The notes beneath the pieces are model-generated. The model was not told where the DNA came from and ran no database searches. It saw only the letters and a program-made list of their open reading frames with translations. Position numbers and translations under genes: made by a program. Below are positions 1 through 43,457 of a stretch of DNA of 43,457 nucleotides, piece by piece (within the stretch, counting starts at the first letter, position 1; each line of letters starts with the position of its first letter). This DNA is from an uncultured Bacilli bacterium (lineage in GTDB: Bacteria; Bacillota_I; Bacilli_A; RF39; UBA660). The stretch lies in contig CALVOL010000006.1 in the NCBI GenBank assembly GCA_944350285.1, positions 1 to 43,457 of the forward strand, read 5' to 3'.

Positions 1-75
1 GGTACAACATATGCTTATACCTATCAAAACAATGGCGAAAATTATCAATTAATCGCTGTCGAATGGGTAAAATAA
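1..75 (+). CDS. C-terminal end of an unidentified protein (partial)
   Basis: An open frame runs from base 1 to a TAA at 73-75 and encodes the last 24 residues, ending in LIAVEWVK. A hairpin terminator follows directly, as expected at a gene end. The fragment is polar and Tyr/Asn-rich; it is too short to assign to a family. The start lies outside the window. Confidence 0.6.
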   Translation, partial: GTTYAYTYQNNGENYQLIAVEWVK

Positions 76-78
76 AAT

Positions 79-101
79 GGAACATTAACTGTTCCTTTTT
101 T
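79..101. terminator. Bidirectional hairpin terminator between convergent genes
   Basis: GGAACA (79-84) pairs with TGTTCC (90-95), followed by a T run on the plus strand and a T-rich stretch on the minus strand. The stop codon of the minus-strand DUF4186 gene lies in its loop, so it can end both convergent transcripts. Confidence 0.75.
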
Positions 102-435
102 CGTTAGAAATCCATTTCATAATAAGACGAACAACATACTCTTGTTCACTTTCTGTAAGACATCTTCCCTTTGGAATATGATGCCATTTATATAAACAAT
201 TCCTACAACATGTAGCCGTTGCATGCTGTGCTACAAATACAGGATGCCCCTTCCATGGTGTTTGATGACCATCATTCGCTAAATCCTTGGGAGCAAGTCT
301 CTTCTCAATAAAATCATGAGCATGCCTCTCTATCGTATCCATTCCTTTTTCGTCAATATACAATTTATCTTTCTCTGATAAATGAAATTTACTACGAAAC
401 TTAGATTTAGAAAGTCTATTTAAAATATCATCCAT
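85..435 (-). CDS. DUF4186 family protein
   Basis: A 116-residue soluble protein matching the DUF4186 family at full length, judged by eye from the start MDDILNRLSKSKFRSKFHL, the central TPWKGHPVFVAQHATATCCR segment and the C-terminal GRCLTESEQEYVVRLIMKWI. The CC-x2-C cysteines next to conserved histidines (QHATATCCRNC) could bind metal; that is inference, and the family function is not known to me. The ATG at 435 has an AAGAGG-type site about 8 bases upstream. It is the last gene of a minus-strand run, 23 bases after the HD-domain gene, so probably co-transcribed with it. Confidence 0.8.
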   Translation of the reverse strand: MDDILNRLSKSKFRSKFHLSEKDKLYIDEKGMDTIERHAHDFIEKRLAPKDLANDGHQTPWKGHPVFVAQHATATCCRNCLYKWHHIPKGRCLTESEQEYVVRLIMKWISNEKRNS

Positions 436-458
436 ACCATACGCCTCTTCATATAAAA

Positions 459-1067
459 TTATAAATTATCTTTAATTTCAGGAAATAAATCATATAAATT
501 GTATCCTAACAAATTATCAAAATATTCTTTTAGTTTAACAGTCTCCACAATATGATAGTGAGTTTTAGCATAAATACCATGTCTAAGTAATAAATCAATC
601 ATTCTCTTATCAACAGTAAGAATTTTTTTGGTACACATTAAGTCACATAGATTAATTATTTTATCATAAATAGAATATTCCTTTGCTATAAAATTTTTTA
701 CAAACTCATAATTAGGATTGCCTTTATCAGTTTCATCACGATCATTAGAAATACAATCAATATCATTATTTAAAAAAGAATGTTTAATACAAATTCCAGC
801 ATATTCATCACCATATCCTAATGATTTTATATAATGATAACCATTCATTGCATGAGGAAAAACTCCACTTTCTTGATAAGGAAAATATTTTCCAATATCA
901 TGGATATAACCCAAAGTTTTGGCGTAATCTCCATCTAATTTCAGAGCCTTTGCTATAACTTCAGCTGCTCTACCAACACAGATAGAATGATCTATCCAAT
1001 GAGGATTATTTAACTTGACTCTAAAATCTTCTAACATACTTAAAGCTTCATTACTCGATAGTTTCAT
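459..1067 (-). CDS. HD-domain phosphohydrolase
   Basis: An HD-superfamily metal-dependent hydrolase of 202 residues. From the chosen start, the motif residues are H27 (HWIDHS), H56-D57 (YIHDIGK), H72 (FPHAMNG) and H96 (CIKHSF), a normal HD pattern. Substrates in this superfamily are nucleotides or other phosphate esters. The open frame extends to a GTG at 1073, but AGGAGG sits five bases before the ATG at 1067, so that ATG is the start. The ribosome binding site lies inside the end of the upstream nucleotidase/nucleoside hydrolase gene and the two genes overlap by 17 bases, which suggests translational coupling and a shared pathway. Confidence 0.82.
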   Translation of the reverse strand: MKLSSNEALSMLEDFRVKLNNPHWIDHSICVGRAAEVIAKALKLDGDYAKTLGYIHDIGKYFPYQESGVFPHAMNGYHYIKSLGYGDEYAGICIKHSFLNNDIDCISNDRDETDKGNPNYEFVKNFIAKEYSIYDKIINLCDLMCTKKILTVDKRMIDLLLRHGIYAKTHYHIVETVKLKEYFDNLLGYNLYDLFPEIKDNL

Positions 1068-2493
1068 ACACACCTCCTAATTTTCCAAATAAGTCTCTAT
1101 AAATATTATTGACATCCAAATAATTAACAAAAGTAATATAATGCTGATTATGAGTCATTATATAAGAAGTATCATCACTTATTTTAGGAGAGTGAATTTG
1201 ATTTGTTTGAAACCATTCTGGGTTTATAAGATATGCAATAACGCTGATATCCCAAATCACTCTTCGATCTCTTAAGTCAGTATACCCATCATCACAAAAT
1301 CTTTGTATCAAATAATTACAAAGTTCATTTTTATTTTTTAGATGATGTTCCAATTCATAAACAGATGTTACTAAATTAGATGCTACATTTTTACAAGGAA
1401 TAACCGTCAACTTTACTGTGGAACTAAACACTGTTTGTACGGCCTTTACATCTTGTTGAAAGTTAAATTCCAGATTATTATTTTGTAATAAGCTATGCCC
1501 ACCTAGCCAAATAATTTCAATTCTATCTACTATTTTAGGTTCTTTCTTTATTGCCAAAGCAACATTAGTAATCGCGCCAATTGCCATGATGTATGTCTTA
1601 TTATTTTTTAAAGAAATTTCAATAATTTTATTTACCGCATCATTATTATCATCATAATTATTTTGCATATAATCTAAAGAACCTTTAAAAACTTTATCAG
1701 TGGTATCAAAATCTAACAATTTGCAAATTTTTAATACTTCATGATAACTTAATTCTTGACTATTCACTGTAGTAACATGCTTAGAAGGTCGTGAAAATGG
1801 TGCAATGGTAATAGCTTCAATATTAAAAATATCTTGAGATCGAATCATATAAGCTAAAGCAAATTGGTCATCACATTCATTATAAGTATCTGTATCTAAA
1901 ATGACATTCAATTTAGGTTGTTTATAACGATGAATAAAGATATAAATATCCTTCCAACTATAGACTCTTTTTATATTGCAGTTTCTATTACAAGGTTTGT
2001 CCATTATAAGTGTCATTACTCCCGCATGAATACAAGCTTGACATATATGAACAGAATCATCAATCATGATATCAATATGATGTTCTATGCATGCTTTAGC
2101 CTTAGATTCTTTATCATTACTATTTGTAAAAATAAGTTTATCATAAGTAATATGATTTTGTTTTAGCCAATCTACAGTCATATTCACTGGATTTGAATAT
2201 TCTCCATTATCTCGTCCTGTAATAAGATAAATAGCATGGCCTTCCTCTTTTAGTTTATCGATGTACTCTTTCGCTCCATCAATTACAGTTAAATCTTTAA
2301 CGATTCGCTCAATATTAGAATGATAAAAATCAGAAATTTCTTCTTTTGACCAATCAAACATTCCTTCAGTTATATAAAGATTTTCGTTTATAATTCCATG
2401 ATTCCTCAAAGTTTTATCATGTTTTAAAAACTCGCGTTGTAAGACCTCATCAAAATTTGAAATAACATTATCTATATCAATTCCTATACGCAT
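1051..2493 (-). CDS. HAD 5'-nucleotidase fused to nucleoside hydrolase
   Basis: A 480-residue two-domain enzyme. Residues 1-190 resemble the 5'(3')-deoxyribonucleotidase branch of the HAD superfamily: GIDIDNV carries the DxD nucleophile (D6/D8), YLITGR is motif II and DIMIDDS is the acidic motif. Residues about 195-480 are an inosine/uridine-type nucleoside hydrolase: DTDTYNECDDQFAL is the metal and ribose-binding signature and AIGAITNVALA is the second hallmark. Such a chain could remove the phosphate and then split the glycosidic bond of one nucleotide (inference). The frame opens at GTG 2502, but an AGGTG site precedes the ATG at 2493. The following HD gene overlaps its 3' end. Confidence 0.85.
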   Translation of the reverse strand: MRIGIDIDNVISNFDEVLQREFLKHDKTLRNHGIINENLYITEGMFDWSKEEISDFYHSNIERIVKDLTVIDGAKEYIDKLKEEGHAIYLITGRDNGEYSNPVNMTVDWLKQNHITYDKLIFTNSNDKESKAKACIEHHIDIMIDDSVHICQACIHAGVMTLIMDKPCNRNCNIKRVYSWKDIYIFIHRYKQPKLNVILDTDTYNECDDQFALAYMIRSQDIFNIEAITIAPFSRPSKHVTTVNSQELSYHEVLKICKLLDFDTTDKVFKGSLDYMQNNYDDNNDAVNKIIEISLKNNKTYIMAIGAITNVALAIKKEPKIVDRIEIIWLGGHSLLQNNNLEFNFQQDVKAVQTVFSSTVKLTVIPCKNVASNLVTSVYELEHHLKNKNELCNYLIQRFCDDGYTDLRDRRVIWDISVIAYLINPEWFQTNQIHSPKISDDTSYIMTHNQHYITFVNYLDVNNIYRDLFGKLGGVYETIE

Positions 2494-2534
2494 TTTTATC
2501 ACCTAAAAATATTATACAATACTAGGAAAACGAA

Positions 2535-2565
2535 AAAAAGAATAAATGAAAAATCTATTCTTTTA
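2535..2565 (-). terminator. Terminator after the transglutaminase-like gene
   Basis: An AT-rich hairpin built on GAATA/TATTC arms around a T-rich loop. On the minus strand it is followed by a run of seven T. It lies between the stop at 2570 and the start of the next minus-strand gene, so the two are probably separate transcription units. Confidence 0.6.
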
Positions 2566-2569
2566 TAAA

Positions 2570-3664
2570 TTATTTTTGAAGTCTACTTGGAAATACAGGG
2601 GGACGATAATCTTGAAGTTTTAAAGTTTTACAAAGCTCCATAGGAGTAGGTTCGTAAAGATTAGAATTCAAATCATTCTCTGAGAGAGTAGGACATAAAG
2701 TAGCAGGATTATGATGTCCGATTTGCTTTGCAGTTTCACTTCCGAAAAACAAATAATCTGAACTAAAACTAGCTGCTTTCAAACTTTCTGAATATTGATG
2801 TTTATTTCTTGTTATACACCATGTATTATCCACAAAGTAGTACTGTCCATCATCTAGCATGACAACATTCCAAACATGATTATCCCCATACATACTTCTT
2901 GTCCATACATTGAAAGAAGGATTATTTAAAAGAAGAGTAGTCGCATTACCAATTCCTGCACACACTCCAAAATGTTCAAATAAAACAGTTTCAGGATTTA
3001 CAGTAAGTGGAATAGTAATATCCCTACCAAAAGAGTCCGTAATATAAGTTCCTAAAATACCTGCACTAATATTATCAGCATCTACATATTGAACGAAATC
3101 CTGTAAATAATCAGAAACAACCATAGTTTTATAGATTGCACTATTACCTTGATATTTCATAGCAAGATGATGGACAATTTCTTCTATTCTCTTTAAAGTT
3201 TCCTTAGAAATTTGATTATAAGCAGTAGTGCTAGGATAAAGTGTCTTTGTCATCGTATATAAAGAAACATGCTGAGTTTCTTGTAATATGGGGTTCCACA
3301 ATACATAACTAAATGGAATCTCTCCGGTAGTCTTTTGAAAAATAGCAAAATCAAGAGAAGAACGATCTTTATTTTGATAGTCATCTACTAACGATAGAGT
3401 AACATTTTCATAATCCTTTAATTCACTTTCAATAAACGTTAAACATTCATAATTTTTAGAATAAAGCTTATCACATTGTTTAAAAGATAAAACTCTTTTT
3501 AATAAATCAAAATTCCTTTTTAAACTATGCAAATCTTCAATATAAATACTTCGAGACATTCTTGTCTTAATTTCCTCATCACTTTTTCCAATAAAATCAT
3601 GAAACTGATAAATAGGTTCAACTTTCTTTTTTATAACAGGTCTAGGAACAGGTCTTATCATCAT
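2570..3664 (-). CDS. Transglutaminase-like cysteine protease-fold protein
   Basis: A 364-residue protein with a C-terminal transglutaminase-like domain. The Cys-His-Asp triad can be read as C235 (HFGVCAGIGNA), H263 (YGDNHVWNVV) and D279 (YYFVDNTWC), with normal spacing. The first 200 residues are helical and unassigned. There is no signal peptide or membrane segment, so it looks cytoplasmic. In this superfamily the fold does peptide or amide bond hydrolysis or transfer; the substrate is unknown here. Two ATGs stand in tandem at the start (3664 and 3661), with an AAGGTGAG site better spaced for the second. It has its own promoter and terminator. Confidence 0.78.
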   Translation of the reverse strand: MMIRPVPRPVIKKKVEPIYQFHDFIGKSDEEIKTRMSRSIYIEDLHSLKRNFDLLKRVLSFKQCDKLYSKNYECLTFIESELKDYENVTLSLVDDYQNKDRSSLDFAIFQKTTGEIPFSYVLWNPILQETQHVSLYTMTKTLYPSTTAYNQISKETLKRIEEIVHHLAMKYQGNSAIYKTMVVSDYLQDFVQYVDADNISAGILGTYITDSFGRDITIPLTVNPETVLFEHFGVCAGIGNATTLLLNNPSFNVWTRSMYGDNHVWNVVMLDDGQYYFVDNTWCITRNKHQYSESLKAASFSSDYLFFGSETAKQIGHHNPATLCPTLSENDLNSNLYEPTPMELCKTLKLQDYRPPVFPSRLQK

Positions 3665-3688
3665 CTCACCTTCTTTCGTTAAGGACGT

Positions 3689-3717
3689 ATTCTAGCATAA
3701 AAAAAGAGGAAAAACAA
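3689..3717 (-). promoter_or_regulatory. Sigma-A promoter for the transglutaminase-like gene
   Basis: On the minus strand, TTGTTT (3717-3712) and TAGAAT (3694-3689) are separated by 17 bases, 25 bases upstream of the start codon. Confidence 0.55.
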
Positions 3718-3761
3718 TTACCTATAAAAATAATTTATAAGTATAGTTCAAATAAATAAAA

Positions 3762-4709
3762 TTATTTTTTTTGAAAAATAATTAATTTATTTTCATTTTT
3801 ACTACTTGCTCTTTTAGAAGTAGGTATATTTTCGATATTTTCCAATAAAAATCCTTCTTCGAGTGCTATATTTATCCAGTCATCAATAATATGAATTCTT
3901 TTAGTATCTTCCAGATTAACTAAATGATAGCCGCCATATTTAGTATATTGAAATATGTTATGAATAGTCTTAGTTACATAAAAACGTAACCATTTCTTAT
4001 AAGAGTTATATTGAATATAAGATTGAGTGTTACTATTAGTATAAGTTTCATAATTAAAATAAGGAGGGCTACTAAAAGACAAGTCAACTGCATCAACAAG
4101 AGAAGAAAGAAAGATTTCAGAACCGAGATTATACAATAGAGGAACATTATCACTTTTTAAAACTTGCAAAATCCATTTAGAAAAATGTAACAGTCTTATA
4201 TACAATTCTTTGTAAGGGTCAACTCCAATATATCGATAATGATAAGGGCTAGATAAGGCACCCAACAATCTACTTCCAAATCCACAAGAATAGTCAAAAA
4301 TCGTAGCATTTGAAAAAGGAATATATCGTTCAAATATTTTTCTGGCTATAACAGGATTAAAATTATTAACTTTTCCAACCATCGATGAATGAAAGAAAAA
4401 ACTTCGCAAATTTGCTACATCACTTTTTTTCTGATAAAAGTTAGAATGATTATCAATGTAATTTAATGCAATACATAGCAGTTCGTCGCTATCAATAATC
4501 TCTTGAGGAGAATATTTTCCATTTTTAGATTTTGCTTGAAATATAAGGTCTTCAAAAAAATAATTTAATAGTTTACTAATATTCCTATTTTGTATATCAA
4601 AATGAGAGGAGTCTAAATTTTGAGAAGAAAAAGTTTTTAAAATACTTTCTAAATATTGCTCGTTATATTGATGATAAATATTTTTTCTAATGTTGTCTAT
4701 TCTTTCCAT
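3762..4709 (-). CDS. Orphan SAM-dependent DNA methyltransferase
   Basis: A 315-residue class I methyltransferase. Motif I is at residues 137-150 (IFDYSCGFGSRLLG) and is followed by an acidic strand (IGVDP). Motif IV is SSPPYF at 213-218, an (S/D/N)PPY motif of amino-methyltransferases that make N6-methyladenine or N4-methylcytosine. The order I then IV and the S in the first position fit the DNA N4C/N6A group. A helical region of 135 residues precedes motif I. No restriction endonuclease or specificity subunit is next to it, so this is probably an orphan or a single-gene defence remnant. Start: ATG at 4709 with AGAAAGG upstream. RNA or protein targets cannot be excluded. Confidence 0.75.
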   Translation of the reverse strand: MERIDNIRKNIYHQYNEQYLESILKTFSSQNLDSSHFDIQNRNISKLLNYFFEDLIFQAKSKNGKYSPQEIIDSDELLCIALNYIDNHSNFYQKKSDVANLRSFFFHSSMVGKVNNFNPVIARKIFERYIPFSNATIFDYSCGFGSRLLGALSSPYHYRYIGVDPYKELYIRLLHFSKWILQVLKSDNVPLLYNLGSEIFLSSLVDAVDLSFSSPPYFNYETYTNSNTQSYIQYNSYKKWLRFYVTKTIHNIFQYTKYGGYHLVNLEDTKRIHIIDDWINIALEEGFLLENIENIPTSKRASSKNENKLIIFQKK

Positions 4710-4768
4710 ATTTACCTTTCTCCCTTATAAAAATGTCTTAAAATTAAATTGCAAGTAAATTACAATGT

Positions 4769-4797
4769 ATTATACCACTGTGTTTTTTCTATATCAA
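4769..4797 (-). promoter_or_regulatory. Sigma-A promoter for the methyltransferase gene
   Basis: Minus strand: TTGATA (4797-4792), 17-base spacer, TATAAT (4774-4769), 60 bases before the ATG at 4709. One of the cleanest promoters in the window. Confidence 0.7.
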
Positions 4798-5045
4798 ACT
4801 AATTAATCAATTTAAAAATATAGTACTATTTAACTTAAAAAAAGGATATTAAATGTATACAGTAAAAAACTAAGAAGAGAATGAAATGAAAAAGCTACTA
4901 TTACCAAAAATACAAATATAGATTGAAAAAAAGTTATTACAGAACATAGAGCAATTACGTCATCGATTTTTTAAGAAGATTAGACAAAATAAACTTAAGC
5001 ACTTTTTTAAAATTAAATTATATGATAATACTAGGAGGAGCTGTT
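4798..5045. other. Intergenic stretch with a possible broken small ORF
   Basis: This AT-rich gap separates divergent genes. On the plus strand, ATG at 4886 opens MKKLLLPKIQI, stops at TAG 4919-4921, and the same frame continues after it with IEKKLLQNIEQLRHRFFKKI. That string is amphipathic and faintly like the IE-x-LR core of Spo0E-type phosphatases. It may be a decayed small gene or chance; no ribosome binding site of note precedes it. No other gene is seen here. Confidence 0.25.
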
Positions 5046-6029
5046 ATGTTCAAAAAAAATATTAATAATTTAGATAGATTAATTGGTAATACCCCTATGG
5101 TTAAGATAAAATATCGTTACCAGAATAAGGAAGGCTATGTCTATGCCAAATTAGAGTATTACAACTATACAGGCAGTATTAAAGACCGTCTTGCTTATTA
5201 TATGATAAAAAAGTCAAAGGAAGAAAAAATATTAAAAGAAAACCAAGCAATCGTCGAAGCAACAAGTGGTAACACAGGAATTTCCTTTGCAGCATTAGGA
5301 GCTTATTGTTCTCATCCTGTTCACATTTTTATGCCAGATTGGGTAAGCGAAGAGAGAATAAAGATAATGAAACTATATGGAGCTCATGTATATTTAGTAA
5401 GTAAAGAAGAAGGCGGATTCAAAGAAGCAATAAAAAGAAGTGAAGCATTTGCCTCTAAAATAAATGGTTTCTTACCAAGACAATTTGAAAATCCATTAAA
5501 TATAGAAGCTCATTATTTCACCACAGCGAAAGAAATATTAAACGAAGTAAACGGGTTAGATAGTTTTGTGAGTGGAATAGGAACAGGTGGTACTTTAATG
5601 GGTATAGCAAAAAGATTAAAAGAATACAATAACAATATTAAAATTATTGCCTTAGAACCAGATAAAATGCCTCTTTTAAGTGGTGGTAAAATCATAGAAA
5701 ACCATAAAATTGAAGGAATAGGAGATGAGTTTATTCCGAAACTCGTAAACCAAAGTCTTATAGATAAAGTAATTAAAATTAATGACGAAGACGCGATAAA
5801 TATGAGCAGAATTTTAGCGAATAAATTAGGTTTAGGAGTAGGAATTTCTTCCGGTGCTAACTTTTTAGCTAGTGTATTAGCAGGCGGTAAGACTACAGTA
5901 ACTGTATTTCCAGATGATTTAAAAAAATACTTATCTACTGATTTATCAAAAGAGATAGATGAAGATAAAGAGTTATTATCAAATAAAATAGAGTTACTAG
6001 GTTTAGAAGTAGTTAGTAAAGATATTTAA
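5046..6029 (+). CDS. PLP-dependent cysteine synthase-family enzyme
   Basis: A 327-residue fold-type II PLP enzyme of the cysteine synthase / cystathionine beta-synthase group. Lys46 in YTGSIKDRLA is the Schiff-base lysine, SGNTG at 74-78 the substrate loop and GTGGT at 179-183 the phosphate-binding loop. It would form cysteine from O-acetylserine and sulfide, or catalyse a related beta-replacement. No cysE or sulfur gene lies nearby, so the substrate is open. The frame extends to 5022, but GGAGG at 5034-5038 sets the ATG at 5046. The last 40 residues are charged and may be a short regulatory tail. Confidence 0.88.
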   Translation: MFKKNINNLDRLIGNTPMVKIKYRYQNKEGYVYAKLEYYNYTGSIKDRLAYYMIKKSKEEKILKENQAIVEATSGNTGISFAALGAYCSHPVHIFMPDWVSEERIKIMKLYGAHVYLVSKEEGGFKEAIKRSEAFASKINGFLPRQFENPLNIEAHYFTTAKEILNEVNGLDSFVSGIGTGGTLMGIAKRLKEYNNNIKIIALEPDKMPLLSGGKIIENHKIEGIGDEFIPKLVNQSLIDKVIKINDEDAINMSRILANKLGLGVGISSGANFLASVLAGGKTTVTVFPDDLKKYLSTDLSKEIDEDKELLSNKIELLGLEVVSKDI

Positions 6030-6039
6030 AAAACATAAT

Positions 6040-6076
6040 AAAAAAACACTTCATTCATCAATAACGAATGAAATGC
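6040..6076 (-). terminator. Minus-strand terminator below the kinase-like gene
   Basis: On the minus strand a 10-bp stem with one G-T pair (CATTTCATTC / GAATGAAGTG) and a 9-base loop is followed by seven T. It can end transcription from the gene at 6224-6925, about 150 bases after its stop. A separate perfect 8-bp hairpin (GATACAGT/ACTGTATC, 6148-6174) lies in that 3' region. Confidence 0.65.
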
Positions 6077-6223
6077 CTACACATAAATTAGGATAATATT
6101 CAATGTTTCAAAATGGAATATTTCTTTTTTTATATACAAATTTTCTTGATACAGTTAAAGCTTCTTACTGTATCCTAAACAATATATTATATCGGTATCT
6201 CAATATACATAGTAATTTCTCCA

Positions 6224-6925
6224 TCAATTATTTTTGATATAATCTAATGGTGTTTTATACTTACATAGTTTTTTTGAAATACTACAAGTTAAACTCTGTC
6301 CTTCTTGGAAAAATAAGTCAAAAACTTGTTCTTCATATCTATCAGAATAACTTCTACATTTCTCGAACAAATCTATGAATAAATTTTGCAAACAATTTAC
6401 ATTATTTCTTTCAATATCATAATAGCTCTCATTTTCTGCTAGTTTACAACAATCCAAGTCAATTAATATAATTTTATCTTTGCAAAAAACAGTGTTTTCT
6501 CTTTTAAAATCCTTCATCCATACTTTTAACTCTGTAAGAATATAAGTTAAATTTTCCAGTTCGCGTAAATTATATATTAAATATTCTGTAGACTCTTTCA
6601 TTATATTAGCAAATCTATCTTCTATATATAGATACTGATAGGCATCAACAACCAAATTCTGAATGTGACTTAATAAATATTTTTTACTCCTTATTTTGGC
6701 TCTATCATAATAAAGTTCTAATATTTTATTTATGTGTGGATGGTCTAGTTCTTTTAAAATATGAAAAAGTTTTAAATCCATTCTAACACTACAAGTAGAA
6801 TATGAAAAATATTGTTTTAAATAGTATTCATTCTCTAACTGAAAAATTCTTGAACTTTTTCCGTGGTGCTTTTCTTCCCCTAGATTAAAATCTATTAGTT
6901 CTCCCTTTGAATTATAATAATACAT
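6224..6925 (-). CDS. Small eukaryotic-type protein kinase-like protein
   Basis: A 233-residue protein with a compact kinase fold. The landmarks in order: HGKSSRIF near 21-28 for the glycine loop, K37 (EYYLKQY) for the ATP lysine, E59 in the alpha-C helix, D139-x-K141-x-x-N144 (KDFKREN) for the catalytic loop and D156-L-D158 in place of DFG. All key positions are present, so it may be an active atypical kinase or aminoglycoside-phosphotransferase-like enzyme. No receptor or membrane part is present. GGAGG precedes the ATG. An inverted repeat (AATAGT...ACTATT, 6969-6991) and a TATAAT on the minus strand at 6961-6956 lie just upstream. Confidence 0.55.
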   Translation of the reverse strand: MYYYNSKGELIDFNLGEEKHHGKSSRIFQLENEYYLKQYFSYSTCSVRMDLKLFHILKELDHPHINKILELYYDRAKIRSKKYLLSHIQNLVVDAYQYLYIEDRFANIMKESTEYLIYNLRELENLTYILTELKVWMKDFKRENTVFCKDKIILIDLDCCKLAENESYYDIERNNVNCLQNLFIDLFEKCRSYSDRYEEQVFDLFFQEGQSLTCSISKKLCKYKTPLDYIKNN

Positions 6926-7060
6926 AAAGATTCCTCCAAAATATTCATTGAATAGATTATATGAATAGAATAGTACACTTTTTTGTGACTATTGATTAAT
7001 TTTATTTCTATATATGAAAACTAAACTGAACAAATCACTTGTTGAAACGACTTTTTAGCC

Positions 7061-7087
7061 AAAAATAGTTGGTAATAAATAATTAAC
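7061..7087. repeat. Cassette 3'-flank repeat, copy 1
   Basis: A 27-base sequence containing GGTAATAAATAATTAAC that matches 8722-8748 at 24 of 27 positions. It lies about 60 bases beyond the stop of the WDGH gene, as copy 2 lies 43 bases beyond the stop of the orphan gene at 8791. Just before it, AAACGACTTTTTA (7045-7057) repeats 13 bases of the terminator after tRNA-Val at 10088-10100. Confidence 0.6.
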
Positions 7088-7144
7088 CATAAAACAAAGG
7101 CGATAATCATATTAAAACAAAATAAATTTTTTAGTTAAAAAGTT

Positions 7145-7531
7145 TTATTCTCTATTATTATTCGTTAATGATAAAATTCTTTCAAGAACATCATCACTAC
7201 TATAAAAATCATATTGAGGTGCTCTTTCTATTTCTGGAATATGAAATAAATCCCAATATTTTAATTTGATATGATAAGATGCAAGCCCACTAGGAGTATT
7301 AATGCCAGCTATAAAGTCACCTTCAAACATTGGATCATTCTCCTCGTCAAAGTGTTTTTTACTTTTCCAAGATATGTCAGGAAATAAATTACATAATGTG
7401 CAAAATAAAATAATTCTATGATGATATAATTCTCCAAACGTATGATGCCCATCACTAATTTCTTTTGTTGATATCTCATCAGATAATTTACTATCTATAA
7501 TTAAATCATTAATTTCTTTTAATTTTGACAT
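7145..7531 (-). CDS. WDGH-type phage-associated protein
   Basis: A 128-residue soluble protein whose core SDGHHTFGELYHHRIILF and downstream GDFIAGINTPSGLASYH and KYWDLF motifs match the small protein family carrying the WDGHHTFGELY motif, common in phages and prophages of Bacillota. Its function is not known to me. The frame extends to 7585, but GGAGTG lies five bases before ATG 7531 and the 18 extra residues are implausible. It stands alone between short repeats in the accessory region beside tRNA-Val, which agrees with a phage or island origin. Confidence 0.7.
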   Translation of the reverse strand: MSKLKEINDLIIDSKLSDEISTKEISDGHHTFGELYHHRIILFCTLCNLFPDISWKSKKHFDEENDPMFEGDFIAGINTPSGLASYHIKLKYWDLFHIPEIERAPQYDFYSSDDVLERILSLTNNNRE

Positions 7532-7585
7532 AATATCACTCCAAAATTCTTTATTATACAATATTATTAAAAAAACGGTTCCCAA

Positions 7586-7614
7586 TGGTGCCCTAAAGGA
7601 AGACGTACAACAAC
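7586..7614 (-). repeat. GGGCACCA scar, copy 1
   Basis: TGGTGCCC at the left and GTACAACAAC at the right bound a 29-base element that matches 8681-8709 at 24 of 29 positions. Read on the minus strand it ends in GGGCACCA, like the 3' end of a tRNA, but no T-arm or tRNA body can be folded upstream. It lies in the short gap between two minus-strand genes. Confidence 0.5.
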
Positions 7615-7616
7615 AT

Positions 7617-8501
7617 TTATATGTTAGATTCCAAAATGATTTTGTATTCTTTATCTAAATTATACAAAATGAGCTCATCCTCTAAAACCTGCTTTATAAA
7701 TTCTTTATCCTTTGTTCGAAGAATTTTATTAACTATTTTTTTTTGATTTATTTGCTGAATACCGTTTATATATTCACCTAAATACCAAATATTCTTAGAA
7801 TTAACAAAAAAATCGTCTAATAAATCGAAATTATAACCTTTTCCATCAAAATTTATTCCTAAACGCCATATATTTTCTAAAGCATTGTCATAATCTTTTG
7901 CTACATTTACTAAATCATTAAAATAATCTTGATCTATTTTTGGTATAGAAGGCACAAAAATATAAGATGTTATCAGTAGCATTAATTCTAAATCACTCAT
8001 ATTTTGAGCAATTTCAATATATGTTTGATTATGTGTTACTAAATTAAAGATTCTTTCATATTCATCTTCGTTATTAGTTATCAAATCTTCTATATTCATA
8101 TCTCTATTTTCAATAGTTTCTAATAAGTGATTTAAATCATTTATATATTTTTTTCCAGTCTTAGAATTTATGAAGACATTTATTTCATTAATAAGAGTAT
8201 CTTTATTAATTAATTTGTTTATGTATTTGTAAATAGTTTTAACAAAATAATTCTTTTTAGGAGTTAATGAAAAAGATAGTTCTTTAATATCTAAATTAAT
8301 AAATATTTCTCCATTCTTGCCATCAGTAAATTTTGTGTTTTTATTTAATTTAATATTGTATATATTTTCATCATAAAATATTTTTAAAATATTTCCTATT
8401 TGTAATTCATCAATTGTTTTAATAATTATTTTATCTTTATCTATTGCATATCCAAAATTAACTTTATTATTATCAATAGATAAATGGATATCTTTAAACA
8501 T
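7617..8501 (-). CDS. Orphan protein of the tRNA-proximal region
   Basis: A 294-residue protein I do not recognise. It is very rich in Asn, Ile, Lys and Asp. The first 90 residues look beta-rich, the rest helical (for example SDLELMLLITSYIFV near 168-182). There is no signal peptide, no convincing membrane segment and no catalytic motif. Base composition is even more AT-rich than its neighbours, a sign of recent acquisition. It stands alone between repeats at 7586 and 8551. Its upstream flank (8551-8582) is shared with the orphan gene at 8791-9633. A role in phage defence or as island cargo is a guess only. Confidence 0.65.
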   Translation of the reverse strand: MFKDIHLSIDNNKVNFGYAIDKDKIIIKTIDELQIGNILKIFYDENIYNIKLNKNTKFTDGKNGEIFINLDIKELSFSLTPKKNYFVKTIYKYINKLINKDTLINEINVFINSKTGKKYINDLNHLLETIENRDMNIEDLITNNEDEYERIFNLVTHNQTYIEIAQNMSDLELMLLITSYIFVPSIPKIDQDYFNDLVNVAKDYDNALENIWRLGINFDGKGYNFDLLDDFFVNSKNIWYLGEYINGIQQINQKKIVNKILRTKDKEFIKQVLEDELILYNLDKEYKIILESNI

Positions 8502-8550
8502 ATTTTCTACCCTCTGATTCTAGATTTTTTTGAAATATAAAATTGAATTA

Positions 8551-8582
8551 GTCAATTCACAAGTGTGTTTTATAAATTGACA
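8551..8582. repeat. Cassette 5'-flank repeat, copy 1
   Basis: Contains ACAAGTGTGTTTTATAAATT and matches 9741-9772 at 28 of 32 positions. Each copy lies about 50-110 bases upstream of the start codon of an otherwise unrelated minus-strand orphan gene. It may carry a promoter or be a recombination boundary; TTGAC at its minus-strand 3' end could be a -35 element. Confidence 0.65.
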
Positions 8583-8633
8583 AAATTCAATTTAATTTCT
8601 ATAAATATTCTATCATAAATTTATGTATATTAA

Positions 8634-8669
8634 AACTCGAACACAAATGATTCTCAGAAAGTTCGAGTT
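8634..8669. repeat. Inverted repeat beside the tRNA-flank copy
   Basis: AACTCGAAC (8634-8642) and GTTCGAGTT (8661-8669) are perfect 9-base inverted arms with an 18-base loop. The right arm belongs to the copied tRNA-Val flank. No T run follows, so it is not an obvious terminator. Confidence 0.6.
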
Positions 8670-8685
8670 ATCAATCAGTCTGGTG
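8658..8685. repeat. Copy of the tRNA-Val 3' flank
   Basis: This 28-base stretch matches 10128-10155, the sequence just beyond and including the CCA end of tRNA-Val, with two mismatches. Common core: GTTCGAGTTA, then AATCA, then TCTGGTG. It is 1.47 kb from the intact tRNA. This is what an old attachment site, or a decayed duplicate of a tRNA gene end, would leave behind. Confidence 0.7.
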
Positions 8686-8709
8686 CCCGAGAGAGAGAAG
8701 TACAACAAC
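8681..8709 (-). repeat. GGGCACCA scar, copy 2
   Basis: Partner of 7586-7614 (24 of 29 bases alike). On the minus strand it ends in CTCTCGGGCACCA and runs straight into the copied tRNA-Val flank, so it occupies the place of a tRNA 3' end. No complete tRNA fold is present. Confidence 0.5.
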
Positions 8710-8721
8710 TCTTTGAGCAAA

Positions 8722-8748
8722 AGAAATAGTTAGTAATAAATCATTAAC
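8722..8748. repeat. Cassette 3'-flank repeat, copy 2
   Basis: Matches 7061-7087 at 24 of 27 positions, with the core TAGTAATAAATCATTAAC. It lies between the second scar and the 3' end of the next orphan gene. Confidence 0.6.
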
Positions 8749-8790
8749 TAACTATATTATAACATTATTTATATAAATTTTAAAATACAT

Positions 8791-9633
8791 TTAATTCATT
8801 TTTTTGGATAAAACTGGTGCATCTTCAGAATCAGAGATTATATATTCATATTGTTTGCTAGAGTGATTCATACTACTATCAAAACGCTCACTTAATTGTT
8901 GATTATAAATTGCTTGTCTTAAATTATCAATTATTTGTTCAGAAGATTGATTTAAATTATGACTAGATATTATACTTGTTACAATTCTTTCATATTCTCT
9001 TGATTCATATAAATTACTTAATTCACAAATCATTGGGACAGTAGAACCTTTTGAACCATTATTATTGGAATATAGTATGTGGTTCCAATCTAAATCCAAA
9101 TTATTTATTGTAGTTCCAGCATAATTAACAGAAAGATAATGAACTAAAACATTAGCTAATAAATATTTGTAGACTTCTTCATTAACTTCATCAATAGAAA
9201 TTGTCACTCCTTCTTGAATTATATTACCATATTGTCTTAAATCTATATCAATTTTTCTTCCTTTTATATTTTTATCTGAAAAAGAGAAAAATGTACAAAA
9301 AGATAAGTCCATAATAATATTTTGTTTTCTATACCTATCAGTTAAAACTAATTCTCTAAATTTATCATGGACCTTTTTAAACATTTCTAGCCATTGGTCA
9401 CATTTCTCAATAATTTCTTCTGCTGATAAAGTAGGTTGTATAAACACTTTTTCTAACATGCCTTCGCCTTTAATTGTATTTATAAGTGATGAACTACCAG
9501 TAATATTTAAACCCTGATTTTGACATTCAACATCAACTGTCATATCTCCATGAGAGTCTTCTGTAGTTATACTTATTTTATCATTCTCTTCAAGAATAAT
9601 GTGTTGAACTCCATTGATATTTTCAAATTTCAT
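8791..9633 (-). CDS. Orphan protein of the tRNA-proximal region
   Basis: A 280-residue protein I do not recognise. The N-terminal 60 residues are beta-rich and carry an acidic stretch (TTEDSHGDMTVDVEC); the middle is helical with a conserved-looking LANVLVHYLSVNYAG; the C-terminal 60 are Ser/Asn/Gln-rich and probably disordered. No signal peptide or membrane span. The ATG has a strong GGGAGGT site. Upstream on the minus strand are TATAAT and an inverted repeat (ATAACAT...ATGTTAT) that could be an operator. It is a single-gene unit flanked by the repeats at 8722 and 9741. Confidence 0.65.
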   Translation of the reverse strand: MKFENINGVQHIILEENDKISITTEDSHGDMTVDVECQNQGLNITGSSSLINTIKGEGMLEKVFIQPTLSAEEIIEKCDQWLEMFKKVHDKFRELVLTDRYRKQNIIMDLSFCTFFSFSDKNIKGRKIDIDLRQYGNIIQEGVTISIDEVNEEVYKYLLANVLVHYLSVNYAGTTINNLDLDWNHILYSNNNGSKGSTVPMICELSNLYESREYERIVTSIISSHNLNQSSEQIIDNLRQAIYNQQLSERFDSSMNHSSKQYEYIISDSEDAPVLSKKMN

Positions 9634-9789
9634 TTTTAGACCTCCCTTGTTTAGTCAAATATTATAACATAATTTTTTGATAATGTTATAAATAATTAAT
9701 AATTTTTATAAAAATTATTAATCACACGTTCATTGATTATGTCAATGTACAAGTGTGTTTTCTAAATTGTCATAAATTTAGTATAAACC
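9634..9789. other. AT-rich gap upstream of the orphan gene
   Basis: Holds the minus-strand promoter area of the gene at 9633, with an inverted repeat ATAACAT/ATGTTAT and a palindromic AATAATTTTTATAAAAATTATT-like segment, then the second cassette 5'-flank repeat. No gene is seen. Confidence 0.5.
9741..9772. repeat. Cassette 5'-flank repeat, copy 2
   Basis: Contains ACAAGTGTGTTTTCTAAATT; 28 of 32 positions are the same as 8551-8582. Similarity continues more weakly beyond it (ATAAATTTA then GTATA in both). Confidence 0.65.
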
Positions 9790-9790
9790 A

Positions 9791-9819
9791 TTGTTTCAAG
9801 AACAAATGTTTGCTATAAT
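9791..9819 (+). promoter_or_regulatory. Sigma-A promoter of the small hydrophobic ORF
   Basis: TTGTTT (9791-9796), a 17-base spacer and TATAAT (9814-9819). Transcription would start near 9826 and give a leader of about 64 bases before the ATG at 9890. Confidence 0.7.
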
Positions 9820-9854
9820 CAATTTAGGAATACTTAATTAGATTGGGTACTATT

Positions 9855-9881
9855 CTCCTTTACTTTTAAAAGTGGAAGGAG
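9855..9881 (+). promoter_or_regulatory. Leader hairpin hiding the Shine-Dalgarno
   Basis: CTCCTT (9855-9860) pairs with AAGGAG (9876-9881), and inside it ACTTT pairs with AAAGT around a tiny loop. The 3' arm is the Shine-Dalgarno (AAGGAGGTGA, 9876-9885) of the small ORF that starts at 9890. The ribosome site is thus blocked when the stem is formed. Confidence 0.65.
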
Positions 9882-9889
9882 GTGAAATT

Positions 9890-9982
9890 ATGAGAAAATC
9901 AGAGAAATATCTTTGTACTATCATAATACTCCTTATTATTGTGATATTAATCATTTTAATAAAAATAGTACCAACTGCATAA
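9890..9982 (+). CDS. 30-residue hydrophobic peptide, candidate type I toxin
   Basis: ATG at 9890 opens 30 codons to TAA at 9980-9982, after a perfect AAGGAGGTGA site. The peptide has a short basic start (MRKSEKYL), one Ile/Leu-only membrane helix at about residues 9-26, and an end of IVPTA. It has the size, layout and composition of type I toxins, but I recognise no named family. Support for a toxin mRNA is structural: the Shine-Dalgarno lies in a stem, and GGTACTATTC at 9846-9855 can pair with GAATAGTACC at 10008-10017 beyond the stop. No antisense promoter was clearly found. It could instead be a harmless membrane peptide. Confidence 0.6.
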   Translation: MRKSEKYLCTIIILLIIVILIILIKIVPTA

Positions 9983-10006
9983 GTCGGTACTAAAACAAAG
10001 AAAATT

Positions 10007-10044
10007 GGAATAGTACCTAACGCTTCAAAATTAGGTATTCCTTT
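10007..10044 (+). terminator. 3' hairpin of the small hydrophobic ORF transcript
   Basis: GGAAT plus ACCTAA (10007-10020, with AGT bulged) pairs with TTAGGT plus ATTCC (10031-10041), followed by a weak T stretch. Its 5' arm contains the segment complementary to the leader at 9846-9855, so the two foldings compete. Confidence 0.5.
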
Positions 10045-10085
10045 AATATTTTATGAAGGTTTCTTCATCTATATACATAATAACA

Positions 10086-10113
10086 TAAAAACGACTTTTT
10101 AACAAGGTCGTTT
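10086..10113 (-). terminator. Terminator of the tmRNA-tRNA transcript
   Basis: Stem AAAACGAC/GTCGTTTT with T runs on both strands; on the minus strand it comes about 40 bases after the tRNA-Val CCA end. It could also stop plus-strand transcripts from the small ORF. Confidence 0.7.
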
Positions 10114-10150
10114 TCTATTGTTACTCAAAAGTTCGAGTTATTAATCAATC

Positions 10151-10227
10151 TGGTGGGTGATGTAGGACTCGAACCTATGACCCCTTGCATGTGACGCAAG
10201 TGCTCTAACCAACTGAGCTAATCACCC
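10151..10227 (-). tRNA. tRNA-Val (CAC)
   Basis: The acceptor stem GGGTGAT/ATCACCC, discriminator A and encoded CCA are all present. The D-arm has AGTTGGTTA, the anticodon stem is CTTGC/GCAAG, and the 7-base loop GTCACAT gives anticodon CAC, which reads the Val codon GUG. The T-arm has TTCGAGT in its loop with one A-C mismatch at the stem base. The loop carries G32 and U38, which is uncommon. Its 5' base is one nucleotide from the tmRNA 3' end, so both come from one precursor. Its 3' flank is copied at 8658-8685. Confidence 0.93.
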
Positions 10228-10228
10228 A

Positions 10229-10601
10229 TGGTGGAGCAGAGGGGAGTTGAACCCCTGTCCAAACAATCCTATATCTAAACGTCTACAGGTTTAGTTGGAA
10301 TTCATTTAATATAAGAATCGGATCCAACCCACCAAATTCTTATACGAGCTTTATGAATATTCGTAAAGTTATCTAAAGCAAACAACTTTATATATCTTAT
10401 GTTTATGAACCTTTAAACACCCTATAAGAGAAAGTGAATAAAAGCCTTCTTATTCGCTCTAAATTAAGCAGCTACAGGAGCGAAAGCTCCAAAAGAAGAG
10501 ACTGAGTTATTCTCGTCATTTAATTTTAAGGTTTGCATTTATAGTATGCCTACTACCTGCAATCTAAACTAGTAATTGCTGTCGAAACCATTTACTGCCC
10601 C
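10229..10601 (-). ncRNA. ssrA: tmRNA
   Basis: The ends form the alanine tRNA-like domain: 5' GGGGCAG pairs with 3' CTGCTCC, followed by ACCA, with GTTCAACTCC in the T-arm and TTTCGACAG near the 5' end. tmRNA frees stalled ribosomes by adding a degradation tag. The tag frame ends in S-S-F-G-A-F-A-P-V-A-A then TAA (minus strand, near 10467), and reads LNDENNS before that. The resume codon is unclear: a GCA in the usual context would give a six-residue frame ending in TGA, while the frame two bases earlier stays open to the VAA end. About 373 bases, one piece. Confidence 0.93.
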
Positions 10602-10609
10602 GTAAATAG

Positions 10610-10638
10610 ATTATATCACAAAATTCTTGCGTTTTCAA
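10610..10638 (-). promoter_or_regulatory. ssrA promoter
   Basis: Minus strand: TTGAAA (10638-10633), 17 bases, TATAAT (10615-10610). The expected start is within a base or two of the mature tmRNA 5' end at 10601. It overlaps the divergent promoter of the Cys-repeat protein gene. Confidence 0.75.
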
Positions 10639-10655
10639 AACGAATGCGTTATGAT
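10627..10655 (+). promoter_or_regulatory. Promoter of the Cys-repeat membrane protein gene
   Basis: TTGCGT (10627-10632), 17 bases, TATGAT (10650-10655). It lies back to back with and overlaps the -35 side of the ssrA promoter, so the two may compete for polymerase. Confidence 0.6.
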
Positions 10656-10692
10656 ACAAGCAAGTATTTAATGTTTAAAGGGGGATACTCTA

Positions 10693-12204
10693 ATGTACGA
10701 AGAAAAAATTCCTGAAAAAAAAATCAAAAAAAACAAACAAAAAGCGGAAAAAAGATTTTTTAAAGAAAAACCAGCGAAAGAAAAAAAACCAAAAGAAACA
10801 AAAGTAAAAGTAAAAAAATTAGAAAAAAAGATCAACAAAACAGAAAAAATAAAACAGAAACCAGCAGCGAAAGAAAATAACAAAGAATCAAAAAAAGTAT
10901 TGGGAATCAAAGCGGATTATATTTCAATTTTAATTAAGTTGGGCATTTTCTTAGTAATTGCTTTTGTTGTAATATTTATTGTAACTAAAATCAGAAATGC
11001 AACAAGTGGAAATAACTTTAATGATAATATAGAACAAATGCGTGAAGTGGGATATACTTATTTTAAAGCGGCCAATCATCGTCCAACGGGGGAAAAAGAA
11101 GAAATCATGTTAACTTTGGAAGACATGATAGATGGAAGTTTAATAAAAGAACTAAAAGAAAATGATACTGTTTGTAATGGAAAAGAAAGTTATGTATCCT
11201 TAGTAAAACAGACAAATAGCCATTATGATTTAAATGTATATTTAAAATGTGGCGAAGAAGAACAAAGCAAAACTTATGATGTGACATTTGAAGAAAATAC
11301 TTCTGATGGCGAAGCAACAATCCTTTATGAACTGCAAAGAACAGTTGCGACAAGCAGATATACTTGTCCAGAAGGATATATAAACTCTGGCCGTTATTGT
11401 ATTGGTGAGTCCACAACTGAAACCGTGTCTGCTACCCCAATATATCGTGTAATTCCAGAGAAGAATAAACCAGCAATCTATAAATCAAGCGACACAAACT
11501 ACGAGTACATTGATCCGATAGCTACCGCTGGAACAATTACCTATAGATGTTCTAGTGGCTACACTTTATCCGGAAATAAATGTACACGTGAAGTGGATGC
11601 TGGCTATCGTACAGAAAACATTTATAGTTGTCCAAATGGCGGAACATTATCTGGTGCTAGATGTGTCTTTACATTATCTAGTTCGAATGCTAGCACTTGT
11701 CCGAGTGGCTATTATAAGAGAACGGAAGGTTCTAGTGTGATCTGCTATCGTTATGAAGCTGCAAAAAAAACCGAAAAGAAAAACTACTTCTGTGCTTCTG
11801 GTTACACTTTAACAAGTAACAACAAATGTACTAAAACAATCGATGCGATTGTCGTAGATGATGGAACAACTTACTCATGTCCAAATGGTTATACTGAGCG
11901 AGGATCCGGAAAAAGCATAATATGCTATAAAGAAACAACCAGTGAAGCTTATTACTACTGTGAAAAAAGTGATGCTACATTACAAGGAGATAGATGTATT
12001 ACACCAGCAAAGACAGAATTTGTGTCATACTCATGTCCAAACGGTTATACGCTAGAAGGAAATACTTGTTACAAGGAAAATACTCGAGATCGAATTTTAG
12101 CAACAGAAAATGAAACGCCAACTCAAGAAACAGAGACAATTTGGAGTCAAGAAAAAAAAGTAGAAGGATGGACTTGGACAGGAAATACGAAAGAGGCTGA
12201 ATAA
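10693..12204 (+). CDS. Membrane-anchored protein with Cys-rich surface repeats
   Basis: A 503-residue type II membrane protein. Residues 1-70 are extremely Lys/Glu-rich and cytoplasmic; one helix spans about 77-99; the rest would be outside. From residue 222 there are eight repeats of the form Y-x-C-P-x-G-Y-x(5-12)-C (for example YTCPEGYINSGRYC, YSCPNGYTLEGNTC), each with one Cys pair that probably forms a disulfide. Between them are threonine and charged spacers. The pattern recalls Cys-rich adhesion or ligand-binding modules, but I cannot name a family. GGGGGAT precedes the ATG, and the leader shares its promoter region with ssrA. No LPXTG motif is seen. Confidence 0.7.
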   Translation: MYEEKIPEKKIKKNKQKAEKRFFKEKPAKEKKPKETKVKVKKLEKKINKTEKIKQKPAAKENNKESKKVLGIKADYISILIKLGIFLVIAFVVIFIVTKIRNATSGNNFNDNIEQMREVGYTYFKAANHRPTGEKEEIMLTLEDMIDGSLIKELKENDTVCNGKESYVSLVKQTNSHYDLNVYLKCGEEEQSKTYDVTFEENTSDGEATILYELQRTVATSRYTCPEGYINSGRYCIGESTTETVSATPIYRVIPEKNKPAIYKSSDTNYEYIDPIATAGTITYRCSSGYTLSGNKCTREVDAGYRTENIYSCPNGGTLSGARCVFTLSSSNASTCPSGYYKRTEGSSVICYRYEAAKKTEKKNYFCASGYTLTSNNKCTKTIDAIVVDDGTTYSCPNGYTERGSGKSIICYKETTSEAYYYCEKSDATLQGDRCITPAKTEFVSYSCPNGYTLEGNTCYKENTRDRILATENETPTQETETIWSQEKKVEGWTWTGNTKEAE

Positions 12205-12215
12205 GCTTTTTTTGT

Positions 12216-12244
12216 TTGTGTTTTTGAGAAAGAAATATTATAAT
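12216..12244 (+). promoter_or_regulatory. Promoter of the PH-like protein gene
   Basis: TTGTGT (12216-12221), 17 bases, TATAAT (12239-12244), 23 bases before the ATG at 12267. It begins just after the T run that follows the upstream gene. Confidence 0.65.
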
Positions 12245-12266
12245 ATTCTAAAGGAAGTGATATTTT

Positions 12267-12707
12267 ATGAGTTGTTTTGAATTAGTAAAAAAATTTAAAA
12301 AAGAATATCCTAGCACAGTCGCATGGCGCTTATTCCAAAATTCAAATGTCATAGATATGCATGTGAATCCTGATGAAGAAGTAACATACGCTTTTGCAGG
12401 CCAAAAAGGAGAAGCATTATTTGATTGTTTTCAAACGGCTGTGGTAGCTGTAACGACAAAAAGATTATTGATTGGTCAAAAAAGAGTATTAATCGGGTAT
12501 GTTTTAAATAGTGTGACACCAGATCTATACAATGATATGCAAGTATATGAAGGACTTTTTTGGGGAAAAGTGATAATTGATACAGCCAAAGAAAAAATTG
12601 TCATAACTCATATATCAAAAGATGCATTAGTAGAATTAGAAACAGTAATATCCTCATTTATGATGGAAGAAAAAAAGAAGTATTACTATGAAGAAAATTC
12701 AAATTAA
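12267..12707 (+). CDS. Bacterial PH-like domain protein
   Basis: A 146-residue soluble protein. Residues about 50-135 look like the bacterial PH-like fold (bPH_3 type): TAVVAVTTKRLLIG, a GYVLNSVTPDLYNDMQV segment and a closing helix DALVELETVISSF. Such domains bind peptides or lipids and often report on protein-level signals; no partner is evident. An AAGGAAGTGAT site precedes the ATG. Its end overlaps the next gene by 20 bases, so the two are translationally linked and may work together at the membrane. Confidence 0.6.
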   Translation: MSCFELVKKFKKEYPSTVAWRLFQNSNVIDMHVNPDEEVTYAFAGQKGEALFDCFQTAVVAVTTKRLLIGQKRVLIGYVLNSVTPDLYNDMQVYEGLFWGKVIIDTAKEKIVITHISKDALVELETVISSFMMEEKKKYYYEENSN

Positions 12708-13815
12708 ACAAAGAAGAAGACTTATATTACTACTTATAGTCATTCTAATAATAGCAATTGTATTATTTTTAACTTTTAGAAAAAAAGATTATACGGTAAC
12801 ATACAATGTTGGAGATTTTGAAATTACAGAAAGCTACCATAAAGATTTGAATTACTATTCTTTTATTTTAACAAAGGGAGAAACAAATCTGTTTTCGACA
12901 GTAAATAATCAACATTTTACAGCTAAGAAAATTGTAAATCAAATTACAGGATATCAAGAAGAAGACGAAACTTGTTATATTCTCTCTAGCAATAAAGTTC
13001 GTTTCGAACCATTGTGTACAAAAAATGAAGAACAAATCTCTTATCATTTGACCTCAGATAATATGAAAGAAAAACTGGAAAGAACTACAGAAGAACAAGA
13101 AAATACAATATTAACAACATATAATAATATAAATATTTACAATTATGCATATTATGATTATTATATTTGGAATTATCGTGGTTTCTATCATATAAATGAA
13201 AATATAGAGGAAAATATTACTTTATTTGATCAAGATATATATAATCCTTCATTAATAGTTCAAGTAGAAGACATTTTATTGATACCAGATTACAATGCCG
13301 ATTACTATTTTGATAAAATTTATCTATTAGATATGAACACTGGAAAAACATCCACGTGGAACTTGGATACCAGCATTTATTTTGATAGTGCAATCTTAGG
13401 AGTATATCAAAAAGAAGTATATTTAGTTGATAAACATGAAAAAATTGAATGGAAATTAAACATAGAAAAAAACATTCAGGAGCGAGTAGGAACGGAAAAC
13501 TCTGGAGGAATCATCTATGAAAATGGCTGGACAAACGTTTCGATGAATCGCTTAATCTATCAAAATAACAAGTTTACAGGCTTGAATATTTTAGATTATC
13601 AAATTACTGATCAAGGATTATATGCTATCTATGAAAATTATCAAAAGAAAATAAAGGAGAATGCCCCAACTAGTATTGTTGCTCAAAAAATTAATGATAT
13701 ATTTTATTTAATCAATGATAATCTTTATTATTTCAGTGAATCTAACGGTGAAATGTTAATCATGAATTATTTTGAATGGAATTTTAATTCTCAAAATGTC
13801 ATATTTATAAGTTAA
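12688..13815 (+). CDS. Single-span membrane protein of unknown function
   Basis: A 375-residue protein with one N-terminal helix (about 11-31) after a basic KIQIKQRRR start, so most of it lies outside the membrane. The external part is rich in Tyr, Asn and Asp and looks like repeating beta-strands (for example DKIYLLDMNTGKTSTW and AILGVYQKEVYLVDKHEKIE), similar in feel to beta-propeller blades. One Cys pair (CYILSSNKVRFEPLC) is present. I cannot assign a family. It overlaps the PH-like gene and is closed by the hairpin at 13818-13860. Confidence 0.6.
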   Translation: MKKIQIKQRRRLILLLIVILIIAIVLFLTFRKKDYTVTYNVGDFEITESYHKDLNYYSFILTKGETNLFSTVNNQHFTAKKIVNQITGYQEEDETCYILSSNKVRFEPLCTKNEEQISYHLTSDNMKEKLERTTEEQENTILTTYNNINIYNYAYYDYYIWNYRGFYHINENIEENITLFDQDIYNPSLIVQVEDILLIPDYNADYYFDKIYLLDMNTGKTSTWNLDTSIYFDSAILGVYQKEVYLVDKHEKIEWKLNIEKNIQERVGTENSGGIIYENGWTNVSMNRLIYQNNKFTGLNILDYQITDQGLYAIYENYQKKIKENAPTSIVAQKINDIFYLINDNLYYFSESNGEMLIMNYFEWNFNSQNVIFIS

Positions 13816-13817
13816 CC

Positions 13818-13860
13818 AAAAAATCACTTTCACATATCTTATATTAGGAAGTGATTTTTT
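13818..13860 (+). terminator. Terminator hairpin fused to the LysM gene start
   Basis: AAAAAATCACTTTC (13818-13831) pairs with GGAAGTGATTTTTT (13847-13860) at 13 of 14 positions; the 3' arm ends in six T. It is both a good terminator for the upstream gene and the carrier of the Shine-Dalgarno (AGGAAGTGAT) of the next gene, whose ATG is at 13861, directly after the last T. Confidence 0.7.
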
Positions 13861-14217
13861 ATGTTTCAAACAAACGATTATGTACGAGAAAATAATGGGA
13901 TAACACCATCTAATAAACAAAATTATTACAATTATTACACCATAGAAAAAGGAGATTCCTTATACAGTATAGCCAGACGATATAATATCAATCCAGAATT
14001 ACTTGCTGGACTAAACGGCTTATCAATGCAAGAATATATTTATCCTGGTCAAGAAATTTTGATTCCTAAGACCGGTTATAGTTATTATATTACAAAAGAA
14101 GGGGATACCTTAGACATCGTCGCGAATATGTTTAAGATATCAAGCGAAGATTTAGTAAAGAAGAATGGCGTTATTTATTTATCAGAAGGACAAGTACTAG
14201 TAAATCCAAGATCATAG
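13861..14217 (+). CDS. Double-LysM protein without signal peptide
   Basis: A 118-residue protein made of two LysM domains, at about 24-70 (YTIEKGDSLYSIARRYNI through PGQEILIP) and 73-117 (YYITKEGDTLDIVANMFKI through EGQVLVNP). LysM domains bind N-acetylglucosamine in peptidoglycan or chitin. There is no signal peptide, as in some spore-coat or cytoplasmic LysM proteins, so how it reaches the wall is open. The ATG is the only sensible start. Its ribosome site lies in a terminator-like stem, which suggests that translation depends on read-through or on opening of that stem. It is followed by its own terminator. Confidence 0.8.
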   Translation: MFQTNDYVRENNGITPSNKQNYYNYYTIEKGDSLYSIARRYNINPELLAGLNGLSMQEYIYPGQEILIPKTGYSYYITKEGDTLDIVANMFKISSEDLVKKNGVIYLSEGQVLVNPRS

Positions 14218-14220
14218 AAA

Positions 14221-14256
14221 AGAAAAGTAAAAAGCAGGTAGTCACTTTTCTTTTTT
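14221..14256 (+). terminator. Terminator after the LysM gene
   Basis: AGAAAAGT (14221-14228) pairs with ACTTTTCT (14244-14251), then more T. TATAAT for the next gene follows at once (14262-14267), with a weak TAGTCA -35 inside the hairpin. Confidence 0.7.
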
Positions 14257-14292
14257 CATGGTATAATTTAAGAAGATAAGAGGGGATACATT

Positions 14293-15885
14293 ATGATTTT
14301 AAAAAAACCATATGCTTTTCTAATCAAGCACTTTAAATTAATACATCTTTTATTATGCATTCCCTTTATATATTTAATTATTCGTGTCGGAGCAATTGCC
14401 TCATTTTTCTCTAGTTATGTTCAAGCAAACTATTATACAAGTGAAACAAACCTAGCAGGAACATACATAAATTACTTCATGTATGGAGCCATTTTATTAA
14501 TTGTGTTATTAACACTAGCAATCTATTTTTTAATGCGCCAAAAAGAAAAAGACACAAAGTTTTATATGTCGATTATTATCTATTATATTTTTCTTTTTGT
14601 AGCGCTTACTCTGTGCCACAGTATATTAGGAAGTATTGAAGATGCAACCATCACAGCCCAAACAGTTCGAACTTATCGAGATTTGACTTATATCATATAT
14701 TTACCTCAGTTTTTCTTTGTGGGTTATACCGCTCTACGTGGAATCGGATTTGATATAAAAAAATTTAATTTTGAAGAAGATGCGAAAGAATTAGAAATTA
14801 CGGATATTGATTCGGAAGAATTCGAATTAGTGATAGGGAAAGATGCTTATAAATATAAAAGAACATTCCGTAGATTTTTAAGAGAATTTAAATATTATGT
14901 ATTAGAAAACAAATTTACTTTTGGAGTTTTATCATCCATAGTTATTGTAGTATTAGGAACTTTGCTTTATTTAAACTTTGGTGTTTATAACCGAAGGTAT
15001 AGTCAAACTCAAAATATTCGCCATAACAATCTAACAATTAGTGTGGAAGATTCCATATTAACAAACATGGACGTTGGTGGAAACATTATTGATAATGGAA
15101 AATATTATCTAGCTCTTGCTTTAAAAATTACAAACAACGGAACCTCCTCAGTACCGCTAGACTTTGACAATTTTCAATTAGAAGTATCTCGACGTCGTAT
15201 CAGCGCAACATTAGATCGCGGGACATATTTCCCAGACTTCGGGATTCCATATACTAGAGATACCTTATTTTTACCTGGCTCTACAGGGACTTATGTATTA
15301 ACTTATGAAATAGACCCTAGTCTGATTAACCAAAATATTGATTTAAAAATACTGGAATCAATCACTTATGAAGTGGGAAGCATAACGCCAATATATAAGA
15401 CAGTGAATTTAAATTATGATAAAATTTTTGAAAATAAAGATGTAAGAACAGTAGATTATAACAAAATTTTAGAATTATCAACAACAAGACTTGGCGTGAC
15501 TCAATTACAATTTAACAATTATGAAATAGTAAATTCTTATGAATATTCCTACCAGTCTTGTAATGGGACAAATTGTCAAACGTTAAGAAATAGAGTGGTT
15601 AGTAATTCTCAAAAAAAATTACTTGTTTTAGAAAGAATGTTTTCGCTAGATACATATACAACTTATTATGCAGCAAGACGTGGTTCTGGCTCGTTTGTAA
15701 ATGATTTTATAACAGTAAGATATACTTTGAATGATCGTACTACTTCAACGAAACCTACAAATATGACACCAAGAGAACTGAATGGTTACTGGGTCTTCGA
15801 AGTGCCACAAGAAATAGAAAATGCTAGTAGTATCGATATTGTATTAACGATTCGAGGAAGCATCTATACAATGAAACTCAAATAA
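14293..15885 (+). CDS. Five-helix membrane protein with external Ig-like domain
   Basis: A 530-residue protein. Membrane helices lie at about 18-40, 60-81, 91-112, 131-150 and 208-229, with a charged cytoplasmic loop at 155-205. Residues 230-530 would be extracellular and beta-rich. The part around 270-300 (ALKITNNGTSSVPLDFDNFQL) resembles the DUF4352 type of Ig-like domain found on Gram-positive lipoproteins. A Cys pair (SCNGTNC) lies near 423. Function unknown. GAGGGGAT precedes the ATG. It is a single-gene unit between terminators, next to a two-component system. Confidence 0.65.
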   Translation: MILKKPYAFLIKHFKLIHLLLCIPFIYLIIRVGAIASFFSSYVQANYYTSETNLAGTYINYFMYGAILLIVLLTLAIYFLMRQKEKDTKFYMSIIIYYIFLFVALTLCHSILGSIEDATITAQTVRTYRDLTYIIYLPQFFFVGYTALRGIGFDIKKFNFEEDAKELEITDIDSEEFELVIGKDAYKYKRTFRRFLREFKYYVLENKFTFGVLSSIVIVVLGTLLYLNFGVYNRRYSQTQNIRHNNLTISVEDSILTNMDVGGNIIDNGKYYLALALKITNNGTSSVPLDFDNFQLEVSRRRISATLDRGTYFPDFGIPYTRDTLFLPGSTGTYVLTYEIDPSLINQNIDLKILESITYEVGSITPIYKTVNLNYDKIFENKDVRTVDYNKILELSTTRLGVTQLQFNNYEIVNSYEYSYQSCNGTNCQTLRNRVVSNSQKKLLVLERMFSLDTYTTYYAARRGSGSFVNDFITVRYTLNDRTTSTKPTNMTPRELNGYWVFEVPQEIENASSIDIVLTIRGSIYTMKLK

Positions 15886-15889
15886 ATAG

Positions 15890-15915
15890 GAGTGACGATT
15901 TTGTCACTCTTTTTT
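15890..15915 (+). terminator. Terminator before the two-component operon
   Basis: GAGTGAC (15890-15896), six-base loop, GTCACTC (15903-15909), then six T. A TATAAT for the next operon follows at 15930-15935. Confidence 0.85.
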
Positions 15916-15955
15916 GCTATACTTTATGCTATAATCAAAATGGTGGTGGTTATAT

Positions 15956-16624
15956 ATGGCAAAAATATTAATAGTCGAAGATGATAGTTCTATCGCGATG
16001 GGACTAGAATTTTGTTTAACCCAAGAAGGATTTCTAGTAGAGTGTTTAAATAATGGTGAAAGTGCAAAAAATTACCAAGGAAATTTCGATTTAATGCTTT
16101 TAGATTTAAATCTTCCTGATATGCATGGCTTTGAAGTACTAAAAGTATGGAAAGATAAAGTACCCGTAATTTGTCTAACCGCGTGCGATGAAGAATTAAG
16201 CATCGTTCAAGGACTAGACATGGGAGCATATGATTATATTACCAAACCGTTCAAAACAAGAGAACTCATTTCTCGAATTAAAAACATTTTACGCAGAAAT
16301 CATGCCAGCAACGACTCTACAATTACATTAGGAAATATTACCATCGATACGAGAAGTGGTAAAGTTTTAAAAAACGGCAAAGACCTATTTTTAACCAACA
16401 TGGAATATAAAATATTACTAATTTTAGCAACCAATCCCAAAACAGTATTTACAAGAGAACAAATTCTTGCAGATATTTGGGATGTCAATGAAGACTATGT
16501 AAACGATAATACATTAACCGTTTATATCAAAAGATTAAGAGAAAAAATAGAAGAAAATCCCGCCGAACCAAAAATCATTGAAACAGTAAGAGGCATCGGC
16601 TATAAAATCGGGAGTGACTTATGA
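15956..16624 (+). CDS. OmpR-family response regulator
   Basis: A 222-residue two-domain regulator. The receiver (1-118) has acidic D9/D10, phospho-acceptor D50 (LMLLDLNLPD), the T/S switch in CLTA and K97 in YITKPF. The winged-helix DNA-binding domain (about 125-220) ends with the typical DNTLTVYIKRLREKIE and TVRGIGYKI. It overlaps the histidine kinase gene by 4 bases (ATGA). The usual partners of this layout are BceRS-like or VanRS-like systems, which often drive a nearby ABC transporter; one is found at 19591-22811. Confidence 0.93.
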   Translation: MAKILIVEDDSSIAMGLEFCLTQEGFLVECLNNGESAKNYQGNFDLMLLDLNLPDMHGFEVLKVWKDKVPVICLTACDEELSIVQGLDMGAYDYITKPFKTRELISRIKNILRRNHASNDSTITLGNITIDTRSGKVLKNGKDLFLTNMEYKILLILATNPKTVFTREQILADIWDVNEDYVNDNTLTVYIKRLREKIEENPAEPKIIETVRGIGYKIGSDL

Positions 16625-17823
16625 AAAAAGAGACGAGAATATTTTTAGTAATTTTAATTGCCTTTTTCTTAATCGGCCTAGGATTACAGTTTTATATTTA
16701 TAACCAAACCAAAGAACTTATTGTAGAAAATAATTCTTTAATCGTAGGTACAATCATCGAAGCTCATCCCGAGCTAGAAACAGAAATTGTTGAAATTATG
16801 AAACAAGAAAATTTCACAGAAAATCGTGAGATATTAGAAAAATATGGCTTTACAAACTTAGAAACACTAGAGTACTTAAAGTCTGTAAAAAAATTAGAAC
16901 AAATATTATTAAGAACTTACATCATGTTCTTTCCAGCATTAGCCATTATTTTAATTATTTATTTCATCATTATCCAAAGAAGAAGAAAAAAAGAAATTCA
17001 AAAAATTGATAAATACTTATTTTCTCTACTGCAAGATAACATTAATGTCAACTTAAAAGACTTTCAAAGTGGCGAGCTAGAAACTCTACAAAATGACTTA
17101 ATGAAAGTAACGAGCAAATTAAAAAATGCCCTAGATACTTCAACCAAAGATAGACAAGAACTTTCTAAAAATCTAGCCGACATTTCTCATCAATTAAAAA
17201 CCCCTTTGACAAGCTTATTTGTAATTAATGAAGCTTTACAATACAAAGATATTAATGAAACTCAAAAAGAAGAATTTATAAAAAAACAAGAAGAAATCCT
17301 AACTCACATCGAGACACTGATTACATCTCTTTTAAAAGTAAGCCAAATTGAAAGTGGCATGATTACTCTAAAAAAAGAGACAATTTCTCTAACAAATTTA
17401 CTAAAAGAAGTATACAATCAATTAGAATTAATTATCGTCTCAAAAAATATTAAAGTAACATATAACATTCCCAAAAACATAAAAATTACTGGAGATGCTT
17501 ATTGGCTTCGAGAGGCTCTTTCTAACATTGTTAAAAATGCTTGTGAACATGTTGAAGAAAAAGGAAGTGTTACTCTAACTGCCAAAGAAACTCCAATGTT
17601 TGTAGAACTGGTAGTAGAAGACAATGGCTGTGGTATCAAAGAAAGTGACTTACCTCATATCTTTGAAAGATTTTATAAAAGTAGCCCTAATAAAAATAGT
17701 ATCGGAATAGGATTAAACTTAACCAAGAGCATCTTAGATAAAACAAACGCTACGATAAGAGTTCAAAGTGAAGAAAACAAATACACAAAATTTACAATCC
17801 ACTTTTATAAAAGTGTGGTTTAG
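16621..17823 (+). CDS. Sensor histidine kinase
   Basis: A 400-residue membrane kinase. Helices at about 8-27 and 99-118 enclose an external domain of only 70 residues. The H-box is DISHQLKTPLTSL with H190; the N-box is NIVKNACEHV near 302-311; G-boxes are VEDNGCGI (332-339) and GIGLNL (362-367). The ATPase core is complete. It pairs with the overlapping regulator gene. The small external loop is larger than that of intramembrane BceS sensors, so direct ligand sensing is possible. Stop at 17823; the next gene starts 66 bases on. Confidence 0.93.
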   Translation: MKKETRIFLVILIAFFLIGLGLQFYIYNQTKELIVENNSLIVGTIIEAHPELETEIVEIMKQENFTENREILEKYGFTNLETLEYLKSVKKLEQILLRTYIMFFPALAIILIIYFIIIQRRRKKEIQKIDKYLFSLLQDNINVNLKDFQSGELETLQNDLMKVTSKLKNALDTSTKDRQELSKNLADISHQLKTPLTSLFVINEALQYKDINETQKEEFIKKQEEILTHIETLITSLLKVSQIESGMITLKKETISLTNLLKEVYNQLELIIVSKNIKVTYNIPKNIKITGDAYWLREALSNIVKNACEHVEEKGSVTLTAKETPMFVELVVEDNGCGIKESDLPHIFERFYKSSPNKNSIGIGLNLTKSILDKTNATIRVQSEENKYTKFTIHFYKSVV

Positions 17824-17888
17824 CAGAATATAATTTACATTTTTAGTTTTTTTTGCTATTCTTATAAAAATTGATAAGGAGGCTAAAT

Positions 17889-19370
17889 ATGAGCGAGCAA
17901 GAAGTTATAAATGCAATTAAATTATTGCAAAAATATCAAATGGAAACTGTTAAAGTTGAAGCAAAAACAGCAGAAAAAGATGCACCAAAAAAATGTTATG
18001 ATACAATATCTGCTTTTGCTAATACTCGTGGAGGTATAATTATATTTGGGATAAACGAAGATAATCACTTCAAAGAACAGGCAATATATAATGGCAATGA
18101 TATTCAGAAGAAAATAACGTCTTTATGTACAGATTCTATGGAACCAAAGTTAAGGCCTCAATTTCTGCCTTTAGATTATAATAATGTACCATTATTAGCT
18201 GTGAAAATTGATGAAATACCTCAAAGTCAAAAACCGTGTTATTATAAACCAGCGGGAATAAAAAAAGGGGCTTATATTCGAGTGGGAGATGCTGACTCTC
18301 CTATAACTGATTATGAGCTTTATTGTTACCAGAGCTATAAAGATAACATACAAGAGGATTTAAGACCTATAAAACGTGCATCAATGGAGGATTTGGATCA
18401 AGAAAAGATTTCAAACTATTTAATAAAGTTAAAAAAAGAAAAACCTAATTTTTCTAAGTTTTCAGATAAAAAAATCTTAAAATTAAGTGGAATAATAGAT
18501 AGCAACGCAAATGAATTTTTTCCAACTCTTTCAGGAATGCTAATGTTTGGAGAATATCCTCAAGCTTATTTACCTCAATTATTTGTTGCGTGTGTTGTAG
18601 TCCCTGGAACTAAATTAGGTGATGTTGGAGAAATGGGGCAAAGATTTGATGATAATAAAAAAGTAGAGGGAACCATTGACGAAATGCTTGAACAAACATT
18701 AGCTTTTATTCGCAGAAATATTGGCACGAAAATTGTAATTGATGAAGAAGGAAAAAGAGTAAATATTCCAGAATATCCTATGATTGCATTAAGAGAAGCA
18801 GTTGCAAATTCTCTAATTCACAGAGATTACAGCATTTATAGAGAAAGTGCGTATATATATGTTCAAATTTATGATGATAGAATAGAAATTATTAATCCAG
18901 GAGACTTATATGGAAATAATAGATTAGAAAATTTAGGAACTGATATAATGCCTGAAGTAAGAAACAAAAACATTGTAAGATTACTAGAAGAAAAAGGCGA
19001 TATTATTGAAAATCGGCATACTGGAATTGCAACAATGCGTGTAGAAATGAAAAAAATGGGTTTACCATCTCCAGAATTTAAATCAATAAGAGGCGATTTT
19101 AAGGTGATTTTTAGAAAGGAGCCTTTGCCAAATGACATTCAAGAATTCACTGAAAAGTTCACTGAAAAGTTCACTGAAAAGTTCACTGAAAACGAGCAAA
19201 AGATTTTACAAGAATTGGTAAAAAACCCATTTATAACACAAATAGAGTTAAGCAAAAAACTAGGGGTAACTAAACGTAGTATCATTAAAAACATGAAAAA
19301 TTTAAAAGAAAAAAATAAAATAAAAAGAGTAGGTTCTGATAGAAAGGGATACTGGGAAATCATAAAGTAG
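17889..19370 (+). CDS. Schlafen/AlbA_2-type ATP-binding regulator
   Basis: A 493-residue protein. Residues about 15-140 form an AlbA_2 (Schlafen-like) domain: ETVKVEAKTA and DTISAFANTRGGIIIFGI are typical. The middle holds a GHKL-type ATPase N-box-like motif (LREAVANSLIHRDYS), as in the RecG-related HATPase_c_4 family, and the last 60 residues are a winged helix (TQIELSKKLGVTKRSIIKNM). Members act as putative transcription regulators or nucleic-acid enzymes. AAGGAGG sets the ATG at 17889, not the upstream frame opening at 17871. A linker of four FTEK repeats joins the last two parts. It separates the two-component system from its likely ABC target. Confidence 0.78.
   Translation: MSEQEVINAIKLLQKYQMETVKVEAKTAEKDAPKKCYDTISAFANTRGGIIIFGINEDNHFKEQAIYNGNDIQKKITSLCTDSMEPKLRPQFLPLDYNNVPLLAVKIDEIPQSQKPCYYKPAGIKKGAYIRVGDADSPITDYELYCYQSYKDNIQEDLRPIKRASMEDLDQEKISNYLIKLKKEKPNFSKFSDKKILKLSGIIDSNANEFFPTLSGMLMFGEYPQAYLPQLFVACVVVPGTKLGDVGEMGQRFDDNKKVEGTIDEMLEQTLAFIRRNIGTKIVIDEEGKRVNIPEYPMIALREAVANSLIHRDYSIYRESAYIYVQIYDDRIEIINPGDLYGNNRLENLGTDIMPEVRNKNIVRLLEEKGDIIENRHTGIATMRVEMKKMGLPSPEFKSIRGDFKVIFRKEPLPNDIQEFTEKFTEKFTEKFTENEQKILQELVKNPFITQIELSKKLGVTKRSIIKNMKNLKEKNKIKRVGSDRKGYWEIIK
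19146..19193 (+). repeat. Four 12-bp tandem repeats in the linker (FTEK)
   Basis: TTCACTGAAAAG is present four times without gap (the last ends AAC). Each unit adds Phe-Thr-Glu-Lys, so changes in copy number keep the reading frame and alter the linker between the ATPase part and the winged helix. Confidence 0.9.
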
Positions 19371-19590
19371 TTCAAAAATAAAAAAACAGTGAGAAAAACA
19401 GAACTACGATACTGCATGTTAATGATAAAAGATGCATCCTTGCCTTACTTTGCAGCAAAAGTGGAGAATATTACCAAATTTCAAGAAGTAGAGTAGCTCT
19501 ACTTTTTTCGATTATGACGAATTTGTAATGATAGAGTCACGAAAAAGTCATAAAGATTTAGTATAATGAGTTCATGAAAGGAAGGGTTAT
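19371..19590 (+). other. Gap with a short gene remnant, terminator and promoter
   Basis: An open stretch at 19422-19496 could encode 24 residues ending in FAAKVENITKFQEVE; it has no ribosome site and looks like the tail of a lost gene. The terminator follows at 19486-19508. TATAAT at 19562-19567 is the probable -10 of the ABC operon. A direct repeat GTCA-N7-GTCA (about 19537-19551) upstream could bind the nearby OmpR-type regulator. Confidence 0.35.
19486..19508 (+). terminator. Terminator upstream of the ABC operon
   Basis: AAGTAGAG and CTCTACTT form an 8-bp stem with a three-base loop, followed by T residues. Confidence 0.8.
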
Positions 19591-20271
19591 ATGGAAATTT
19601 TAAAAGTAGAACATTTATCCAAGAAATATGGAAAAGGGGATACAGAGGTAGAAGCCCTAAAAGATGTATCATTTACTGTAGAGAAAGGAGAATTTGTCGC
19701 CATTGTAGGGCCTTCTGGTTCTGGAAAAAGTACACTTTTGCATATTTTAGGTGGTGTCGATAAACCAACCAGTGGTCATGTATACGTGGAAGGTTCAGAT
19801 GTATTTTCTTTAAACGAAAACAATTTAGCTATCTTTAGAAGAAGACAAGTAGGATTAATTTATCAATTCTATAATTTAATACCAATCTTAAATGTAACAG
19901 AAAATATTTCATTACCAATGATGCTAGACGGCAAAGAACCAGATAAAAACTATCTGATGGAATTAATTAAAACATTGGGCTTAGAAAAACGTGTCAATCA
20001 CTTACCAAATGAACTTTCTGGTGGTCAACAACAACGTGTAAGTATTGGTCGTGCACTAATTTATCACCCATCTTTAGTTCTAGCCGATGAACCAACTGGA
20101 AACCTCGATAGCAAAAGTAGTCATGAAATTATGGAATTATTAGAAATATCCAATAAGAAATATGGTCAAACAATCATTATGATTACTCATGACGAAAATT
20201 TAGCAATGCATGCAAGTCGGATTATCACCATAGAAGATGGGCGTATCATTCGCGATGAAAAGGTGGGTTAA
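19591..20271 (+). CDS. ABC transporter ATP-binding protein (MacB/LolD/BceA type)
   Basis: A 226-residue ATPase with Walker A GPSGSGKST (40-48), the Q-loop (YQFYNLIPIL), signature LSGGQQQR, Walker B LVLADEPTGNLD and the switch His in MITHD. It is the family paired with FtsX-like permeases. The permease gene starts 3 bases after its stop. Its place downstream of a two-component system suggests antimicrobial peptide or envelope-stress response, as in Bce modules (inference). Confidence 0.93.
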   Translation: MEILKVEHLSKKYGKGDTEVEALKDVSFTVEKGEFVAIVGPSGSGKSTLLHILGGVDKPTSGHVYVEGSDVFSLNENNLAIFRRRQVGLIYQFYNLIPILNVTENISLPMMLDGKEPDKNYLMELIKTLGLEKRVNHLPNELSGGQQQRVSIGRALIYHPSLVLADEPTGNLDSKSSHEIMELLEISNKKYGQTIIMITHDENLAMHASRIITIEDGRIIRDEKVG

Positions 20272-20273
20272 CC

Positions 20274-22811
20274 ATGAAGTTATTAAATAGACTCACTATC
20301 AAACATCTCCTAATGAACAAAAAAAGAACAATCGTGACTATTATAGGAATTACATTATCTACAGCATTAATGGTAGGGATTGGCCTTTTAGTTTCAACAT
20401 TTTTACAAGCAATGATAGATGATACCATTTCTTCAAGTGGCTCATATCATGCCTACTTTGACAATGTAACTAAAGAAGAAGTAAGCGAAATTAAAAACCA
20501 TTTAGAAGTAGAAAAAACTTACTCTTATGGAACGGTTGGCTATGCAAATATTAATAGTACCAACGATTATAAACCTTATTTGTTTATCGCATCAGCAGAT
20601 GATACTTATTTCGCTCATGAAACTTTATTAGAGGGAAGATATCCTACAAATGAAGAAGAAATAGTAATTCCATCTCACTTAAATACAAATGGCGAAGTAA
20701 ATTTAAAAGTAGGAGATACCATTACCCTTGAAGTAGGACCACGTGTGTCACAAGAAGAAGAAGTTTATGATAACACAGTTCCTTTAATAGAAGTGTATGA
20801 TGAAACAGGTGAAGCAATACTAGATGAAACATTAGCTCCTAAAATGACCAAAACTTACACTGTAGTTGGAATAATAGCCCGCAGCAACAGCGAAGACTAT
20901 TCTGGCCCAGGCTATATGGCATTTACTACCAAAAGTAATGACATCGTGTCATATAGGACTTATGTGGAATACAAAAGTGTTAGAAAAACTTACGAAACAA
21001 CCAGCACCATTTGTGAATATTTAGAAAATGCTTCCTGCCAAGAACACGATAGCTTACTTTATTACTATGGAATATCAAGATACGACAACGTTAACAAAAC
21101 TATCACCTCACTTCTTGCCATTGTCTTAAGTTTACTAAGCGTTGGTTCCATCATTGTCATTTATAATTCCTTTGCTATCTCAACCATGGAACGAAAAAAA
21201 TCATTTGGATTATACTCTAGTCTTGGTGCAACCCCAAAACAAATCAAATATACCGTATTCTTTGAAGCGTTTGTTGTTGGCCTCATCGGTATAATATTAG
21301 GTGTATTAGGCGCATTCTTAGGGATCTATGTTGTCGTGCAAGTATTAAATTACTTAATTGCCGACAGTTGGGGACTCCAACTCGTATTTACAATCAATCC
21401 TTACTACTTAATCATTCCAATTCTATTTATGATACTTGTTGTTTTCATATCTGCTTTCATTCCTGCCAAACGTTCTAGCAAAGTAACCGCGATTGAAATG
21501 ATCAGAGAAAATGATGAAATAAAAATTCCACGGAAAAAAGTGAAAACACCAAAATGGGTTCGTAAAATCTTTGGCGTAGAAGGTGAAATAGCCTTAAAAA
21601 ATATGAAAAGAAATAAAAGAAAATACCGAATTACCTTGTTATCTCTATTCATTAGTATTGTGTTATTTATCTCATTTAGTACATACTTAAAATATGGCCT
21701 ATCTGTAACAGAACTAACAGATTTGCCAGCTTATGATATTGTCATTTCAACAAGCAACCAAGAAATAATGAACGAAATAGAGTCGAATGCTTTAGTAAAT
21801 GATATGTATGTTTCAAAATTTGGTTTTGCAGAATATACGGTCGAAGACACCTCTATCTATCAAGATGATTATTTTAAATTCCTAACAGAAATGGAATATG
21901 ACCCGAATAATTTACTACAAATGACTGCTATCATTATCGAAGATAATGAATATGAAAAATTAGCTCAAACTTACCAGATAGATAATGAGACCATTCTCTT
22001 CTTAAATGATATTATGTATAACAGTTATAACAATGGAAATCGCCATTCATATCATACAAGCATTTTTGATACCGAGTTAAGTACGATGAAATTATGTGGT
22101 TCCGTAGAAGATAGTTGTGTGAATGCCAAAGTTCACTTTGTTGAAAACAATGAAAAAACACAGCAATTCGAAAACTATTTCCATGACCAATATACTCCAA
22201 CAATATTTGTATCAGAGTCTTTTGCCAAAAAATATGGTATATTCACAAGCTATGATTTAGACGAAGCTGCAAACTATATCACAATTTATAGTGAAGAGTA
22301 TGAAACACTTTACAATGAACTAGAAAAAAAATATCAAAATACCATCGATGGATACTTATCTTCTCCAAGAATAACTTATGAACAAGAAAAAAACAATGTT
22401 CTTGCTATTAAAATTTTAATGTATGGGTTCATTGCTTTAGTAACACTTACTGGAGTCACCAGTGTCTTTAATACGATTTATACAAGTATTCACTTACGTA
22501 GAAGAGAATTTGCAATACTAAGAAGTGTTGGTTTATCTCCAAAAGGATTTCAAAAAATGATTTTCTTTGAAAGTTTATTCTTTGGTCTAAAATCATTACT
22601 ATATGCCTTACCAGTTTCATTTGTTATAATTCTCTTGATCGCAAACAGCATGGGTTATACATTTACCTTTGGTGGCATACTAATTCCATGGGGTTCTGTG
22701 ATAGCTGCAATTGTAAGTGTATTCTTAATCGTCTTACTAACAATGATGTACTCTAGTTCCAAAATCAAAAAAGAAAACATTTTAAATTCCTTACGGGAGG
22801 AAAATATTTAG
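20274..22811 (+). CDS. FtsX-family ABC permease
   Basis: An 845-residue permease. It begins with a helix at about 19-41 followed by a large external domain to about 275, then three helices (about 280-400) in the first FtsX domain (SFAISTMERKKSFGLYSSLG is typical). A second half repeats this layout: a helix near 457, an external domain to about 700 and three helices to 830, with IYTSIHLRRREFAILRSVG as the second FtsX hallmark. With the preceding ATPase it makes a mechanotransmission-type ABC complex. It is larger than typical BceB (about 650), with two external domains like those of eight-helix predicted permeases. Confidence 0.88.
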   Translation: MKLLNRLTIKHLLMNKKRTIVTIIGITLSTALMVGIGLLVSTFLQAMIDDTISSSGSYHAYFDNVTKEEVSEIKNHLEVEKTYSYGTVGYANINSTNDYKPYLFIASADDTYFAHETLLEGRYPTNEEEIVIPSHLNTNGEVNLKVGDTITLEVGPRVSQEEEVYDNTVPLIEVYDETGEAILDETLAPKMTKTYTVVGIIARSNSEDYSGPGYMAFTTKSNDIVSYRTYVEYKSVRKTYETTSTICEYLENASCQEHDSLLYYYGISRYDNVNKTITSLLAIVLSLLSVGSIIVIYNSFAISTMERKKSFGLYSSLGATPKQIKYTVFFEAFVVGLIGIILGVLGAFLGIYVVVQVLNYLIADSWGLQLVFTINPYYLIIPILFMILVVFISAFIPAKRSSKVTAIEMIRENDEIKIPRKKVKTPKWVRKIFGVEGEIALKNMKRNKRKYRITLLSLFISIVLFISFSTYLKYGLSVTELTDLPAYDIVISTSNQEIMNEIESNALVNDMYVSKFGFAEYTVEDTSIYQDDYFKFLTEMEYDPNNLLQMTAIIIEDNEYEKLAQTYQIDNETILFLNDIMYNSYNNGNRHSYHTSIFDTELSTMKLCGSVEDSCVNAKVHFVENNEKTQQFENYFHDQYTPTIFVSESFAKKYGIFTSYDLDEAANYITIYSEEYETLYNELEKKYQNTIDGYLSSPRITYEQEKNNVLAIKILMYGFIALVTLTGVTSVFNTIYTSIHLRRREFAILRSVGLSPKGFQKMIFFESLFFGLKSLLYALPVSFVIILLIANSMGYTFTFGGILIPWGSVIAAIVSVFLIVLLTMMYSSSKIKKENILNSLREENI

Positions 22812-22836
22812 AGAAGGTTCTAAAAATCTTCTCTTT
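22810..22836 (+). terminator. Terminator after the ABC operon
   Basis: AGAGAAG pairs with CTTCTCT around an 11-base loop; three T follow. Confidence 0.65.
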
Positions 22837-22843
22837 ATTATGC

Positions 22844-22911
22844 AAAAAAATGAAATAGATTGCAAAAAAATATAGATTTCACAAAAAATGTGCATTCTAT
22901 TGCATTTTTTT
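22844..22911. repeat. Inverted and direct repeats at the first DUF4143 promoter
   Basis: The 20-base arms 22844-22863 and 22892-22911 are inverted copies with two mismatches. In addition the left part is a tandem direct repeat: TGCAAAAAAAT starts at both 22841 and 22861. The right arm contains TTGCAT, which is the -35 of the gene that follows. This looks like an operator block. Confidence 0.65.
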
Positions 22912-22928
22912 GAAAAAAGCATTATAAT
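22900..22928 (+). promoter_or_regulatory. Promoter of the first DUF4143 ATPase gene
   Basis: TTGCAT (22900-22905), 17 bases, TATAAT (22923-22928), just before the ATG at 22950. The -35 lies inside an inverted repeat arm. Confidence 0.7.
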
Positions 22929-22949
22929 GATGATGGATGGTGATTTTAA

Positions 22950-24140
22950 ATGATAGAAAGAACAGAGTATTTAGAAGATTTAAAAAATTGGAAAGATAAA
23001 GACTTGATAAAAGTAGTAACTGGAATTAGAAGATGTGGGAAATCCACTTTATTTGAATTATATATTGAATATTTAAAACAGCTAGGAATTAAAGAAGATC
23101 ACATAATCTTTATTAATCTTGAATCACCAGAATATGATTTTAACGATTACAAAGAATTATATAATTATGTAAATAGTAAAATAAAAGATAAAGACATGTA
23201 TTATGTATTTCTAGACGAAGTACAAGTAGTAAAAGATTTTGAAAAAGCAGTAGATGGTTTGTATATCAAAAAAAATGTGGATGAGTACATTACGGGTTCA
23301 AATGCTTATCTGTTGTCCGGAGAATTAGCAACATTATTATCAGGAAGATACATAGAATTAAAGATGTTACCGTTATCTTTTAAAGAATATGTAAGATTTT
23401 ATAACCAAGAGGGCGACGAAAAGCTATATTTAAAATATATCAATAACAGTTCGATGCCATATGCTGTAAAATTGGATAGTCAAGACGAAATAGACTTGTA
23501 CCTAGATAGTATCTATAACACTATTATTGTGAAAGACATAGCTACAAGAAAAAAAATATCTGATACAGGAATACTAAGAAGCATATCTGAATTTATGTTT
23601 GCAAGCATTGGAAATTTATTATCCATAAAAAAAATTGCTGATACTTTAACATCAAATGGCAGAAAAATATCTGCACATACTGTCGAAAGTTACTTAAATG
23701 CATTAGTCGAAAGTTTTATTTTTAGTAAGGTGCCTAGATACGATATAAAAGGCAAACAATATTTACAAAGTGGCGAAAAATATTATGCAACCGATGTGAC
23801 TATGAGATATGCAATTCTTGGTAGAAAAAACATGGATTTAGGATATGTTTTAGAAAACATTGTGTATTTAGAACTTATAAGACGAGGATACAAGGTGTAT
23901 GTTGGAAAATCAGAAGATAAAGAAATTGATTTTATGGCTGAAAATAGCAAAGGAATTCAGTATTTTCAAGTAGCATATACAGTAAGAGATGAAAAGACTT
24001 TAACAAGAGAACTTACTGCATTAGAGTCAATAAATGACCATTATCCTAAATACATTTTAACAATGGATGTAGATCCAGAAGTGGATTATAATGGTATAAG
24101 AAAAATAAACGCATTAGATTGGTTACTAGAAAAAGAATAA
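22950..24140 (+). CDS. AAA_14/DUF4143 ATPase, copy 1
   Basis: A 396-residue ATPase. Walker A is GIRRCGKST (25-33), Walker B YYVFLDEV with DE at 89-90, and the sensor region is YITGSNAYLLSG. LPLSFKEY marks the end of the AAA core. A winged-helix part follows, then the DUF4143 region ending in a PD-(D/E)XK-like patch (KEIDFMAENSKGIQYFQVAY), in which the usual E-x-K is Q-V-A. This family is widespread in gut bacteria; its role is unsettled, with DNA binding and nuclease activity proposed from the fold. Two relatives lie at 24698 and 29993. The three are clearly divergent, not recent duplicates. Confidence 0.85.
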   Translation: MIERTEYLEDLKNWKDKDLIKVVTGIRRCGKSTLFELYIEYLKQLGIKEDHIIFINLESPEYDFNDYKELYNYVNSKIKDKDMYYVFLDEVQVVKDFEKAVDGLYIKKNVDEYITGSNAYLLSGELATLLSGRYIELKMLPLSFKEYVRFYNQEGDEKLYLKYINNSSMPYAVKLDSQDEIDLYLDSIYNTIIVKDIATRKKISDTGILRSISEFMFASIGNLLSIKKIADTLTSNGRKISAHTVESYLNALVESFIFSKVPRYDIKGKQYLQSGEKYYATDVTMRYAILGRKNMDLGYVLENIVYLELIRRGYKVYVGKSEDKEIDFMAENSKGIQYFQVAYTVRDEKTLTRELTALESINDHYPKYILTMDVDPEVDYNGIRKINALDWLLEKE

Positions 24141-24176
24141 TGGTTAACCCAGTTCAAAAGAAAGAAAAAAATAGAA

Positions 24177-24473
24177 ATGAAAATAATTACTGTTTGTGGA
24201 AGTTTAAAATTTAAAGAAGAAATGATGAGAGAAGCCATTCGCTTAGAATTAGAGGGTAACATCGTTCTAACACCATTGTTTCCTTTAAAAGAAGAAGATA
24301 TGCCAACCAAAGAAGAAGGAAATTTGCTAGGTAATATGCATAAAGAAAAGATAAAAATATCAGATGGAATATTTGTAATAAACGTTGGTGGTTATATTGG
24401 TGAAAGCACGCAAAGTGAAATTGCTTTAGCCAAAAGTCTTCACAAAGAAGTAAAATATTTAGAAGAAATCTAA
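24177..24473 (+). CDS. Nucleoside 2-deoxyribosyltransferase-like protein
   Basis: A 98-residue Rossmann-like protein with TVCGSLKF at the start, a central TPLFPLKEEDM, and ISDGIFVINVGGYIGESTQSEIALA at the end, the pattern of small nucleoside 2-deoxyribosyltransferase-related proteins. The GES-x2-EI-x2-A stretch holds the usual catalytic Glu region. It would act on nucleosides or nucleotides; the real substrate is unknown. It lies 36 bases after the first DUF4143 gene, possibly in the same transcript, and is closed by a strong terminator. Confidence 0.65.
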   Translation: MKIITVCGSLKFKEEMMREAIRLELEGNIVLTPLFPLKEEDMPTKEEGNLLGNMHKEKIKISDGIFVINVGGYIGESTQSEIALAKSLHKEVKYLEEI

Positions 24474-24482
24474 AATAATCAA

Positions 24483-24518
24483 AAAAAAGTTATTTTGTTT
24501 GAACGAAATAACTTTTTA
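24483..24518 (+). terminator. Terminator after the deoxyribosyltransferase-like gene
   Basis: AAAAAAGTTATTT pairs with AAATAACTTTTT around a 10-base loop, giving a long A/T-flanked stem. Confidence 0.8.
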
Positions 24519-24560
24519 ATAAAGCTCTTTGATTGTAAAATTTCAATCTATTATATAGAA

Positions 24561-24651
24561 AGTAGTGCCAAAAAGTTGCATTTTTAATGAAAAAGTGGTG
24601 CCAAAAAGTTGCATTTTTGACAAAAAAGTGGTGCCAAAAAGTTGCATTTTC
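24561..24651 (+). repeat. Three 33-bp tandem repeats at the second DUF4143 promoter
   Basis: A 25-base core (AGTGGTGCCAAAAAGTTGCA plus TTTT and one variable base) begins at 24561, 24594 and 24627, exactly 33 bases apart. The first copy differs by one base (AGTAGTG). The third copy contains TTGCAT at 24642, the -35 element of the gene at 24698. Units of three helical turns on one DNA face suit cooperative protein binding. Confidence 0.9.
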
Positions 24652-24670
24652 TCATAAATGATGTTAAAAT
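24642..24670 (+). promoter_or_regulatory. Promoter of the second DUF4143 ATPase gene
   Basis: TTGCAT (24642-24647), 17 bases, TAAAAT (24665-24670). The -35 is part of the third 33-bp repeat. Confidence 0.7.
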
Positions 24671-24697
24671 CACTTATAAGAAAGTGAGGCCATTATT

Positions 24698-26014
24698 ATG
24701 AAAAGAACTTTTGAAGAAACAATGTTATCATGGAAAAAAGCCGGAATGAATAAGCCGTTCATGCTTATCGGGGCTAGACAAATAGGAAAAACGTATCTAG
24801 TAAAAAAATTTTGCAAAGAAAATTTTCAAAATTATTTATATTTTAATTTGGAACAAGATGCAGAAATTGCTGCGATTTTCGAAACTTCATTAAATCCAGA
24901 AGAAATAATAAAAAATATTGAAATCCGGTTAGAAAGAAAAATAGATATTGAAAACACAATCTTGTTTTTTGATGAGGTACAAGTTTCTGAAAGATTTATC
25001 ACTTCTTTAAAATACTTTTGTGAAAGTGAAGAACCATATAAAATTATATGTGCGGGATCATTATTAGGAGTAAAAATTAATAGATTTAATTCTTCTTTTC
25101 CAGTTGGAAAAATAGTATTAGAATATATGCATCCAATGAGTTTTAAAGAATTTTTAATGGCTTTAAATCAAAACTATTTAATGGAAGAAATATTAAATCA
25201 CTATCAAAATATGACTGCTATGCCCCAAGACCTTCATGATAAAGCACTAACTCTCTATAGACATTACCTTATTACTGGAGGAATGCCCGAAGCAATAAAC
25301 AATTACATAGAAAATAATCAAGACATTATGAGTTTTAATAGGAATATTGTGAAATCTATTATAGATATGTATTTAAGTGACATGAATAAATATACTATTA
25401 ATAAAAATGAAAGTATTAAAATTGAAAAAGTTTATTTAAGTATTCCAAATGAACTAGCAAAAGAAAATAAAAGATTTCAATACAATTTAATAGAAGAGTC
25501 TGCTAGTAAAAGAAAATTTGAAACAGCTTTGGATTGGCTAAATGCTAGTTCAATAATTTTGAGTTGTTACAATACAGAAAAGCCAGAAATTCCACTAAAG
25601 GCTTATATCAATAGAGATATATTTAAAATTTATTATAGTGATGTAGGTATATTGAATTCTCTTAGTGACATAGGTATAAAAGATATCATGTGTGATACAG
25701 ATTTTATGTTTAAGGGGGCAATCGCTGAAAACTATGTAGCAGAAGAACTGAATGTATTAAATTTTCCTTTAATATATTGGAAGAATAGAGGCGATGCAGA
25801 AATTGATTTTTTGATTACAACCAATGATGGTATAATCCCGATAGAGGTGAAAGCATCAAATAGAAATCAATCAAAAAGTCTTAAAATATATATGGACAAA
25901 TATAAACCAAACTATGGCATAAGAATAAGCACAAAAAATTTTGGCTTTGAAAATAATATAAAATCTATTCCATTATATGCGGTATTTTGTATCAAAGATT
26001 TAAAAATGAATTAA
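24698..26014 (+). CDS. AAA_14/DUF4143 ATPase, copy 2
   Basis: A 438-residue ATPase with Walker A GARQIGKTYL (25-34) and Walker B TILFFDEVQ (DE at 92-93), sensor region IICAGSLLG and MHPMSFKEFL ending the AAA core. ITGGMPEAI marks the winged-helix linker. The C-terminal DUF4143 part has a complete PD-(D/E)XK pattern (AEIDFLITTNDGIIPIEVKA), so nuclease activity is possible here, unlike in copy 1. GAAAGTGAGG precedes the ATG. It is a single-gene unit with three tandem operator-like repeats in front. Confidence 0.88.
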   Translation: MKRTFEETMLSWKKAGMNKPFMLIGARQIGKTYLVKKFCKENFQNYLYFNLEQDAEIAAIFETSLNPEEIIKNIEIRLERKIDIENTILFFDEVQVSERFITSLKYFCESEEPYKIICAGSLLGVKINRFNSSFPVGKIVLEYMHPMSFKEFLMALNQNYLMEEILNHYQNMTAMPQDLHDKALTLYRHYLITGGMPEAINNYIENNQDIMSFNRNIVKSIIDMYLSDMNKYTINKNESIKIEKVYLSIPNELAKENKRFQYNLIEESASKRKFETALDWLNASSIILSCYNTEKPEIPLKAYINRDIFKIYYSDVGILNSLSDIGIKDIMCDTDFMFKGAIAENYVAEELNVLNFPLIYWKNRGDAEIDFLITTNDGIIPIEVKASNRNQSKSLKIYMDKYKPNYGIRISTKNFGFENNIKSIPLYAVFCIKDLKMN

Positions 26015-26035
26015 CAGAACACCTTTTAGAGAAAA

Positions 26036-26059
26036 TGAAAGAAATTATTTCAGCTTTTT
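26036..26059. terminator. Weak terminator between convergent genes
   Basis: TGAAA/TTTCA forms a short stem followed by GCTTTTTT on the plus strand. The stem is only 5 bp, so this is tentative. Confidence 0.3.
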
Positions 26060-27174
26060 TGCTTTCTTTTGTTCTTATGATTACAAGAAAATATAATAGC
26101 TAGATATAAGAATAAGACAATGGTTGAAGAACCACCATAACTAACAAATGGAAGAGGAATTCCAATAATAGGAATAAGCCCTAAATTCATACTAATATTC
26201 ACGAGCTGACTCACGATAAAAATAGAGAGGAAAGAATATCCAAAAATTCGGTATTCTTTTCTTTTTATTTTTTTAATATACCCAATAAGATAAAAATCTA
26301 AAACAAGGAAAGAAAGTAAAATAACAATATTTCCTGTTAAACCAAAAACATTACTAGATAATGCAAATACAAAATCAGTAGGGCTCTCTGGAATATAAAT
26401 ACCAACCTCCGTAAGAGAAAACCGCCATAACGGAGCAGAACCAATTGCAATCAAAGCATTTTCAATCTGCATACCAGTTCCAAAAGAGAATAGACGTTCA
26501 ACCCGATAAAAGAATGTCGTGCCAATAATAGAAATCAAAAAATCTTTTTGAAAGAAATAACAATAAAAGAAACCACCAATAAAAGCTGCCGTTAAAATAA
26601 ATGCAATAAGAAACCACCATTTATGAATTTTTGAATTCCATAATAATACCAAAGTAATAAGACAGTAAAATAGTATTGCCCCTGTATCAGGTTCTAAAAA
26701 TACCAAAATACAAGGAAGGATTAAAAGAAGTAATACATACAAAAGAAACTTAAATTCATCCGTCCATTTATGAAACTTCTTTTGAGTAACAAGAGTAGTT
26801 AAATAAAGAGAATAAGCAAGTTTCATAAGTTCGCTAGGTTGCAAATTAAAGTATTTCAAATTAAGCCATGCCCGAGAACCATTAACACCGGTTCCAACAA
26901 ACAACACTAAAACAAGAACTGCTAAACTAATAAGATAAAAATATTTACTGTAACGAAACAAAAAATCACTTTTAATAAACCGAAATAAAAATAAAATAAA
27001 AAAGCCTATTCCTATCCACAATGCTTGCCGTTCAAAATGATTTTGATAAGTATCACTAATAAACTGAGCATGATACATCAAAAAAAGACTGATAGTAAGT
27101 AACAGTAAAAAAGGGATCCAAAAAAATAAATGTTTTAGAGAATGTAATTTTTTCATATTAATATTATGTTTCAT
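26050..27174 (-). CDS. rodA: RodA/FtsW-family peptidoglycan glycosyltransferase
   Basis: A 374-residue SEDS membrane protein with about ten helices. Hallmarks in order: NGSRAWLNL, QPSELMKL, EPDTGA (the catalytic-type Asp follows in the ESPTDFVFA loop), and the C-terminal IPLPFVSYGGSS. SEDS proteins polymerise lipid II with a class B penicillin-binding protein. The EPDTG motif and the length favour RodA over FtsW, but SpoVE-like roles are not excluded. It proves the organism has peptidoglycan. The site AAAGG is very close to ATG 27174; a second ATG is 18 bases on but lacks a site. Confidence 0.88.
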   Translation of the reverse strand: MKHNINMKKLHSLKHLFFWIPFLLLLTISLFLMYHAQFISDTYQNHFERQALWIGIGFFILFLFRFIKSDFLFRYSKYFYLISLAVLVLVLFVGTGVNGSRAWLNLKYFNLQPSELMKLAYSLYLTTLVTQKKFHKWTDEFKFLLYVLLLLILPCILVFLEPDTGAILFYCLITLVLLWNSKIHKWWFLIAFILTAAFIGGFFYCYFFQKDFLISIIGTTFFYRVERLFSFGTGMQIENALIAIGSAPLWRFSLTEVGIYIPESPTDFVFALSSNVFGLTGNIVILLSFLVLDFYLIGYIKKIKRKEYRIFGYSFLSIFIVSQLVNISMNLGLIPIIGIPLPFVSYGGSSTIVLFLYLAIIFSCNHKNKRKQKS

Positions 27175-27216
27175 ACCTTTAGATTTTAATCATAAAATAT
27201 AATGAGGTGAATAAGT

Positions 27217-27507
27217 TTGAAAGAATTACCAAAAGTATATGTCAGTCCAATTGATAAAGATTTGCGAAATAACAAAGATATGTTTTATTCAAAATTACTA
27301 GACCCTAAGAAAGATACAAAAGACATTATGAGAGAAATAGACAAGATATTTCATAGTAGAAACTTTGTGTACAAAAGTAAGGTAGAAATTACAACAAACG
27401 ATGGGATTATAGAAGCAACCATTGTTGGAAAAAACCAAAGCTCTTTATTAACACTAGATGGTAAAAGCATTCCAATCGCGACCATCAAAGATATCAAACA
27501 ACTCTAA
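27217..27507 (+). CDS. Small conserved-looking protein, TTG start
   Basis: A 96-residue soluble protein I do not recognise. The start is TTG at 27217 with AGGTGA eight bases upstream and TATAAT near 27198. The second half (VEITTNDGIIEATIVGKNQSSL) has the small beta-barrel rhythm of Sm-like or KOW-type folds, ending in SIPIATIKDIKQL; this is a guess from pattern. It is divergent from rodA, with overlapping promoter space, and closed by a terminator. Confidence 0.6.
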   Translation: MKELPKVYVSPIDKDLRNNKDMFYSKLLDPKKDTKDIMREIDKIFHSRNFVYKSKVEITTNDGIIEATIVGKNQSSLLTLDGKSIPIATIKDIKQL

Positions 27508-27533
27508 GACAGATAAAACTTATTTGTCTTTTT
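27506..27533 (+). terminator. Terminator after the TTG-start gene
   Basis: AAGACA pairs with TGTCTT, with ATAA/TTAT inside, then TTT. It begins at the stop codon. Confidence 0.7.
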
Positions 27534-27599
27534 AAATGCTACAAAATAATAAAAGAAAACAAAAAATATGCTATAATGTGCATAGAAAGATGTGAGACT

Positions 27600-27980
27600 A
27601 TGAAATTTAACAGTTTAATTCCAGAATTAAGTGTAACAAACATAGAAAAAAGTCGCATGTTCTATGAAAGTCTAGGCTTTCAAATAAAATATAGTCGTCC
27701 TAAATTTTATTTTTTAGAATTAGAGGAAAACCAACTAATGATAGAAGAAATGAACGACAATTGGAATGTTGGAAAGTTGGAGTATCCTTTTGGAAGAGGG
27801 ATGAACATAAGCATGACAGTAAGCAACATAGATGCGTTTTATAAAAAAGTACAAGAGCAAAAAATAAAAATATTTGTAGCATTAAAAGTAAGTGAATATG
27901 TCGTAGATGGTATCACTTACCAAGACAAAGAATTTTTAATACAAGATCCTGATGGTTATTTACTTAGATTTAATAATTGA
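27600..27980 (+). CDS. Glyoxalase/bleomycin-resistance (VOC) protein
   Basis: A 126-residue vicinal-oxygen-chelate protein: LIPELSVTNIEKSRMFYESLGF is the first beta-alpha unit and FLIQDPDGYLLRF the last strand. It resembles the bleomycin-binding type more than metal-dependent glyoxalase I. The frame opens at ATG 27576, but that codon falls in the TATAAT of its promoter (27572-27577), so ATG 27600 is used. It ends in TGA, evidence for the standard code. Confidence 0.82.
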   Translation: MKFNSLIPELSVTNIEKSRMFYESLGFQIKYSRPKFYFLELEENQLMIEEMNDNWNVGKLEYPFGRGMNISMTVSNIDAFYKKVQEQKIKIFVALKVSEYVVDGITYQDKEFLIQDPDGYLLRFNN

Positions 27981-28043
27981 AGAAGAAATTGCTTTATAGC
28001 AGTGGTATAATGAAGACTCAAAGTTAGAGTTTGGGAGGAAAAC

Positions 28044-28691
28044 ATGAAAACAAAAAGAATTGTATTAATCATTCTTGTTCTATTTATAATAATTTTAACT
28101 TATGTTTTATACCGGTGTAATATCATTCCTCATAAAAAATATACAAACGAGGATTTTAATATTTCAACATATACAAGTACTATAGATAAAGATGCGGACG
28201 GGATAGATGACCAAACCGACATTTTAAACAATGCTTTTGACTATGTAGCAACGAACCCTAAATATAAAAGTAAATATTATGCTACAGGGTACCCAAACGA
28301 TGAATATGGTGTCTGTACCGATGTCGTGGCAATTGCTTTAAAAAATGCCGGATATGACTTACAAGAATTAATAAACGAAGATGTGAGAGAAGACCAAGAA
28401 GCCTATGATATAGAAGTAATAGACAAAAATATTGATTTTCGAAGAGTAAATAATATTAAAGTCTACTTAGAACGTCATGCAAAATCACTAACAACCGATA
28501 TTCATGACATCAGTGCTTGGCAAGGAGGCGACGTCGTAGTGTTCACTCGGCACATCGCAGTTGTTTCTAACCATCGTAATCATAACGGAGTACCGTTTAT
28601 CATTCATCATGCAAATCCCTATCAAAGTAGTTACGAAGAAGATATACTAGAATATAGAAACGATATTGTTGGACATTATCGCATCAGTTAA
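28044..28691 (+). CDS. DUF1287 family envelope protein
   Basis: A 215-residue protein with an N-terminal helix (about 5-24) that anchors or exports it. The rest matches DUF1287 (NlpC/P60-like fold): YYATGYPNDEYGVCTDVVAIALKNAGYDL gives the nucleophile C91, then NIDFRRVNNIKVY, GGDVVVFTRHIAVVS with H170, and IIHHANP. Such proteins are thought to be cysteine hydrolases of the cell wall; the exact bond is not known to me. GGGAGG precedes the ATG. It is a single-gene unit. Confidence 0.85.
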   Translation: MKTKRIVLIILVLFIIILTYVLYRCNIIPHKKYTNEDFNISTYTSTIDKDADGIDDQTDILNNAFDYVATNPKYKSKYYATGYPNDEYGVCTDVVAIALKNAGYDLQELINEDVREDQEAYDIEVIDKNIDFRRVNNIKVYLERHAKSLTTDIHDISAWQGGDVVVFTRHIAVVSNHRNHNGVPFIIHHANPYQSSYEEDILEYRNDIVGHYRIS

Positions 28692-28730
28692 GAAAAGTTT
28701 TAATATCTACTCAGAGTGAATAATGAATAA

Positions 28731-29993
28731 CTAAATATATTCGATCGGAACTAAGTAGTTATTTTGCGATACTTCTACTATTTCTTTAGCCATGCATAAT
28801 ACGACTCCAGATCCGACAGTATATCCAAATTTCTCACAAACATTAAAATTCTTAAAAGCTTCCTTCCCTGGATTAGCACTTTTTTTAATCTCTATTGGGT
28901 ATAGTATCTTATCATGAAGAATAATCAAATCAATTTCTTTTTTGTTTTTATCACGATAATAATAGAGACGGTGATGAGGATCTATTCCATTGTTTGTATA
29001 TGATTTAATAATTTCAGTAATCACATAAGTCTCAAAGATATTGCCACTAAAAGGGCTTTTCTCTAACGTTTCACTAGTAAAATATCCGGCTAAAAAACAA
29101 GCTAGGCCAGTATCCATAAAATAAACCTTAGGTCTTTTAATTACTTTTTGAACTTGATTATTAGAGTAACTATTTAAAAGATATATCAAATGAGTATTGA
29201 CTAAAATGCTTAACCATTCGTTGACCGTTTTAGAATCTATTTCGATATCATTAGCAATATCAGAAGAATTAAATTCACAACCACTTCTAGCCGCCAAAGC
29301 ACACAAAAACTTATAAAATTTATTTTCGTCTTTAATTTTTATAAATTCTCTGACATCTCTTTCAATATATGTTTTAACATAAGATTGATAAAAGATTTCA
29401 CGTTGAATAGAGGTATTAGAGTATAACTCGGGATAACTACCATTTAAAATATGCTCAAATAAATCAGGGATGGATAAACGACCAGCTTTTTCTTTTTTTC
29501 TAAGAATAGAAATATCAGGGATAAACTCTGTTTCTTCTAACCCAAGAATTTCCCGAAAAGAAAAACCATACAAATCTAAAATAGCAATTCGACCAGCCAG
29601 AGAATCACTTAAATATTTCATAGTGGAAAATACTTGAGAACCAGTGAGATAATACATAGTAGATCTTTTAGCATTATTATCAAACATATATTGATTTCTC
29701 ATTTCATCCACATTCATTTTTAGATAACTAAGTAAATTAGGAGCATATTGAAATTCATCAATAATTAAAGGTGTTTCATGATTTCTTAAAAATAACTCAG
29801 GATCTTCATTTGCTTGAGTTCGCCATAAAAAATCATCTAAAGTAACATAATGAATTTTCTGCTCACTATTTTTTTTGAAAAATTCTAAAAGCGTGGTTTT
29901 CCCAACCTGTCTTGGACCAGTAATAGCAATGACAGGATATGCTCCAATCATTTTTTCTAATGTTTTCTCAATACTTCTATTTTTATAATTCAT
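28731..29993 (-). CDS. AAA_14/DUF4143 ATPase, copy 3
   Basis: A 420-residue ATPase with Walker A GPRQVGKTTL (26-35), Walker B PLIIDEFQ (DE at 79-80), sensor YYLTGSQVFS and the AAA end marker YGFSFREIL. A winged helix (SSDIANDIEIDSKTVNEWL) is easily seen, and the C-terminal PD-(D/E)XK patch is complete (KKEIDLIILHDKILYPIEIKKS). GAGGAGGT sets the ATG at 29993; the open frame running on to 30218 is antisense to other sequence. It has its own promoter, next to a 17-base inverted repeat. Confidence 0.9.
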   Translation of the reverse strand: MNYKNRSIEKTLEKMIGAYPVIAITGPRQVGKTTLLEFFKKNSEQKIHYVTLDDFLWRTQANEDPELFLRNHETPLIIDEFQYAPNLLSYLKMNVDEMRNQYMFDNNAKRSTMYYLTGSQVFSTMKYLSDSLAGRIAILDLYGFSFREILGLEETEFIPDISILRKKEKAGRLSIPDLFEHILNGSYPELYSNTSIQREIFYQSYVKTYIERDVREFIKIKDENKFYKFLCALAARSGCEFNSSDIANDIEIDSKTVNEWLSILVNTHLIYLLNSYSNNQVQKVIKRPKVYFMDTGLACFLAGYFTSETLEKSPFSGNIFETYVITEIIKSYTNNGIDPHHRLYYYRDKNKKEIDLIILHDKILYPIEIKKSANPGKEAFKNFNVCEKFGYTVGSGVVLCMAKEIVEVSQNNYLVPIEYI

Positions 29994-30020
29994 GATATAC
30001 CTCCTCGTATTTCTATATTT

Positions 30021-30049
30021 ATTATAATAGATAGAGCATAATTTGTCTA
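30021..30049 (-). promoter_or_regulatory. Promoter of the third DUF4143 ATPase gene
   Basis: Minus strand: TAGACA (30049-30044), 17 bases, TATAAT (30026-30021). Confidence 0.7.
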
Positions 30050-30053
30050 TACA

Positions 30054-30094
30054 TTTTAGACTTTTTCGGAATACTACTCCAAAAAAGTCTAAAA
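30054..30094. repeat. 17-base inverted repeat at the third DUF4143 promoter
   Basis: TTTTAGACTTTTTCGGA (30054-30070) and TCCAAAAAAGTCTAAAA (30078-30094) are inverted copies with one mismatch and a 7-base loop. It lies 5 bases upstream of the -35. No gene ends here on the minus strand, so it is more likely an operator than a terminator. Confidence 0.75.
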
Positions 30095-30106
30095 TTGAAA
30101 TAATAC

Positions 30107-30403
30107 TTGCCTTTTTCTCTAATCTCGAGTAAGGCGAGAGTAGTTTTAGGAAAAATATTAAAGAAATCATCAAAAATACAACCGAAAAAACAAAATAAAG
30201 TAGATTGGACAAAAGCATGGAGTACTAAATATCCTATTTTAAAACAATATCAAAAAGAAGTGGATATTCAAAAATACCAAAAAGAAATTAGTCGCCTATT
30301 AAAAGAACTACAAGATACCTACCATTATAACGAATTAGATGCAATGTTAGTATTAAAAGATATCCTCGCCCAAACATACTTTAAGAAAAAAGAGAAAAAA
30401 TAA
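30107..30403 (+). CDS. Small basic protein with unclear start
   Basis: An open frame of up to 98 residues, from TTG at 30107, rich in Lys and Gln. The second half (VDIQKYQKEISRLLKELQDTYHYNELDAMLVLKDILAQTYF) is helical and looks like a real gene end. No ATG or GTG is available and no clear ribosome site lies before the TTG, so the gene may be 5'-truncated or start at a rare codon. No family recognised. Confidence 0.4.
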   Translation: MPFSLISSKARVVLGKILKKSSKIQPKKQNKVDWTKAWSTKYPILKQYQKEVDIQKYQKEISRLLKELQDTYHYNELDAMLVLKDILAQTYFKKKEKK

Positions 30404-30455
30404 CAAAACTATGCTATAATACAGGAAAGAAAAAAATTAGAAAAGAGGAATTCCT

Positions 30456-30503
30456 ATGAGTAAGAAAATCAATAACAAATATATAAAAATAGATCGTGAA
30501 TAG
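30456..30503 (+). CDS. Leader ORF 1 of the ABC-F gene (15 residues)
   Basis: ATG at 30456 after a GAGG site (30445-30448), reading MSKKINNKYIKIDRE then TAG. TATAAT at 30415-30420 fits a promoter. It precedes the terminator at 30541. Its position suits a regulatory leader peptide sensed by a slowed ribosome; protein function is not expected. Confidence 0.5.
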   Translation: MSKKINNKYIKIDRE

Positions 30504-30540
30504 ATTGATTTTCTTGCTATGTAATAAAAAATAAAAAACA

Positions 30541-30577
30541 AGACTCTATCTAGTCCATAATCTAGAGAGTCTTTTTT
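30541..30577 (+). terminator. Attenuator-type terminator in the ABC-F leader
   Basis: AGACTCT (30541-30547) pairs with AGAGTCT (30566-30572), with CTAG/CTAG inside, then five T. It stands between leader ORF 1 and leader ORF 2, about 80 bases before the ABC-F start, so it would limit expression unless bypassed. Confidence 0.75.
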
Positions 30578-30593
30578 CTTGAGGAGGTGTGAT

Positions 30594-30614
30594 ATGTTAA
30601 CAAGAGAAAAATAA
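30594..30614 (+). CDS. Leader ORF 2 of the ABC-F gene (6 residues)
   Basis: ATG TTA ACA AGA GAA AAA TAA (MLTREK) with a near-perfect GAGGAGGTG site six bases upstream, stronger than that of the main gene. It ends 4 bases before the first of three mutually pairing segments. Typical of translational attenuation leaders for antibiotic-response genes. Confidence 0.5.
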   Translation: MLTREK

Positions 30615-30618
30615 GTCT

Positions 30619-30652
30619 GGCATAAACTTTAATTATGCCTAGAAAGGCATAA
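30619..30652 (+). promoter_or_regulatory. Alternative hairpins controlling the ABC-F ribosome site
   Basis: GGCATAA (30619-30625) can pair with TTATGCC (30633-30639). The latter, extended to TTATGCCT (30633-30640), can instead pair with AGGCATAA (30645-30652), an 8-bp stem with loop AGAA that covers part of the Shine-Dalgarno AAAGG (30643-30647) of the ABC-F gene. The two foldings exclude each other. Confidence 0.65.
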
Positions 30653-30655
30653 AAG

Positions 30656-32158
30656 ATGTTTGAAATAAAAAATATTAGTATTCAAGTAAAGGAAAGATAT
30701 TTAGTAAAAAATTTATCTTTCACAGTAAATCAAAAAGACAAACTTGCCATCATTGGCGAAGAAGGAAATGGCAAATCCACATTATTAAAAGCTCTTGCAG
30801 GTAAGCTAGATTATGGCGAAGTAACCGGAGGAGTGAGTGCCAAAAATCACAAGATAGGATACCTAGAACAATCCATGAGCAAAGAAGTGGAAGAACAAAC
30901 CCCTCTAGAGTATCTGTTTCAAACTGAAGAAGATTACTATCACAAAATAGGAAAATTTTATAAAGAAAAAGAACGGTTTCATATAACAGAAGAAATGCTA
31001 GATAGAAAAATAAAAACTTTATCTGGCGGAGAAAAAGTAAAACTAGCAATTTTAAAACTATTGTTAGAAGAAAACGATATCCTTCTTTTAGATGAACCAA
31101 CCAATGACTTAGATATAGAAACATTAGAATGGTTAGAAACCTTTATAAATGAAAGTGAAAATCCAATTTTATATGTATCTCATGATGAAACCTTACTATC
31201 TAGGACCTCCACCATGATTTTACATTTAGAACAAATAAAACACAAAACAGCATGCCGTCATACCTTATTAAAGGAAGACTATGATACCTATGTAGCTGAA
31301 CGACTCGCTAAACTATCCAAACAAACCCAACTTGCTAAAAACGAAAAAAGAGATTGGCTAGCTAAAGAAGAACGCTTAACAAAAGTTCTACAGAAAGTAG
31401 AATACCAACAAGAAACCATATCGAGAAGCAATCCTCATGGTGGACAACTATTAAAAAAGAAAATGCATTCTCTAAAATCCCAAGAAAAGAAACTAGATAA
31501 AATAGAATTGACAGAAATACCAGATGTAGAAGAAAGCATCAATTTCTTCTTCGAACCAGTAAGTCTTCCCAAATCCAAACAAATACTCTATTTATCTCTT
31601 CCAGAGTTAAAAGTTCAAAATAACATTCTTGCCAAAAATATAGAACTAGAAGTAACTGGTAGTGCTCATTTATGTATCATTGGAAACAATGGGGTAGGAA
31701 AATCCACTTTAATAAAAGAAATAAAAAAACAGTTAGCCCCAAGAACAGATATAGTCATGGGTTACATGCCCCAAGATTATGAAGAAATATTAAAGGACTA
31801 TGAAAACGTACTAGATTTTATTGCCCAAACAAAAAACAAAGAAGAAATCACAAAAGCAAGAATGATACTAGGAAATATGAAATTTACTCGCGAAGAAATG
31901 ACCGGAAAAATAAGTGATTTAAGCAATGGCTCGAAAGCAAAATTAATTCTAACCAAACTAGTCTTAGAAAAGTGTGATGTATTATTATTAGATGAACCAA
32001 CAAGAAATGTAAGTCCATTATCTAATCCAGTAATTAGAAAGGCTCTAAAAGAATACAATGGTTGCATCATCAGCGTTTCACATGACCGAAAATATATAGA
32101 AGAAGTAATAGATACAGTATATGTACTAACCAAAGAAGAATTAAAGAAAAAACAATAA
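30656..32158 (+). CDS. ABC-F family ATPase (possible ribosome protection protein)
   Basis: A 500-residue protein with two ABC domains and no membrane part. Domain 1: GEEGNGKST, LSGGEKVKL, ILLLDEPTNDLD, SHDE. Domain 2: GNNGVGKST, LSNGSKAKL (altered signature), VLLLDEPTRNVSPLS, SHDRKY. A charged linker (about 205-300) joins them. ABC-F proteins act on the ribosome E site; antibiotic-resistance members displace drugs. A leader with uORFs and an attenuator favours a drug-inducible member, but the subfamily cannot be fixed by eye. The TRNVSPLSNP variant after Walker B is notable. Confidence 0.85.
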   Translation: MFEIKNISIQVKERYLVKNLSFTVNQKDKLAIIGEEGNGKSTLLKALAGKLDYGEVTGGVSAKNHKIGYLEQSMSKEVEEQTPLEYLFQTEEDYYHKIGKFYKEKERFHITEEMLDRKIKTLSGGEKVKLAILKLLLEENDILLLDEPTNDLDIETLEWLETFINESENPILYVSHDETLLSRTSTMILHLEQIKHKTACRHTLLKEDYDTYVAERLAKLSKQTQLAKNEKRDWLAKEERLTKVLQKVEYQQETISRSNPHGGQLLKKKMHSLKSQEKKLDKIELTEIPDVEESINFFFEPVSLPKSKQILYLSLPELKVQNNILAKNIELEVTGSAHLCIIGNNGVGKSTLIKEIKKQLAPRTDIVMGYMPQDYEEILKDYENVLDFIAQTKNKEEITKARMILGNMKFTREEMTGKISDLSNGSKAKLILTKLVLEKCDVLLLDEPTRNVSPLSNPVIRKALKEYNGCIISVSHDRKYIEEVIDTVYVLTKEELKKKQ

Positions 32159-32196
32159 AAAGTAACAGCTGGCAAAAAATAACTGTTGCTTTTTCT
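32157..32196 (+). terminator. Terminator after the ABC-F gene
   Basis: AAAAAGTAACAG pairs with CTGTTGCTTTTT (11 of 12), followed by T-rich sequence. It starts in the stop region. Confidence 0.8.
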
Positions 32197-32230
32197 TTTC
32201 ATTTCAAGTAAGGTATCATTAGAGGAATAT

Positions 32231-33073
32231 ATGGAAAAATGTGTGAAAGAATTATTGAATGGAACAAAAATAGAAGATGTTTTAGATTGTTATCATTTGC
32301 AAAAATATGAGTTATTAACAAAGATAAGAGAAGAACTTTGGAATATCAAACTTTTAAATAATGAAGAAATATTAAAAAAATTATCTACAACTTTTTATCA
32401 AGAATGTTTTTTATTAAGAATTTCGAAAAAACCAGTCGCCTTATTTTCGGATACCCATTTCGGAAGTAAAGATGAGAATCTAGAATACTATCAAATGTTT
32501 ATAAACTTTTGTATCGAAAATCATATTTACAATGTAATACATGGTGGTGATATTGGTGACGGTTTAGTAAGATATTCCAAAAATTATTTTGATGCAACAA
32601 AACAACTAGACCATATTTTAGAAGTGTACATCGACCACCCAATGCTAAGACAATACCTTATTGGTGGCAATCATGACGAAAAATATAAAAATCATGATAT
32701 CGATATTTTAAAAGAATTAGCAGAGAATAAAAAAAATATCATACCTCTAGGCTATGGGCAATGCTTTATCCATATATTCAACAGTATCGTTTCTGTAGAA
32801 CACAGTGCGAAATTAAGCCGGGAAGAGAAAATTTTGCCATATGACTTTACCATTGCTGGGCATTCTCATAAGAGTCGCTTCTCTGCTTGTTGTGTAAAAA
32901 TCCCCACTTTAAGCAATAATATACAATATCCCAATATAAACGAAGGACTACCAGGATTTATCATTATGAGACCTGTAAAAAAAGAGAAAAAAATATATTT
33001 TGAAAGATATTATTTTAAAAACGAACGAATAGAACAAGAAGAAAAGACATATATTTACAAACTTCAAAAATAA
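32231..33073 (+). CDS. Calcineurin-like metallophosphoesterase
   Basis: A 280-residue protein. After a helical N-terminal part of 65 residues come the full metal-binding motifs: D74-x-H76 (FSDTHFG), GGDIGD with D107, GNHDE at 146-150, H191 (SVEHS) and GHSH at 210-213. A di-metal phosphoesterase acting on nucleotides, nucleic acid or phosphoprotein; substrate unknown. The frame opens at TTG 32186, inside the upstream terminator, but AGAGGAAT precedes ATG 32231. The N-terminal part looks like a small HTH-type domain and is not usual for stand-alone enzymes. Confidence 0.85.
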   Translation: MEKCVKELLNGTKIEDVLDCYHLQKYELLTKIREELWNIKLLNNEEILKKLSTTFYQECFLLRISKKPVALFSDTHFGSKDENLEYYQMFINFCIENHIYNVIHGGDIGDGLVRYSKNYFDATKQLDHILEVYIDHPMLRQYLIGGNHDEKYKNHDIDILKELAENKKNIIPLGYGQCFIHIFNSIVSVEHSAKLSREEKILPYDFTIAGHSHKSRFSACCVKIPTLSNNIQYPNINEGLPGFIIMRPVKKEKKIYFERYYFKNERIEQEEKTYIYKLQK

Positions 33074-33100
33074 TCTCCACATTTTGTGTAGAGACTTTTT
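33074..33100 (+). terminator. Terminator after the phosphoesterase gene
   Basis: TCTC and CACA pair with TGTG and GAGA around a short T loop, then five T. Confidence 0.65.
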
Positions 33101-33138
33101 CTTGTGATATTGCTATAATGAATAGCGGAAGTGGTAAT

Positions 33139-34566
33139 ATGGATCAAGTAAAAATAGGCAAGTTTATTGCAAGTTTAAGAAAGAGTAAAAAATTAACCCA
33201 ACAAGAATTAGCAGAATTATTAGGTGTTACAGACCGTGCTATATCAAACTGGGAAAATGGCCGAAGAATGCCGGACATTTCATTATTAAAACCTCTTGCT
33301 GAGAATTTAGGCATTACGGTAAATGAGTTGATCTCAGGGGAGAAAATACCAGAGGAAAAAATGATGACTGCGATTGAAACAAACTTAATTCAATCTTTAG
33401 AAACAGCCAAAAAAATCAAAAGAAAATCTTTTAAAGTAATTGGCATTTTTGTGATTTTAATAGTGCTTCTTCTTTTTATTCTACTTGCACATTATAAAAG
33501 TACTTATCCACAGATAAAGCTTTATGACATTGAGGCATATCATACTGAATTCGACGAGCCTTATGAACTTTTAGAAATTTTTAAATATCAAGATCGTTCC
33601 TTTTACTATTATGGAATAGAAAAAATAATGCTATGTGATAGTTCCAAAAAATGTTATGAACTACAAGATGCGTTAGATCATAAACAAATTACAATCGATA
33701 AAATTAAAGATTTTTTAGAAGAGGAAGTGCTACGCGAACGAATCGAACAAGAAATACTGTATGATGGTGGAACAAGCCTGTACTATCACAACAACTATAC
33801 AGCTATAGTTTGTAATACGGAAAAAGGAAATAAAGATATTTATTTTGGAAATGCAGAAATACTAGAGGAACTAGATGGTGCTTACTGTGGACACGAAAAA
33901 AGTAACATAGAAAAATTCACAAAAACTTATCACATCAAAGAAATAAAAGAAAACGATGGCGAAACAATCTATGTAACATTAGAAAATAACAAAGAAGAAA
34001 GTGCCTCAATCAAATTAAAAAATAATTATGATATTTTGGTTGGTAAAACCTATGAATTTACGTTCTTTACCTTTACAAAGATAGAAGATACCATCGAAAA
34101 TCTATTCGAATTCGCTACAATTACGAGGATAAAAGAAACAGACAAACGAAAAGAAGAAGAAATTAACGAACCAATAATAGTCACAGAAAAAATAATGAGT
34201 GATGCCGAATTAAATGAAATAGCAGGCGTAACTATGTCAATAAAAGAAGGAACTTTAACAACCAAAGGAGCAACAGTTGTCATTACCGATTACAGTGGAA
34301 AGTCTCACATCTATGGCGAAGAATACCGGATAGACAAATTAGAAGATGAAACATGGAAGCCAGTGGATGTGGTTTTAGAAGGAAACTATGGTTGGAACTC
34401 TATAGGCTACAAAGTAGATAGAAACAAAAAACTGGTTCTAGAAATAGACTGGAAATGGTTGTATGGAAGCCTTTCTAACGGAACTTACCGGATTGTAAAA
34501 TATGCTTTAGAGGATTCCTCGTTAGAAAAGAAATATTTCTCTGTAGAATTTGAAATTACCGAATAA
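33139..34566 (+). CDS. XRE-type HTH protein with membrane anchor
   Basis: A 475-residue protein. Residues 1-66 are a classic XRE/Cro helix-turn-helix (LTQQELAELLGVTDRAISNWENG). A single helix lies at 99-117, and about 355 residues would be outside. The external part is rich in acidic and beta-strand segments with four cysteines in two near pairs; the end (SGKSHIYGEEYRIDKLEDETW, LEIDWKWLYGSLSNGTYRIVK) resembles immunoglobulin-like domains of Gram-positive surface proteins. It would be a one-component membrane-bound regulator, linking an outside signal to DNA. ATG 33118 falls in the TATAAT box; ATG 33139 with GGAAGTGG is the start. Confidence 0.75.
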   Translation: MDQVKIGKFIASLRKSKKLTQQELAELLGVTDRAISNWENGRRMPDISLLKPLAENLGITVNELISGEKIPEEKMMTAIETNLIQSLETAKKIKRKSFKVIGIFVILIVLLLFILLAHYKSTYPQIKLYDIEAYHTEFDEPYELLEIFKYQDRSFYYYGIEKIMLCDSSKKCYELQDALDHKQITIDKIKDFLEEEVLRERIEQEILYDGGTSLYYHNNYTAIVCNTEKGNKDIYFGNAEILEELDGAYCGHEKSNIEKFTKTYHIKEIKENDGETIYVTLENNKEESASIKLKNNYDILVGKTYEFTFFTFTKIEDTIENLFEFATITRIKETDKRKEEEINEPIIVTEKIMSDAELNEIAGVTMSIKEGTLTTKGATVVITDYSGKSHIYGEEYRIDKLEDETWKPVDVVLEGNYGWNSIGYKVDRNKKLVLEIDWKWLYGSLSNGTYRIVKYALEDSSLEKKYFSVEFEITE

Positions 34567-34623
34567 AAAAATTCCTTACTATCTTTTCTTTTGATATAAT
34601 GAATAAGAAGTGAGGTTTTTAAT

Positions 34624-34981
34624 ATGCGAAAAAAAATAGGTATGCTTTTATTAATAATGCTATGTAGTTTCTCTTTAGTCGGATGTGGTACCCAAAATGA
34701 AACAGTAAATACCAACACTAGAAGAAATATTAGAAGAAAATAACTATACCATCGTGGATGTAAGAACAAGTGAGGAATATAAAGAAAGCCATGTAAAAGG
34801 AGCTATCAACATTCCTTACGATGAAATTAACGAAAATGTAGAGTTAGACAAAGAAAAAACTATCTTAGTATATTGTAGAAGCGGTAGAAGAAGTAAGGCT
34901 GCCTATGATCAATTAACAAGTCTTGGTTATGAAGTATATGATTTAGGTGCTTATGATAGCATAACCTTAGATAAGGAGTAA
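34624..34981 (+). pseudogene. Rhodanese-domain lipoprotein, frameshifted
   Basis: ATG 34624 opens a lipoprotein signal peptide (MRKKIGMLLLIMLCSFSLVG then the lipobox Cys, GCGTQ). The frame runs out at a TAA near 34742. The following rhodanese domain lies in the next frame (TLEEILEENNYTIVDVRTS, then active-site loop VYCRSGRRSKAA) to TAA 34979-34981. A single extra base near 34712-34716 explains the break; restored, the protein would be about 118 residues, a normal exported rhodanese. The break could be a true mutation or a sequencing error. The neighbouring MBL-fold gene suggests sulfur-transfer work. Confidence 0.7.
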
Positions 34982-34984
34982 GAA

Positions 34985-35860
34985 ATGGAACTAATACAAT
35001 TAGGAGAAAAAACATACTACATCAAAAATAATACCAATGTAGGAATTTACAAGATAGACGAAAAAAATGTCTATCTCATTGATGCAGGAAATGATAAAGA
35101 TGCAGGAAAGAAAATTTTAAAAATCCTAGAAGAACATGGCTGGACATGTAAAGGTGTTATTTTAACACATTCCCATGCCGACCATATAGGCGGTGCTAAA
35201 GTGATACAAGATCGTACTGGATGCGTAGTCCTTGCTCACAAAATTGAAAAGTGTTTTACTGAATATCCAATCCTAGAACCATCTTTCCTTTATGGAGCAT
35301 ACCCTATAAAAGACTTACAAAACAAATTTTTAATGGCCAAAGAAACCAAAGTTTTAGAAGTAGAAGAACACTTGCCAGATGGCTTAGAGATATTGACGCT
35401 TAAAGGACACTCATTTGACATGATTGGAATAAAAACCAGTGACAATATCTGCTTTTTAGGAGACTCTTTATTTAGTGAAGAAACGATGCAGAAATATCAC
35501 GTATCTTTCCTTTATAATGTCAAAGAATTTCTAAATTCACTAGACCACTTATCCACATTAGAAGGTCACTTTTACATCCCGTCTCATACCGAAGGAACTT
35601 CAAATATAAAAAACTTAATTACCTTAAATCGTAACAAAGTACAAGAGATATGCCAAAGTATTTACAATATCTGTCAAGAAGAAAAAACTTGGGAAGAAAT
35701 ATTGACAGAACTGTTTAACCATTATCATCTTATAATGAACATAACCCAATACGTCCTAATTGGTAGTACCCTAAAAGCATATTTAACCTATCTCTATGAA
35801 GAAGAAAAACTAATCTTTACAATAAAAGATAATAAAGTATTATGGCATCAAAAAAAGTAA
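34985..35860 (+). CDS. Metallo-beta-lactamase-fold hydrolase
   Basis: A 291-residue enzyme. The zinc motif is THSHADH (H62, H64, D66, H67), followed by the metal-bridging Asp in FLGDSLF and PSHTEG. Residues 215-291 form an added helical/winged part. It follows the rhodanese gene by 3 bases, and that pairing recalls persulfide dioxygenase-rhodanese couples, but the sequence is not a clear ETHE1/CstB match, so a general MBL hydrolase is the safe call. GGAG precedes the ATG. Two more genes follow closely. Confidence 0.83.
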   Translation: MELIQLGEKTYYIKNNTNVGIYKIDEKNVYLIDAGNDKDAGKKILKILEEHGWTCKGVILTHSHADHIGGAKVIQDRTGCVVLAHKIEKCFTEYPILEPSFLYGAYPIKDLQNKFLMAKETKVLEVEEHLPDGLEILTLKGHSFDMIGIKTSDNICFLGDSLFSEETMQKYHVSFLYNVKEFLNSLDHLSTLEGHFYIPSHTEGTSNIKNLITLNRNKVQEICQSIYNICQEEKTWEEILTELFNHYHLIMNITQYVLIGSTLKAYLTYLYEEEKLIFTIKDNKVLWHQKK

Positions 35861-35872
35861 AAAGGAGAAACA

Positions 35873-36544
35873 ATGAATATCGAAGATTTATTAAAAAGAA
35901 ATGAGCTAGACGAAGAAAAACTTTTAGAGTATGGTTTTCAAAGAAAAGATAAGGACTTATTTTATCAAACAAAAATCTTAAACGATACCTTTCATCTTAC
36001 AATAAATATAACAAAGAATAAACAAGTAAAAATCAAGGGCATGGATTTAGAAACAAACTACGAATATACTTTGGAACGGATAGAAAACCAAACAGGATCC
36101 TTTGTCTCTTCGCTAAAAAAAGAAATAGAAAGTATCGTGACGGATATCGTGGAAAAATGTGCCAAACCAAATAAATTTCTAACAGCTCAAGCGAATCGTC
36201 TAGCAGCAAAAATAGAAGAAAAATACCAATCTGTTCCTGAATTTTTATGGCAAAAGTATCCCGGTTATGCAATTTTTAGAAATAAAGAAAATAACAAATG
36301 GTATGCAGCAATCATGAATATTTTAAAAGAAAAATTAGACGAAGGATCCTATGAAGTAGAAATTATTGATGTAAAACTAACTCCAGAAAAAATACAATCT
36401 CTTTTAACGAGAAAAGGATTTTATGAAGCTTATCATATGAATAAAAAATCATGGATTACCATTTTATTAGACGACACCATAAGTGACGGAGAAATCATGA
36501 GTTACGTCGAGGAAAGCTATGAATTAACAAAAAAGAAAAAATAG
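35873..36544 (+). CDS. MmcQ/YjbR-family protein with an extra N-terminal domain
   Basis: A 223-residue protein. Residues about 110-220 match the MmcQ/YjbR fold (double-wing, DNA-binding-like): WQKYPGYAIFRNKENNKWYA and YHMNKKSWITILLDDTISD are the family hallmarks. The first 105 residues are a separate beta-rich domain (FHLTINITKNKQVKIKGM), also found on longer relatives. Function unknown. It lies 12 bases after the MBL gene and 12 before the GNAT gene, so an operon is likely. Confidence 0.8.
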   Translation: MNIEDLLKRNELDEEKLLEYGFQRKDKDLFYQTKILNDTFHLTINITKNKQVKIKGMDLETNYEYTLERIENQTGSFVSSLKKEIESIVTDIVEKCAKPNKFLTAQANRLAAKIEEKYQSVPEFLWQKYPGYAIFRNKENNKWYAAIMNILKEKLDEGSYEVEIIDVKLTPEKIQSLLTRKGFYEAYHMNKKSWITILLDDTISDGEIMSYVEESYELTKKKK

Positions 36545-36556
36545 AAAGGAAAAAAG

Positions 36557-36814
36557 ATGAAAATAATATTTGATAGAAAAAAACATCAAGCCTGTGCTTT
36601 AGAGGAAGATAGGGTAATAGGAATTTGCGGATTTACCATCGAAAAAGATACTTGGAATATAATACATACAGAAGTAAACGAGAGTTTTCAAGGACAAGGG
36701 ATTGCTAAAGAATTAGTGTTGGAAGTTATAAAAAATGCTAAAAAAGAAGAAAAAAAAGTAGTCGCTGACTGCTCCTATGCTAAAAAGATATTAGAACAAA
36801 AATCAATAGAATAA
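36557..36814 (+). CDS. Small GNAT acetyltransferase-like protein (YjdJ type)
   Basis: An 85-residue protein of the short GNAT group: EDRVIGICGFTIEKDTW, then HTEVNESFQGQGIAKELV (acetyl-CoA loop Q-x-x-G-x-A) and VVADCSYAKKIL. It is the minimal GNAT fold and may acetylate a small amine. Start ATG 36557 with AGAAAGGA. Confidence 0.78.
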   Translation: MKIIFDRKKHQACALEEDRVIGICGFTIEKDTWNIIHTEVNESFQGQGIAKELVLEVIKNAKKEEKKVVADCSYAKKILEQKSIE

Positions 36815-36870
36815 TCCTTGACTTAAAGGTAACTTTAGATAGTATGATAATATTAGAAAACGAGGAAGTT

Positions 36871-37350
36871 ATGAAAAAAAGTTGGATCATACTAGGAATA
36901 TTATTTGTCTTAGGAGGAATACTATTGCTATTCTTTTCCTTTGAAGAAAAAGAAATTATTTTAAGGCAGGAAGAAAACCTGATAGAAAGCGAGGAAGGAA
37001 AGATGGAAAAGAATTTATCATTACAAGTAAACGGAAAGACTTTTAAAATCACATTAGAACCAAATGAAACATCTCAATCACTACGAAAACTTCTTCCTTT
37101 AAAAATAACAATGGAGGAATTAAACGGGAATGAAAAATACCATTATTTAGAAAGTATGTTACCTTCAAACCCTACAAGAGTAGAAAAAATTGAGTCTGAG
37201 GATATCATGTTATATGGTGATAATTGTTTAGTTCTTTTTTATGAGGATTTTACAACCTCCTATTCTTATACAAGAATTGGAAAAATAGAAAATACCGAAG
37301 GATTAAAAGAAGCGCTTGGCTCAGGTAATGTTGAAATGGAAATAAATTAG
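36871..37350 (+). CDS. Membrane-anchored cyclophilin-like domain protein
   Basis: A 159-residue protein. An N-terminal helix (about 4-24) anchors or exports it. Residues about 45-159 resemble the cyclophilin-like (cyclophil_like2) beta-barrel: LQVNGKTFKITLEPNET, LLPLKITMEELNGNEK, and SYSYTRIGKIENTEGL. Prolyl isomerase activity should not be assumed. The frame opens at 36844, but GAGGAAG sets the ATG at 36871. A TTGACT (36818) and TATGAT (36843) with a long spacer may be its promoter. Confidence 0.65.
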   Translation: MKKSWIILGILFVLGGILLLFFSFEEKEIILRQEENLIESEEGKMEKNLSLQVNGKTFKITLEPNETSQSLRKLLPLKITMEELNGNEKYHYLESMLPSNPTRVEKIESEDIMLYGDNCLVLFYEDFTTSYSYTRIGKIENTEGLKEALGSGNVEMEIN

Positions 37351-37381
37351 GATTATAATAAAAATGGAAAGTAGGGATGAG

Positions 37382-37948
37382 ATGAAAAAACAAATTAACA
37401 CTACAGAAGCAATTTTTCCAATGCCAGTATTAATGATTGCAACGTATAATGAAGACGGTACAGTAGATGTCATGAATGCTGCCTGGGGAATGATGTTAGA
37501 AAGAGATAGAATTGTTTTAAATTTAACAGGAACTCATAAAACTGTAAAAAACATCAAAGAAAGAAAAGCGTTCACAGTAAGTCTTGCTGATGCAAGCCAC
37601 GTGAAAGAAGCCGATTATTTTGGCATGGTTTCAGGAAATAATACTAAAGATAAATTTGAAAAAAGTGGTCTTACTGCAACCAAATCGGATATGGTCGATG
37701 CTCCAATCATCAATGAATTTCCAGTTTGTATGGAATGCGAATTTATCGAGTATCAAGACGAGGAATATGGCTGTGGTGTAATCGGGAAAATTATACGAGT
37801 AACAGCCGAAGAAAGCATTTTAAAAGACGGCAACGTAGATATTTCCTTATTAAATGCCATCGCGTTTGATCCATATACACATGGTTATTATGCCATAGGT
37901 TCACGTGTTGGTGAAGCATTTAAAGATGGCTTAGAATTAAAAAAATAA
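37382..37948 (+). CDS. Flavin reductase-like FMN-binding protein
   Basis: A 188-residue FMN-binding split-barrel protein: FPMPVLMIATYNEDGTVDVMNAAWG at the start, NLTGTHKTVKNIKER, FTVSLADASHVKEADYFG and a closing AIFGYEYY-like region replaced here by AIAFDPYTHGYYAIGSRVG. It is the flavoredoxin type and may transfer electrons from NAD(P)H to FMN. ATG 37364 lies too close to a TATAAT (37353); ATG 37382 follows AGGGATGAG and is chosen. Confidence 0.83.
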   Translation: MKKQINTTEAIFPMPVLMIATYNEDGTVDVMNAAWGMMLERDRIVLNLTGTHKTVKNIKERKAFTVSLADASHVKEADYFGMVSGNNTKDKFEKSGLTATKSDMVDAPIINEFPVCMECEFIEYQDEEYGCGVIGKIIRVTAEESILKDGNVDISLLNAIAFDPYTHGYYAIGSRVGEAFKDGLELKK

Positions 37949-38007
37949 GTGGAAAGAAGATCTAAAAAATCTTTCTTTTTTTTAACAATTAATTTTTAAA
38001 AAGTTAT

Positions 38008-38035
38008 TTGTTGTAATCACTTTGCATGTTATAAT
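38008..38035 (+). promoter_or_regulatory. Promoter of the lemA operon
   Basis: TTGTTG (38008-38013), 16 bases, TATAAT (38030-38035), ahead of the GTG start at 38061. Confidence 0.6.
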
Positions 38036-38060
38036 AGGAATAAGAATTGGAGGAGTATTT

Positions 38061-38609
38061 GTGTGGGTTTATATTGTAATTGCTATTGCTATCATGATAC
38101 TGATTTATGTACTTATTGTTTATAATAAATTCATCACTTTAACAAATAAAGTAAAGGAAGCATTTGCGACAATGGATGTCTATTTGAAAAAAAGATGGGA
38201 TTTAATCCCAAACTTAGTCGAAACGGTAAAAGGATATGCTCATCATGAACAAGAAACATTAAAAAGTGTTACTACCTTAAGAAATCATGCTTATGATACT
38301 ATGTCCAATGACGAAAAGCTACAAACCAACGAAGAATTAAATGGAGAAATAAAAAAAATCATGTTTTTAGCAGAAAGCTATCCAGACTTAAAAGCCAGTG
38401 AAAACTTTAAAGACTTAAGGAAAGAACTAACCCAAGTAGAAAACGATATTGCAAATTCTAGAAAATACTACAACGCGGTCGTTCGCATGTATAACAACAA
38501 AGTAGAACAGTTTCCAAGTAATATCTTTGCTAAACTCTTTGGCTATAAAACAGAAAAAATGTTTGAAATAACTGCTGAAGAACGAGAAAATATCAAAGTG
38601 AATTTATAA
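38061..38609 (+). CDS. lemA: LemA family membrane protein
   Basis: A 182-residue protein: one N-terminal helix (VYIVIAIAIMILIYVLIVY), then long helices with KVKEAFATMDVYLKKRWDLIPNLVETVKGY, the family core, and YYNAVVRMYNN near the end. The open frame begins at ATG 38022, but that is inside the promoter. GGAGG at 38049-38053 points to the GTG at 38061, giving an N-terminus that starts straight at the membrane helix. LemA with a downstream DUF2207 protein is a common envelope gene pair. Confidence 0.9.
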   Translation: MWVYIVIAIAIMILIYVLIVYNKFITLTNKVKEAFATMDVYLKKRWDLIPNLVETVKGYAHHEQETLKSVTTLRNHAYDTMSNDEKLQTNEELNGEIKKIMFLAESYPDLKASENFKDLRKELTQVENDIANSRKYYNAVVRMYNNKVEQFPSNIFAKLFGYKTEKMFEITAEERENIKVNL

Positions 38610-38622
38610 ATAGGAGGAAACC

Positions 38623-40521
38623 ATGGTAAAAGGAAAAAAGAAAATTTTATTATTTTGTATTGCATTATTAACTTTATTCAGTGTAAGAGTAAATGCTTTA
38701 GAAAATACATATACACCAAGTAATTTAAGCCGTTACGATTCATATGAATATGTGATTGATGCCTATGATGTGAATATTGTTGTCAACGAAAACAACACCC
38801 TAGATATTACCGAGACAATTACTGTGAACTTTAATACAGCAAAACATGGAATTATTAGAAGAATCCCCCTTCAAAATACAGTGGACAGATTAGATGGAAC
38901 AGTAGAAAAAAATCGGGCTCAACTAACAAATCTGACCGTAGATAGTCCATACACTATGACAACATCAAATGGAAACTATGTTATCCAAATAGGAGATGCA
39001 AATCGTACTATTAAGGGTGAGAAAACGTATGTAATAAAATACACTTATAATTTAGGAAAAGACAAAAACAATTCTTATGATGAATTATACTATAATATTA
39101 TTGGCTCCGATTGGGATACAGTGATTGGAAATGTGACTTTTACAGTAAAAATGCCAAAAGAGTTTGATGCGACAAAGCTAGGATTTTCGAGTGGAAAGGT
39201 AGATTCCATTCAAAATGAAAACGTAGAATATACAGTGGATAACTTAACTATCACAGGTTCATATCATGGAATTTTAAACAGTGGAGAAGCCTTAACAGTA
39301 AGATGTGAACTAGAAAATGGCTATTTTGTAAATGCAAAACTGAATGTAAATCCGGCAACCTATTTGATGTTTGCTATTCCATTAATTTCTCTGATCATTG
39401 CCGGGATTTTATGGTTCTTGAAAGGTCGCGATGAAACACCAGTAGAAACAATAGAATTTTATCCACCAGAAGGATTTAATAGCTTAGAAATCGGTTACCT
39501 ATATAAAGGAAAAGCAGACAAAAAAGATGTGACTTCCTTACTAGTGTATTTAGCAAATAAAGGGTATATCAAAATATCAGAAATTGAAGAACATGCTTTA
39601 TTTTCAAAATCAACAAGCTTTAAAATTACTAAATTAAAAGATTATGATGGCACAAATTTAAATGAACGGGTATTTATGGATGGATTATTTTTAATAAAAG
39701 ATGAAGTAACAAAAGAAGACTTACAAAATCGTTTTTACACAACTATGAATGAAATTCTACGTAACACGAATAACAAAGAAAATAAAAACCAAATATTTGA
39801 AAAAACTACCTATACAAAACCACTTATGATAATTTTGATGATTGTGACTATCATAGCAACCGTCACAGCACCAACTCTAGAATATGGTAATACAAGCACT
39901 TTAGTATCCACCCTTTTCCTATGTGGGTTCTATTTAATGTTTTATTTAGCTGGAATATTTGCAATTCATTCGTTAGGATTTAAAATCGTTTGGCTAGGCT
40001 TTACCTTTATCCATTCACTTATGTTCTTTCAAGGGTTACCTATTGCCACTGCCATGAAAAATGATATGACCTTCTTAGTAGGAGTACTAATTGGAATAAT
40101 CTCTCTAATAGGATTAATAGCTATCTTTAAGATAATCCCAAAACGTACAAAGTATGGTACAGAGATACTTGGAAAAATCAAAGGCTTCAAAAATTTCTTA
40201 GAAACGGCTGAAAAAGAAAGACTAGAAGCCCTTGTGATGGAACATCCTACTTACTTCTATGATATCTTACCTTACACATATGTTTTAGAAATTTCTGATA
40301 AATGGATTAAGAAATTCGAAACTATTGCGACTGAACCACCAACCTGGTATGACTCTCCAAATGCCTTTGATATGATAGTCTTCACAAGCTTTATGAATAC
40401 AACAATGACTTCTGCTCAAAGTGCAATGTCCCAAAGTTCTTCCAGCAGCGGTTCTTCTGGTGGTTCAGGTGGAGGTTCTTCTGGCGGTGGAAGTGGCGGA
40501 GGAGGAGGCTCTTCTTGGTAA
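38623..40521 (+). CDS. DUF2207 membrane protein
   Basis: A 632-residue protein. Signal peptide about 1-26 (ends VNA), then a DUF2207 beta-rich external domain to about 240 (NNTLDITETITVNF, HGIIRRIPL). A helix at about 247-266 leads to a cytoplasmic domain, and four more helices lie between about 400 and 510. The C-terminus is a low-complexity Gly/Ser tail (SSSSGSSGGSGGG and more, closing SSW), typical for the family. It follows lemA by 13 bases with an AGGAGG site and is likely co-transcribed with it. Confidence 0.9.
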   Translation: MVKGKKKILLFCIALLTLFSVRVNALENTYTPSNLSRYDSYEYVIDAYDVNIVVNENNTLDITETITVNFNTAKHGIIRRIPLQNTVDRLDGTVEKNRAQLTNLTVDSPYTMTTSNGNYVIQIGDANRTIKGEKTYVIKYTYNLGKDKNNSYDELYYNIIGSDWDTVIGNVTFTVKMPKEFDATKLGFSSGKVDSIQNENVEYTVDNLTITGSYHGILNSGEALTVRCELENGYFVNAKLNVNPATYLMFAIPLISLIIAGILWFLKGRDETPVETIEFYPPEGFNSLEIGYLYKGKADKKDVTSLLVYLANKGYIKISEIEEHALFSKSTSFKITKLKDYDGTNLNERVFMDGLFLIKDEVTKEDLQNRFYTTMNEILRNTNNKENKNQIFEKTTYTKPLMIILMIVTIIATVTAPTLEYGNTSTLVSTLFLCGFYLMFYLAGIFAIHSLGFKIVWLGFTFIHSLMFFQGLPIATAMKNDMTFLVGVLIGIISLIGLIAIFKIIPKRTKYGTEILGKIKGFKNFLETAEKERLEALVMEHPTYFYDILPYTYVLEISDKWIKKFETIATEPPTWYDSPNAFDMIVFTSFMNTTMTSAQSAMSQSSSSSGSSGGSGGGSSGGGSGGGGGSSW

Positions 40522-40552
40522 GTAAAAAAATATAAAGAAAGAAGAAAAAAAT

Positions 40553-40948
40553 ATGACTATTGAAAAAAGAATAAAATTACAAAACAATATCTATTATGTT
40601 GTAATTGATGTGGAATACAAAATGAAAAATAATATTCTTAGCCTAAGTTTAGCAAACACTGATGAAGATGATTATGATGGCGGGGATGTAACAAGACTAA
40701 TAGAAAAAATGGAAAAAAATTATACGAGAGAAAAAGCAAGAAAGTATCAAAAAGACATAGGATTTTTACAAGATGCATTTTACATCTATGATAGAATTCC
40801 TTTCCTAAGTGGTATTAAAGACATCTACCAAAAAGAAACAGAGACTCTTCCTTATTCGCAAGGTTACATTTCCAAAAAAGAACTAGATGATTTAATAAAA
40901 CAAAATAACATCAATATGGAAAATCATAAAAAAGTCAAACCGTTATGA
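40553..40948 (+). CDS. Unknown small soluble protein
   Basis: A 131-residue charged protein with no recognisable motif. It begins with two beta-strands, holds an acidic patch (NTDEDDYDGGDVTRLIEKM), then helices (YTREKARKYQKDIGFLQDAF) and a charged tail. No signal or membrane segment. The ribosome site is weak (GAAGAAAAAA). Ends in TGA. It may be the last gene of the lemA operon. Confidence 0.55.
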   Translation: MTIEKRIKLQNNIYYVVIDVEYKMKNNILSLSLANTDEDDYDGGDVTRLIEKMEKNYTREKARKYQKDIGFLQDAFYIYDRIPFLSGIKDIYQKETETLPYSQGYISKKELDDLIKQNNINMENHKKVKPL

Positions 40949-40988
40949 TGAAAAAACATTGCATTTTTAAAAGAAAGAAGTGAAACAA

Positions 40989-41591
40989 ATGAACTCAAAA
41001 GAAATTTTAAATGATATAAAAAAATTATCAACAGAAGAAAAAAGAAATATATCTTATGAACAACTAACAGAAATCGTAAACCAAATGACACCTGATGAAA
41101 TTATAAAACTAAGTAATATTATCGGTTACCCAGTATTCGCTAGAATGTGTATGGGAGAGTTACGTCATAAATTTGTCTTACTCCAAGATGGAGCCGCAGC
41201 CATTATCTTAAATGACAAAGGACAAATATTGTTACAAAGAAGGGCTGACAGAGATAAATGGGGAGTTCCAGGAGGCTGTCAAGAATTAGGAGAAAGAATC
41301 GAAGAGACAGTCATTCGTGAAATCAAAGAAGAAACAAATTTAGAGGTTCTAGAAAAAGATTTAGAATTAATCGCGCTAGTAACTGGACCAAGTAGAAGAA
41401 ATGATTATCCGAATGGAGATGTAGTCATAAATAATACAGCTCTTTACTGTGTTCGTAATTACACAGGAGAGTTAAAATGGGATGAAGAGTCAAAAGAAAT
41501 AAAATTCTTTGATATTTCAAATATTCCAGAAAATCAAAACGACCCTGATTTAATTGAAATATATTTGAAATTAGAAAGGAAAAAATTATGA
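40989..41591 (+). CDS. NUDIX hydrolase
   Basis: A 200-residue protein: a helical N-terminal part (about 1-55), then a NUDIX domain. The Nudix box GGCQELGERIEETVIREIKEETNL fits G-x5-E-x7-REU-x-EE, with Asn in place of the last Gly. It would hydrolyse a nucleoside diphosphate linked to another group. The helical start is seen in longer NUDIX subfamilies of Bacillota. The frame opens at GTG 40980; ATG 40989 with AGAAGTGA is chosen. It overlaps the next gene by 4 bases. Confidence 0.87.
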   Translation: MNSKEILNDIKKLSTEEKRNISYEQLTEIVNQMTPDEIIKLSNIIGYPVFARMCMGELRHKFVLLQDGAAAIILNDKGQILLQRRADRDKWGVPGGCQELGERIEETVIREIKEETNLEVLEKDLELIALVTGPSRRNDYPNGDVVINNTALYCVRNYTGELKWDEESKEIKFFDISNIPENQNDPDLIEIYLKLERKKL

Positions 41592-42100
41592 GGAAATTGT
41601 ATTTAATTACCGGTCCGGCCGGAGTTGGAAAAAGTACTGTTTCGAAAGCTATCGCAGAGTCCTTAGAAAAGTCTATATTACTAGAAGGTGATGAAGTATA
41701 TCATCATGTAGTAGGTAGTTATGTGCCTCCTTGGAAAGAAGGAAATCACTTAGAAGTTTTCTGGAAAGTTTGCATAAATATAATCAAAACCTATTTAGAC
41801 TCTGGATACGATGTTGTATTTAATTACATCATTATGCCAGAAAATTTAAGCCTATTACAAAATTCTTTTGGAGGAATTGACACAAAATTCATCGTCCTTT
41901 TAGTAAATGAAGAAACCATTTTGGCTCGCGATAAAGAAAGAAGAGAAGACTGGCAAATGGATCCACGTTGTCTAGAACTCCTCCAAGATTTTAAAGAAGC
42001 AGAATATCCAAAACAATATATTCTAGATACGTCAAAACTTTCAGTAGAAGAAACAGTAAAAGAAATTTTAAAACAAAATCAATTTCAACTAAAAAAATAA
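41588..42100 (+). CDS. P-loop kinase-like protein (AAA_33 type)
   Basis: A 170-residue nucleotide kinase-fold protein: LITGPAGVGKST (Walker A, residues 6-17), LLEGDEVYHH (substrate acid), GYDVVFNYIIMP and LARDKERR (lid arginines). It resembles shikimate/gluconate kinases and chloramphenicol or zeta-type phosphotransferases; the substrate is open. It is translationally coupled (ATGA) to the NUDIX gene, so a joint role on a nucleotide or sugar is possible. Confidence 0.8.
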   Translation: MRKLYLITGPAGVGKSTVSKAIAESLEKSILLEGDEVYHHVVGSYVPPWKEGNHLEVFWKVCINIIKTYLDSGYDVVFNYIIMPENLSLLQNSFGGIDTKFIVLLVNEETILARDKERREDWQMDPRCLELLQDFKEAEYPKQYILDTSKLSVEETVKEILKQNQFQLKK

Positions 42101-42131
42101 CCAAGAATTAAAAGTTAAAATTCTTGGTTTT
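42099..42131. terminator. Bidirectional terminator between convergent genes
   Basis: AACCAAGAATT pairs with AATTCTTGGTT, an 11-bp perfect stem with a short loop. The stop codons of both genes (42098-42100 and 42108-42110) overlap it. Confidence 0.85.
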
Positions 42132-42644
42132 ATATTCCTCTTTAATAATAAAATCAATCTCTTCTGGTTCTTCCTTGCACCCATTATAAAGCCATTTCTT
42201 AATAATTGCATTCAGACCTGCCTTAAAAAACTCTATATGATAATCCACATATTTATCATTAAAAAATACTTTCGATAGATTTGTGTCATAAAGTAAAACT
42301 CCATTAAAATTTTGATCTTTATTTAATTTAAAATAAGTTTGATAAAAAATTTGATTTTCTTTAATATGCCGAAATAATTTTAAAAAATCATTAGATTTAT
42401 ATTTTGTGTCTCTTTCTTCTTTATAAAGAGAAAAAACTTCCTGTTCTAAATCTAGGGCAACCTTATCTGCTAAATCATAAACATCTAAATAATTTGCATA
42501 AAAGGTAGAACGATTAAGATGAGCTTCTTTACAAATTTCTGTAACAGAGATTTCATTTAATTCTTTTGTTTGCAACAATTGAATAAAAACTTTTTCTATT
42601 TTTTGCTTCGACTCCCTTTTTCTTTTATTATTCGGTGTATTCAT
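42108..42644 (-). CDS. TetR-family regulator (DhaS-like)
   Basis: A 178-residue regulator. Residues 11-56 are the TetR helix-turn-helix (KIEKVFIQLLQTKELNEISV, ITEICKEAHLNRSTFYANY type), and the C-terminal half resembles the TetR_C_33/DhaS-like group of Bacillota. GGAGG before ATG 42644 is clear; the open frame beyond it to 42734 covers the divergent promoter. It is divergent from a small coiled-coil gene and probably controls it. A short palindrome-like site (AAACAA, 42725-42730; TTGTTT, 42738-42743) is a candidate operator. Confidence 0.82.
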   Translation of the reverse strand: MNTPNNKRKRESKQKIEKVFIQLLQTKELNEISVTEICKEAHLNRSTFYANYLDVYDLADKVALDLEQEVFSLYKEERDTKYKSNDFLKLFRHIKENQIFYQTYFKLNKDQNFNGVLLYDTNLSKVFFNDKYVDYHIEFFKAGLNAIIKKWLYNGCKEEPEEIDFIIKEEYKTKNFNF

Positions 42645-42684
42645 ATTTCCTCCATTATTCCAACAAATGTTTAAAAATTGATGA

Positions 42685-42713
42685 TTGTTTCTTTTTTCTA
42701 AAAAAATTATACT
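42685..42713 (+). promoter_or_regulatory. Promoter of the coiled-coil/membrane protein operon
   Basis: TTGTTT (42685-42690), 17 bases, TATACT (42708-42713). The AAACAA...TTGTTT element at 42725-42743 sits just past the expected start of transcription, where a TetR repressor could block it. Confidence 0.6.
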
Positions 42714-42758
42714 AAAAACGTATGAAACAAACAAGTGTTGTTTTAGAAAGGAGTAAAT

Positions 42759-42986
42759 ATGTCTAAATTAGTAGATGCAAACAAAAAAATCGAAAAAACT
42801 GTAGTCAACGGTTACCAAAAGATTGAAGACACCGTCGTTGGAGGCTATAAAAAGGTAGAAGATACAGTCGTTGGTGGTTATGAAAAAATCGAAAACAAAT
42901 TTGTAGATACCTTTTTAAGAAAAGAAGATGAAACCATCGAAGAAGCAAAAGAAAGATTAAAAAAAGAACAAGAAGAAAGAAAATAA
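42759..42986 (+). CDS. Small protein of 11-residue repeats
   Basis: A 75-residue soluble protein with four 11-residue repeats near residues 11-54 (IEKTVVNGYQK, IEDTVVGGYKK, VEDTVVGGYEK, IENKFVDTFLR), then a charged helix (TIEEAKERLKKEQEER). The repeat period is that of apolipoprotein- or LEA-like amphipathic helices, which can lie on membranes. It is co-directional with the membrane protein gene 17 bases on, and divergent from the TetR gene. AAAGGAG precedes the ATG. Confidence 0.7.
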   Translation: MSKLVDANKKIEKTVVNGYQKIEDTVVGGYKKVEDTVVGGYEKIENKFVDTFLRKEDETIEEAKERLKKEQEERK

Positions 42987-43003
42987 AAAATGGAGGGAAA
43001 CAG

Positions 43004-43414
43004 ATGAAAAAAGAAACTTTATTAGAAATCGTTTTAGGAACAATCGGTGGACTTATATTCGCCGTTGGAATGTGCATGTGTCTCATTCCTGAATGGAATT
43101 TATTTAATGCTGGAGTAGTTGTAGCAATCATTGGTTTTATAATCTTATTGTGTATCATTCCAGTATATCGAACTCATCATCCAAAGAAAACACATGGACC
43201 TGTGAACTGGGGCATAGTATTCGCTTGGGTAATTGGAGTCATCGGAGCACTTATCATGGGTTTTGGAATGAGTAGATGCATGGTTGATGGTGCAGAAGCA
43301 TCCGAAATGTTAATTGGCATCATAATTGGTGTAATAGGGCTAGTAATATGTGTTCTAGACTACCCAGTTTATTCTTATTTAAAAGTTACAGTTCAGATAG
43401 AAAAGACGAAATAA
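43004..43414 (+). CDS. Four-helix membrane protein
   Basis: A 136-residue protein with helices at about 8-28, 34-54, 68-88 and 101-122. The helices carry small residues (GTIGGLIFAVGMCMC, GVIGALIMGFGM), and both halves are similar to each other (WNLFNAGVVVAIIGFIIL and MLIGIIIGVIGLVICV), so it may have arisen by internal duplication. No family name; similar proteins occur near TetR regulators in Bacillota. GGAGG precedes the ATG. A terminator closes the operon. Confidence 0.7.
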   Translation: MKKETLLEIVLGTIGGLIFAVGMCMCLIPEWNLFNAGVVVAIIGFIILLCIIPVYRTHHPKKTHGPVNWGIVFAWVIGVIGALIMGFGMSRCMVDGAEASEMLIGIIIGVIGLVICVLDYPVYSYLKVTVQIEKTK

Positions 43415-43434
43415 AAGTCGAATCTATCTTTTTT
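43395..43434 (+). terminator. Terminator at the window end
   Basis: AGATAGA (43395-43401) pairs with TCTATCT (43423-43429), with GAC/GTC inside, then T residues. Confidence 0.7.
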
Positions 43435-43457
43435 ATTACTATTTTACTAAAATAAAA

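Follow-up and report, generated by a model that had tools for sequence, protein, structure and literature searches.

The locus described here lies in a window of 43,457 nt (the whole stretch of DNA that was analysed) from an uncultured Bacilli bacterium, and combines the features of a small mRNA gene on the plus strand with those of an antisense RNA gene on the minus strand (Table 1). Read directly, the plus strand holds everything that an initial annotation of the same DNA had listed, at coordinates that agree: a promoter, a 30-codon ORF for a hydrophobic peptide, a Shine-Dalgarno (SD) sequence in a perfect leader stem, a 10-base complement between the leader and the 3' region (GGTACTATTC in segment b with GAATAGTACC in segment b'), and four copies of the core GGTACTA/TAGTACC in alternating orientation (at 9846, 9966, 9986 and 10011). 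Absent from that list was a closing helix between AGGAATACTTAATT (segment a) and AATTAGGTATTCCT (segment a'). Since the hairpin and T-rich tract at the end of the unit would form a sense terminator, with T6 after the hairpin in many relatives, this helix implies that the first 14 nt of the mRNA pair with 14 nt beside the terminator tract. Segment a starts 3–11 nt past a -10-like TAnnnT box in 76 of 92 related loci.

Table 1. Features of the locus, with positions in the window
Feature	Position	Strand	Basis or remark
Sense promoter TTGTTT-17-TATAAT, TG-extended -10	9791..9819	+	Read directly; start near 9826
-35 TTGTTT; 17-nt spacer; -10 TATAAT	9791-9796; 9814-9819	+	Read directly
Segment a, mRNA 5' end, partner a'	9826..9839	+	Fold; covariation, 36 distinct pairs
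Segment b, leader, partner b' (or c)	9846..9855	+	Read directly; fold; pairing energies
Leader hairpin CTCCTT (9855-9860) / AAGGAG (9876-9881), buries SD	9855..9881	+	Read directly; fold
30-codon ORF, membrane-helix peptide, putative toxin MRKSEKYLCTIIILLIIVILIILIKIVPTA	9890..9982	+	ORF translation; selection; structure prediction
Segment c, 5' arm of c/c' hairpin	9964..9972	+	Fold; covariation
Segment c', 3' arm of c/c' hairpin	9986..9992	+	Fold; covariation
Segment b'	10008-10017	+	Inside sense terminator hairpin
Segment a'	10029-10042	+	Inside sense terminator hairpin
Sense terminator: hairpin GGAATAGTACCTAA..TTAGGTATTCC, then T-rich tract	10007..10053	+	Read directly; pairs covary in relatives
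Antisense promoter TTGTTA-17-TATTAT, TG-extended -10	10077..10105	-	Sequence; position kept in relatives
Predicted antisense RNA, ~113 nt, complementary to toxin mRNA 3' part	9958..10070	-	Promoter, 5' hairpin and terminator conserved
Antisense 5' hairpin ATGAAG-AAAC-CTTCAT	10053..10068	-	Read directly; kept in relatives
Antisense terminator: c'/c hairpin (9992-9966), then TTTTTATTAA	9957..9992	-	Sequence

Relatives of the locus were found from both of its ends. A peptide search of 59 related genomes, a check proposed at the outset, gave matches in 15, most but not all of them true family members. In the window's own genome the peptide led to three further loci (59% identity), with the parts in the same order. 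Weak peptide matches lacking the family anatomy (L015-L018) were discarded, as were two inside larger frames (L022, L024). For the 3' region, a covariance model (R1) was built from 21 of these loci with the window type left out; that it nevertheless matches the window at 9961-10086 (44.8 bits, E 4.7e-5) is an independent sign of homology. At E values up to 0.01, R1 matches 119 of the 193 genomes (~60%) and 94 of the 148 genera of the host's taxonomic family, with up to 15 matches per genome, many of them in tandem, and 148 of the 241 genomes in the order sample. A broader covariance model (R2) finds eight matches, including a weak one, in the genome of the window. Class- and phylum-level searches place the matches within the taxonomic family, bar two exceptions. 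A complete unit on a 12-kb contig of a genome from another family of the class (G515; L255 1733-1858, minus strand, near the contig end; E 1.2e-11) encodes the peptide MKKRIFVIKVLRYLSIILLLQIIMIIVIKK and could reflect horizontal transfer or a stray contig; a single match at E 0.0045 in a further family was taken for chance. The 3'-end pattern matches only metagenome-assembled genomes, the matches listed being labelled uncultured Bacilli, Tenericutes, Bacillales, Erysipelotrichaceae, "bacterium" and Candidatus Ventrenecus, and phage records, plasmids and viral contigs gave no match to the family.

Several individual loci and neighbourhoods deserve mention. One relative holds the unit in three tandem copies at ~350-bp spacing (L034 1501-2328, G147:C10), and another encodes a family-like peptide, MNKEKKYLYHIIFLLLLVIILILI, behind a different leader and with no R1 match listed (L029 1501-1575), which we read as a decayed or further diverged member. 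The window itself has a second, weak R2 match (6039-6163, plus strand, E 1.1e-5) without a toxin peptide. The match directly follows the stop codon of the gene (5022-6029) for a pyridoxal-phosphate enzyme, and resembles a leftover 3' half or may just be the terminator of that gene. Genes for tRNA-Val(cac) and tmRNA adjoin the locus on the minus strand (10151-10601), and the other side (85-9633) holds mostly minus-strand genes with mixed or no Pfam matches, as at an integration site. In a near-identical relative (L005, G013) the downstream sequence differs.

The antisense RNA had been called the missing piece by the initial annotation; a conserved antisense gene anatomy, comprising promoter, 5' hairpin and terminator, is present on the minus strand. 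The predicted RNA is complementary to c, c', b' and a' and overlaps the mRNA 3' end; in the window it also covers the last ORF codons because the stop codon sits in the c/c' loop, segment c lying 3' of the stop codon in most relatives. Its promoter occurs at the identical place in 114 of 124 distinct loci, with a spacer of 17 in 107, and has a mean match of 9.6/12 versus 6.9 in neighbouring stretches; its -35 box lies outside the R1 model used to find the loci. The 5' hairpin has a GNRA loop, read on the minus strand, in 53 of 94 distinct relatives, with varied stem pairs. Binding of the antisense RNA to the leader outside the overlap was weakly above shuffles (mean z -1.8), and we do not claim it. 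A further hairpin, AAAACGACTTTTTAACAAGGTCGTTTT (window 10088-10114), overlaps the antisense -35 box, and loci from other genera (L040, L056, L098, L072) have similar hairpins there; it could act as a reserve terminator or as an operator.

Folding of the predicted mRNA (9826-10044, 219 nt), also suggested by the initial annotation, yields -68.6 kcal/mol (mean of shuffles, -34.9; z = -8.6), with the ends paired through a:a'; none of 200 dinucleotide shuffles was as stable. Among 76 distinct mRNAs of relatives, z averages -10.0 (weakest -5.3), and the 5' end pairs with the 3' end in the minimum-energy fold of all 76. The observed fold and end closure are thus confirmed to lie far beyond chance. 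For a:a', the best leader partner of a' in 92 loci scores 25.5 on average, compared with 11.0 (sd 2.9) for shuffled segments, and exceeds the 99th percentile of these in 85; the helix is represented by 36 distinct pairs, with 69–100% pairing per position and many compensatory types. The c:c' and b':a' helices were scored with an explicit structure on a 38-sequence alignment, in which they are 94% paired. Both sides have changed in 12 of their 15 pairs (77 such cells versus 19 in shuffles), the covariation score was reached by none of 500 shuffles, and sliding the partners lowers pairing to 21–41%. The earlier annotation had named loss of the complementary segments in relatives as evidence against its proposal; the covarying helices exclude this. 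The competing c':b' helix covaries too (5 of 7 pairs), partly because the repeats are copies of one another. Pairing energies for b:b', c:c', b:c and c':b' are -21.6, -17.4, -13.9 and -11.8, respectively (shuffles, -8.1, -4.7, -4.7 and -7.2). Two other analyses were less informative: an RNAalifold consensus from a 21-sequence alignment yielded no helix but the alternative c':b' one, because a consensus restricted to one structure is confounded by pairings that compete, and was replaced by the explicit structure; and when leaders were swapped among loci, a locus's own partner came out on top in just 10 of 100, because relatives share sequence.

The peptide of the window is predicted by AlphaFold to form one helix spanning residues 3-29 (mean pLDDT 90), and its hydropathy reaches a maximum of 3.5 over 19 residues. 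Family peptides are strongly hydrophobic with a basic N-terminus: most of the 87 distinct ones begin M-x-K-[KR]-[ED], continue with a run of Ile, Leu, Phe and Val, and in 73 cases have Lys or Arg within the last two positions. Values of pN/pS for the ORF in four length classes (0.26, 0.32, 0.30 and 0.37) show the peptide to be under purifying selection, which also excludes the lack of ORF conservation that had been put forward as a possible objection. Against Pfam, NCBIfam and PADLOC models the peptide gave nothing above cut-off, and no Rfam family matched the locus above cut-off, in agreement with the earlier designation of the family as unnamed.

The peptide and antisense halves are coupled. 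In 97 of the 126 loci with enough DNA, an intact peptide accompanies the antisense promoter; 22 keep the promoter with no recognised intact peptide, three have an intact peptide and a weak antisense -35 (all three with an extended -10), and four lack both, an asymmetry that could be biased as the antisense half was what led to these loci. Starting instead from the peptide removes this bias: in 13 genomes such a search gave 37 matches at E < 0.002, of which 36 have an R2 match directly 3' and the remaining one ends at a contig edge. By eye, peptide loss takes the form of early stop codons (L013, L062, L119), a frameshift (L108) or peptide remnants only (L046, L058, L080, L076).

Taken together, we interpret the locus as a type I toxin-antitoxin-like unit of an apparently new family in uncultured gut Bacilli, a reading to which, from the sequence comparisons, we assign a probability of roughly 0.8. 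The anatomy, conservation, covariation, selection on the peptide and coupling of the halves behind it are established computationally. Comparison therefore strongly supports the original proposal that this is a type I toxin mRNA of a so far unnamed family, "toxin" being a property that we infer. Indeed, a small hydrophobic peptide can reside in the membrane without being toxic, and a harmless regulatory membrane protein under the control of a cis-antisense RNA would present identical anatomy. We consider this unlikely, though it is the alternative to be taken most seriously: the peptide is repeatedly lost through stop codons, frameshifts and deletions where the antisense half stays, the unit has a patchy distribution, with as many as 15 copies in one genome, and a triple repression by end closure, buried SD and antisense RNA is typical of toxin mRNAs.

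A short mobile repeat of the MITE type, with a and a' as terminal inverted repeats, would explain the multiple, often tandem copies and the inverted ends of 12-14 nt. It would leave unexplained why both promoters lie outside these ends and yet are conserved, why the ORF is under purifying selection, why the paired ends vary in concert from one sequence group to another, and why departures of a:a' from standard pairs are mostly G-U of the plus-strand RNA; we rejected this reading as very improbable. We likewise rejected, as having a negligible chance of being right, a fortuitous structure or functionless terminator cluster, for although the window is rich in A+T and hairpins of the terminator type are frequent, z lies near -10 in the 76 relatives, the helices covary and the peptide is under selection.

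If the locus is a type I toxin-antitoxin-like unit, its most likely mode of operation would be as follows; the folding steps are supported by covariation, and the others are modelled on the anatomy and on known systems. The plus strand would yield an mRNA of ~220 nt for a 30-residue, probably membrane-damaging peptide. During transcription, the local leader hairpin would hide the SD from the start, and the finished mRNA would then close on itself, a with a' and b with b', the SD being held in the local hairpin as well. In this closed form the mRNA would be out of reach of ribosomes and, at either end, of nucleases; end closure and SD hairpin together would thus keep it silent and protected until trimming, cutting or refolding exposes the leader. 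From the convergent promoter, an antisense RNA of ~113 nt covering c, c', b' and a' would pair with the 3' part of the mRNA, and the duplex would be cut and decay. Should the antisense supply fall, ribosomes would translate opened mRNA into the peptide, which would then damage the membrane. Both transcripts, the toxicity, the duplex decay and the activation step are what we infer here.

The activation step may differ from that of hok and aapA. In folding predictions for relatives, the SD is buried in full-length, 3'-trimmed and nascent forms alike, and 3' trimming hardly alters its predicted openness (0.175 vs 0.166, a thermodynamic prediction only). As the SD stays buried without the 3' end, the folding model does not reproduce a release by 3' trimming of the hok or aapA kind. 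The actual switch may be a cut in the leader, or the choice between b:c and b:b'. Somewhat against the odds, but worth stating, is that b, c, c' and b' form a true two-state RNA switch, with b:b' and c:c' in the closed mRNA and b:c and c':b' during transcription or after cutting. In this reading the antisense RNA, being complementary to b'-a', resembles the mRNA's own leader and competes with it for a single 3' site.

Comparison with known systems suggests that the locus would work like par/Fst, aapA/IsoA and bsrG/SR4, and by the features tested it appears to be a member of none. With par (parAD1 RNA I/RNA II; Fst/Ldr family) it shares convergent promoters, a 3' overlap and a buried SD. However, par has one bidirectional terminator shared by its RNAs and the direct repeats DRa and DRb, whereas in the present locus the two RNAs would end at terminators of their own and successive repeats switch orientation. 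Fst peptides carry PXXXG in the helix, a conserved W and a charged C-terminal tail; the Fst motif is not found among the family peptides listed, and only 8 of the 87 contain Pro and 4 contain Gly. In txpA/RatA of Bacillus subtilis, the antisense antitoxin RNA overlaps the toxin mRNA 3' end, as is predicted here. We know of no end-to-end closure of the present kind in txpA/RatA or bsrG/SR4, and the peptides of both are longer and unrelated. The bsrG/SR4 system of B. subtilis has the same 3'-overlapping antisense antitoxin RNA (PMC8309996). In Helicobacter pylori, aapA/IsoA encodes a small peptide in several chromosomal copies, with a small mRNA (225 nt for aapA3) that is closed by a 5'-3' long-distance interaction and forms SD hairpins during transcription (PMC6733600). 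The closed small mRNA and the multi-copy habit recur here, but the sequences are unrelated, the host phylum is different, and where the closed form of aapA buries the SD and 3' trimming frees it, the SD hairpin of the present family is predicted to persist. In hok/Sok, 5'-3' pairing like that predicted here renders the full-length mRNA inert and 3' processing activates it (PMC8309996). Sok, however, binds the leader close to the SD of mok; the antisense RNA of the present locus would instead cover the mRNA 3' end. Literature searches on toxin-antitoxin systems in RF39 and on type I systems in metagenome-assembled genomes, with subscription journals mostly outside their scope, found no report.

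The locus would thus introduce, for a group of uncultured gut Bacilli, an entire family of type I toxin-antitoxin-like units. Short peptides and antisense RNAs of this kind are easily missed by ordinary annotation, and the two covariance models find them. With more than 100 natural variants of one mRNA fold, how a toxin mRNA is kept silent during its synthesis becomes open to comparative study, and the family offers natural alleles in which the putative toxin has been lost next to antisense genes that have been kept.
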